From: a bacterium | GTDB lineage: Bacteria; Lernaellota; Lernaellaia; JACKCT01 | Assembly (NCBI GenBank): GCA_019912885.1 | Contig: JAIOHV010000064.1 | Span: 1 to 35,903, forward strand | Length of the DNA stretch: 35,903 nucleotides | Reading direction: 5' to 3' | In this document: positions 1-35,903 of the stretch, in pieces | How positions within the stretch are numbered: the stretch's first letter is position 1 | How the letters are laid out: the number at the start of each line of letters is the position of its first letter | Position numbers and translations under genes: made by a program | Notes under the pieces: model-generated | What the model saw: only the letters and a program-made list of their open reading frames with translations | What the model was told of the DNA's origin: nothing | Database searches by the model: none

Positions 1-80
1 GCCGCGGCCGGGCGCCATTTCCGGCGTGTGGGGCGCCGGCGCCGGCGCCCCACACGCCGGAAATGGCGCCCGGCCGCGGC
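1..80. repeat. Perfect 80-bp palindrome at the contig end
   Basis: Bases 1-40 are the exact reverse complement of 41-80, with no spacer and no mismatch. A perfect 40-bp-arm palindrome exactly at a sequence end is typical of a fold-back assembly or amplification artefact. If so, bases 1-40 are not genomic and the real sequence begins near 41. A genuine cruciform or hairpin end cannot be excluded from sequence alone. Confidence 0.95.
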
Positions 81-1574
81 GCGGGGGACGACGACACAGA
101 CGCGGACAAGGACGAGCCGCGCGCGGCGATCTCGGCCGAGGATTCGATGCTTGCGCCCGATCAGGCCGCGCGGGCGCGCGTACTCGCGACGCACACGACG
201 GAAGAAGAACCGATCGCCGGACCGCTTACCGTCGCGGTTTCCGAAAACGAGATCACGCTTTCGTGCGAGGGAAAATCGAAGGTCGTGCGCGTGCCGGAAA
301 GCCGCGCGGGCGCGGTGAGCGCGTTGATGAGCGGCTACGCCTTCGCGGTCGGCTGCGCGCATCCGGACGAACCGCGCCGCCTGCTTTTCGACGCGCTGTC
401 CTACATGACCTTCCGCCTGGACCCGCACTCGAATTTTCTGCCGCCCGTGGCGTACGAGAGCCTGGAGACCGAAACGAGCGGGCGCTTCGGCGGCGTGGGC
501 ATCGAGGTCGGGCTGCGCGGCGATCATCTCACGGTCGTGGCGCCCATCGAAGGCACGCCCGCGGGCCAGGCCGGCCTTTTGCCGATGGATCGCATCGTCG
601 CGGTGGACGGCAAATCCACCGAGGGCATGAGCCTCACCGAAGCCGTTAATCTCATTCGCGGCGAGATCGGATCGCCCGTCGTCTTGACCATCCGCCGCGT
701 TCACGAGGATCGCGAGGAGGCGTTCGACGTCACGCTCGTGCGTTCGACGATTCCCATCGACACGATCCGTGTCGAGATGCTGGAAAACCGCGTCGCCATC
801 GTGCGCATCTTCTCGTTCAACGTCACGACGACGGCCGACCTGGAAGCGTCGCTGAAAGCGCTTGACGAAGATCCGGACGGCCCGCCGCGCGCGCTGATTC
901 TCGATCTGCGCAACAACCCCGGCGGCCTGCTCAATCAGGCGGTCAGCGTCGCGGACGCGTTTCTCGAATCGGGGATGATCGTCAACACGATTGGCCGCGG
1001 CCGCCTGCAGGAAAAGGAATCGTTCGCCACGAAGGCGAATTCACGCGCCGACACGCCGCTTCTCGTGCTCGTCAACAGCGGTTCGGCCTCGGGCTCGGAG
1101 ATCGTCGCGGGCGCGCTGCAAGACCACAAGCGCGCCGTCATCGTCGGCACGCGTACGTTCGGCAAGGGCAGCGTGCAGAGCATCTTCAAGTTGCCGGAAG
1201 GCACGGGCCTGCGCCTGACCACCGCGCTTTATTACACGCCGAGCGGCCGATCCATCCAGGCCGAGGGCATCGTGCCCGACGTGCAGATGCGTCTGCCGGA
1301 GGTTGATGAGCAACTGGTCAGCCTCTACGCCGAATCCGCGTGGGAAGGCCATCTGACCAGTCTCGCCGCCAAGCGCGACACCGCGGACGTGGAGCTTGAG
1401 GCCAAAGTCGTCCGCGAGGCGCTTTTGGCCCGCGGGCAGATCGTCGAGGATCCCGACTACCCCGAAAAGGGCGACTGGACCCTGCGTTTCGCACGCATGA
1501 TGCTCGACGGCAAGGATCTCACGCACGACGCGATCGTCGAACGCGCACGAAAACTCTACGAGCAAATGAGCTAG
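63..1574 (+). CDS. S41 family carboxyl-terminal processing peptidase, 5' truncated
   Basis: This is a periplasmic C-terminal processing protease of the CtpA/Tsp family, which cleaves exported or misfolded proteins near their C-termini. The helix motif LDPHSNF sits at about residues 119-125. A PDZ domain follows at about 140-212, with GVGIEV and GTPAGQAGLL. The S41 catalytic core has SASGSE at 341-346, holding the nucleophile Ser, and TFGKGS at 366-371, holding the general-base Lys. The GIVPDV motif that usually closes the core follows. No signal peptide is visible, and the frame stays open upstream of the ATG at 63 to the window edge, across the suspect palindrome. The true start is therefore probably missing, and the ATG at 63 is only the first in-window Met. 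The N-terminal region is Asp-rich and of unknown role. Confidence 0.9.
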   Translation: MAPGRGAGDDDTDADKDEPRAAISAEDSMLAPDQAARARVLATHTTEEEPIAGPLTVAVSENEITLSCEGKSKVVRVPESRAGAVSALMSGYAFAVGCAHPDEPRRLLFDALSYMTFRLDPHSNFLPPVAYESLETETSGRFGGVGIEVGLRGDHLTVVAPIEGTPAGQAGLLPMDRIVAVDGKSTEGMSLTEAVNLIRGEIGSPVVLTIRRVHEDREEAFDVTLVRSTIPIDTIRVEMLENRVAIVRIFSFNVTTTADLEASLKALDEDPDGPPRALILDLRNNPGGLLNQAVSVADAFLESGMIVNTIGRGRLQEKESFATKANSRADTPLLVLVNSGSASGSEIVAGALQDHKRAVIVGTRTFGKGSVQSIFKLPEGTGLRLTTALYYTPSGRSIQAEGIVPDVQMRLPEVDEQLVSLYAESAWEGHLTSLAAKRDTADVELEAKVVREALLARGQIVEDPDYPEKGDWTLRFARMMLDGKDLTHDAIVERARKLYEQMS

Positions 1575-1605
1575 CGCAAGTTGCGGAACTTCAAAACATC
1601 GAGTC

Positions 1606-1641
1606 GTCCATCATGTCCATGACGTCCATCAAGTCCATGTT
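1606..1641 (+). repeat. GTCCATNNN nonamer array, 4 units
   Basis: Four consecutive 9-bp units share GTCCAT followed by three variable bases. The array lies between the S41 stop and the lipoprotein and runs into the lipoprotein's 5' end, where its units supply three in-frame ATG codons (1613, 1619, 1637). The same repeat occurs at 17107-17160 and 34200-34253. Confidence 0.9.
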
Positions 1642-2233
1642 TTCAACGCGCGTCTTTCGCGCGTGCGTCCCTCTTGCCCTCGCGCTCGCCCTTTGCGCGT
1701 GCGACGTCGAGGATGCCGTCAACGACTTGGGCGAGCGCGAACAGGATTTCGAGGAAGAGCTCGAGGACGTCCGCATCAAGAAAACCGGCGGCCTGTGCAC
1801 GCCCGCCGCGGTGTCGTTCGACGAAATTATCGGCGATGAGGTGGACTGGTGGGATGACGCCAAAGGGCGCCTGAAGGACGTGACCGTTCACGCGTTGAAC
1901 TTCGCCGTTCCGAAAAACGAAAATACGGAAAACGTTTCGGTCGATCTCTACCTCTCGACGACGACGAACGTCGATGCGGTCACGGCCGACGAATTCCTCG
2001 GCACGACCGGAGAGATCCTGCCCGGCTTCATCATCAACGACTGGGTGCCGATGGACCTCGCGCCCGACGGCAAGAAGCGGATGGAAAAGTTGGTACTCGA
2101 ATCCGACACGGAGTTCACCGTGTGCGCGAAGATTCCGGAGGTCGAGGCCGGAACGGTGCCCGTCGAAGCCCTCGACATGCGCATGGAGCTTCAGATCGTG
2201 GCCACGGCGGTGTTCGTGCCGATCGGGGATTGA
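1637..2233 (+). CDS. Small predicted lipoprotein of unknown function
   Basis: I do not recognise the family. The product is about 198 residues. It starts with a basic, hydrophobic signal peptide ending in a lipobox-like LALCAC, so a lipid-anchored periplasmic or outer-membrane location is likely. Only one lipobox is clear and no transmembrane helix follows. The mature part is acidic, with an EDAVNDLGEREQDFEEELED stretch that could be helical, followed by a probable beta-rich domain. I chose the ATG at 1637. The in-frame ATGs at 1613 and 1619 lie inside a dispersed nonamer repeat, and none of the three has a clear ribosome binding site. It follows the S41 gene by about 60 bases, so cotranscription is possible. 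Confidence 0.7.
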   Translation: MFSTRVFRACVPLALALALCACDVEDAVNDLGEREQDFEEELEDVRIKKTGGLCTPAAVSFDEIIGDEVDWWDDAKGRLKDVTVHALNFAVPKNENTENVSVDLYLSTTTNVDAVTADEFLGTTGEILPGFIINDWVPMDLAPDGKKRMEKLVLESDTEFTVCAKIPEVEAGTVPVEALDMRMELQIVATAVFVPIGD

Positions 2234-2247
2234 CGCCCAATGGGAAC

Positions 2248-2277
2248 TTGACAAGATAAGCTCGAAAGGGAGATATT
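2248..2277 (+). promoter_or_regulatory. Predicted sigma-70 promoter for the NYN gene
   Basis: A perfect TTGACA at 2248-2253 is followed after 18 bases by GATATT at 2272-2277, four of six matches to TATAAT. The predicted start near 2284 gives a leader of about 65 bases that contains the hairpin at 2291-2325. Confidence 0.5.
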
Positions 2278-2290
2278 ACCTTTACTTCTT

Positions 2291-2325
2291 CCCCGTTGGA
2301 CTTCGGCCGTTGGCCCCCAACGGGG
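2291..2325 (+). promoter_or_regulatory. Stem-loop in the NYN gene leader
   Basis: CCCCGTTGG at 2291-2299 pairs perfectly with CCAACGGGG at 2317-2325 around a 17-base loop. It ends 23 bases before the NYN start codon. The T-rich tail is interrupted, so it could be a weak terminator for the lipoprotein gene, but the promoter at 2248 would place it in the NYN mRNA leader. Confidence 0.55.
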
Positions 2326-2348
2326 TTATTCATTTTCGGGGACCGTGC

Positions 2349-2972
2349 ATGAGGATTTCCACGCAGCGTGCCATCGTGTTTGTGGATGGACAAAACCTTT
2401 TCCACGCTGTGAAAAATGCTTTCCACTATTCCTATCCGAACTACGACGTGCTTAAGTTGGCGCAGGCTCTTTGCGATCGCCACGGGTGGCGATGCGAACG
2501 GGTCCAATTCTATACAGGCGTTCCCGACCTGGAAGACAATCCGTTTTGGCATCGCTTCTGGGCTGCGAAGTTGCCGGCCATGAATCATCAGGGCGTTCGC
2601 GTATTTTCGCGATCACTTCGTTATCATCGTAAGTCGGTCATCCTGCCCGACGGCGCTCAACTTGTGGTACGTGTCGGCCAGGAAAAGGGAATCGACGTGA
2701 GAATTGCGTTGGACGTCGTGCGAGCCTTGCGTTTGAACGAATGCGACGTCGTTCTGATTTTGAGCCAGGATCAGGACATGAGCGAGGTGGCGGACGAGGT
2801 TCGGATTTTTGCCCGTGAGCATCAACGTTGGATCAAGATCGCGAGCGCCTATCCCCACGACCCGCACCAAAAAAGGAACCGGGGTATCAACAAAACCGAT
2901 TGGATTCTTATTGAAAAGGCGGTCTACGACGCCTGCATCGACACGAGGGATTTCCGGCCAGATCGCCAATGA
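2349..2972 (+). CDS. NYN domain (PIN-like) protein, putative RNase
   Basis: This is a 207-residue single-domain NYN/LabA-like protein of the PIN-like nuclease fold. FVDGQN at 11-16 gives the first catalytic Asp (13) and Asn (16). KGIDVRIALD at 113-122 gives the central acidic cluster. LILSQDQDMSEV at 137-148 is this protein's version of the family's SGDSDF motif, with Asp141 and Asp143. Family members act on RNA in a metal-dependent way, but the substrate cannot be told here. I chose the ATG at 2349 because the domain begins right after it and the open frame upstream matches nothing. The gene has its own predicted promoter and leader hairpin. Its base composition looks somewhat less GC-rich than its neighbours, hinting at separate acquisition. 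It converges with the reductase gene at 3001. Confidence 0.85.
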   Translation: MRISTQRAIVFVDGQNLFHAVKNAFHYSYPNYDVLKLAQALCDRHGWRCERVQFYTGVPDLEDNPFWHRFWAAKLPAMNHQGVRVFSRSLRYHRKSVILPDGAQLVVRVGQEKGIDVRIALDVVRALRLNECDVVLILSQDQDMSEVADEVRIFAREHQRWIKIASAYPHDPHQKRNRGINKTDWILIEKAVYDACIDTRDFRPDRQ

Positions 2973-3000
2973 CAACGCACCGCGGTCTCGGCGACGGCAT

Positions 3001-3750
3001 TCATGAAGTCGGGGATCTTCCGATCTTGAACGGCGATGGCTTCTCGCCCGCAGCGGCGCGCTGCGCGCTCATCTGCTTGCGGCGCTCATCGATCTGCGAG
3101 CGGAAGAACACCTCCATGTGGATGTTCTCCTTGGGCATGCCGTTTTCGGTGAGCCAATCCGTGACCTCGAACAGCATCGAATCCAGCCCGCAAAGGTAGA
3201 AGTGCGTTGCGTCGTCGAGCGAAAGCTTGCCCAGAAGATCGGTGACGCGCCCCCGGTGGTGGTCCGCGGTTTCCTCCCGCGAGACGCAAAGCGTCGTCGG
3301 CGCCCAGGCGGCAAGCTCCTCATAATGCACCGCGTCGGCCGCCTGCCGGACGCCGTAGAGGATGCGCAGCGGCGGCTCGCCGGGCAGCGAGCGGAGGTAC
3401 GAAATGAGCGGCGTGATGCCGGTGCCTGTCGCGATATAGACGAACGGCTTGTGCTTGCCGACAAGGAACATGCCGAACGGCCCGCGGAACCGGAGCTCGT
3501 CGCCCGCGGAAAGGCCCGCCAGATACGGCGACAATTTGCCGCCCGGGACGTGCTTGACGATGAGGCGGTAATGATCGTCAAGCGTGCCGGAGGCGAGGGA
3601 AAACGAACGCACGGTCTTGTCGTCCGGCCCGACGACGGAGATGGCCATGCCCGGCTTGAACGGCAGGTCCACCTTGTCCATGACGACCTCGAAGATGTCG
3701 CCCGCAAGCCAGTTGACCGCGCGCACGGTCGTGGTGTTCGTGATGACCAA
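3001..3750 (-). CDS. Ferredoxin-NADP reductase-like FAD/NAD(P)-binding oxidoreductase
   Basis: This 249-residue protein has the two-domain ferredoxin reductase fold. The N-terminal flavin-binding barrel carries RSFSLAS at 48-54, a variant of the RxYS flavin motif, and GGKLSPYL at about 70-77. The nucleotide-binding domain has GTGITP at 109-114 and the late LCGLDSM. It likely moves electrons between NAD(P)H and an iron-sulfur or flavin partner. No 2Fe-2S domain is fused. The start is a TTG at 3750 with GGGGACG upstream. An ATG start close by is not available in frame. It is the last gene in the SUF direction, 64 bases after the sufT-like gene, so it may supply electrons to cluster assembly. 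That is inference, and it may be independently transcribed. Confidence 0.82.
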   Translation of the reverse strand: MVITNTTTVRAVNWLAGDIFEVVMDKVDLPFKPGMAISVVGPDDKTVRSFSLASGTLDDHYRLIVKHVPGGKLSPYLAGLSAGDELRFRGPFGMFLVGKHKPFVYIATGTGITPLISYLRSLPGEPPLRILYGVRQAADAVHYEELAAWAPTTLCVSREETADHHRGRVTDLLGKLSLDDATHFYLCGLDSMLFEVTDWLTENGMPKENIHMEVFFRSQIDERRKQMSAQRAAAGEKPSPFKIGRSPTS

Positions 3751-3781
3751 AACGTTCGTCCCCGTCCGATGATTTTCCGCC

Positions 3782-3797
3782 GCGCCGGCCCCGGCGC
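3782..3797 (-). other. GC-rich hairpin between sufT-like and reductase genes
   Basis: GCGCCGG and CCGGCGC form a 7-bp perfect stem with a 2-base loop in the 64-base gap. There is no T-run on either strand, so it is not a standard terminator. It could stabilise or separate the upstream and downstream parts of the transcript. Confidence 0.35.
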
Positions 3798-3814
3798 CCC
3801 CAAACCATGCGGCG

Positions 3815-4129
3815 CTAATACATATTCAGTTCGAGCTTCGCGGCATCGGACATCATCTCCGGATCCCAGGGCGGCTCCCAGGTGATCTCGATGTCGGAAG
3901 CGGTGACGCCCTCGACGGCGCCGACCTTGTCGCGCACCTCGATCGGCAGCGACTCGGCGACCGGGCAGTTCGGCGACGTGAGCGTCATGCGCACGTGCGT
4001 CGCGCCGGAAGGATCGACGTCCACGTTGTACACGAGCCCGAGGTCGAAGATGTTCACGGGAATTTCCGGATCGTAAATCGTGCGCAGCGTCGCGATGACT
4101 CGCTCCGAGATGTCGTCGATGTTCGCCAT
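3815..4129 (-). CDS. sufT: SufT-like DUF59/MIP18 family Fe-S assembly protein
   Basis: This 104-residue protein is a stand-alone MIP18 (DUF59) domain. Near the N-terminus is the signature DPEIPVNIFDLGLVY, followed by MTLTSPNCP with the conserved Cys and by ITWEPPWDPEMMSD. Related SufT and PaaD/YitW proteins help mature iron-sulfur proteins. It starts 7 bases after sufU in the same direction. The family assignment is firm; the sufT symbol rests on the operon context. Confidence 0.88.
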   Translation of the reverse strand: MANIDDISERVIATLRTIYDPEIPVNIFDLGLVYNVDVDPSGATHVRMTLTSPNCPVAESLPIEVRDKVGAVEGVTASDIEITWEPPWDPEMMSDAAKLELNMY

Positions 4130-4136
4130 GACTCGA

Positions 4137-4592
4137 TTACTCCGTGGAGACGGGTTCGGCGGCTTTTCGCTCGACGGCCGCTTGCAGCGTGTGCCAGGCC
4201 AGCGTCGCGCATTTCACCCGCGTGGGATATTCGCGAACGCCCGCGAAGACGGCAAGCTTGCCCGCCCGCGATATGTCGGGTTCGTCCGTCGGATCGCCGG
4301 TGACCAGTTCGTGAAAAACCGAGAACAGCGCGTTCGCCTCGCCGAGCGTCTTGCCCTTGAGCGCCTGCGTCAGAAGCGAGGCGCTCGCCGTGGAGATCGC
4401 GCAACCGCTGCCGATAAAGCTCACGTCGGCGATGCGGTCGCCGTCGAGTTTCAGGAAAATCGTGACCTTGTCTCCGCACAGCGGGTTGAAGCCGTCCGCG
4501 CGATTGGTGGCCTCCGGCATGTCGTGAAAGTTCCGCGGATTCTTGTTGTGATCGAGGATCACCTCTTGATACAACTCGCGCAGATCCGACAT
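4137..4592 (-). CDS. sufU: SufU, sulfur-transfer partner of SufS
   Basis: This 151-residue protein is the zinc-containing, IscU-fold SufU, which takes persulfide sulfur from SufS for cluster building on SufBCD. The ligands are visible: Cys39 and Asp41 in NPLCGD, Cys64 in GSGCAIS and Cys128 in RVKCATLAW. This spacing fits SufU rather than IscU. The frame is open further upstream, but the start at 4592 fits the family. There the ATG shares one base with the sufS stop (TGATG), implying translational coupling. The gene lies between sufS and the sufT-like gene, as in SUF operons that use SufU in place of SufE. Confidence 0.94.
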   Translation of the reverse strand: MSDLRELYQEVILDHNKNPRNFHDMPEATNRADGFNPLCGDKVTIFLKLDGDRIADVSFIGSGCAISTASASLLTQALKGKTLGEANALFSVFHELVTGDPTDEPDISRAGKLAVFAGVREYPTRVKCATLAWHTLQAAVERKAAEPVSTE

Positions 4593-5863
4593 CAGCCGAA
4601 CACCTCGCGCACCTTCAGGATGCCGGCCAGAAGCGCATCGACCTCCTCGAAGGTGTTGTAGACGGCGAAGCTCGCGCGCGCCGTCGCCGGAACGCCGAAG
4701 CGCTCCATGACCGGCTGCGCGCAATGATGCCCCGCGCGCACCGCGACCCCTTCCTGGTCGAGGATCGTGCCCACGTCATGCGGATGCACGCCGTCGATCA
4801 GGAACGAAACGACGCCCGCCTTCTCGCGCGCCGTGCCGACGAGCCGCACGCCGGGGATGCGCGCGACCTCTTGCGTCGCGAACGATACAAGCTCGTGCTC
4901 CCACGCCTCGATCGCGTCGATACCGATCGCGTTCACCCAGTCGATCGCCGCGCCGAGGCCCACGACGCCGACGATGTTCGGCGTCCCCGCCTCGAAACGC
5001 GCGGGGGGCTTGGCATAGGTGGTGCCCTCGGTGAACGAGACGGACGCGATCATGTCGCCGCCGCCCTGGTACGGGGGCATGTCGGCGAGCCGTTCGTGGC
5101 GGCCGTACAGCACACCGACGCCGGTCGGGCCGTAGAGCTTGTGGCTCGAGAACACGTAGAAATCGCAACCCAGCGCGCGCACGTCGACGCGCGTGTGCGG
5201 CGCGGCCTGCGCGCCGTCGAGCATCACGGGAATGTCGCGCGCCTTCGCCAGCTCGACGATCCGCGCAACCGGGTTGATCGTGCCGAGCGCGTTGGAAACA
5301 TGCACGACGGACACAAACTTCGTGCGCGGGCCGATGAGCTTTTCGAACGCGTCCATTTCGAGCTCGCCCGCGTCGTTGATCGGCGCGACGACAAGCCGCG
5401 CGCCCGTCTGCTCGCAAAGAATCTGCCACGGCACGATGTTCGAATGATGCTCCATGTGCGTGACGAGGATCTCGTCGCCCTCCGACAGGCGCGGGCGCAC
5501 GAAGCTGTGCGCGACGAGGTTGATGCCCTCGGTCGTGCCGCGAACAAAGACGATCTCCTCGTCGCGCGCGGCGCCCAAAAACCGACGCACCTTGCCGCGC
5601 GCGTCCTCGTAGGCCCGGGTCGAGCGCTGGCTGAGCGTGTGCACGCCCCGATGGATGTTCGCGTAGTCCTCGCGCATCAGGCGGTCCATCGCCTCCATCA
5701 CGGCGCGCGGCTTCTGCGCGCTTGCCGCATTGTCCAGATAGACAAGCCGCTTGCCGCGAATGCGCTGATTCAGCACCGGGAACTCGGCGCGGATGTCGTC
5801 GATGGAAAGGGCGTGCGCGTCGATGGCCTTGATGGCGGCCGTCTCGCCGTACGGATTCATCAT
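4592..5863 (-). CDS. sufS: SufS cysteine desulfurase
   Basis: This 423-residue, PLP-dependent group II cysteine desulfurase turns cysteine into alanine and an enzyme-bound persulfide. YLDNAASAQKP occurs at about 42-52. THMEHHSNIVPW lies at 135-146. The PLP-binding lysine is Lys242 in SSHKLYGPTG. The catalytic Cys381 is in RAGHHCAQP, the short SufS-type loop. ATG at 5863 overlaps the sufD stop (ATGA), and a second ATG follows at once (5860). The longer open frame upstream of 5863 is only the antisense-free shadow of sufD in another frame. The enzyme passes sulfur to SufU encoded next. Confidence 0.96.
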   Translation of the reverse strand: MMNPYGETAAIKAIDAHALSIDDIRAEFPVLNQRIRGKRLVYLDNAASAQKPRAVMEAMDRLMREDYANIHRGVHTLSQRSTRAYEDARGKVRRFLGAARDEEIVFVRGTTEGINLVAHSFVRPRLSEGDEILVTHMEHHSNIVPWQILCEQTGARLVVAPINDAGELEMDAFEKLIGPRTKFVSVVHVSNALGTINPVARIVELAKARDIPVMLDGAQAAPHTRVDVRALGCDFYVFSSHKLYGPTGVGVLYGRHERLADMPPYQGGGDMIASVSFTEGTTYAKPPARFEAGTPNIVGVVGLGAAIDWVNAIGIDAIEAWEHELVSFATQEVARIPGVRLVGTAREKAGVVSFLIDGVHPHDVGTILDQEGVAVRAGHHCAQPVMERFGVPATARASFAVYNTFEEVDALLAGILKVREVFG

Positions 5864-7188
5864 GAGGCATCTCCATGAGCCGAATCCTTCGGCAGCCAGA
5901 GGTGGAGATCGCGGTCCAGGCGCTCGCGCACCGGTTCGATCGCGATACGGCGGAGGATGTCCGACGCGAACGCGTAGATCAGGATGTTGCGCGCGTCCGC
6001 GCGGCCGATGGCGCGCGTTCGCAGATAAAACATTGCCTGCTCGTCGAGCTGGCCGACGGTCGCGCCGTGCGTGCATTTGACGTCGTCCGCGTAGATTTCG
6101 AGCTGCGGCTTGGTGTCGATCTGGGCCTCGCGGCTCAGCAACAAACCCTTGTTGTTCTGCTTCGCATCGGTCTTTTGCGCGGCCCGGTGCACGTAGATCT
6201 TGCCGTTGAACACGCCCTTGGCCTTGCCGCCGAGGATGCCCTTGTAGTCCTCGTAGCTGTTGCAGTTGGGGGCGATATGGTCGATGCGCGTGTGGTGATC
6301 GACAAGTTGCGTGCCGTCGCCGAGGTACAGGCCGTCCAGCCGCGAGATGATGTCCTCGGCGTCGAGCGACACGTTGATGTCGTTGCGCGCGATCGCCGCG
6401 CCGATCGATATCGAATTCGTGCGGAAGTTGCTCGACCGGCCCTGGTGGATTTCGGCGGTCGCGATGTGGAACGCGCCGGGCGCCTCGAACTGCGCCTTCA
6501 CATGATCGCCGTGCGCGTTTTCGCCGACAAAAATCTCCGTCACCGCGTTCGTGAAATACGCGCCCGCGCCGGCGTAGCTCTCGACGATCTGGCACTCGGC
6601 GCCGTCCTCGAGCACGAAGACGTTGCGTGGGTGCGTCATCAGCGCCTGCCCGTTCGCCGTCGTGAGGAACAGAATCTGGATCGGTCGCTCGACCTTGACG
6701 TTTTTCGGAATGTGGACGTACGCGCCGTCGCGCGCGAGCGCGGTGTTGAGCGCGACGAAGTGGTGTTCGGTATGTTTGGTGAGCGCGCCAAGGCGCCCTT
6801 CGATCGCGGCGGGATCGCGATCAAGCAGCGACGCCACGCTCTCGATGCGCACGCCGGCCGGCAGATCGCCAACGCGAGAAAGATCCGGTGAAAACACGCC
6901 GTTGACGTAAACCGCGAGGTGGAAATCGTCCGCGAAAAGATGCGGGTTAACTTCGCCTGTGGTCAGCTTCGCGGCGAAATCGTCCGCCGGCGCGAACGCG
7001 GTCTCGCCGACGCGTTTCACGTCCGTAAAGCGCCACTCCTCGTTCTTGCGCGTGGGAATGCCGAGCCTGCCGAACGCCTGAGCGCCCTCGTCGCGGCGGG
7101 TCGTCCACCACGCGGCGCCCCGTCCCGGCAGATCGCCGGCGATACGCTCGTAGGTGGCGAGAAACGATTCGTGTCCATCGGCCATCAT
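5860..7188 (-). CDS. sufD: SufD, Fe-S cluster scaffold subunit
   Basis: This 442-residue SufD pairs with SufB and the ATPase SufC in the cytosolic cluster-building complex. The N-terminus has the SufD-type GAAWWTTRRDEGAQAF region. The C-terminal beta-helix core contains NCNSYEDYKGI, NNKGLLLS and KCTHGATVGQLDE, the last holding the conserved His of the SufB-SufD interface. It ends with the usual alpha-helical LRRIAIEPVRERL region. Two adjacent ATGs stand at 7188 and 7185 behind AGGGAG; spacing slightly favours the second. The gene sits 7 bases after sufC and overlaps sufS by four bases. Confidence 0.94.
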   Translation of the reverse strand: MMADGHESFLATYERIAGDLPGRGAAWWTTRRDEGAQAFGRLGIPTRKNEEWRFTDVKRVGETAFAPADDFAAKLTTGEVNPHLFADDFHLAVYVNGVFSPDLSRVGDLPAGVRIESVASLLDRDPAAIEGRLGALTKHTEHHFVALNTALARDGAYVHIPKNVKVERPIQILFLTTANGQALMTHPRNVFVLEDGAECQIVESYAGAGAYFTNAVTEIFVGENAHGDHVKAQFEAPGAFHIATAEIHQGRSSNFRTNSISIGAAIARNDINVSLDAEDIISRLDGLYLGDGTQLVDHHTRIDHIAPNCNSYEDYKGILGGKAKGVFNGKIYVHRAAQKTDAKQNNKGLLLSREAQIDTKPQLEIYADDVKCTHGATVGQLDEQAMFYLRTRAIGRADARNILIYAFASDILRRIAIEPVRERLDRDLHLWLPKDSAHGDAS

Positions 7189-7195
7189 CGTCTCC

Positions 7196-7972
<777 letters not shown>

Positions 7973-8026
7973 GTTCGTCCGTGTCCTTTCCAACATCGGT
8001 GGGATTTCGTATTCGAATCGCGCCAA

Positions 8027-9493
8027 TCAGCCGACGCTGCCCTCGAGGCTGATGCCGAGCAGTTTTTGCGCTTCCACCGCGAACTCCATCGGCAGCTCGC
8101 GGAACACTTCCTTGCAGAATCCGTTGACGATCATGCCGATGGCGTCTTCGGTCGAAAGACCGCGCTGCCGGGCGTAGAAAATCTGATCGTCCGAGATCTT
8201 CGAGGTCGTCGCCTCGTGCTCCACCGCGGCGGTCGGGTTGTGCACGTCCAGATACGGAAACGTGTGCGCGCCGCATTTGTCGCCCAGCAGCATCGAGTCG
8301 CACTGCGAGTAGTTGCGCGCGCCGTCCGCCCCGCGCGAAACGAGCACCTGCCCGCGATAAACGTTCTGCCCGAACATCGCGCTGATGCCCTTGCTGACGA
8401 TCGTGCTTTTCGTGTTCTTGCCGATGTGGATCATCTTCGTGCCCGTGTCGGCCTGCTGGTGGTTGCTCGTCAGCGCCACCGAGTAGAACTCACCCACGGA
8501 ATTGTCGCCCAGCAGAATGCAGCTCGGGTATTTCCACGTGATCGCGCTGCCCGTCTCCACCTGCGTCCAGGAGACCTTCGCGTTTTTCATCGCCTTGCCG
8601 CGCTTGGTCACGAAATTGTAGATGCCGCCCTTGCCGTCCTTGTCGCCGGGATACCAGTTCTGCACCGTCGAGTACTTGATCGTGGCGTTATCGAGCGCCA
8701 CGAGCTCGACGACCGCCGCGTGAAGCTGGTTTTCATCGCGCATCGGCGCCGTGCAGCCTTCCAGATAGCTGACGTAGCTGCCTTCGTCCGCGACGATCAG
8801 CGTGCGCTCGAACTGGCCCGTGTTCGCCGCGTTGATGCGGAAATACGTCGAAAGCTCCATCGGGCAACGCACGCCCTTGGGGATGTAGCAAAACGACCCG
8901 TCCGTGAAGACGGCCGAGTTCAACGACGCGAAGAAGTTGTCCGTGCGCGGAACGACCGAACCGAGGTACTTCCGCACCAGATCCGGATGCTCCTTCACGG
9001 CGTCCGAGAACGAGCAGAAAATCACGCCCAGTTCCGCGAGCTTCGATTTGAACGTCGTCGCCACGCTGACCGAATCGAACACCGCGTCCACCGCGATGCC
9101 CGCGAGCGCGAGCTGCTCCTCAAGGGGAATGCCGAGCTTGTCGTACGTGCGGCGGATTTCCGGATCGATCTCGTCAAGCGACTTGGGCCCGTCTTCCTTG
9201 CTCTTGGGCGCCGAGTAATACGAGATCGCCTGGTAGTCGATGTTACGCAGCGGCTCGTAACGCAGATACGCCCACTCCGGCAGCGTCATCTTCCGCCAGA
9301 TGCGGTACGCCTCCAGGCGCCAGTCGGTCAGCCACTGCGGCTCGCCCTTCTTATGCGAAAGCGCGACGATGGTTTCCTCGGAAAGGCCCGGCGGAAACGT
9401 GTCCGCGTCGATGTCCGTCACGAAGCCCCACTTGTACTCCTGCGTGACGCGATCCTCGATCAGCCTTGTGCTTTCCGAAATTTCTTCCTGCAT
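8027..9493 (-). CDS. sufB: SufB, Fe-S cluster scaffold subunit
   Basis: This 488-residue SufB is the main site of nascent Fe-S cluster formation in SufBCD. Diagnostic stretches are [19 protein letters not shown] near the N-terminus, [39 protein letters not shown] and [18 protein letters not shown]. The C-terminal core has [18 protein letters not shown], with conserved Cys residues, and [23 protein letters not shown] 9493 has GGAGA upstream at good spacing and gives the standard family length. The very long open frame upstream runs into the regulator and beyond and is not coding. It is the first structural gene of the operon, 17 bases after the regulator. Confidence 0.96.
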
Positions 9494-9510
9494 GTCCGGT
9501 CTCCGTTCGA

Positions 9511-10035
9511 TTACGACTCGATGGAAGCCGCCGTCCGCTCGGTTCGCGAACGCAACGACTCGGTTGTCATGGTGACGCTCGTCATCGCCGGCAATTCGCA
9601 CGGCGCCTGAACCATGTCCCTCAAACTGATGCGCGAAAGCGCTTCCTCGACCACGTGGTTGATGCGCTGCCAATTTCCGCGCACCTGGCAGACATCCGCG
9701 TTGTCGCAGCAGCCGGCCATGCCTTCCTCGTCCACGACGACGCACTCCGTGATGGCGATCGGACCCTCGAGCGCGCGGACCACCTCGGCCACGTTGATCT
9801 GGCCCGCGGGTTTGGAAAGGCGATAGCCGCCCTTGGCGCCGCGCTGCGAAAGCAACAGGCCGTCGCGAGCCAGCAGCTTCAGAATCTTGCTCACCATCGG
9901 CACGGGCAGGTACGTCGCGGATGCGAGGTCCTTCGCGTTGTGCGTCTCGGGGTTGCTTGAATCGGCCGCGCCGTCCGACGCCATGTGCGTCAGAAGCACG
10001 ATCCCGTAGTCCGTCAATCGGCTGATGCGAATCAT
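9511..10035 (-). CDS. Rrf2-family Fe-S responsive regulator of the SUF operon
   Basis: This 174-residue Rrf2/IscR-type DNA-binding repressor opens with the winged helix [19 protein letters not shown]. The recognition region is [17 protein letters not shown], followed by the wing [11 protein letters not shown]. Cys98, Cys109, Cys110 and Cys116 form the cluster-binding region. Such regulators sense cellular Fe-S status through their own cluster and control suf transcription. It resembles the SUF-specific regulator subgroup. Being the first gene behind the promoter, and with an inverted repeat over the predicted start site, it very likely represses itself and the operon. About 30 residues after the last cluster Cys are Ser/Thr-rich and of unclear role. 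Confidence 0.92.
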
Positions 10036-10086
10036 TCTCGTGTTTCCCCGGCTCCGCCGAATGGTAACCCGGCGCCCCGCGAATAT

Positions 10087-10103
10087 AGGACCGAAATTGT
10101 CCT
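10087..10103 (-). promoter_or_regulatory. Putative Rrf2 operator, AGGAC-N7-GTCCT
   Basis: A perfect 5-bp inverted repeat, AGGAC and GTCCT, flanks seven AT-leaning bases, as in IscR/Rrf2-type sites (inference from the general layout). It begins seven bases downstream of the -10 box and covers the likely transcription start, a repressor position. It lies 52 bases upstream of the regulator's start codon. Confidence 0.7.
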
Positions 10104-10109
10104 GAATGA

Positions 10110-10138
10110 ATCCTAGGTACCTGGGCGCTTCGTGTCAA
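10110..10138 (-). promoter_or_regulatory. SUF operon promoter
   Basis: On the minus strand a perfect TTGACA (10138-10133) is followed after exactly 17 bases by TAGGAT (10115-10110), four of six matches to TATAAT. Its position just ahead of the operator and regulator gene makes it the best promoter in the window. Confidence 0.75.
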
Positions 10139-10441
10139 GCCGGTTGTTTTGGGTTTTCGGGGCGGAAAGGGCGGGTCGGCGGGCTTCCGGAGCGATTTTG
10201 AGACGCGGTCGCGACTCGTGGCTCCATGCGGAAGGGCTTTATGCCCCATTGAACCCGCGAGGCGCAAGGGGGTCCGAGTGTGTGTCCATACAGGTTCGCG
10301 GATTATTCGGCGCGATCCCGGATATCGAAGCGAATCGTGGCGAGTCGTGCGCGGAAAGGTATATTGCGATACCCTTCCCGGCGCGCGAGAAAAGCGCTTG
10401 AATAGCCGGTCCGCCCATCCGGCGGATTTTTCAATCGACGA
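10139..10441. other. Divergent intergenic region between SUF and Bat operons
   Basis: About 300 bases with no supported gene. Open frames here lack a convincing ribosome binding site or family. The region must hold the Bat operon promoter, but I see no good -35/-10 pair; TATATT at 10360-10365 has no matching -35. The only strong structure is the hairpin at 10410-10431. Confidence 0.5.
10410..10431 (+). terminator. Terminator-like hairpin just before the Bat operon
   Basis: TCCGCC (10410-10415) pairs with GGCGGA (10421-10426) around CATCC, followed by five T. It ends about ten bases before the first Bat-operon ATG, with no evident gene to terminate. It could act as a leader attenuator or be fortuitous. 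Confidence 0.4.
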
Positions 10442-11458
10442 ATGATGGTATTGCCTCGAAAATTTCCCATATTTCGCAGGGTTAGGCGCCTTGCACGGAT
10501 TACGGCGGCGATTCTTGGCGCGCTTTTCGCGATTGCCGCCGCCACGTCCGCCGGGGCGGACGATGCCCCGGCGGTTTTGACGCTCGAGAGCGCGCTCGAA
10601 ACCGCCGAGATCACCGTCGGCGACCCGGCGGCTTACCGGCTCACCGTGACGTGGGATCCGGCCATCTCCCCTCAGGATCCGCGTCTGGAGGAAAACCTCG
10701 GCGATCTGGTCATCCGCGACCGCAAGGCCGGCAAAACGGAAAAACTTCCGGACGGGCGGATGCGCCGCACCGATACCTTCGTCATCACCTCCTACAACGT
10801 CGGCGAGCACCAGGTTCCGCCGCCCCTTGTCGCGTTCACGAACGCGGCGGGCGAGCGGGAGATCGCCGCCGGCGAGCCGGTCACGATCAACGTGCGTTCC
10901 GTCGCGCCGGAAGACGCCGGGCAAATCCGCGACATCAAGCCGCCCCGTGCCCTGCCACGCGATCTGACGCGGCCGATCATCTCGATCCTGGCGGCGATCG
11001 CGGCGCTCGTCGCGCTCGCTTACGTCATCCGGCGCATTCTGGCGCGGCGGCGCGCCAAATCGGCGCCCGCGCCGGCGCTTTCGCCTCACGAGGTCGCGCT
11101 TGCGCGCATCGACGCCGCGGCGCGCCTTCCCCGTTCGACGCACGACGAGATGAAGTCGTTTTATTCCGAGCTCGCCGACGCGCTGCGCGATTTTCTCGAC
11201 GCGCGCTTTTTCGTGCCGGCGCCGCTTCTCACCACAAGCCAGCTTCGCGCGCATCTGCGCGACGCGCCCGCCGCGTGGATGCCGCCGCCCGATGACGTGC
11301 TCGCACTTTTTGATCGCGCCGATTTCGTGAAGTTTGCCAAGTTCGATCCGGACGAGGCGGACATCGACGCGGACATCGCCGGCGCGCGGCGCTTTGTCGC
11401 CGCCGCGACGCCCCGTCCCGCGCCCGCGGACGAGACGGCGAAGGAGACGGCGGCATGA
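10442..11458 (+). CDS. Bat-operon membrane protein, DUF4381/BatD-like
   Basis: This 338-residue protein has a signal peptide (hydrophobic [15 protein letters not shown], ending near ATSAGA). A periplasmic beta-sandwich region at about 35-165 resembles the immunoglobulin-like domains of BatD. One transmembrane helix lies at about 180-196 ([18 protein letters not shown]), and the cytoplasmic tail is about 140 residues. The tail has the [21 protein letters not shown] pattern seen in DUF4381-type proteins of MoxR/Bat operons. It is probably part of a membrane complex with the VWA proteins. Two ATGs stand side by side (10442, 10445) without a clear ribosome binding site. Its stop overlaps batA by four bases (ATGA). 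Confidence 0.7.
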
Positions 11459-12450
11459 GCTTCCGCTTCGCCTTCCCGTTGGCGTTCGCGCTCATCGTGC
11501 TTGTCGCCGCGCTCGCGTGGTGGCGCATCGCGCGCGAGGGGCGGACCATCGCACCGGTGCGCGCGGCGGGCCGCGAGCTCTGGCGCGGCGTGCGGCCGAG
11601 CTGGCGGGTCCGGCTGCGTCATTTGCCGCTGGCGCTGCGCCTTGGTGCGCTCGCACTTTTTGTCGCCGTGCTCGCACGGCCACAGGCGGGGCGCACCTAC
11701 GACGTCACGGAAGGCGAGGGCATCGACATCATCGTCGCGCTCGATATTTCCGGCTCGATGGCCGCGCGCGATTTCGAGCCGAACGACCGCCTGTTCGTCG
11801 CCAAAAAGACGATCGAGCATTTCATCGCCGGGCGAAAGGTCGATCGCATCGGCCTCGTGCTCTTTGCCGGCCAGGCGTTCACGCAGACGCCGCTGACTCT
11901 CGACTACGGCATCGTGCAGCAGTTCCTGGATCGCGCGAAGATCGGGACAATCGAGGATGGCACGGCGATCGGCATGGCGATCGTCACGGCCACGAACCGC
12001 CTGCGCGACTCGGAAGCCAAGAGCAAGGTGGCGATCCTCATCACCGACGGCGACAACAACGCGGGCCGCGTCGATCCGGCGACGGCCGCAAAGCTCGCGG
12101 CGGGCGTCGGCGTGCGCGTGCATACCATCGGCGTCGGGTCCGACGGCCCGGCGTACGTGCCGGTGCACGATCCGCTTTTGGGCACGCGCCTCGTGAGGCA
12201 ATACTTCCGCCTGGACGAGGAAACGCTGAAGACGATCGCCGACACGACCGGCGGGGAGTATTTCCGCGCCACGGACGCGCGGAGCCTGCAACGCGTGTTC
12301 AAGGCGATCGACGATATGGAAACGAGCCCGTATGAGGTGAAGACGTTCACCGATTACACCGAGCGCTTCGCCATGCCGCTTGCGCTCGCGCTGCTTCTGG
12401 CGACGGGCGACATCGTCCTTTCGCGCACGCTGTTCCGGAGGATTTTCTGA
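11455..12450 (+). CDS. batA: BatA-like VWA domain membrane protein
   Basis: This 331-residue protein has N-terminal hydrophobic segments at about 5-23 and 58-75, a VWA domain at about 88-280 and a C-terminal transmembrane helix near 305-325. The metal-ion-dependent adhesion site is complete: DISGS at 97-101, Thr170 in EDGTAIG, and TDGD at 197-200. Bat proteins were named for aerotolerance in Bacteroides and are thought to form an inner-membrane complex; the biochemical role is unsettled. Its ATG overlaps the previous stop, and its own stop shares one base with the batB ATG. Confidence 0.88.
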
Positions 12451-13496
12451 TGGAACTCGCGCGCCCCTTTGCGCTTGCGCTTCTCGCGCTGCTCGTGCCC
12501 TTCGTGTGGCTTTTGCGCCGCGAGGCGACGCGCCGGCACGCGCTTTTGGCGTCGTACGCCGACCCGGTCGTGTGGCGCGCGATCCGCCCGGAGCATGCCG
12601 CCAGGCGCGAACGCCACCGCGTGACACTCACGGCCCTCGCGCTCGGCCTTGGCCTGTTCGCGTTCGCGGGGCCACGTTGGGGCACCGTGTACGAGGACGC
12701 GAGCCGCCGCGGCATCGATGTCGTGGTTGGCGTGGATGTCTCCCGTTCGATGCTCGCCGAGGACTTCGCGCCCAATCGATTGCAGAAGGCCAAACATCAG
12801 CTCGACGCGCTGCTCGAAAAACTTCAGGGCGACCGCGTCGCGGTGATGGCGTTCGCCGGCGAGGCGTATCTGTATTGCCCGCTCACGCTCGACTATTCCG
12901 CCGCGCGGCTCTACCTCGGCATCCTCTCGCCCGACGCGATCCCCACGCCGGGCACGAACCTGGAGGACGCCATCCGAACCGGCGCGCGCGCGTTCGAATC
13001 CGCCGAACGCAAACACAAGGTGCTGCTGCTTCTGACCGACGGCGAAAATCTTCAGGGCAAGACTCTCGACGCCGCGCGCGACGCCGCGGCCGAGGGCGTG
13101 GTCATCTACGCGATCGGCATCGGATCGCCCGAGGGCGCGCCCATTCCGATTCGCGACGCGGCCGGCGAGGTGACCTACAAAAAGGACGCGAGCGGCAAGG
13201 TGGTGATGTCGAAGCTCGACGAGGACACGCTGAAAGCCGTCGCCGAGGCCAGCGGCGGCGCGTACTATCAATCGAGCTACGGCGAGATCGAGCTGGACTG
13301 GTTCCTCGAGGAAATCGCGCGCATGGAAAAGAAGGATCTGAAAAGCCAGGTGGTGACGCGCAAGAAGGACCGCTTCTGGCTGTTCGCGTTCGCGGCGTTC
13401 GCGCTGCTTTTGATCGAAGCCGCCCTGCCGGACGGCCCGCTGCCTCGCCTTTCGCGCCGCGCCGAACGGGCGCCGGACGAAAAGGAGGCCGCGTGA
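12450..13496 (+). CDS. batB: BatB-like VWA domain membrane protein
   Basis: This 348-residue protein shares the BatA layout: helices at about 5-22 and 58-74, a VWA domain at about 88-300 and a C-terminal helix at about 310-325 (WLFAFAAFALLLIEAAL). The metal site is intact as DVSRS (96-100), Thr169 in PGTNLED and TDGEN (196-200). The paralogous pair batA-batB is the hallmark of this operon type. The TGATG junction with batA and the GTGA junction with batC imply strictly coupled translation. Confidence 0.88.
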   Translation: MELARPFALALLALLVPFVWLLRREATRRHALLASYADPVVWRAIRPEHAARRERHRVTLTALALGLGLFAFAGPRWGTVYEDASRRGIDVVVGVDVSRSMLAEDFAPNRLQKAKHQLDALLEKLQGDRVAVMAFAGEAYLYCPLTLDYSAARLYLGILSPDAIPTPGTNLEDAIRTGARAFESAERKHKVLLLLTDGENLQGKTLDAARDAAAEGVVIYAIGIGSPEGAPIPIRDAAGEVTYKKDASGKVVMSKLDEDTLKAVAEASGGAYYQSSYGEIELDWFLEEIARMEKKDLKSQVVTRKKDRFWLFAFAAFALLLIEAALPDGPLPRLSRRAERAPDEKEAA

Positions 13497-14404
13497 AACG
13501 CCTTGCGGCCATCGGTGTTGGCATCGCCGCGCTGGCATCGTGCGGATTCCTGGATTTCGTCTTCGATCAGGCCGCCGACGGAAACGCGGCGTTCAAAAAA
13601 GGTATGTTCGATCAGGCCGTCAAGCACTACACCGAGGCGCAGGTGCACGCGCCGGACGACCCCGTTCTCGACCTCAACCTGGGCGACGCGCTCTACAAGC
13701 AGGGCAGCTACGAAGAGGCGCTGAAGGCGTTCGAGAAAGCGCGCAAATCGGACGATCCGTCGCTGGCCGCCGACGCGCATTACAACGCGGGAAACGCGCA
13801 CTTCCAGATGCAAAAGTACGACGAGGCGATCGCGGAATACACCGAAACGCTGAAACTGCGCCCGGATGACGAGGACGCGAAATACAATCTGGAACTCGCG
13901 CGCCGCCTTCTCGCCCAGCGCGAGGAGCAGGAATCGCAAGACGGCGATCAACAGCAGGACGAAAAGCAGAAGCAGGACCAACAGCAGCAGGACGAGAGCG
14001 AAAGCGAAGACGACTCGGAAAAAGAAGGCGACGAGAACGAGCAGGAAGGCGAATCGGAAAACGAAAAGGATGGCGAGCCGACGCCGTCGCCCGAAGACGG
14101 CGAACACGGTGAAGAAGACGGCGAACAGGACCCCCAACCGACGCCCGCGCCGTCGCCCGACCCCGAAGACAGCCCGACGCCTTCGGCTGCGCCAGGCAGC
14201 GAGGAGGAATCCAAAACCGGCGAGGACGACAAGGATGCGGCGGCCGCGCAAAGCGCCGAGGAACGGGAGATGGCCGAGGCGCCCGAGCTGACGCCCGAAC
14301 AGGCCGCGCGCATCCTCGATTCGCTCAAGCGCGACGAGCTCGAGGAACTGGCGCGGCAGCTTTTCCCGTCGTCCGGCGTGCCGCGTACGGATCAGGACTG
14401 GTGA
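13493..14404 (+). CDS. batC: BatC-like TPR lipoprotein with acidic tail
   Basis: This 303-residue protein starts with GTG at 13493, behind AAAGGAGG, overlapping the batB stop. A short signal peptide ends at the lipobox ALASC, so it is probably lipid-anchored. About three TPR repeats fill residues 28-135 (for example AAFKKGMFDQAVKHYTEA, NLGDALYKQGSYEEALKAF, NAGNAHFQMQKYDEAIAEY). Then comes about 110 residues of low-complexity Gln/Glu/Asp/Ser/Pro sequence and a final helical segment (ELTPEQAARILDSLKRDELE). TPRs suggest a protein-binding scaffold for the VWA partners. The acidic linker may be a flexible spacer. Family assignment rests on TPRs plus position. Confidence 0.82.
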   Translation: MKRLAAIGVGIAALASCGFLDFVFDQAADGNAAFKKGMFDQAVKHYTEAQVHAPDDPVLDLNLGDALYKQGSYEEALKAFEKARKSDDPSLAADAHYNAGNAHFQMQKYDEAIAEYTETLKLRPDDEDAKYNLELARRLLAQREEQESQDGDQQQDEKQKQDQQQQDESESEDDSEKEGDENEQEGESENEKDGEPTPSPEDGEHGEEDGEQDPQPTPAPSPDPEDSPTPSAAPGSEEESKTGEDDKDAAAAQSAEEREMAEAPELTPEQAARILDSLKRDELEELARQLFPSSGVPRTDQDW

Positions 14405-16236
14405 GACGCACGATCCCTCATCGCGCGCCGCGATTCGTCGCGGCTCTTCTCGCGTTGATGGCGCTCGTCTTCGCAGCGTCGTCGACGCAAGCGGCGGACG
14501 ATGTGCGCGTGTCGCTTGCGGTGTCGCCCAAATCCGTCGCGATCGGCGACGAGATCACCGCCGAGGTCAGCGTCGAGGGCGCGGGATTTCGCGCGCCGTC
14601 GCCGAATCTGCCGAACAATCCCGCGTTCGAGGTGACGGGCACCTCGAGCGGGCAGTCGATTTCCATCGTCAACGGCCGCACGTCCGCGAGCCGCACCATG
14701 ACGATCCACATGACCGCGGTGAAACCCGGCACGGCAACGATCGGCCCCGCGACGGTGACGATCGGCGGCAAGGAATATCGCAGCGAGACGGTCGAGGTGC
14801 GCGTCACCGGCGCCGCGCTCGTGCCGGCACGCCCGCCCGACGCGCCAACCGAGCCGCGCGACGACGCCGTGTTCATCGACGTGCGCGTGAGCGATACGGA
14901 CGTCTATCCCGGCCAGGAGGTGCTCGTCTCGTACGATCTCTACGTCCGCGACAGACTGACGAGCGCCGACGCCGTCGCCGAACCCACCTTTCCCGGCGCG
15001 ATCCCGCACCGCATCGCCGGCGGCGGGCGCCTGAATTTCATGTCGACCACCGTCGGCGGCAAGGAATATCTCGTGTCGCCGCTCGCGCGCTACGCCGTGT
15101 ATCCCGTCGCGCCCGGCGAGGTGACGATCGACCCGTTCCGCCTGAACGTCGTCGTCGAAGAGCCGCGCTCAAGTCGGCGGCGCGGCCGCGATCCATTCTT
15201 CGAAGGCTTTCTGTTCGGGCGCTCGGTGCGCAAGGCGGTCGCGAGCGACACCGTCGTCCTGACGGTCAAACCGCTTCCGGCAAGCGGGCGGCCGAAGGAT
15301 TTTCCGGGCAACGTCGGCGATTTCACCCTGAAGACGCACGCAGACCGCACGAGCGTGCGCGTCGGCGAACCTGTCACGCTGACCGTGAACGTCGAAGGGC
15401 ACGGCAACACCGAGGCGCTCGCGCCGCCTGCGATCGCCGCGCCGGAATCCGTCCGCCAGTTTTCGCAGACGAGCCGCGACGAGTCGGTGCCGAGCTTTGA
15501 CACCATGAAGTCCGCGCGCGCATTCGAGACGATCTTCGTGCCAAGCGAGGCCGGTGATTTCGCGCTCGGCCCGGTGGAGCTGCCGGTCTTCAACCCCAGG
15601 ACCAAACGATACGAAACGCTGCGCGCCGCGCCCATCGATATAAACGTCGCGCCCGGCGCGCGCGCCGATATGGAACGGCCCGCGACCCCGCTTGAAATCG
15701 ACGCGGCGGCCGACGGCTTGCGGACGATCAAGCCGGACACCAGGCGCCTTGCCGAGGCCTCGCCGGCGCCGTGGCGCCGCCCGTGGTTCTGGCTTCTCGT
15801 CGCCGCGTCGCCGGCGCTGTTTGCCGCGCGCGTGCGTAATACCGCGCGCCGCGAGCATCTGGCGCAAAACGTCGCGCTCGCGCGCCGCATGCGCGCAAGC
15901 AAGGAAGCCGAACGCCGCCTTTCCGCGGCAAGGAGCGCCATCGACGGGCCGGCGGGCGCTTTCGGCAAGGAACTCTACGACGCGGTCATGCGATTTGTCG
16001 CCGATCACCGGAACGTGGAAGCCGCTTCGCTCACCGCGTCCGCCGCGCGCGAGGCGCTGGCGAGGCTCGGCGCCGCGGACGAGGACGAGAGCGAACTCGG
16101 AGAATTGCTGCGCGTTTTTGACCTCATCCGCTTTGGCGGTGTCGATCCCGCGCACAACGAGCGGCGCGATCTTTGGGAGCGCACCGCCGCGTTCATCGAC
16201 CGCGTCAACAAACGGCTTCCCGGAGGTCAAAGGTGA
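14401..16236 (+). CDS. batD: BatD-like secreted membrane protein
   Basis: This 611-residue protein begins at GTG 14401, inside a GTGA overlap with batC. A signal peptide (ALLALMALVFAASSTQA) leads into a long periplasmic region of repeated immunoglobulin-like beta domains at about 35-440, typical of BatD/oxygen-tolerance proteins. SVSPKSVAIGDEI-type and TSVRVGEPVTLTVNVEG strands mark two repeats. One transmembrane helix lies near 460-478 (PWFWLLVAASPALFAARV). A cytoplasmic helical tail of about 130 residues follows. It likely scaffolds the complex outside the membrane. Confidence 0.86.
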   Translation: MRRTIPHRAPRFVAALLALMALVFAASSTQAADDVRVSLAVSPKSVAIGDEITAEVSVEGAGFRAPSPNLPNNPAFEVTGTSSGQSISIVNGRTSASRTMTIHMTAVKPGTATIGPATVTIGGKEYRSETVEVRVTGAALVPARPPDAPTEPRDDAVFIDVRVSDTDVYPGQEVLVSYDLYVRDRLTSADAVAEPTFPGAIPHRIAGGGRLNFMSTTVGGKEYLVSPLARYAVYPVAPGEVTIDPFRLNVVVEEPRSSRRRGRDPFFEGFLFGRSVRKAVASDTVVLTVKPLPASGRPKDFPGNVGDFTLKTHADRTSVRVGEPVTLTVNVEGHGNTEALAPPAIAAPESVRQFSQTSRDESVPSFDTMKSARAFETIFVPSEAGDFALGPVELPVFNPRTKRYETLRAAPIDINVAPGARADMERPATPLEIDAAADGLRTIKPDTRRLAEASPAPWRRPWFWLLVAASPALFAARVRNTARREHLAQNVALARRMRASKEAERRLSAARSAIDGPAGAFGKELYDAVMRFVADHRNVEAASLTASAAREALARLGAADEDESELGELLRVFDLIRFGGVDPAHNERRDLWERTAAFIDRVNKRLPGGQR

Positions 16237-17009
16237 CAAGAGTGCGCGCCATCGCCGTCGCCGTCCTGGCCATCGGTCTTTTCGCATGTACCATCGCCCG
16301 CGCCTCGGGCGAAGGCGCAGCGATGCTCTACAACCAGGGCAACGCGGCGTACGCGGCCGGCGATATCGACGGCGCGATCGAACGATACGAACAGGCGCGA
16401 AAGCAAGGCTCCGACGATCCGCGCCTTTTTTACAACCTCGGCGTCGCCCACATGAAAAACGGCGAGCTCGGGCAGGCGATCCGCTATTTCGCGATGGCCA
16501 GGCGCCGCGCGCCGCGCGATGGCGACGCGACGCACAACCTCGAATTTGCCCGCGAGCGCATCGCCGACAAGTTGCCCGACGAAGATCGCTCGATCGCGGT
16601 CCGCGTGACGCGCCTGCCGCTGACCGCGTTCACGGAGGGCGAACTGGCGCTCGCGTTCGCGCTCCTTTGGACCGCGGGTTTCGCGGTGCTGGCCTTCGCA
16701 TGGCCACGGCGGCACGGCGAAAAAATGCGCCGCGCCATCCGCGCGTCCATCGCCGGCGTGGCGCTTTCGCTTCTGATCGCCGGCTACGCCGTTTCGCACG
16801 CGGTGGACACGGCGCGCTCGCGCGCGGTCGTCGGCATCGACGAGTTGGCGGTGCGCAGCGGTCCTTCCGTCGATGACCCGACGCTCTTCACGATCCACGA
16901 GGGCCTGACGCTCGTCGTGCGCGAGGTGCGCGGCACGTGGTCGCTTGTCGCCGCGCCGACGGGCGCTTCCGGCTGGGTGCCGAACGAGACGCTGCTGCCG
17001 ATCGGGTGA
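16233..17009 (+). CDS. batE: BatE-like TPR and SH3-domain protein
   Basis: This 258-residue protein starts at GTG 16233, behind GGAGGT, overlapping batD by four bases. A signal sequence (VAVLAIGLFACTIARA) contains a Cys that could be a lipobox. Two TPR repeats lie at about 26-100 (LYNQGNAAYAAGDIDGAIERY, NLGVAHMKNGELGQAIRYF). Two hydrophobic segments follow at about 138-158 and 172-190. A C-terminal bacterial SH3 domain at about 198-256 has ELAVRSGPS and GASGWVPNETLLPI. The order TPR, two helices, SH3 is the BatE layout. It closes the operon, and a heptamer repeat begins within a few bases of its stop. Confidence 0.84.
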   Translation: MTRVRAIAVAVLAIGLFACTIARASGEGAAMLYNQGNAAYAAGDIDGAIERYEQARKQGSDDPRLFYNLGVAHMKNGELGQAIRYFAMARRRAPRDGDATHNLEFARERIADKLPDEDRSIAVRVTRLPLTAFTEGELALAFALLWTAGFAVLAFAWPRRHGEKMRRAIRASIAGVALSLLIAGYAVSHAVDTARSRAVVGIDELAVRSGPSVDDPTLFTIHEGLTLVVREVRGTWSLVAAPTGASGWVPNETLLPIG

Positions 17010-17013
17010 ATTC

Positions 17014-17048
17014 GGATTGCGGATTTCGGATTCCGGATTGCGGATCGG
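17014..17048 (+). repeat. GGATTNC heptamer array, 5 units
   Basis: Five 7-bp units of the form GGATTNC (the last diverged) begin four bases after the batE TGA. The 7-bp period is exact. Confidence 0.85.
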
Positions 17049-17065
17049 AATCGCCATCGACGGTA

Positions 17066-17093
17066 CACGGAGGGCACGGAGGAAACACGGAGG
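17066..17093 (+). repeat. CACGGAGG triplicate repeat
   Basis: Three exact CACGGAGG copies start at 17066, 17075 and 17086, spaced 9 and 11 bases apart, between the heptamer array and the GTCCAT array. Confidence 0.7.
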
Positions 17094-17106
17094 ACGCGGG
17101 GGTTAT

Positions 17107-17160
17107 GTCCATCGAGTCCATTCGGTCCATTCGGTCCATTCGGTCCATGGCGTCCATCGC
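17107..17160 (+). repeat. GTCCATNNN nonamer array, 6 units
   Basis: Six perfect-period 9-bp units begin with GTCCAT; three in a row are GTCCATTCG. The array ends 32 bases before mutM. Confidence 0.92.
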
Positions 17161-17192
17161 CGTTTGCGCCGCGCGCGTGATACCTTCCTGCC

Positions 17193-17972
17193 ATGCCGGA
17201 ACTCCCCGATGTCGAAATCGAGCGGCGCTATCTGGAAAAGCACGTCGTCGGCAAGACGATCCGCGCGGTGCACATCCACAACGCGAAGGTCGTCGCGGGA
17301 TCAACACAAGCGCTGCGTAACGCGGGTAAGAACCAGAAGGTGCTTGGCACGGCGCGGCGCGGAAAGCACCTGACGGCGCGGCTCGCGAGCGGCAAGTGCC
17401 TCACGTTTCACTTCGGCATGACGGGCACATTCGATTTGCGCGCGACAAACGACGACACGCCCAAGCACGCGCGCGTCTCGTATGAGCTGTCGGGCGGCAA
17501 GACGCTCGATTTCGTTTGCCCGCGCATGTTCGGCCGCGTGGGCGTGGCGGACGACGGGGAGGATTTCTTTCGCGAAAAGAACCTTGGACCCGACGCGCTC
17601 GATGTCGGCGCCGCGGAATTACGCGACATGCTCGCCGGGCGCAAGACCGCGATCAAGGCGGCGCTTTTGGATCAGTCGATGATGGCCGGCATCGGCAACA
17701 TCTATGCGGACGAGGCGCTGCTGCACGCGGGCATCGATCCGCGAAAAGGTGCGCACAAGCTGACACCCGATGCGGCGACCGAGTTGCACCGGCAGATTCT
17801 TCTCGTGCTGAAAACCGCGATCAAGCGCGGCGCCGATCCGTCGAAGATGCCGAAAACGTGGCTGACGCCGCGCCGCAAGTCCGGCGCCGCATGCCCGCGC
17901 TGCGACGGCAAGATCAAAAAGACGAAGGTCGGCGGTCGGTCGACGTATTACTGCCCGGCGTGCCAGAGGTGA
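17193..17972 (+). CDS. mutM: Formamidopyrimidine-DNA glycosylase (Fpg/MutM)
   Basis: This 259-residue base-excision repair enzyme removes oxidised purines such as 8-oxoguanine and nicks the abasic site. It opens with MPELPDVE, where the Pro after Met is the catalytic nucleophile and the next Glu is also conserved. A conserved Lys lies in RRGKHL near 58. The helix-two-turn-helix has GIGNIYADEALL at about 166-177. The C-terminal zinc finger is CPRC then CPAC near 236-257. The ATG is fixed by the need for Pro at position 2. It stands alone after repeat-rich DNA, followed by hicBA. Confidence 0.96.
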   Translation: MPELPDVEIERRYLEKHVVGKTIRAVHIHNAKVVAGSTQALRNAGKNQKVLGTARRGKHLTARLASGKCLTFHFGMTGTFDLRATNDDTPKHARVSYELSGGKTLDFVCPRMFGRVGVADDGEDFFREKNLGPDALDVGAAELRDMLAGRKTAIKAALLDQSMMAGIGNIYADEALLHAGIDPRKGAHKLTPDAATELHRQILLVLKTAIKRGADPSKMPKTWLTPRRKSGAACPRCDGKIKKTKVGGRSTYYCPACQR

Positions 17973-18038
17973 TGCCGTCCGTTGCGGCGATTGACGCGAG
18001 GAGGTTTTGCAGCGGAAAATGCATATTGAGGTGAAACC

Positions 18039-18317
18039 ATGAGCGCCGTGCCGGAAAAATTGATCGCCAAGAACCTCACGTACACGATTCTGATTCACCC
18101 TGCCGAAGAAGGCGGTTATTGGGTTTCGGTGCCCGCCTTGCCGGGTTGCTTTACAATCGGCGAGACGATCGACGAGGCCCGAGAGAATGCGACCGAGGCG
18201 ATCCTTTGCCACGTCAAAGGCCTGATCAAGGATGGCGATGAAGTTCCGACCGAGGAAACACCACCTCAAATTTCACGCGTCGAAGTGACGATCTCGAATT
18301 TTCCCGCCGACGCGTGA
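18039..18317 (+). CDS. hicB: HicB-family antitoxin
   Basis: This 92-residue protein has the HicB partial RNase H-like fold: YTILIHPAEEGGYWVSVPALPGCFTIGET-type sequence at about 14-45, then DEARENATEAILCHV. No separate DNA-binding domain is evident after residue 75, so it is the short form. It should bind and neutralise HicA encoded next. ATG 18039 has GAGG seven bases upstream. The order is hicB then hicA, the reverse of the commonest order but well known. The pair looks less GC-rich than the flanking genes. Confidence 0.9.
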   Translation: MSAVPEKLIAKNLTYTILIHPAEEGGYWVSVPALPGCFTIGETIDEARENATEAILCHVKGLIKDGDEVPTEETPPQISRVEVTISNFPADA

Positions 18318-18541
18318 GTCGCCTTCCGATACTCAGGGCGCGTCAGATCGTTGCCGCGCTGAAACGGGCGGGCTTCGAAGTCGTCGAGCAGGAAGGAAGT
18401 CACATCCACCTGAAAAATCCTCGCCGTACAGGCAAGGTTACGGTTCCGAATCACGGCAGCCGCGATATCCCACGCGCGCTTCTAAAGAAAATCATCGCGC
18501 AAGCCGGAATGACCGCCGACGAGTTTTTGCGGCTGCTCTGA
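18314..18541 (+). CDS. hicA: HicA-family mRNA interferase toxin
   Basis: This 75-residue HicA toxin has the double-stranded-RNA-binding-like fold and cleaves mRNA. The catalytic His30 is in EGSHIHLKNP, and VTVPNHGSRDIPRALLKKI follows as in the family. The start is GTG 18314, inside a GTGA overlap with hicB, so toxin translation is coupled to the antitoxin. It converges with the gene at 18565; a short GC hairpin without a T-run (18548-18563) lies between them. Confidence 0.9.
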   Translation: MSRLPILRARQIVAALKRAGFEVVEQEGSHIHLKNPRRTGKVTVPNHGSRDIPRALLKKIIAQAGMTADEFLRLL

Positions 18542-18564
18542 TCAATCGCGCGAGACGACGCGCC

Positions 18565-20763
18565 CTACTGAAAAAACCACAACAGGTCGATGGGGTTCAT
18601 GAAAAACGGGCTCGTCTTTTTTTCGATCGCCTGCGCCTCGTAGCGCATCCAGTAAAAACCCGTCGAGACCGGCCAGAGATATTTGTAGTCGTACGACGTG
18701 AGGCTGCGCTCAAAGCCGGATGAAAGTTCGAACGGGTAGCGATACGCCAGTTCGCGCCCGCGGATGACGATCATCGCCTCCTCGCGCACGAAGACGGCGT
18801 TCGCGAAATGCTCGTTCGCGCGCGCCTGCGCGGCGTCATCGCCAAGTTCCGCGCGACGCTGTTCGATCACGCCCGCATACAGCTCGTAGGCATGCCGTGC
18901 ACGCAGCGCCGTGACGCGGAATCCGTCACGTAACTCGTCGTACCAGGCGTGCGCGGCTTGCGGGATGTTCGGCGAGACGTTTTGCAGCCGCTCGTAAATC
19001 GACTCGAACGACGCGCCCATCTCCGACAGGTCGGCGAGCACGCCCGCCTCGAAGGCGTCGAGATCGCCCGCGTTCATCTTGTAGATTTCGCGAATGGTGA
19101 CGGGCTTGGGGTGCGTCTCCGCGCCAACCAGATACCCCAGTTCGTCCCACGCCTCCGAGCCCGCGAGGTAGCTCGCCAGCACGCGATGGACAAGAAACTC
19201 CTCCTGCGCCTCGGTCAGATCGACGACGGCGGCCGCGACGTCATCGGCGGCATCGCCAAAAACATCCGCCATCGTTTCGACCGCCGCTTCCCAGCCGGCC
19301 TCCGGCGACCAGAGGTAGCGCGAAAGCGCCCAGTCGTTCAGCCAGTAGCCCCACTCGTGGCCGCTCGTGAAATCGACATGCCCCGCGAGCCCCTTGTCCG
19401 CGAGCAGGTCGGCGTCGCGCCAGCGGTTCAGCAGATAGATCGGCAGAAACGTCGGCACGTCGATGTCGAACGACACCCAATACGCCGTCTCCGGGTAGTA
19501 GTAGGTCTTGCGCTCGCCGGCCATCTCGAGCGTGAACGCGAGCATCTCCGAGAAATCCTCGTTCTCGTACGCCGGCGCGGGGCCGACAAAACCGTAGTAC
19601 ATCACCGTGTGCGGATAGACGCCCATGCGCGTGTCCGCGAAACGCGGAATGAAATTGAAATTGCCGCCATAGGTCTCGGACTCCTGCCCGGTCGAGACGT
19701 GAATCTTCACGCTCGCCTCGGTGCCAGGCCAGCGGTCGGAAAGGTGCGCGACGGTGTTGTTCATCCACGTCACCTGCAACTCGTCGGACACGGGCGTAAA
19801 CTCGGACGAGCCAAGCTCCAGGTTGATGTGATCCCACGGGACCTGCATCAGGTAGTCGATCGCGCCTTCCATCTCCTCCTTGCACACGCACGCGACACTC
19901 GGGACGAGCCGCCACGCTTTCTGCTGAAGGAACACCCACGTCACCGTAACGCCCGCGTCCACGCCGCGCGCGTGCGCGTAGTCCACGATTGCGCCGAGGT
20001 GATCGACAAGGCCGTCGTAGTTCGCCGTGCGCAGAAGCTCGAACTGGAAGTAGTTCTGCCCGTTGCGCGCGAGCCAGTCGATCATGCGGTTGGCGTACGC
20101 GCGATAATCCGCGCGGTCGCGCATGAGGATCTCCGTCATCTCGATCGGGTGCATCGTGTGAATGTGAAATCCGCGGCGCGCGTACGCGGGAGCGTCGGCG
20201 ATCTCGAAATCCGCGTCGATGCGCACCCCGTCAAGCGTCGGCGCGTACGTCTGCTCCGGGTGGAAAAAGCGAAAGCCCATCGCCTCGAGCGCGCGGTACG
20301 CGCCGTACATCGCGCCGCGCTCGTCCGCGCCGATCGCTTCGATGACGTTCGGCCCATGCGGCGCCTCGCCCTCAGATCGCGTGCGCGCCACGAACGATTC
20401 CGCGCCGCCCGACTCGCGATCGACGCGAAGGCGAAAGACGAACGTATCCGCGCCCGGCGTCGCTCCGTCTTCCACGGCCGCGTCGCGCGCGCCCGCCGCA
20501 CGTAATTGATGCGCGACGTCGTCGGCCGTCAGGCGGCGAATCGTGCCGGCGTTTTCCCCGGGGTCGACGCGCACCTTGGCGTACGCACCGGGCGCCGCAT
20601 CGTCGTCGTCCGCCGCGCCGGTGTCGTCGTCGCCATCGTCAACGTCGTCATCCGCGGGCGCGGGGTCGTCGTCATCGTCATCGTCGTCGTCGCCGCACGA
20701 GCAGCCCGTGGCGGCAAAAACGGCGAAAACCAAAACCAGAAGCGCCGGCCACGAGGCGCGCAT
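18565..20763 (-). CDS. Asp-linker lipoprotein, DUF4838/GH20-like
   Basis: This protein of about 732 residues starts with a signal peptide and lipobox ending ATGC, followed by an Asp-rich linker of about 35 residues. Residues about 55-190 resemble the beta-domain found before alpha-glucuronidase and GH20 catalytic barrels (RGAMYGAYRALEAMGFRFFHPE). The remainder looks like a TIM-barrel DUF4838-type domain with many Trp/Tyr/His (NYFQFELL, DHINLELGSSEF, FTSGHEWGYWLNDW). A surface glycan-active role is plausible, but catalytic residues cannot be named. Two starts are possible: ATG 20763 without a good ribosome site, or TTG 20778 with AAAGGG eight bases upstream and four bases after the previous stop. 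It is third in a run with rpiA. Confidence 0.72.
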   Translation of the reverse strand: MRASWPALLVLVFAVFAATGCSCGDDDDDDDDDPAPADDDVDDGDDDTGAADDDDAAPGAYAKVRVDPGENAGTIRRLTADDVAHQLRAAGARDAAVEDGATPGADTFVFRLRVDRESGGAESFVARTRSEGEAPHGPNVIEAIGADERGAMYGAYRALEAMGFRFFHPEQTYAPTLDGVRIDADFEIADAPAYARRGFHIHTMHPIEMTEILMRDRADYRAYANRMIDWLARNGQNYFQFELLRTANYDGLVDHLGAIVDYAHARGVDAGVTVTWVFLQQKAWRLVPSVACVCKEEMEGAIDYLMQVPWDHINLELGSSEFTPVSDELQVTWMNNTVAHLSDRWPGTEASVKIHVSTGQESETYGGNFNFIPRFADTRMGVYPHTVMYYGFVGPAPAYENEDFSEMLAFTLEMAGERKTYYYPETAYWVSFDIDVPTFLPIYLLNRWRDADLLADKGLAGHVDFTSGHEWGYWLNDWALSRYLWSPEAGWEAAVETMADVFGDAADDVAAAVVDLTEAQEEFLVHRVLASYLAGSEAWDELGYLVGAETHPKPVTIREIYKMNAGDLDAFEAGVLADLSEMGASFESIYERLQNVSPNIPQAAHAWYDELRDGFRVTALRARHAYELYAGVIEQRRAELGDDAAQARANEHFANAVFVREEAMIVIRGRELAYRYPFELSSGFERSLTSYDYKYLWPVSTGFYWMRYEAQAIEKKTSPFFMNPIDLLWFFQ

Positions 20764-20782
20764 GATCGAAAGCGTCAAACCG

Positions 20783-21412
20783 TCACCCTTTCTGCTCGTT
20801 GGACGGATCGGCCGCCGTGGATTCGTCGGCGGATCCGTTCGCGCCGCCGCCAACCAGACGAAAATCGTCAAGCGTCATCGTGGCGGGCGCGTCGCGGCGA
20901 TAAAGATAAACGATGATGCGCTCGATGCGCGAAAGATCGAGCGTGCGTTCGCGCGGCCCGTTTCGGATTTCGTCCATCGGGATGCGGATCGTTTGCGTTT
21001 CGCCGGTCAGTTTTCGATAGCCCTGGTAACGCGAGCCGAAATCCTCGTCCGTCCTGTCGTCGTCGATGCGGATGTGCAGCGTGTCGCCCGCGGCCTCGGG
21101 CGCGCGGATGGTGAACTCGAGCGCGCCGTAGTCGCTCCAGATTTCGGGCAGGTCGAAGATTTCGACGCCGGGATACAAATCCGCGGGCAGGTGCGCGGTC
21201 AGCGCGAATCGTCCGCGATCCGCGATCGCCGGCGTGCGTTCCATCGCCATGGGACACGTCCACAGAACGCGGTTGAGATCGTCTTCCGATTCGAAGTCGA
21301 TCAGCTCGCCGTTTTGCGGAAATCGCCGGCATGACGCCAGGCCAAGCGCGAGCGTCGCCGCGGCAATGACGGCAAAAGCGCGCCAGGCGGCGCCGCGTCG
21401 CGCCCGGAGCAT
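20783..21412 (-). CDS. Predicted lipoprotein with a carbohydrate-binding-like beta domain
   Basis: This 209-residue protein has a signal peptide with lipobox LGLASC. The mature region begins with LIDFESEDDLN and contains DYGALEFTIRAP, TLHIRIDDD, TQTIRIPMDEI and RIERIIVYLYR, ending with TMTLDDFRLV. That pattern matches the jelly-roll folds found in carbohydrate-binding and CIA30-like domains. It is probably displayed at the cell envelope next to the DUF4838-like lipoprotein whose gene follows directly. It starts six bases after the rpiA stop. Function beyond binding is not evident. Confidence 0.68.
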   Translation of the reverse strand: MLRARRGAAWRAFAVIAAATLALGLASCRRFPQNGELIDFESEDDLNRVLWTCPMAMERTPAIADRGRFALTAHLPADLYPGVEIFDLPEIWSDYGALEFTIRAPEAAGDTLHIRIDDDRTDEDFGSRYQGYRKLTGETQTIRIPMDEIRNGPRERTLDLSRIERIIVYLYRRDAPATMTLDDFRLVGGGANGSADESTAADPSNEQKG

Positions 21413-21418
21413 CTCTCG

Positions 21419-22111
21419 TCAGTCCTTCGCGCGCGTGAGTGTTTCGACGCCGTCGCCGCGTCCGATCAGCACGACATCCGCGATGCCGACAAACAGCCCC
21501 GTCTCGATGACGCCGGTCATCGCCTTCAGCTCGCGGTGCAGGCCGCCGGGGTCCTCGATGGTTTCGACAAGCACATCGATGATGTGGTTGCCGTTATCGG
21601 TCACGAATGTCTCACCGCCGCGCGCGCGCAACGTGGCGGACAGCCCGCGCTCCTTAAGCGCGGGTAACAGGCGGTTGGCGGCGAACGGCACGACCTCGAC
21701 CGGAAGCGGAAACGCGCCGAGCACGTCGACGAGTTTGGTGGAATCGGCGATGAACACGCCGCGCCGCCCGGATTCGGCGACGATTTTCTCGCGCAGCAGC
21801 GCGCCGCCGCCGCCCTTGATCATGTCGAGCCGGCGATCGACCTCGTCCGCGCCGTCGATGACGACATCGAGCGCGCCGCCGGTCTCGTCGAGCGACAACA
21901 GGGGAATGCCATAACCTTCGGCAAGCTCCGCGGTGCGCAGCGACGTGGCGACGCCGCGCACGGAAAGCCCGCCAGCCACGCGCTCGCCAAGAAACTCGAG
22001 GAAATGGTCGACGGTCGAGCCCGTGCCGAGCCCAAGCGTCATGCCGGGTTCGATGTAATCCAGGGCGGCGCGCGCGGCGGCCCGTTTTTCGCGATCGCGT
22101 TCGTTTGTCAT
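21419..22111 (-). CDS. rpiA: Ribose-5-phosphate isomerase A
   Basis: This 230-residue enzyme interconverts ribose 5-phosphate and ribulose 5-phosphate in the pentose phosphate pathway. GLGTGSTV at 27-34 binds phosphate. DGADEVD at 86-92 and KGGGGALLREK at 99-109 carry the active-site Asp, Lys99 and Glu108. ADSTKLV lies at 122-128. ATG 22111 gives the family length and follows a GGGGG stretch; the longer frame upstream is non-coding. It seems to lead a short operon with two lipoproteins, a housekeeping gene joined to envelope genes, which may be only chance cotranscription. Confidence 0.95.
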   Translation of the reverse strand: MTNERDREKRAAARAALDYIEPGMTLGLGTGSTVDHFLEFLGERVAGGLSVRGVATSLRTAELAEGYGIPLLSLDETGGALDVVIDGADEVDRRLDMIKGGGGALLREKIVAESGRRGVFIADSTKLVDVLGAFPLPVEVVPFAANRLLPALKERGLSATLRARGGETFVTDNGNHIIDVLVETIEDPGGLHRELKAMTGVIETGLFVGIADVVLIGRGDGVETLTRAKD

Positions 22112-22250
22112 AGTGCCCCCATTCCGCGCATTTTCAACACAAAGGCGCCTTGAGCACAAACGGACGCGGGCCGCGGATGTCCCAATCAACGCTTTCGGCG
22201 CGCGGCGGAATGCCGTAGGATTGTCCTGAAAAATCGGGAGGGGCCGGGGC

Positions 22251-23918
22251 GTGAGAATCGCATTCAATCCGAATTCCGCGTTGCGGGCGAATTTGCGAAT
22301 CTGCAGAAAAGTCGGAAATTGCTACGCGAAAATAGACACGTGTCCCCCAATTTTCTTTAACTCCTTTTTAAGCTGTAGCTTGCATCGGCAACGCGTTCGA
22401 TACATTGCGTTTTCGTTTGTAATTATCGTTTTGATAAGCTTCCCCTACATCTGCCGTGCCTATGCCATCGACGAACGGCCCGAGTTCGACTGGATATTCC
22501 CCCCATTAGATGCCAATCTCGACTGGAATATGAATATTTCCACATTGGGGATAGAATTTTCTGATTTTAACGGCGACAACTTCGACGACCTTGCCGTAGG
22601 ATATGCAGGATTAGACTTTCAATCGCGCACTGTGAAATATAACGCTGGCACCGTCTTGTTGTTTTATTCTGATGGGTCAAGCTTGCCCATCGAACCAACT
22701 ACTTATATCACTCGATATGATTCGATTTCTTTTGGTCGTTATTTGTACAGAGTCGGGGACGTTAACGGAGATATATTTGACGATCTTTTGGTATATGATC
22801 CTTGGTGGAAATCACTTTTCCCCGCAACGATGGGACGGTTTTTACTTTTCCTTGGTGGCTACAGAGGGTTGTCTAATACTCCTGTTGAAATTCTCTCTGG
22901 CGACGACAATATCCGCTTCAACCACGTCGAAGATGGGTTCTCTATCATTGCTACCGATATCGATGTTAACGGCGACAGAGTCAATGATATCATTATTCAA
23001 GGGACACCACTTGCCATGGATGGCAGCGTAGAAGTTTTGGCTTATTACGGAAATAAAGATGAATTTGTTTTCTCCGATCCGGGCTGGACGTATATATACG
23101 AGGATACGGATCACGTTCGTATCGTATCCGTCGGTGACGTAAATGGTGACGGATTTGACGACATTTCAATCATTAATTCAAGTTACATAGATTTTTTTTA
23201 CGGCGGTAAATCTGGATTGGGCACAATCCCAACTACAACGATAAGCGACAATGTTCCTTATGGGGATTGGTATTACTTCGAACGAGCGGGAGATATTAAC
23301 GGCGATGGATTTGACGATATTATCGGCAAAATATACGACGAAATGCGTTTCGTCTTTTTTTTCGGGTCTGCCGCCGGCATCACCCCGACGCCAGATTGCG
23401 ATTTTATATTACTTGGAAACAATACCGCCTTCGTCATGTTTTCGGGCATTGGCGATGTCGATGGGGATGGTTTTGACGATATAATTATATCCCATTACAC
23501 CGCAGATACAAATACTGTTCAAATTCGTTTTGGCTCAAGCAGTTGCATTTCCAATGAGTATTGGAAATATTTCCCCGCTGATTTTAGTTTCGATACCGCG
23601 TTAATTGGAGGGGCGATTTCCCATGGATCCGGTAATATTAGAGGCGATAGCGGATCCGATTTCGCCATTGAAGTAATTTCAGGCTTAAGCTGGCCAACAT
23701 ACTATTATTCGCATACCGCGGCAATTTATTCGACAATCGATAGTCCGACGTCTACATTACCTAGCACTTCTACAACTACGAGCAATCCTTCGACAACAAC
23801 TACCCATGCTTCGACGTCGACAACTGCGTCAAGCACAACAACCACAGCTTATAACTCGGAAAACGATGGCATTTCTGACAATTCGAACAAAGACGAAACG
23901 GCGTGTTGCGGTTGTTGA
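22251..23918 (+). CDS. Secreted FG-GAP repeat protein in an AT-rich island
   Basis: This 555-residue protein contains at least six FG-GAP/calcium-loop repeats with DxNGDxxDD cores (for example GDVNGDGFDD, GDINGDGFDD, GDVDGDGFDD), giving a beta-propeller like integrin alpha. A hydrophobic signal-like segment (FSFVIIVLISFPYICRAYA) lies near 54-72. A Ser/Thr-rich tail of about 60 residues ends in CCGC at the stop. GTG 22251 has GGGAGGGG seven bases upstream but places the signal segment unusually deep. TTG 22380 would give a normal signal peptide but lacks a ribosome site. Base composition is about 30-40% GC in sampled rows, far below both neighbours, so recent transfer is likely. Confidence 0.8.
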   Translation: MRIAFNPNSALRANLRICRKVGNCYAKIDTCPPIFFNSFLSCSLHRQRVRYIAFSFVIIVLISFPYICRAYAIDERPEFDWIFPPLDANLDWNMNISTLGIEFSDFNGDNFDDLAVGYAGLDFQSRTVKYNAGTVLLFYSDGSSLPIEPTTYITRYDSISFGRYLYRVGDVNGDIFDDLLVYDPWWKSLFPATMGRFLLFLGGYRGLSNTPVEILSGDDNIRFNHVEDGFSIIATDIDVNGDRVNDIIIQGTPLAMDGSVEVLAYYGNKDEFVFSDPGWTYIYEDTDHVRIVSVGDVNGDGFDDISIINSSYIDFFYGGKSGLGTIPTTTISDNVPYGDWYYFERAGDINGDGFDDIIGKIYDEMRFVFFFGSAAGITPTPDCDFILLGNNTAFVMFSGIGDVDGDGFDDIIISHYTADTNTVQIRFGSSSCISNEYWKYFPADFSFDTALIGGAISHGSGNIRGDSGSDFAIEVISGLSWPTYYYSHTAAIYSTIDSPTSTLPSTSTTTSNPSTTTTHASTSTTASSTTTTAYNSENDGISDNSNKDETACCGC

Positions 23919-23972
23919 CGCGTTCTTTAGGGGATGCTATTGTTTAGTTTGTCAAAGTCAAAAATGGCGTGA

Positions 23973-24272
23973 AACACAGATGAGCCGTACGCGCTATTGT
24001 TGGATTGTCTTGAGACTGGTTTGCTTGCAAATACCGATCGCGGCATTACCACTGGCGGTCCCTACGACGGCGCGGGCGCTGATCTCGACGCCCCGTATTT
24101 CCTGGCTTTCAACATGACGCCGGGAGCGTATGAGATCACGGGGGACGCTAACGGGCACTTCGTGCTGCTCGATCTTCCGAGTATTCCAGCGAGCGCCGTT
24201 GGCATGGCCGAAGTCGTCTTTCCGGAAAGCGTCTTCCAGGCAAACCCCACCGGGACGTGGTGCACGGAATAA
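23973..24272 (+). pseudogene. Probable C-terminal remnant of a displaced gene
   Basis: The frame is open from 23973 to a stop ending at 24272 and reads like real protein (ALLLDCLETGLL, APYFLAFNMTPGAYEI, DANGHFVLLDLPSIP). It has no convincing start codon or ribosome site; the only initiators are TTG codons near 23997. Base composition rises from the AT-rich island to normal within this frame. I read it as the 3' end of an older gene whose front was replaced by the FG-GAP island. A short intact gene with a TTG start is the alternative. Family unknown. Confidence 0.45.
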
Positions 24273-24331
24273 GGAGATCGCGCAAGAGTCGCGCGGCGCG
24301 GGCGGCGGATTCCCCAATCGGCGCCAATCCG

Positions 24332-24337
24332 TATAAT
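24332..24337 (+). promoter_or_regulatory. Perfect TATAAT box directly before the cytochrome gene
   Basis: TATAAT ends seven bases before the GTG at 24345, so transcription would start at or next to the start codon, giving a leaderless mRNA. No good -35 box is visible. Confidence 0.5.
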
Positions 24338-24344
24338 CCGCCTC

Positions 24345-24755
24345 GTGCCTCGTTTGCCCTCCATCGTTTTTGGCGCCGCGATCGTTCTGGCCCTCGGGTT
24401 TGCCGGCGCGGTCGCGTCTACGAGCCGTGCGACGCCGCCGGCGGGCGCGATCGAGATCGCCATCCCCGGCCAGGCGAAAAAGCCGCCGGTGCGTTTCGAT
24501 CATGAAACGCACGTCGAGTTTGCCGAGAACGATTGTCAGAAATGCCATCACGCCGACCCGCCCGCGACGGGCAGCCGTTGCGTCGCGTGCCACGACGCGG
24601 ACGGCGGCGCCGGCGCGATGCCCGGGCGCAAGGCGTTCCATCAATTCTGCAATACCTGCCACACACGCGCGTCCGGCGCGCCGCGCTTTCCTCGCGACTG
24701 CGTGATCTGCCACACGCCGAAAAACAGGCTGCCGCAAGTCCGTCCGGAAAACTAA
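24345..24755 (+). CDS. Tetraheme class III-type cytochrome c
   Basis: This 136-residue exported protein has a signal peptide (IVFGAAIVLALGFAGAVA) and four CxxCH heme sites: CQKCH (64-68), CVACH (79-83), CNTCH (102-106) and CVICH (119-123). FDHETH at 51-56 and His69 and His99 are candidate distal ligands. Size and motif spacing fit the cytochrome c3/c7 family of periplasmic electron carriers. The start is GTG 24345, with no ribosome binding site but a perfect -10 box immediately upstream. No hydrogenase or reductase partner lies nearby, so its electron donor is unknown. Confidence 0.88.
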   Translation: MPRLPSIVFGAAIVLALGFAGAVASTSRATPPAGAIEIAIPGQAKKPPVRFDHETHVEFAENDCQKCHHADPPATGSRCVACHDADGGAGAMPGRKAFHQFCNTCHTRASGAPRFPRDCVICHTPKNRLPQVRPEN

Positions 24756-24913
24756 TCGGCTAAGACATGCGGCCCCGGGGTGGGCGAATATCCAAAAAGC
24801 GTTTCGCCGCTCACCGAACGCGCGCCGGCGCGGGTGGATAATAAAAACGCAAGGGCATTTTGACGTGCGATCGCCTTGACCGGGCTTGTTTGGAGTTTTT
24901 TTGGGGGATTTTT

Positions 24914-25162
24914 ATGGACAACAAGAGCGAATTGAAATCGAGATTGCAGGCAAAAAAGGCGGAACTCGAAGCCCGGCTGCGGGAGTTCGAGGCCGACATG
25001 AAAGCGGAAATCAATGAACAGCGACAGGATTTTCAAAGGACGCGCCGCGAGTCGCGCGCCGACGTTGAGCAGCGCCTTGTCGAGATCAAACGCGAGCTCA
25101 AGCGCGACTGGAACAACCTGACCGAGGCGGGCGCCCGGAAGATCAACGAACTGCTTCGCTAA
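24914..25162 (+). CDS. Small charged coiled-coil protein
   Basis: This 82-residue protein is almost entirely predicted helix, with dense Lys/Glu/Arg heptads (KSRLQAKKAELEARLREFEA, RLVEIKRELKRDW). It has no signal peptide, Cys or known catalytic motif. ATG 24914 has GGGGG about seven bases upstream and removes a poorly coding lead-in. I do not recognise a family; short apolipoprotein-like or stress-type helical proteins look similar. It stands alone between the cytochrome gene and a long spacer. Confidence 0.65.
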   Translation: MDNKSELKSRLQAKKAELEARLREFEADMKAEINEQRQDFQRTRRESRADVEQRLVEIKRELKRDWNNLTEAGARKINELLR

Positions 25163-25462
25163 GGAGTTCGGGCGCCAAACGATCGATTCCGCTCGCGGGA
25201 GATGGGGCCGAAGGTCTCGACCCTTGTCGGATCCCGCGGTGACGGAAGCCCCGGGGAGGGCGAAAACGTCGCATCGTCCTCCCCATCTTTGAAAACCGAA
25301 TCGTCGTTCGCCGGAGGGCCGCTTCGACCGATCGCGTCGAGACGGCATCCGGCAACGGCGGAATCTGCCGACAGTGGTGGCGCGAAAAGCAGCGCCGGGA
25401 TTCGAGCAACGACGATCACGTCAAAGGGGGATCGCAACGAAGCATTCTCTGATCAAGACAAG
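25163..25462 (+). other. Spacer before the micro-ORFs, possible leader or small RNA
   Basis: About 300 bases with no supported protein. A 99-codon open frame crosses it but has skewed composition and no ribosome site. Because a strong terminator lies at 25533-25573, this stretch could be the body or leader of a short transcript. No clear promoter was found. Confidence 0.35.
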
Positions 25463-25501
25463 ATGACAACCGAAACGACAAAGGAAGGAATGTTCCGATG
25501 A
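25463..25501 (+). CDS. Micro-ORF of 12 codons
   Basis: ATG 25463 opens a 12-residue frame rich in Thr and Glu (MTTETTKEGMFR) that ends in TGA at 25499-25501, overlapping the next micro-ORF as ATGA. It has no clear ribosome site itself, but it carries the AAGGAAGG that serves the next one. Coding status is uncertain. Confidence 0.25.
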   Translation: MTTETTKEGMFR

Positions 25502-25545
25502 AAGACACGGACAATCCACCGGATGGTTTGAAGGCCCGCGTGTGA
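25498..25545 (+). CDS. Micro-ORF of 15 codons ending inside a terminator loop
   Basis: ATG 25498 follows AAGGAAGG by nine bases and encodes MKDTDNPPDGLKARV. Its TGA is the first codon of the loop of the terminator hairpin at 25533-25562, so a ribosome reaching the stop would sit on the hairpin. This resembles a leader peptide, but no plus-strand gene lies downstream. It may be a very small protein or a regulatory RNA remnant. Confidence 0.35.
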   Translation: MKDTDNPPDGLKARV

Positions 25546-25573
25546 AACAGAGCACGCGGGCCGATTGTTTTTT
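25533..25573 (+). terminator. Strong intrinsic terminator
   Basis: GGCCCGCGTG (25533-25542) pairs perfectly with CACGCGGGCC (25553-25562) around a 10-base loop, followed by GATTG and six T (25568-25573). It is the strongest terminator in the window and is followed five bases later by a heptamer array. Confidence 0.88.
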
Positions 25574-25577
25574 GAAA

Positions 25578-25640
25578 GGAAACAGAAATCAGGAAACAGG
25601 AAATAGAAAATAGGAATTAGGAAACAGAAAATAGGAAATA
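25578..25640 (+). repeat. GGAAATA-type heptamer array, 9 units (pair 1, left)
   Basis: Nine consecutive 7-bp units vary around GGAAATA (GGAAACA, GAAAATA, GGAATTA). It is the left arm of an inverted pair whose right arm is 25735-25803. Confidence 0.93.
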
Positions 25641-25693
25641 GTGAAGCCCGACCGCGATCTTGGAACGTGCCGGCCTCAGCCGGTTGATGTCGC

Positions 25694-25734
25694 GATGAAT
25701 CGGCGCATCGGCAATTTGGCCGTTGCGATTCATC
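25694..25734. repeat. Hairpin in the core between the pair-1 arrays
   Basis: GATGAATCG (25694-25702) and CGATTCATC (25726-25734) are perfect 9-bp inverted repeats; CGGC/GCCG inside can extend the stem. It abuts the right-hand heptamer array. Confidence 0.6.
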
Positions 25735-25803
25735 TATTTCCTGTTTCCTATTTTCTATTTCCTGTTCCTGATTTCTATTTCCTATTTCCTGTTTCCTCTT
25801 TTC
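25735..25803 (-). repeat. GGAAATA-type heptamer array, 10 units (pair 1, right)
   Basis: On the plus strand the units read TATTTCC with variants; one unit is 6 bp. The array runs into the 3' end of the GH15 gene and encodes its stop codon and last residues. Confidence 0.93.
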
Positions 25804-27581
25804 TCTCGATACCGATTCACGTAGTTCGCGGCCATGATGTAGCCCAGGTGCGAAAACGCCTGCGGGAAATTGCCCGTGTACGCGCCGCTTGCCGGCTCGA
25901 TCTCCTCGCTCATGAGACCGCTTTCGCCAAACAGCTTTTCGAATTCGTCGAGCAGGCGTTCAGCCGCGTCGACGTCCTCGATGATGGCGAGGGCCGAGAT
26001 TAGCCAGTAGGTGCAGAGGATGAACGCCTCCTCGTCGCCGGGCACGCCGTCGGGCGTCCGGTAACGGTAGATGAACGCGTCGCCGTGGCCGAGCTCGCGC
26101 CGAGTGTTTTCGATGATCGTCCGTGTACGCGGATCGTGCTTGTCGAGATAATGCAGAAGGACGAACAGGAAATTCGTGGCGTCTTGCGACGGGGCGCCGG
26201 GTGATTGGCGAAGCACGCCGCGTTTGGCATCGTAGCAATGCCCCTCGATGAACGCCCGGATTTCGCCGCGAAACGCCTCGAGCTTTGCGACCCGGTCGTC
26301 GGGTAGCCCAAGCAGTTCCCGCATGCGGATCAGGCGATCGATGCCGACCCAGCACATCACCTTGCTGTAGGTAAACTCCACCGGCTCGCGGCGCACCTCC
26401 CAGATGCCCGCGTCGGGCGTCCGCCAGCGTTTTTCAATCTGCTCGCCAAGCCAAATTGCGATGTTCTTCATGCCCTCGGTGATCGCCACGCCGTGCCGGG
26501 CGGAGAAATAGATCGAGTCGATGATGATGCCGTAAACGTCGAGCTGGAACTGGTCGGACGCGAGATTGCCCTTGCGCACCGGCACGGAATTTCGATAGCC
26601 CGCCAGGTGTTCGAGCCGCTTTTCGTCCGGGATGATCTCGCCGCGGATCGTATACATGTGACGCACCCGCATCGCGCCGTGGCGCGTCAGGACGTCCTCG
26701 AGATAGTGGAAAAAGCGGGTGGCCTCCGCGTGCATGCCCAGCACGGAAAGGGCATAGAGCGTGAACGTCGCGTCGCGCAGCCACACGTAGCGGTAGTCCC
26801 AGTTGCGCACGCCGCCGATGGCCTCCGGTAGCGAGGTCGTCGGCGCGGCGACGATCGCGCCCGTCGGGTAGTACTGCATGAGCTTGAGCGTGATCGCGCT
26901 TCGTATGAGTCTCTCGCGGCGGAATTCCGGAAATTTTCCGCCGGCGACCCATTCCCGCCAGAATTCTTCCGTGTGCGCTTCGTAGGGATGATCGAGCCCG
27001 GCGAACGGCGTGCCCTTTTCGTCGCCGTGGTCGAGCACGACGCGCGTGCGTTCGCCTTCGGCGAGTTCGAACGCGATGACGCATCCGGCCGTCGCGCCAT
27101 CGATGCGCGCGCGCCGGGGCAGGAACAGCCGTACCTCGTGTTCGCCGTCGCGAAAACGAAGGCCCGGACCGGGGCGATCGTCAAGGCGCGGCGCGCCCGA
27201 GCCGAATCCCGGGCGCGGATCGAAATGCAGGCGCACGGTTCCGCTTCCGCGAAGCCCGCGAAAGGACCGCACGATGACGTGCAGCGGGCAGGCGTCCGCG
27301 GGTTGCGGCTCCATCATGTCGCGCACGGAAAATTCGAAATCGTCGCCGACAAAGACGGTCTCGACGATCGCGGTTTCGGGCCGATAGGTGCTTTTCGCGC
27401 TCCGGCCGTCGGGCAGCACCGAAAAGCGCCCGCCGCGCTCGTCGTCGAGAATCGCCGCGAACATCGAGGGCGAATCGAAGGCCGGCCAGCAGAGCCAGTC
27501 GATCGACGCCTCGCTCGATACCAACGCGGCGGAGTGCAGATCGCCGATGAGCCGATAGTCCTTGATGGGGCGATACGCCAT
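25782..27581 (-). CDS. GH15 glucoamylase/trehalase-like glycoside hydrolase
   Basis: This 599-residue cytosolic protein has an N-terminal beta-sandwich (about 1-220; YRPIKDYRLIGD, SIDWLCWPAFDSPSMFA) and an (alpha/alpha)6 catalytic barrel (about 225-590). RNWDYRYVWLRDA at 259-271 lines the active site. Glu395 in GIWEVR is the probable catalytic acid and the Glu pair in SEEIEP (558-563) the probable base. NFPQAFSH at 571-578 closes the barrel. Such proteins act on alpha-glucans or trehalose; which one cannot be told. No signal peptide is present. ATG 27581 begins the conserved MAYRPI start. Its final residues (REKRGNRK) and TAG stop are written by a heptamer repeat, so the C-terminus has been altered by the array. 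Confidence 0.92.
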   Translation of the reverse strand: MAYRPIKDYRLIGDLHSAALVSSEASIDWLCWPAFDSPSMFAAILDDERGGRFSVLPDGRSAKSTYRPETAIVETVFVGDDFEFSVRDMMEPQPADACPLHVIVRSFRGLRGSGTVRLHFDPRPGFGSGAPRLDDRPGPGLRFRDGEHEVRLFLPRRARIDGATAGCVIAFELAEGERTRVVLDHGDEKGTPFAGLDHPYEAHTEEFWREWVAGGKFPEFRRERLIRSAITLKLMQYYPTGAIVAAPTTSLPEAIGGVRNWDYRYVWLRDATFTLYALSVLGMHAEATRFFHYLEDVLTRHGAMRVRHMYTIRGEIIPDEKRLEHLAGYRNSVPVRKGNLASDQFQLDVYGIIIDSIYFSARHGVAITEGMKNIAIWLGEQIEKRWRTPDAGIWEVRREPVEFTYSKVMCWVGIDRLIRMRELLGLPDDRVAKLEAFRGEIRAFIEGHCYDAKRGVLRQSPGAPSQDATNFLFVLLHYLDKHDPRTRTIIENTRRELGHGDAFIYRYRTPDGVPGDEEAFILCTYWLISALAIIEDVDAAERLLDEFEKLFGESGLMSEEIEPASGAYTGNFPQAFSHLGYIMAANYVNRYREKRGNRK

Positions 27582-27676
27582 ACGCGTTGACGTTAGCGGG
27601 CGCGCCGCCCGGCGCAAGGGCGCGAATCACATTTTTTTCCGCGAAGACGAGAAGGGATCGCACTTTGCGGTGAACT

Positions 27677-27958
27677 TCAGCCGCCGCTGACCGCCGGGAA
27701 GATGTGCACGCGCGCGCCGTCGGCAAGGGGCGTCGCGAGGCCGGCGAGAAAACGGACGTTCTCGTCATCGACGAAAACATTGACGTGCCGGCGCACCTCG
27801 CCGGTTTCGGTCATCACGCGATCGCGCACGCCGGGATGCGCGCGAAAGAGCCGGTCGAGCGCCTCGCCGACCGTCGCGGGCGCGCCGTCGAGTAATACGC
27901 GGTCGCGCCCCTCGGTGAAGACACGAAGCGGCGTGGGGACGTGGACGATGACGGGCAT
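27677..27958 (-). CDS. MoaD/ThiS family sulfur-carrier-like protein
   Basis: This 93-residue beta-grasp protein ends in the diagnostic GG after HIFPAVSG. Ubiquitin-like carriers use this terminal glycine to carry sulfur as a thiocarboxylate for molybdopterin, thiamin or other sulfur chemistry. ATG 27958 has GGAGG five bases upstream; the longer reading to 27979 lacks support. No E1-like adenylating enzyme or moa/thi gene lies nearby, so the client pathway is open. It is transcribed toward GH15, about 95 bases away. Confidence 0.85.
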   Translation of the reverse strand: MPVIVHVPTPLRVFTEGRDRVLLDGAPATVGEALDRLFRAHPGVRDRVMTETGEVRRHVNVFVDDENVRFLAGLATPLADGARVHIFPAVSGG

Positions 27959-27994
27959 GAACGCCTCCGTAACTTGCAAGCATTATCGGCGATG

Positions 27995-28021
27995 GCATTC
28001 GCCATTCGCAATTCGCAATTC
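27995..28021 (-). repeat. GAATTGC/GAATGGC heptamer array, about 4 units
   Basis: On the plus strand, units GCATTC, GCCATTC, GCAATTC and GCAATTC follow each other with a 7-bp period. It lies between the divergent moaD-like and uvrD genes and matches the 34074-34101 array in opposite orientation. Confidence 0.8.
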
Positions 28022-28098
28022 CCCATTGGTGCCGTTTCGGTTATGCTTCGCACGGCTGCGTACGCCGCGACAATCCTCGCCGCGTCCCATACCCAAAA

Positions 28099-30465
28099 AT
28101 GAACGAAACACTTCCCTTCGCCACCGCCGACGATCCCCTCCTCGCGCCGCTGAACAACGAGCAGCGCCAGGCCGTGCTGCATGGCGAGGGGCCGCTTGTG
28201 ATCTTCGCCGTCGCCGGTTCGGGCAAGACGCGCGTGCTGACGCATCGCATCGCGCACCTCATTGACCGCCGCCGCGTGGAACCGTACGAAATCCTGGCCG
28301 TCACCTTCACGAACAAGGCGGCGGACGAGATGCGCCGGCGCCTTTCTTCGATGCTCGGCCCGCGCGCGTATGGGCTTTGGGTCGGCACGTTTCACGCCAC
28401 CTGCGCCCGGATTCTGCGCGAGCACGGCGAGGCCGTCGGCCTGTCGCCGCGCTTTTCGATCTACGACGATTCCGACCAGCGCGCGTTGCTGAAGGACATC
28501 TACCGGCGCCTCGATCTCGACCCCAAGGCGTTTGACCCGCGCATCGTCGCCTCGCTTCTCGACGAGGGCAAAAACAATCTCGTCGCGCCGTCGACGCTCG
28601 CCGAAAGGCTGCGTCCGCCGGCGCGCGATTGGGCGCGCACGATCGTCTCGGAATACGAAAAAGCGCTGCGTGAAAACAACGCGGTTGATTTCGGCGATCT
28701 GCTCGTGATGGCGGTCAGGGCGCTCGAATCGAGCGAAGCGGCACGCACGTACTACAGCCGACGTTTTCGCCACGTGCTGGTGGACGAATTTCAGGACACG
28801 AACTTCGCGCAGAAGCGCTTCATCGAGCTGATCCTGAACGCCCAGGGCAATTTGTGCGTCGTCGGTGACGACGACCAGAGCATCTACCGCTGGCGCGGCG
28901 CGAATATCGAAAACATTCTCGAATTCGAATCGCACTTTCCCGGCGCGCGCCGCGTGATCCTGGGGCGCAACTACCGCTCCAGCTCGAATATCCTCGCGGT
29001 GGCCGGGTCGATCATCAAGCACAACCGCGGTCGCGTCGCCAAGGCGCTCATCACCGACAACGAAGCGGGCGCGCGCGTGCGCCTTTTCCGCGCGGACAGC
29101 GAATACGACGAGGGGCGCTTTGTCGCCGCGCAGGTGCTCGACCTGATCAAGCGGCAGGGGCTGTCGGCGTCGGATATCGCCGTTTTCTACCGCGTCAACG
29201 CCCTCTCGCGCGTGCTCGAGGAAGAACTGATGCGCGCGGGCGTGCCGTTCATCGTCGTCGGCGGCACGCGGTTCTACGACCGCAAGGAGATCAAGGACAT
29301 CCTCGCGTACCTGCGCCTGGCCGTGAATCCCGCGGATGGCGTCTCCGCCAAGCGCGTCATCAACGTGCCGTCGCGCAAGATCGGCGCGAAGTCGATCGAG
29401 GCGATCGACATTTTCGCGGCCCGCGACGGCGTGTCATTTCTGGAGGCGGCACGCGCCGCGCTGGCCGAGGATTCGTTGCCCAAGGCGGCGCGCGAGGGCG
29501 TGCTGCGCTTTCTCGAAGTCGTCGAGGCCATCACGAAAAAGGCCGACGACGCGCCGGTGCCCGAGGTGATCCAGTACGCCATCGAGCACACGGGATACCT
29601 GGCGATGCTTATGGCCGACCCGAGCGTGGAGGCGCTGTCCCGAAAGGAGAATCTCGGCGAATTGCACGAGGCCGGCTCGCAGTTCGCCCGGCGTAATCCC
29701 GACCTGCGCCTTGCGGACTACCTCGAACAGGTCAGCCTGGCGCAGGACGCCGACCTGGTCACCGACGAGAACGAGGCCGTGCGGCTTATGACGCTGCACA
29801 ACGCAAAGGGTCTCGAATTCCCCGCGGTGTTCATGGTCGGCCTGGAGGAAAAACTGCTGCCGCACGCGCGCGCGATGGACGGCGGCAACGCCGAGATCGA
29901 GGAGGAGCGGCGCCTTTGCTACGTCGGCGTGACGCGCGCGCGCCGGCACCTGACGCTTTCGTGCGCGGCGCGGCGCCGCACCTACAGCGGCGAGCAGGGT
30001 TACTCGCGGCCGAGCCGGTTTCTCGACGAGATTCCGGATGATTTGATCGAGCCGCTCGGTTTTTCGCCGAGGCCGTCGCTTTGGGAGATGCCCGGCGCGA
30101 TCGGATCTTCCCCCGGGGGCGCGGCGCCGGAGCGCGCGGTATTCCGCCGCCCGCCCAGCTTCGAGCGCACGCGACAACCGTTTGCCTCGGACTGGAAACC
30201 CGGCCGGCCGTCGAACGGCGCGCCGCAAGGCGGCGCGAACGTTGATATCCCCGGCGAGGGCGACACGTATTACGACTACACGGACACGCAGGAGGGCGCG
30301 GGCTACCTTGCGCCCGGGATGCGCGTGACGCATCAGAAATTCGGCGCGGGCCGCGTGCTCGCGCTGAACGGCCAGGGCGACGCGGCCAAGGTCATCGTGC
30401 GTTTCGAGGGCGGCGTCGGAACCAAGACGATGCTGCTGAAGTTCGCGAATCTGACGAGGAAATAG
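28099..30465 (+). CDS. uvrD: UvrD/PcrA-type superfamily 1 DNA helicase
   Basis: This 788-residue 3'-5' ATP-dependent helicase serves nucleotide-excision and mismatch repair or replication fork clearing. Motif I is AVAGSGKT at 37-44. Motif Ia is VTFTNKAADEM, motif II VDEFQDT, motif III GDDDQSIYRWRGA, motif IV GRNYRSS, motif V TLHNAKGLEFP and motif VI YVGVTRAR. A disordered Pro/Gly-rich linker leads to a C-terminal Tudor-like domain (VTHQKFGAGRVLAL, then ANLTRK), known in PcrA/UvrD to contact RNA polymerase. ATG 28099 fits the family start. Its TAG stop is the last three bases of the first GGAAATA repeat unit plus one base. Confidence 0.95.
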   Translation: MNETLPFATADDPLLAPLNNEQRQAVLHGEGPLVIFAVAGSGKTRVLTHRIAHLIDRRRVEPYEILAVTFTNKAADEMRRRLSSMLGPRAYGLWVGTFHATCARILREHGEAVGLSPRFSIYDDSDQRALLKDIYRRLDLDPKAFDPRIVASLLDEGKNNLVAPSTLAERLRPPARDWARTIVSEYEKALRENNAVDFGDLLVMAVRALESSEAARTYYSRRFRHVLVDEFQDTNFAQKRFIELILNAQGNLCVVGDDDQSIYRWRGANIENILEFESHFPGARRVILGRNYRSSSNILAVAGSIIKHNRGRVAKALITDNEAGARVRLFRADSEYDEGRFVAAQVLDLIKRQGLSASDIAVFYRVNALSRVLEEELMRAGVPFIVVGGTRFYDRKEIKDILAYLRLAVNPADGVSAKRVINVPSRKIGAKSIEAIDIFAARDGVSFLEAARAALAEDSLPKAAREGVLRFLEVVEAITKKADDAPVPEVIQYAIEHTGYLAMLMADPSVEALSRKENLGELHEAGSQFARRNPDLRLADYLEQVSLAQDADLVTDENEAVRLMTLHNAKGLEFPAVFMVGLEEKLLPHARAMDGGNAEIEEERRLCYVGVTRARRHLTLSCAARRRTYSGEQGYSRPSRFLDEIPDDLIEPLGFSPRPSLWEMPGAIGSSPGGAAPERAVFRRPPSFERTRQPFASDWKPGRPSNGAPQGGANVDIPGEGDTYYDYTDTQEGAGYLAPGMRVTHQKFGAGRVLALNGQGDAAKVIVRFEGGVGTKTMLLKFANLTRK

Positions 30466-30499
30466 GTAATAGGAAGCAGGAATTAGTAAATAGAAAATA
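30458..30499 (+). repeat. GGAAATA-type heptamer array, 6 units (pair 2, left)
   Basis: Six 7-bp units begin inside the last two uvrD codons and the stop. The matching inverted array is 30608-30641. Confidence 0.9.
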
Positions 30500-30508
30500 G
30501 AGTTAAGG

Positions 30509-30535
30509 CGCGCCGTGGCAATGCGGCGCGTTTTT
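30509..30535 (+). terminator. Intrinsic terminator after uvrD
   Basis: CGCGCCG (30509-30515) pairs with CGGCGCG (30524-30530) around an 8-base loop, followed by five T. It lies in the core between the pair-2 heptamer arrays, so the array sits between the stop codon and the terminator. Confidence 0.8.
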
Positions 30536-30607
30536 GCATTAGACGTGGGCGTTGGTTTCGTCCACCACGCGGTGCGCCTACCGTCACACCGCGCGGCCGA
30601 CCGACGC

Positions 30608-30641
30608 TATTTCCTATTTCCTACTTTCTATTTCCTCATCC
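30608..30641 (-). repeat. GGAAATA-type heptamer array, 5 units (pair 2, right)
   Basis: Plus-strand units TATTTCC, TATTTCC, TACTTTC, TATTTCC and a 6-bp TCATCC end at the redoxin stop codon (TAG, 30643-30641), sharing its last base. Confidence 0.85.
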
Positions 30642-31198
30642 TACGGATGCCACTTGATATTGCATCCGATGCTCGGGATCTGCGCCGTGTGGACCGGGTG
30701 TCCGGCGACGACGGCGTTGACCGCGTCGGTGAGATCGACGCCGGTGACGGGCACGCCGTTGCCCGGGCGGCTCCCGTCGAACTGCCCGCGGTACACGAGC
30801 TTGCGGTCCCTGTCATAAAGAAAGAAGTCCGGCGTGCACGCGGCGTCGAACGCGCGGGCGACGTCCTGCGTCTCGTCGTAAAGATACGGGAACTCGAAAC
30901 GCATTTCTCGCGCCTGTTCCGCGAGTTTGTCGGGCGCGTCGCCGGGATGCGTCCGCACGCTGTTGGAACTGATGCCGACGACGGCGCATCCGTGCCTGAC
31001 GAATACGCTTGTCGCATCGGCGAGCTTTTCTTCGATGTGCTTCACGTACGGGCAGTGTGCGCAGATGAACATCACGAGAAGCGCCGGTTTGTCCGCGAAA
31101 TCGGCGAGCGAGACGGTCTTTCCCGTCGTCACCTCCGGCAGCGAAAAATCCGGGCACGCGCTACCGAGTTCCTTCATGTGCGATGGCGTCAGAACCAT
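30641..31198 (-). CDS. Thioredoxin-fold redoxin with a CxxC motif
   Basis: This 185-residue protein belongs to the AhpC/TSA-redoxin superfamily. The redox site is CAHC within MFICAHCPYVKHIEEKL, the arrangement seen in a common group of thioredoxin-family proteins of unknown partner. ISSNSVRTHPGD and the cis-Pro region ACTPDFFLYD follow, and a late Cys occurs in SIGCNIKW. No signal peptide is present, so it is cytosolic. ATG 31198 has a strong GGAGGAGG six bases upstream. It converges with uvrD across the paired heptamer arrays. Confidence 0.88.
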   Translation of the reverse strand: MVLTPSHMKELGSACPDFSLPEVTTGKTVSLADFADKPALLVMFICAHCPYVKHIEEKLADATSVFVRHGCAVVGISSNSVRTHPGDAPDKLAEQAREMRFEFPYLYDETQDVARAFDAACTPDFFLYDRDRKLVYRGQFDGSRPGNGVPVTGVDLTDAVNAVVAGHPVHTAQIPSIGCNIKWHP

Positions 31199-31375
31199 GA
31201 GGGACCTCCTCCGAAAATGTCGATGTTGCTCAGGCGGTAGTGTCGTGAATCGGCGCGAGCATCGCAAGGGGGGCGGTCGGCGACCCGATGGCCGCAACGA
31301 TACCGACCGCGCGCTCCGCGTTCGCCGCGCGAACGCTTCGCTTGCGGCACTGACATCGCCATCGCGACATCGCGA

Positions 31376-32668
31376 CTAGGAGTTGTGCGTTCCCTGGACC
31401 TCGACGCGCTTGCGTTTGCGAAGGCGAAGCACCTCCGGCGCCTCGACGAACGCGGTCCTGAGGATCTTGGCGCCAAGTCCAACCAGGTGCGCCGTCGAAC
31501 GGTTGAACCGCGCGGGCGCCGGGCCGACTTCCGGAAAACCGCGGCCGTCGTGTTGCACGTTTTCCCAGTTGTTGAACAGGCGTCCCCATTCCGAGGCGAG
31601 CGCGGCGTGCGTGCGTTCGCGGCCGTGCGTCGGATACCAGTACATGTCGTGATACATCACGCTCGCCAGATACGCCCACGGCGCGGCCCACGTCTTGAGC
31701 GACCACTCGATCGCCTCCTTGAGCCCGCCCCAGTAAATCTTGTGCTGCATCTTGGCGGCGAAGGTGATGTTTTTCATCGGCCCTTCGAAGTTCCAGTTCT
31801 CCCGCGCCGCGTCGAGGTCGCCGACGATCTCGATCTGCGCCGGATCCGCGTTCCCCAGGCCGAGGTCGTGCGCGAGGCGCGTGAATTCGATTTTCATCGG
31901 GTCAAAGCCCATCAGCCGCGCGGCGGTCGCGTCGATCGCCACCTGGTCCGCGGACGCCAGCAGCACGTTTTTCACGTGCGGGATCATGCACCGCGGGCCG
32001 GGGCCGTCGCCGGCGAACGTCCCGTCCATGACGGCGAAAACGCCGCGGTGGATCTTCTTCTGGATCATCAGAAGATCGACGAGCGTTTTGTGGATGACCG
32101 GGTGCGTCCAGTGGCGATGCTCGTTGAGCAGGCCGCCGAACGCGTTTTTCATCGCGCCCGTCATCGTCGTAAAGACGTGCGTTTTGACGGTGGGCAGGTG
32201 GATGATGTTCTCGCCGATGAAGCGGCGCGGGATCATGAAGCCCTTGGGATAGACGTCGTTCAGGCACGTGAATTTCTGCGCCAGGTCGCCGACGGCCTCG
32301 CGCACGTCGACCCAGTCCTCCCCCTCGTACAGATGCACGTTACGCAGCCCGTGCGCCTCGACGACGTTGAGTTGCTTATTCTCGCGCTCGCCGAAGTGCG
32401 CGTCGATGACGACGGTGCGGTTGTGGCAGGCGTGGATGAGGTTCGGGTCGTACCCGTCCTGTTTCATCGCGCCGATCACGCCCTCGAGCTGCCAAGGCGT
32501 CGTCGAGCTGCCCGGAAAAAAGAAGTGCCAGGAGATGTTGACCTTCAGCGCGGTATCGGCGGTGCGATCGACGACGGACTGATAGTCCGCGAGATTCATC
32601 AGGCGATGGTAGTCCTCGAGCACCGTGGCCGGGCTCGTACGGACAATCGCGACTTTCGACTTCGACAT
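31376..32668 (-). CDS. DUF362 domain protein
   Basis: This 430-residue protein has the DUF362 core: KVAIVRTSPATVLEDY at the start, HLPTVKTHVFTTMTGAMKNA at about 165-185, VMDGTFAGDGPGP at about 225-237 and ADQVAIDATAARLMG at about 250-264. Many DUF362 proteins carry ferredoxin-like Cys clusters, but none is present here. The function of the family is not settled. ATG 32668 has GGGG upstream at suitable spacing. The C-terminal 120 residues are Trp/His/Tyr-rich and may be lineage specific. Confidence 0.85.
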   Translation of the reverse strand: MSKSKVAIVRTSPATVLEDYHRLMNLADYQSVVDRTADTALKVNISWHFFFPGSSTTPWQLEGVIGAMKQDGYDPNLIHACHNRTVVIDAHFGERENKQLNVVEAHGLRNVHLYEGEDWVDVREAVGDLAQKFTCLNDVYPKGFMIPRRFIGENIIHLPTVKTHVFTTMTGAMKNAFGGLLNEHRHWTHPVIHKTLVDLLMIQKKIHRGVFAVMDGTFAGDGPGPRCMIPHVKNVLLASADQVAIDATAARLMGFDPMKIEFTRLAHDLGLGNADPAQIEIVGDLDAARENWNFEGPMKNITFAAKMQHKIYWGGLKEAIEWSLKTWAAPWAYLASVMYHDMYWYPTHGRERTHAALASEWGRLFNNWENVQHDGRGFPEVGPAPARFNRSTAHLVGLGAKILRTAFVEAPEVLRLRKRKRVEVQGTHNS

Positions 32669-32728
32669 GTTCGTCCCCAACGGTTCAAAAGCGCCTCGCG
32701 GGCGCCGGGAATCCCGGATATTAAGTTA

Positions 32729-32777
32729 GGACAAAGGAAATAGGAAACAGGAAATAGGAAACAGGCAAGAGGAAAGA
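32729..32777 (+). repeat. GGAAATA-type heptamer array, 7 units (pair 3, left)
   Basis: Seven 7-bp units (GGACAAA, then alternating GGAAATA and GGAAACA, then diverged units) lie about 60 bases upstream of the DUF362 start. The inverted partner is 32855-32868. Confidence 0.9.
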
Positions 32778-32854
32778 GGTTTGAAGCGTTCGCGATTCGC
32801 GAGGACCGGTGAGACGAAGACCCCAGTTTTTTCCATCAGGCAACGCCCCGCCAC

Positions 32855-32868
32855 TATTTCCTGCATCC
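32855..32868 (-). repeat. Short GGAAATA-type heptamer array, 2 units (pair 3, right)
   Basis: TATTTCC and TGCATCC on the plus strand abut the TGA stop (32871-32869) of the pilin-like gene exactly. Confidence 0.65.
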
Positions 32869-33435
32869 TCAATTATGCAACGGACTGTGCAGGCACCACC
32901 ACTTTCCGTCGCCGTACCAGTAGTCGATGACCGGCACGTTGACTTCCCGATCGCGGTGCGTCGGGCAGAAGGAAGACGCCGTGAAGCCCGACCGGTCCAG
33001 GTCCACGACGAGGCGCTCGGGGTAAACGTCGCCGCCCTTCGGCGCGAGCACCACAACAAGCTGCGCGCCGGTGGTTTCGCGCCCCACGACGTAGGCGGCC
33101 GAGAGGCGTGCGAGATCGGCGCCGGCCTCGCGGATCGCCGCACGCGCCACGCGATCGACCTCGCCGCGGTTGTCGCGGCAGATCGGCACGTAACGCCGGT
33201 CGAGAAGGCGCCACGCCTTCGCGCCGACAAGCCCAAGGGCGATGACGATCGCGATCACGACAAGCAAATCGACGACCGCGATGCCGGCGCTAGTGGTTCT
33301 TCGCCTCGACGACAGGCGGCCCGATGACAGGAAACGCAATCGCCGGTTTGTCATCCTGAGCGAAGCGAAGGATCTCGCCACTTGCGCCGCCGGAACACTC
33401 AAATCCGCCAATCGTTCGTGCGTCGTGCGCCTCAT
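32869..33435 (-). CDS. Pilin-like single-helix protein of unknown function
   Basis: This protein of about 188 residues has a basic leader followed by AGIAVVDLLVVIAIVIALGL, which resembles a prepilin cleavage site and N-terminal pilin helix (G then IAVVD; pilins normally have Glu at +5, here Asp). A periplasmic domain of about 115 residues follows, with Cys in VPICRDN, SSFCPTH and KWWCLHS. ATG 33435 overlaps the upstream zinc-finger gene as ATGA, as is usual in this genome. A later ATG at 33354 falls inside a REP-like palindrome. No pilus assembly genes lie near. It could instead be an ordinary bitopic membrane protein. Confidence 0.55.
   Translation of the reverse strand: MRRTTHERLADLSVPAAQVARSFASLRMTNRRLRFLSSGRLSSRRRTTSAGIAVVDLLVVIAIVIALGLVGAKAWRLLDRRYVPICRDNRGEVDRVARAAIREAGADLARLSAAYVVGRETTGAQLVVVLAPKGGDVYPERLVVDLDRSGFTASSFCPTHRDREVNVPVIDYWYGDGKWWCLHSPLHN
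33353..33373. repeat. REP-like imperfect palindrome
   Basis: ATCCT and AGGAT flank GAGCGAAGCGA, giving a short near-palindrome that I recognise as a dispersed intergenic sequence in many unrelated bacterial genomes (from memory). Here it lies inside the leader-coding part of the pilin-like gene. Confidence 0.65.
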
Positions 33436-34031
33436 TCGATGCGCACCACGCCGTCAGGGTCCGCGTAGAGATTCACGAAACCGAACCGCGCCGCGCGCGG
33501 CACGGACAACACGAACCCGCCCGAGGCTTCGCGCACGTAATGGTAAATCTCCGCGGAGCGCAGGATGCGCGGCTCGGAATCGAGATATTCCGGGCGCAGG
33601 TCGGCGAGCGTTCGCGGATATTCGCCGTGTTCGTGGCGATACGCGAATATGCGCGAGAGCAGCCACGTGAACTGCGGCGCGGGCGATTCGATGAGCGCGA
33701 TGTGCGCGTCACCGAATCCCGCCGGTGGCGGCGCGCCGTCAAGCCGGGCGCCCAACAACATGTTCAATCCGATGAGCGCGGCCAGCACGAACAGAAGCCG
33801 CGGATTCACGCGGATCCCCGCGAACATGCCGCCGTTTTTTTCCACGCGGACCGGGGCGGCGCCGCGCGGCGATTTGCCGCCCGCGGGCAAGACCGGACCG
33901 CCGCCCGCGCACTCGGGGCAGGTGATGCGGTCGGACTCCTCGCCGAACGTCATGCACGCGGCGCAGATCGGCCGGCCGCATATGGCGCAGTCGTAGAGCG
34001 CGTCCTCGCCCAGATGCCGGTAGCATTTCAT
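33432..34031 (-). CDS. Zinc-finger membrane protein with a pseudopilin-like outer domain
   Basis: This 199-residue protein starts with a B-box/zinc-ribbon-like cluster: CYRH (3-6), CAIC (15-18), CAAC (23-26) and CPEC (38-41), enough ligands for two zinc ions. A Gly/Pro linker leads to one transmembrane helix at about 78-94 (RLLFVLAALIGLNMLLG). The outer domain has WLLSRIFAYRHEHGEYPRTL, a pattern like the GxYP region after the helix of type II secretion pseudopilins. ATG 34031 gives MKCYRH at the start. It is followed by the pilin-like gene with a 4-base overlap, suggesting a two-gene unit. Confidence 0.68.
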   Translation of the reverse strand: MKCYRHLGEDALYDCAICGRPICAACMTFGEESDRITCPECAGGGPVLPAGGKSPRGAAPVRVEKNGGMFAGIRVNPRLLFVLAALIGLNMLLGARLDGAPPPAGFGDAHIALIESPAPQFTWLLSRIFAYRHEHGEYPRTLADLRPEYLDSEPRILRSAEIYHYVREASGGFVLSVPRAARFGFVNLYADPDGVVRIE

Positions 34032-34073
34032 CGTCGCGCACAAGCGTGCGAGGCGGCGGCGGCGCTGTCAACG

Positions 34074-34101
34074 GGAATTCGCAATGCGGAATGCGGAATG
34101 C
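34074..34101 (+). repeat. GGAATGC heptamer array, 4 units
   Basis: GGAATTC, GCAATGC, GGAATGC and GGAATGC follow with exact 7-bp period, ending where the 98-bp inverted-ended element begins. Confidence 0.85.
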
Positions 34102-34199
34102 GGGTGCCACACTTTTACCGGGCCGCAGGCCGGGAAAGGCGTGCTCGACGTGTTGGGCACACCTTTGACCTCCCACGGTCGGTCAAAAGTGTGGCACCC
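34102..34199. repeat. 98-bp element with 15-bp perfect inverted ends
   Basis: GGGTGCCACACTTTT (34102-34116) is matched by its exact reverse complement at 34185-34199; pairing continues one step inward if one G is bulged. The interior has smaller GC stems. It has no coding capacity and abuts repeats on both sides. It looks like a REP/MITE-like non-autonomous element. Confidence 0.75.
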
Positions 34200-34253
34200 G
34201 TCCATCACGTCCATCATGTCCATCCGGTCCATCATGTCCATTTCGTCCATCAC
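34200..34253 (+). repeat. GTCCATNNN nonamer array, 6 units
   Basis: Six 9-bp units start with GTCCAT, with no gap after the inverted-ended element. It lies upstream of the SH3 lipoprotein gene. Confidence 0.92.
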
Positions 34254-34296
34254 CATCGCGCACGGGCCGGGGGGAAAGGGAAAGGGATAACCCCGA

Positions 34297-34324
34297 TTGA
34301 CACCCCCGGCGAATTGCGAACAAT
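34297..34324 (+). promoter_or_regulatory. Possible promoter for the SH3 lipoprotein gene
   Basis: A perfect TTGACA (34297-34302) is followed after 16 bases by AACAAT (34319-34324), four of six matches. It stands 50 bases upstream of the gene, downstream of all the repeats. Confidence 0.45.
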
Positions 34325-34374
34325 GCGCCGACGGAAACGTCCCGTATTCATCAATTCCATGAGGTTTTGGCCAG

Positions 34375-35457
34375 GTGTTGAAGCCCGCGCGCTTGATTAT
34401 CGTCGTCCTCGCCGCGATCGCCGCAGCCTGCGGCGCCTCGAAGGCGGATAAGCGCGTCTGGTTTAACGGCTTTGAGCCGGCGAGCGCGGGATTCGGGCAA
34501 TTGGCGATCGTCACGGATTTCGCAATCGTGCGCCGCGAGGAAAGCGGCCTGACCTTCGTATCGCTTCACGAGAGCCTCGACGAAGCGCGCGCGCTCGATG
34601 CGCGCCTTGCCGGCCGGCTCGTCGAACTCGGTTACGGCGCGGGCGGACGCCAGCGATTTTTTGTCGGCGCCTACGCCTCCGATCCGATGCGTGCGTCGCT
34701 GTCGGAGGAACGCGCCGGCCCCCTGCGCGAGCCGCCGTATCACGCCGACCCGGAAACCGCTCGCGTGCCGCCGCTCCACGCCGCGCTTGCGGCCATCGCC
34801 GGCGGGCTCGGCGATCTGGCCGCGTCGCCGCCGGAAACGATAACGGCGCACAATCTTCCGTCCGACGCGGCGCGTATCGTCGGAGGTAATTACCGCAGCT
34901 CCGGCATTGTCGCGCTGTTCGGCGTCGCGCGGCGGATCGACGGCGAGCAGGGTCTCGACGCTCCGCTCACCACGGATCGCGTCAAGAAACTGCGTGCGCC
35001 TTTCCTTGCGATCGCGTTTTTCGAATCCGCGACAGGAAGGCTTGTTTACTTCGACCGAACGCACATCGGCGGCAAGCAGCGGCTCGAGGATGTCGAGAAC
35101 GCGCTCGACCGCCTGACGCGCGATTTCCCGCCCGCCGCGACGTCGGCCGCCGCGTTCGAGACGCCGCCGCAACCGGCGTTGACCGCCGGAACGGAGGCGG
35201 CAACCGCGGCCACGCCTTTTTTCGCGCCGCCCTCGGAGATCGACCCGGCACCCGAATACGCCATGATGATGGCGGTCGTGAAGGGCGCGGGCGGCGTGCC
35301 GTTTTCGCCGACGGGCGAAGGCCGCGGCGCGACCCGCCTTCTCATTCCCGGAACGCCGGTGCGCGTCATCGGCAGGGCGGGCGTGCAGGCGAAGATCGTC
35401 CTGCGCGACGGATCGGTCGGATTCGTCCCCGCGTCAAGCGTTTACGTCAGGCCGTAA
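34375..35457 (+). CDS. Predicted lipoprotein with a C-terminal SH3-like domain
   Basis: This protein of about 360 residues has a short signal peptide (RLIIVVLAAIAAAC) with a lipobox-like AAAC. Residues about 40-260 form an unrecognised domain with AIVTDFAIVRREESGLTF and APFLAIAFFESATGRLVYFDRTHI; the latter resembles a lipoprotein assembly-factor style strand pair but I cannot name it. A Pro/Ala-rich linker leads to an SH3-like domain at about 318-360 (GTPVRVIGRAG, GSVGFVPASSVYV). SH3 domains of this kind bind peptidoglycan or peptides. The start is GTG 34375 or TTG 34378; neither has a strong ribosome site. Confidence 0.7.
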   Translation: MLKPARLIIVVLAAIAAACGASKADKRVWFNGFEPASAGFGQLAIVTDFAIVRREESGLTFVSLHESLDEARALDARLAGRLVELGYGAGGRQRFFVGAYASDPMRASLSEERAGPLREPPYHADPETARVPPLHAALAAIAGGLGDLAASPPETITAHNLPSDAARIVGGNYRSSGIVALFGVARRIDGEQGLDAPLTTDRVKKLRAPFLAIAFFESATGRLVYFDRTHIGGKQRLEDVENALDRLTRDFPPAATSAAAFETPPQPALTAGTEAATAATPFFAPPSEIDPAPEYAMMMAVVKGAGGVPFSPTGEGRGATRLLIPGTPVRVIGRAGVQAKIVLRDGSVGFVPASSVYVRP

Positions 35458-35503
35458 AACCTCGGATCCACGAAGCGGGCGTGGCGCCCCATCTACGCGC
35501 CGA

Positions 35504-35903
35504 TCAACCGGTCCCCAGGCGCACCTGCCCCGATTCCAGACATCGCTTCGCGTCGCGCATCATGTCTCCGATGATGTCCGCGATGGGCCGCACATCGTCG
35601 CAAAGCGCCGCGCCCTGCCCGGCGGCCGCGCTGCCGAGGTCCATGTCGCCCTCGCACGCCGCGCGGCGCACGCGGCCATGCCCGATGAACGCATGGATCT
35701 CCTCCGCGCTGTGGCCCGCGTCGTCCATGCGGCGGATGTCCTCGGCGAGCGGATTGCGCAGAACGCGCGAGGGCCCAAGCCGCACGCCCGTGACGAGCGT
35801 GGCCTCGTCGCCGGCCTCGACGATCGCGCGTTTGTAGCGGTCGTGCACGGCGCATTCGGTCGTGGCGATCAGGCGCGTGCCGATCTGCGCGCCTTCGGCG
35901 CCG
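35504..35903 (-). CDS. Nitronate monooxygenase family protein, 5' truncated by the window end
   Basis: The last 132 residues of a flavin-dependent nitronate monooxygenase (2-nitropropane dioxygenase) type TIM barrel are present. The readable start is GAEGAQIGTRLIATTECAVH, the phosphate-binding region of FMN in this family, followed by YKRAIVEAGDEATLV and the helical C-terminal insertion. The frame is open across the right edge, so the N-terminal two thirds lie outside. Family members oxidise alkyl nitronates or act as enoyl reductases; specificity cannot be told. Confidence 0.85.
   Translation of the reverse strand, partial: GAEGAQIGTRLIATTECAVHDRYKRAIVEAGDEATLVTGVRLGPSRVLRNPLAEDIRRMDDAGHSAEEIHAFIGHGRVRRAACEGDMDLGSAAAGQGAALCDDVRPIADIIGDMMRDAKRCLESGQVRLGTG

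Follow-up and report, generated by a model that had tools for sequence, protein, structure and literature searches.

Gene-edge tandem arrays of 7- and 8-bp units, single and in convergent pairs, in a Lernaellota genome

The intergenic spacers of this Lernaellota bacterium (assembly GCA_019912885.1) carry tandem repeat arrays whose units, 7 or 8 bp long, belong to many families; the arrays are anchored at gene boundaries, on the edges of the spacers. This description is well supported, and so is the view that a convergent pair of arrays is a spacer bearing an array on both of its edges. Our best explanation, offered tentatively, is that the arrays form a boundary to transcription in both directions, a possible role whose mechanism is predicted from the sequence.

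Three convergent pairs with the unit GGAAAYA lie in the window (the whole stretch of 35,903 nucleotides, contig JAIOHV010000064.1), together with single arrays of other units:

25577-25641, + strand: pair 1 left arm, about nine GGAAAYA units, purine strand rightward into the spacer (tandem-repeat and inverted-repeat scans)
25642-25733: pair 1 core, 92 bp
25734-25806, - strand: pair 1 right arm, TATTTCC orientation
30457-30501, + strand: pair 2 left arm, GGAAAYA units
30502-30606: pair 2 core, 105 bp
30607-30636, - strand: pair 2 right arm, TATTTCC orientation
32727-32779, + strand: pair 3 left arm, GGAAAYA units
32780-32853: pair 3 core, 74 bp
32854-32869, - strand: pair 3 right arm, weak, about two units (TATTTCC TGCATCC)
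17013-17045, + strand: single array, unit GGATTGC, 4 bp past the stop of gene 16323-17009 (+)
27996-28027, - strand: single array, GCGAATG/GAATTGC-type unit, in the spacer left of the helicase gene
34076-34103, + strand: single array, unit GGAATGC, 45 bp upstream of gene 33432-34031 (-) and antisense to it

The initial annotation of this DNA had proposed the three GGAAAYA pairs, and their positions, orientation and spacing are as it described. Inverted arms are present in all three, although the third right arm has barely two units and is too short to be called on its own. The right arm of pair 1 overlaps the 3′ end of a GH15/trehalase-like gene (25782-27581, -). The left arm of pair 2 provides the TAG stop codon of a PcrA/UvrD helicase gene (28099-30465, +), and its right arm begins 5 bp past the stop of an AhpC/TSA-family gene (30641-31198, -). 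In pair 3 the left arm is antisense to a DUF362 gene (31376-32668, -) and about 60 bp upstream of its start at ~32668, while the right arm adjoins the stop codon of gene 32869-33435 (-). Two cores were said to hold an inverted repeat or a terminator, and they do: core 2 has the intrinsic terminator of the helicase gene at ~30507-30537 (GGCGCGCCG..TGCGGCGCGTTTTT), and core 1 has at its right end a 9-bp hairpin (GATGAATCG/CGATTCATC) as well as the shared end motif discussed below, read leftwards (GTTGCGATTC, that is, GAATCGCAAC). A further terminator at 25533-25570 lies outside pair 1. Folded as RNA, the whole of pair 1 reaches -106.3 kcal/mol (z -11.6) and pair 2 a z of -5.9, and the fold of pair 3 is weak (z -2.6); no Rfam covariance model matches in the window between 25300 and 33300. 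Among the single arrays, 17013-17045 is followed by GGAATCGCCATCG and 27996-28027 is adjoined by CGATGGC, both of which resemble the end motif.

A chance origin of the window's arrays is excluded. Eight period-7 arrays reach a score of 11 or more, whereas 100 first-order Markov randomizations of the window average 0.13 such arrays and never have more than two. Sites within one mismatch of AGGAAAYAGGAAAYAGGAA number 140 genome-wide, against none for the same pattern read backwards. In the 1.47 Mb of the genome that our survey covers, non-coding arrays with a 7- or 8-bp period number about 200 and fall into at least six unit families (at least five of heptamers, plus octamers), with array lengths that vary widely. 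Period-7 arrays are non-coding in 97 cases and coding in seven, and periods 4, 5, 10, 11 and 13 yield only one or two non-coding arrays each. The GAAGATT family (25 arrays) has a unit without any GG, and the GGAAAYA and GGATYGA units have GG at most and no GGG. Roughly one in four of the sampled spacers bears arrays; among spacers of 150-600 bp they occur on 49% of convergent, 29% of tandem and 20% of divergent ones.

Pairing is common and far from random. Neighboring period-7 arrays within 300 bp are convergent in 32 of 37 pairs, with a median core of about 100 bp, and in 33 of 36 convergent pairs the two arms belong to the same unit family (8.6 on average and at most 21 after shuffling), so the genome-wide check suggested by the initial annotation bears out its pairing. 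Its idea of a discrete arm-core-arm element fares less well. The cores do differ in sequence, as it had noted; they do not align beyond one local duplicate, a dispersed REP-like GTCATCCTGAGCGAAGCGAAGGATC repeat and the short end motif, and a conserved element core is therefore rejected. The local duplicate is of a whole pair (L060 9740-10087), with nearly identical cores. The arms are also not supported as recent inverted copies of one another by the order of their unit variants, which are scarcely more alike in the two arms of a pair than in arms of different pairs (three families, p 0.05, 0.95 and 0.05). Moreover, roughly 60% of arrays have no partner, and these follow the same orientation rule as the paired ones. 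The initial annotation had reasoned that its element would fail if arrays were mostly unpaired and randomly oriented; unpaired they mostly are, but randomly oriented they are not, as single arrays point their purine strand from the gene end into the spacer in 107 cases and the other way in 21.

Overall, the purine strand runs from the gene end into the spacer in 141 cases versus 26 (p 3e-20), and this holds at 3′ ends (88:14) and at 5′ ends (53:12). The open reading frame (ORF) behind the array, on the 5′ side of its purine strand, is nearer than the ORF ahead for 162 arrays versus 29, and the GAAGATT arrays by themselves are nearer the gene behind in 20 of 24 cases. At 3′ ends the median distance to the stop codon is 2 bp. 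At 5′ ends the arrays lie a median of about 64-65 bp upstream of the start codon, which leaves room for a promoter. Distances to the ORF ahead have medians of about 170-185 bp.

The inner, spacer-side ends of the arrays share a motif whatever the unit, and this is new here. In 55 of 205 arrays the sequence (A/G)TCGC(A/G)(A/G) lies no more than 14 nt to the inside, compared with six on the gene side and none or one on the opposite strand, and TCGCAA begins at 2-6 nt in 42 cases where about 0.5 are expected. Heptamer and octamer families have it in common. Three quarters of arrays are without it, it is present on both arms in two of 36 pairs, and its frequency does not differ between 3′ and 5′ arms (29/107 and 16/58).

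The transcription-boundary proposal starts from the two strands. A polymerase leaving a gene would transcribe the purine strand and be unaffected, while one entering a gene from the spacer would make the pyrimidine strand, in sense past a 5′ edge or antisense past a 3′ edge. The resulting RNA would be C-rich and G-poor with regularly spaced YC, the kind on which Rho loads, and termination and insulation of the gene may follow: 3′ arrays would block antisense invasion, and read-through would be blocked by 5′ arrays, placed a short distance ahead of the probable promoter. The arrays themselves probably arise and change length through slippage. We prefer this explanation because the C-rich, G-poor, Rho-loading-like strand occurs only in transcripts that enter genes from the spacer. 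The pyrimidine strand has 37% C and 8% G, with 2.1 YC per 7 nt versus 1.0 in array-free spacers, and so has the composition of a rut site (C-rich, G-poor, spaced YC). By the rut descriptor quoted in PMC9160355, chains of at least five YC at 9-13 nt spacing, such chains are present in 66% of gene-entering transcripts, 2% of gene-leaving ones and 20% of transcripts at array-free spacer edges, a score that largely follows composition and so is not independent of the purine/pyrimidine bias of the arrays. The genome encodes a Rho RNA-binding domain. Intrinsic terminators are not enriched after arrays and are if anything depleted, being found at 3 of 31 convergent 3′ ends with arrays and 19 of 67 others (p 0.04), a weak depletion that is absent in tandem spacers. 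Some observations sit less easily with the boundary proposal: insulation alone does not predict that the arms of a pair have the same unit, array-free spacers evidently manage without arrays, and the motif (A/G)TCGCAA is left unexplained by Rho.

The arrays might instead have no function. Seven to eight bp is a favored slippage length, and simple repeats born of slippage could persist in spacers and gain inverted partners by strand template switching, with selection only clearing coding sequence and promoters. Complete unit turnover between genera, the variation in array length and the lack of arrays in some relatives all agree with this, as does the over-representation of heptamers in bacteria, for which work cited in PMC4692102 suggests a link to polymerase slippage. 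We regard it as possible but rather unlikely: slippage accounts neither for single arrays pointing into the spacer at both kinds of gene end nor for array starts 2 bp from stop codons nor for a single end motif across unrelated units, and the spacers that bear arrays in Xanthomonas are more stable and conserved than controls (PMC4692102). It is a little more doubtful still that each pair functions as an inverted repeat, with arms that pair in RNA or a DNA cruciform as a long, slip-tolerant hairpin and so end or protect the transcripts at either side of the spacer. The shared unit family of the arms, the very stable folds of pairs 1 and 2 and the abundance of arrays in convergent spacers would fit such a hairpin; partnerless arrays of the same position and orientation, the poor match of unit variants within pairs and the weak fold of pair 3 would not, and since an intrinsic terminator stands between the arms of pair 2, its second arm would seldom be transcribed with its first.

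Another reading is a dedicated protein, DNA-binding or of the nucleoid, that recognizes (A/G)TCGCAA together with the helical repeat formed by units of 7-8 bp and so marks or loops spacers. It would explain the excess of the end motif on the inner side, its tight placement and its presence in both heptamer and octamer families, and paired 7/8-mer sites of Geobacter metallireducens have been read as IHF/HU targets (PMC2700814). We consider it improbable, given the many arrays and pairs without the motif, its absence from arrays of the sister genus G002, units too different for one protein, and no candidate protein. Very unlikely, and disfavored by us, is a REPIN- or MITE-like mobile element that has arrays as its termini and is mobilized by a Y1 (RAYT) transposase. 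The genome has seven Y1-transposase matches, the layout is dispersed, inverted and multi-copy, and one whole pair is locally duplicated; yet cores of different copies are unrelated, single arrays predominate, and none of the five Y1 genes read has flanking arms, so that RAYT mobility is unsupported. Near one of these five (L037), at ~1.9 kb, is an array of the unit GGTCAGC, which falls outside the main families; the other four have none within 2 kb and lie among palindromic REP-like repeats. Least likely of all is formation of G-quadruplexes, as proposed for the Xanthomonas GGGAATC repeats, which have the same layout and gene-edge rule (PMC4692102). Because units without GG runs such as GAAGATT obey that rule too, as do GGAAAYA and GGATYGA with only GG, it is rejected as a common cause, though for units that contain GGG it could still be at work.

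Orthologous spacers in relatives were compared too, as the initial annotation had suggested: an automatic search found no arrays at orthologous gene ends among four usable pairs, and by eye we spotted a single case, the pcrA 3′ end of the sister genus G002, where an array of a different unit (a CTGGC-type heptamer) comes right after the stop, in favor of the boundary proposal. Repeat units turn over completely between genera. In G002 the orientation bias is weak (16/26, with poor gene calls). Some relatives are without arrays, and Rho is also encoded in relatives where few or none were seen; this and the weak bias in G002 speak against a transcription boundary.

Several known repeats resemble these arrays. 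The STRR heptamers of heterocystous cyanobacteria occur as several families in one genome; degenerate heptamers of several families are likewise found here, in words that presumably differ from those of STRR. REP/REPIN elements are, as here, dispersed inverted spacer pairs, often past stop codons, but REPs are palindromes of conserved sequence, whereas our arms are tandem and not palindromic, with unrelated cores and no link to the Y1 genes read. The paired layout, which the initial annotation did not recognize, had been described before by Rehm et al. (2015; PMC4692102), with 70 and 75 convergent GGGAATC array pairs in two Xanthomonas genomes. There, as here, dispersed non-coding 7-bp arrays occur as pairs beside singles, in sense directly past stop codons or in antisense ahead of start codons, nearer the ORF behind (GGGAATC/GGGNATC of X. 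campestris and X. axonopodis average 28 nt to it and 160 nt to the ORF ahead), and are depleted in divergent spacers (PMC4692102). The Xanthomonas case has one GGG unit read as a G-quadruplex, while here, in a different host lineage, at least six families include octamers and GG-less units, the main units have no GGG, and one family per pair and a shared inner end motif are added. The "global regulator binding sites" of Geobacter metallireducens (classes 1-3; PMC2700814) are also tandem octamers and heptamers, mostly in opposite-strand pairs at variable distance and with several unit classes per genome; they differ in having 3-5 units per site, other words and some links to insertion sequences, and the gene-edge rule found here is not reported for them. 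Nostoc GGGGA(C/T)T arrays, as summarized in PMC4692102, lie near ORFs on the non-coding strand with few inverted pairs. The TAACTGA direct repeats of marine Beggiatoaceae are intergenic heptamers at a fixed distance from the ORF edge, but are mostly forward, end 1 nt before start codons and have one unit and one inverted case (PMC4679880).

It is conceivable, though unlikely, that a single machinery anchored on (A/G)TCGCAA lays down or reads numerous unrelated words of 7 and 8 bp, and that these make up an oriented system of boundaries whose position is conserved while the word is replaced between genera. If so, the pcrA 3′ end would exemplify such replacement, with GGAAAYA here and the CTGGC-type heptamer in the sister genus. 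Boundary heptamer repeats in Xanthomonas were framed around G-quadruplexes (PMC4692102); finding the same layout here with many words, some unable to form quadruplexes, lets the essential (a purine strand pointing inward, an array that begins at the edge of the gene, a C-rich strand toward the genes, and the end motif) be separated from the incidental, the word itself. Many repeat words that share a layout and one end motif make the function of these arrays testable.

The initial annotation described three inverted pairs of GGAAATA arrays in the window, and these are confirmed (as GGAAAYA), with each left arm on the + strand and each right arm on the - strand. We call the tandem array at a spacer edge an arm, and the sequence between two arms the core.

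Pair 1: 25577-25641 (+) and 25734-25806 (-), core 92 bp
Pair 2: 30457-30501 (+) and 30607-30636 (-), core 105 bp
Pair 3: 32727-32779 (+) and 32854-32869 (-), core 74 bp; short right arm of only about two units

That these are not random repeats is borne out by the 8 period-7 arrays of score ≥11 in the window, against a mean of 0.13 (maximum 2) in first-order Markov versions. Across the host genome (4.8 Mb, 230 contigs) AGGAAAYAGGAAAYAGGAA occurs within one mismatch at 140 places and the reversed pattern at none. The same pattern, searched in 60 genomes, has no match in two same-family relatives and at most one in any relative; absence at the species level here rests on pattern searches and small samples.

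Arrays were surveyed in 1.47 Mb of the host genome including the window, namely the first 20 kb of contigs 1-60 (the far end for contig 46), most of contigs 61-84, and further contigs partly picked for holding GGAAAYA arrays, so that the frequencies of GGAAAYA are raised somewhat; the selection did not extend to other units. Genes were taken from a home-made codon-phase Markov caller (1177 genes, 84% coding), and individual gene edges may therefore be wrong. All host figures come from this one draft genome and partly selected sample. At a stricter threshold there are 97 non-coding tandem arrays of period 7 and 22 of period 8, compared with 1-2 each of periods 4, 5, 10, 11, and 13; the working threshold gives 205 arrays. 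The longest are probably under-counted, since long arrays may break assembly; one contig end (L137 1-151) carries about 20 near-perfect GAATTGC units. The words are as follows:

Heptamer families: GGAAAYA with its G-to-A and T-to-C variants; GGATYGA; GAAGATT; GGGAATT/GAATTGC/GGAATGC; GGTCAGC
Octamer words: GGAAGGCT, GGCTGAAA, GGAAGTCT

Both the position and the orientation of the arrays follow a rule. Within 100-800 bp spacers, 141 arrays have their purine strand directed from the nearer gene into the spacer and 26 have it directed oppositely (p 3e-20). The bias is seen at 3′ ends (88:14) as well as at 5′ ends (53:12), whether the spacer is convergent, tandem, or divergent. The median distance between stop codon and array start is 2 bp for 3′-end arrays (10-90%, -8 to 12); 5′-end arrays lie upstream of the start codon, by a median of 64 bp (16-134). 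Among spacers of 150-600 bp, arrays are present in 49% of the convergent, 29% of the tandem, and 20% of the divergent ones. Neighbouring period-7 arrays (≤300 bp apart) are convergent by purine strand in 32 of 37 cases, with 2 divergent and 3 same-direction, so the pairing extends genome-wide. The idea of a defined paired element stands only in part, as unpaired arrays are not randomly oriented and obey the same rule (107:21); pairing is thus a consequence of two occupied edges and not the cause of orientation. When octamers and the weak window pair 3 are counted in, the two arms belong to one family in 33 of 36 convergent pairs (8.6 expected by shuffling). The median core length is about 100 bp (15-244). 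At L060 9740-10087 a whole arm-core-arm unit is tandemly duplicated with two nearly identical 115-bp cores, which shows that a pair can be duplicated in one piece.

Just inside the arrays, (A/G)TCGCAA recurs on the purine strand. Of the 205 arrays, 42 have TCGCAA starting 2-6 nt past their end, where array-free non-coding sequence predicts about 0.5, and 55 have a slightly degenerate form of the motif no more than 14 nt away on the inner side (gene side, 6; other strand, 0-1). Octamer arrays, which usually end in GGTCATCGCAA, share the motif with heptamer arrays of unrelated words, and in the window it is present at the right arm of pair 1 (GTTGCGATTC). With one mismatch, CTGGAAGGTCATCGCAA has 57 occurrences in the host genome and at most one in each of 385 others. 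The motif may be a recognition site, or else the most degenerate last unit.

The paired layout, unfamiliar to the initial annotation, has precedents and is counted as known. Xanthomonas GGGAATC arrays include convergent pairs (70 and 75), have conserved locations, and resemble ours in their gene-edge rule and avoidance of divergent spacers (Rehm et al. 2015, PMC4692102); Geobacter metallireducens likewise has tandem 7/8-mers paired on opposite strands (PMC2700814). The host genome adds many words including octamers, same-family arms, array starts at stop codons, and the shared end motif.

Among relatives, the sister-genus genome G002 (same family) carries period-7 arrays built from different words, GGACRAA among them, including a convergent pair (L151 3991-4019 and 4102-4129) with two stop codons 4 and 5 bp away; its overall orientation bias is weak (16/26) and its gene calls poor. 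Arrays of several words occur in G006, one array in 114 kb of G001, and essentially none in the 72-86 kb sampled from each of G003-G005. For the proposed comparison of orthologous spacers there is a single case, spotted by eye, at the PcrA/UvrD 3′ end (window pair 2). There G002 has an array of another word, of CACTGGC/GGCTGGC type, filling the gap past the stop codon (lag-7 identity 0.61, never equalled in 20,000 shuffles), and in G001 there is no array and the next gene lies within about 20 bp.

Other repeats occur in the window and elsewhere in the genome. Period-9 arrays of GTCCATCAN type (window 34199-34253, 1605-1639, and 17107-17157) recur in many host spacers; the sample contains 17 period-9 arrays outside coding sequence. 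A dispersed palindrome-like repeat at 33348-33376 (TGTCATCCTGAGCGAAGCGAAGGATCT) looks REP-like, with about 20 near-identical copies in G001 and more in several cores and spacers of the host genome. A long inverted repeat (GGGTGCCACACTTTT...AAAAGTGTGGCACCC, 34103-34200) immediately follows the GGAATGC array, and a similar sequence, GGGTGCCACATTTTTACCGG, follows another array. Several of the host's Y1-transposase (RAYT-like) genes are surrounded by palindromic repeats from families of their own (e.g., AAGCGGGCCGGCGGCCCGCGGTCCCAGGAACGACGCA and GAACCGCGACCGTCAGGGAGCGGGTCTC):

L124 17217-17588, Y1-transposase gene
L078 11362-11946, Y1-transposase gene
L037 about 11215, Y1-transposase gene
L031 44-634, Y1-transposase gene
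L136 about 10325, Y1-transposase gene

A valid explanation must account for unpaired arrays, for the occurrence at both ends of genes, for the variety of words, and for the inward orientation. The rule also holds for GAAGATT and GGAAAYA, which are unable to form quadruplexes of three tetrads, so quadruplexes are not the shared cause. A hairpin between the two arms of a pair would account for same-word arms better than a transcription boundary does, and a neutral origin, with arrays lacking function, would better account for word turnover. Strand asymmetry is the feature common to all words. The transcript entering a gene from the spacer (the pyrimidine strand of arrays) is 37% C and 8% G, and chains of at least 5 YC dimers spaced 9-13 nt, a rut descriptor (PMC9160355), occur on this strand in 66% of arrays, against 2% for the opposite transcript and 20% for array-free spacer edges. 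The host genome encodes Rho, which in E. coli is reported to suppress antisense transcription (Peters et al. 2012, as cited in PMC9160355). Intrinsic terminators at convergent 3′ ends are fewer with arrays (10% vs 28%, p 0.04), a depletion that is absent overall and lends the boundary weak extra support. From the strand asymmetry, the rut-like YC chains, the Rho gene, and Rho's role in E. coli, we infer and favour a two-way transcription boundary, at which outgoing transcription would be spared and incoming transcription stopped.
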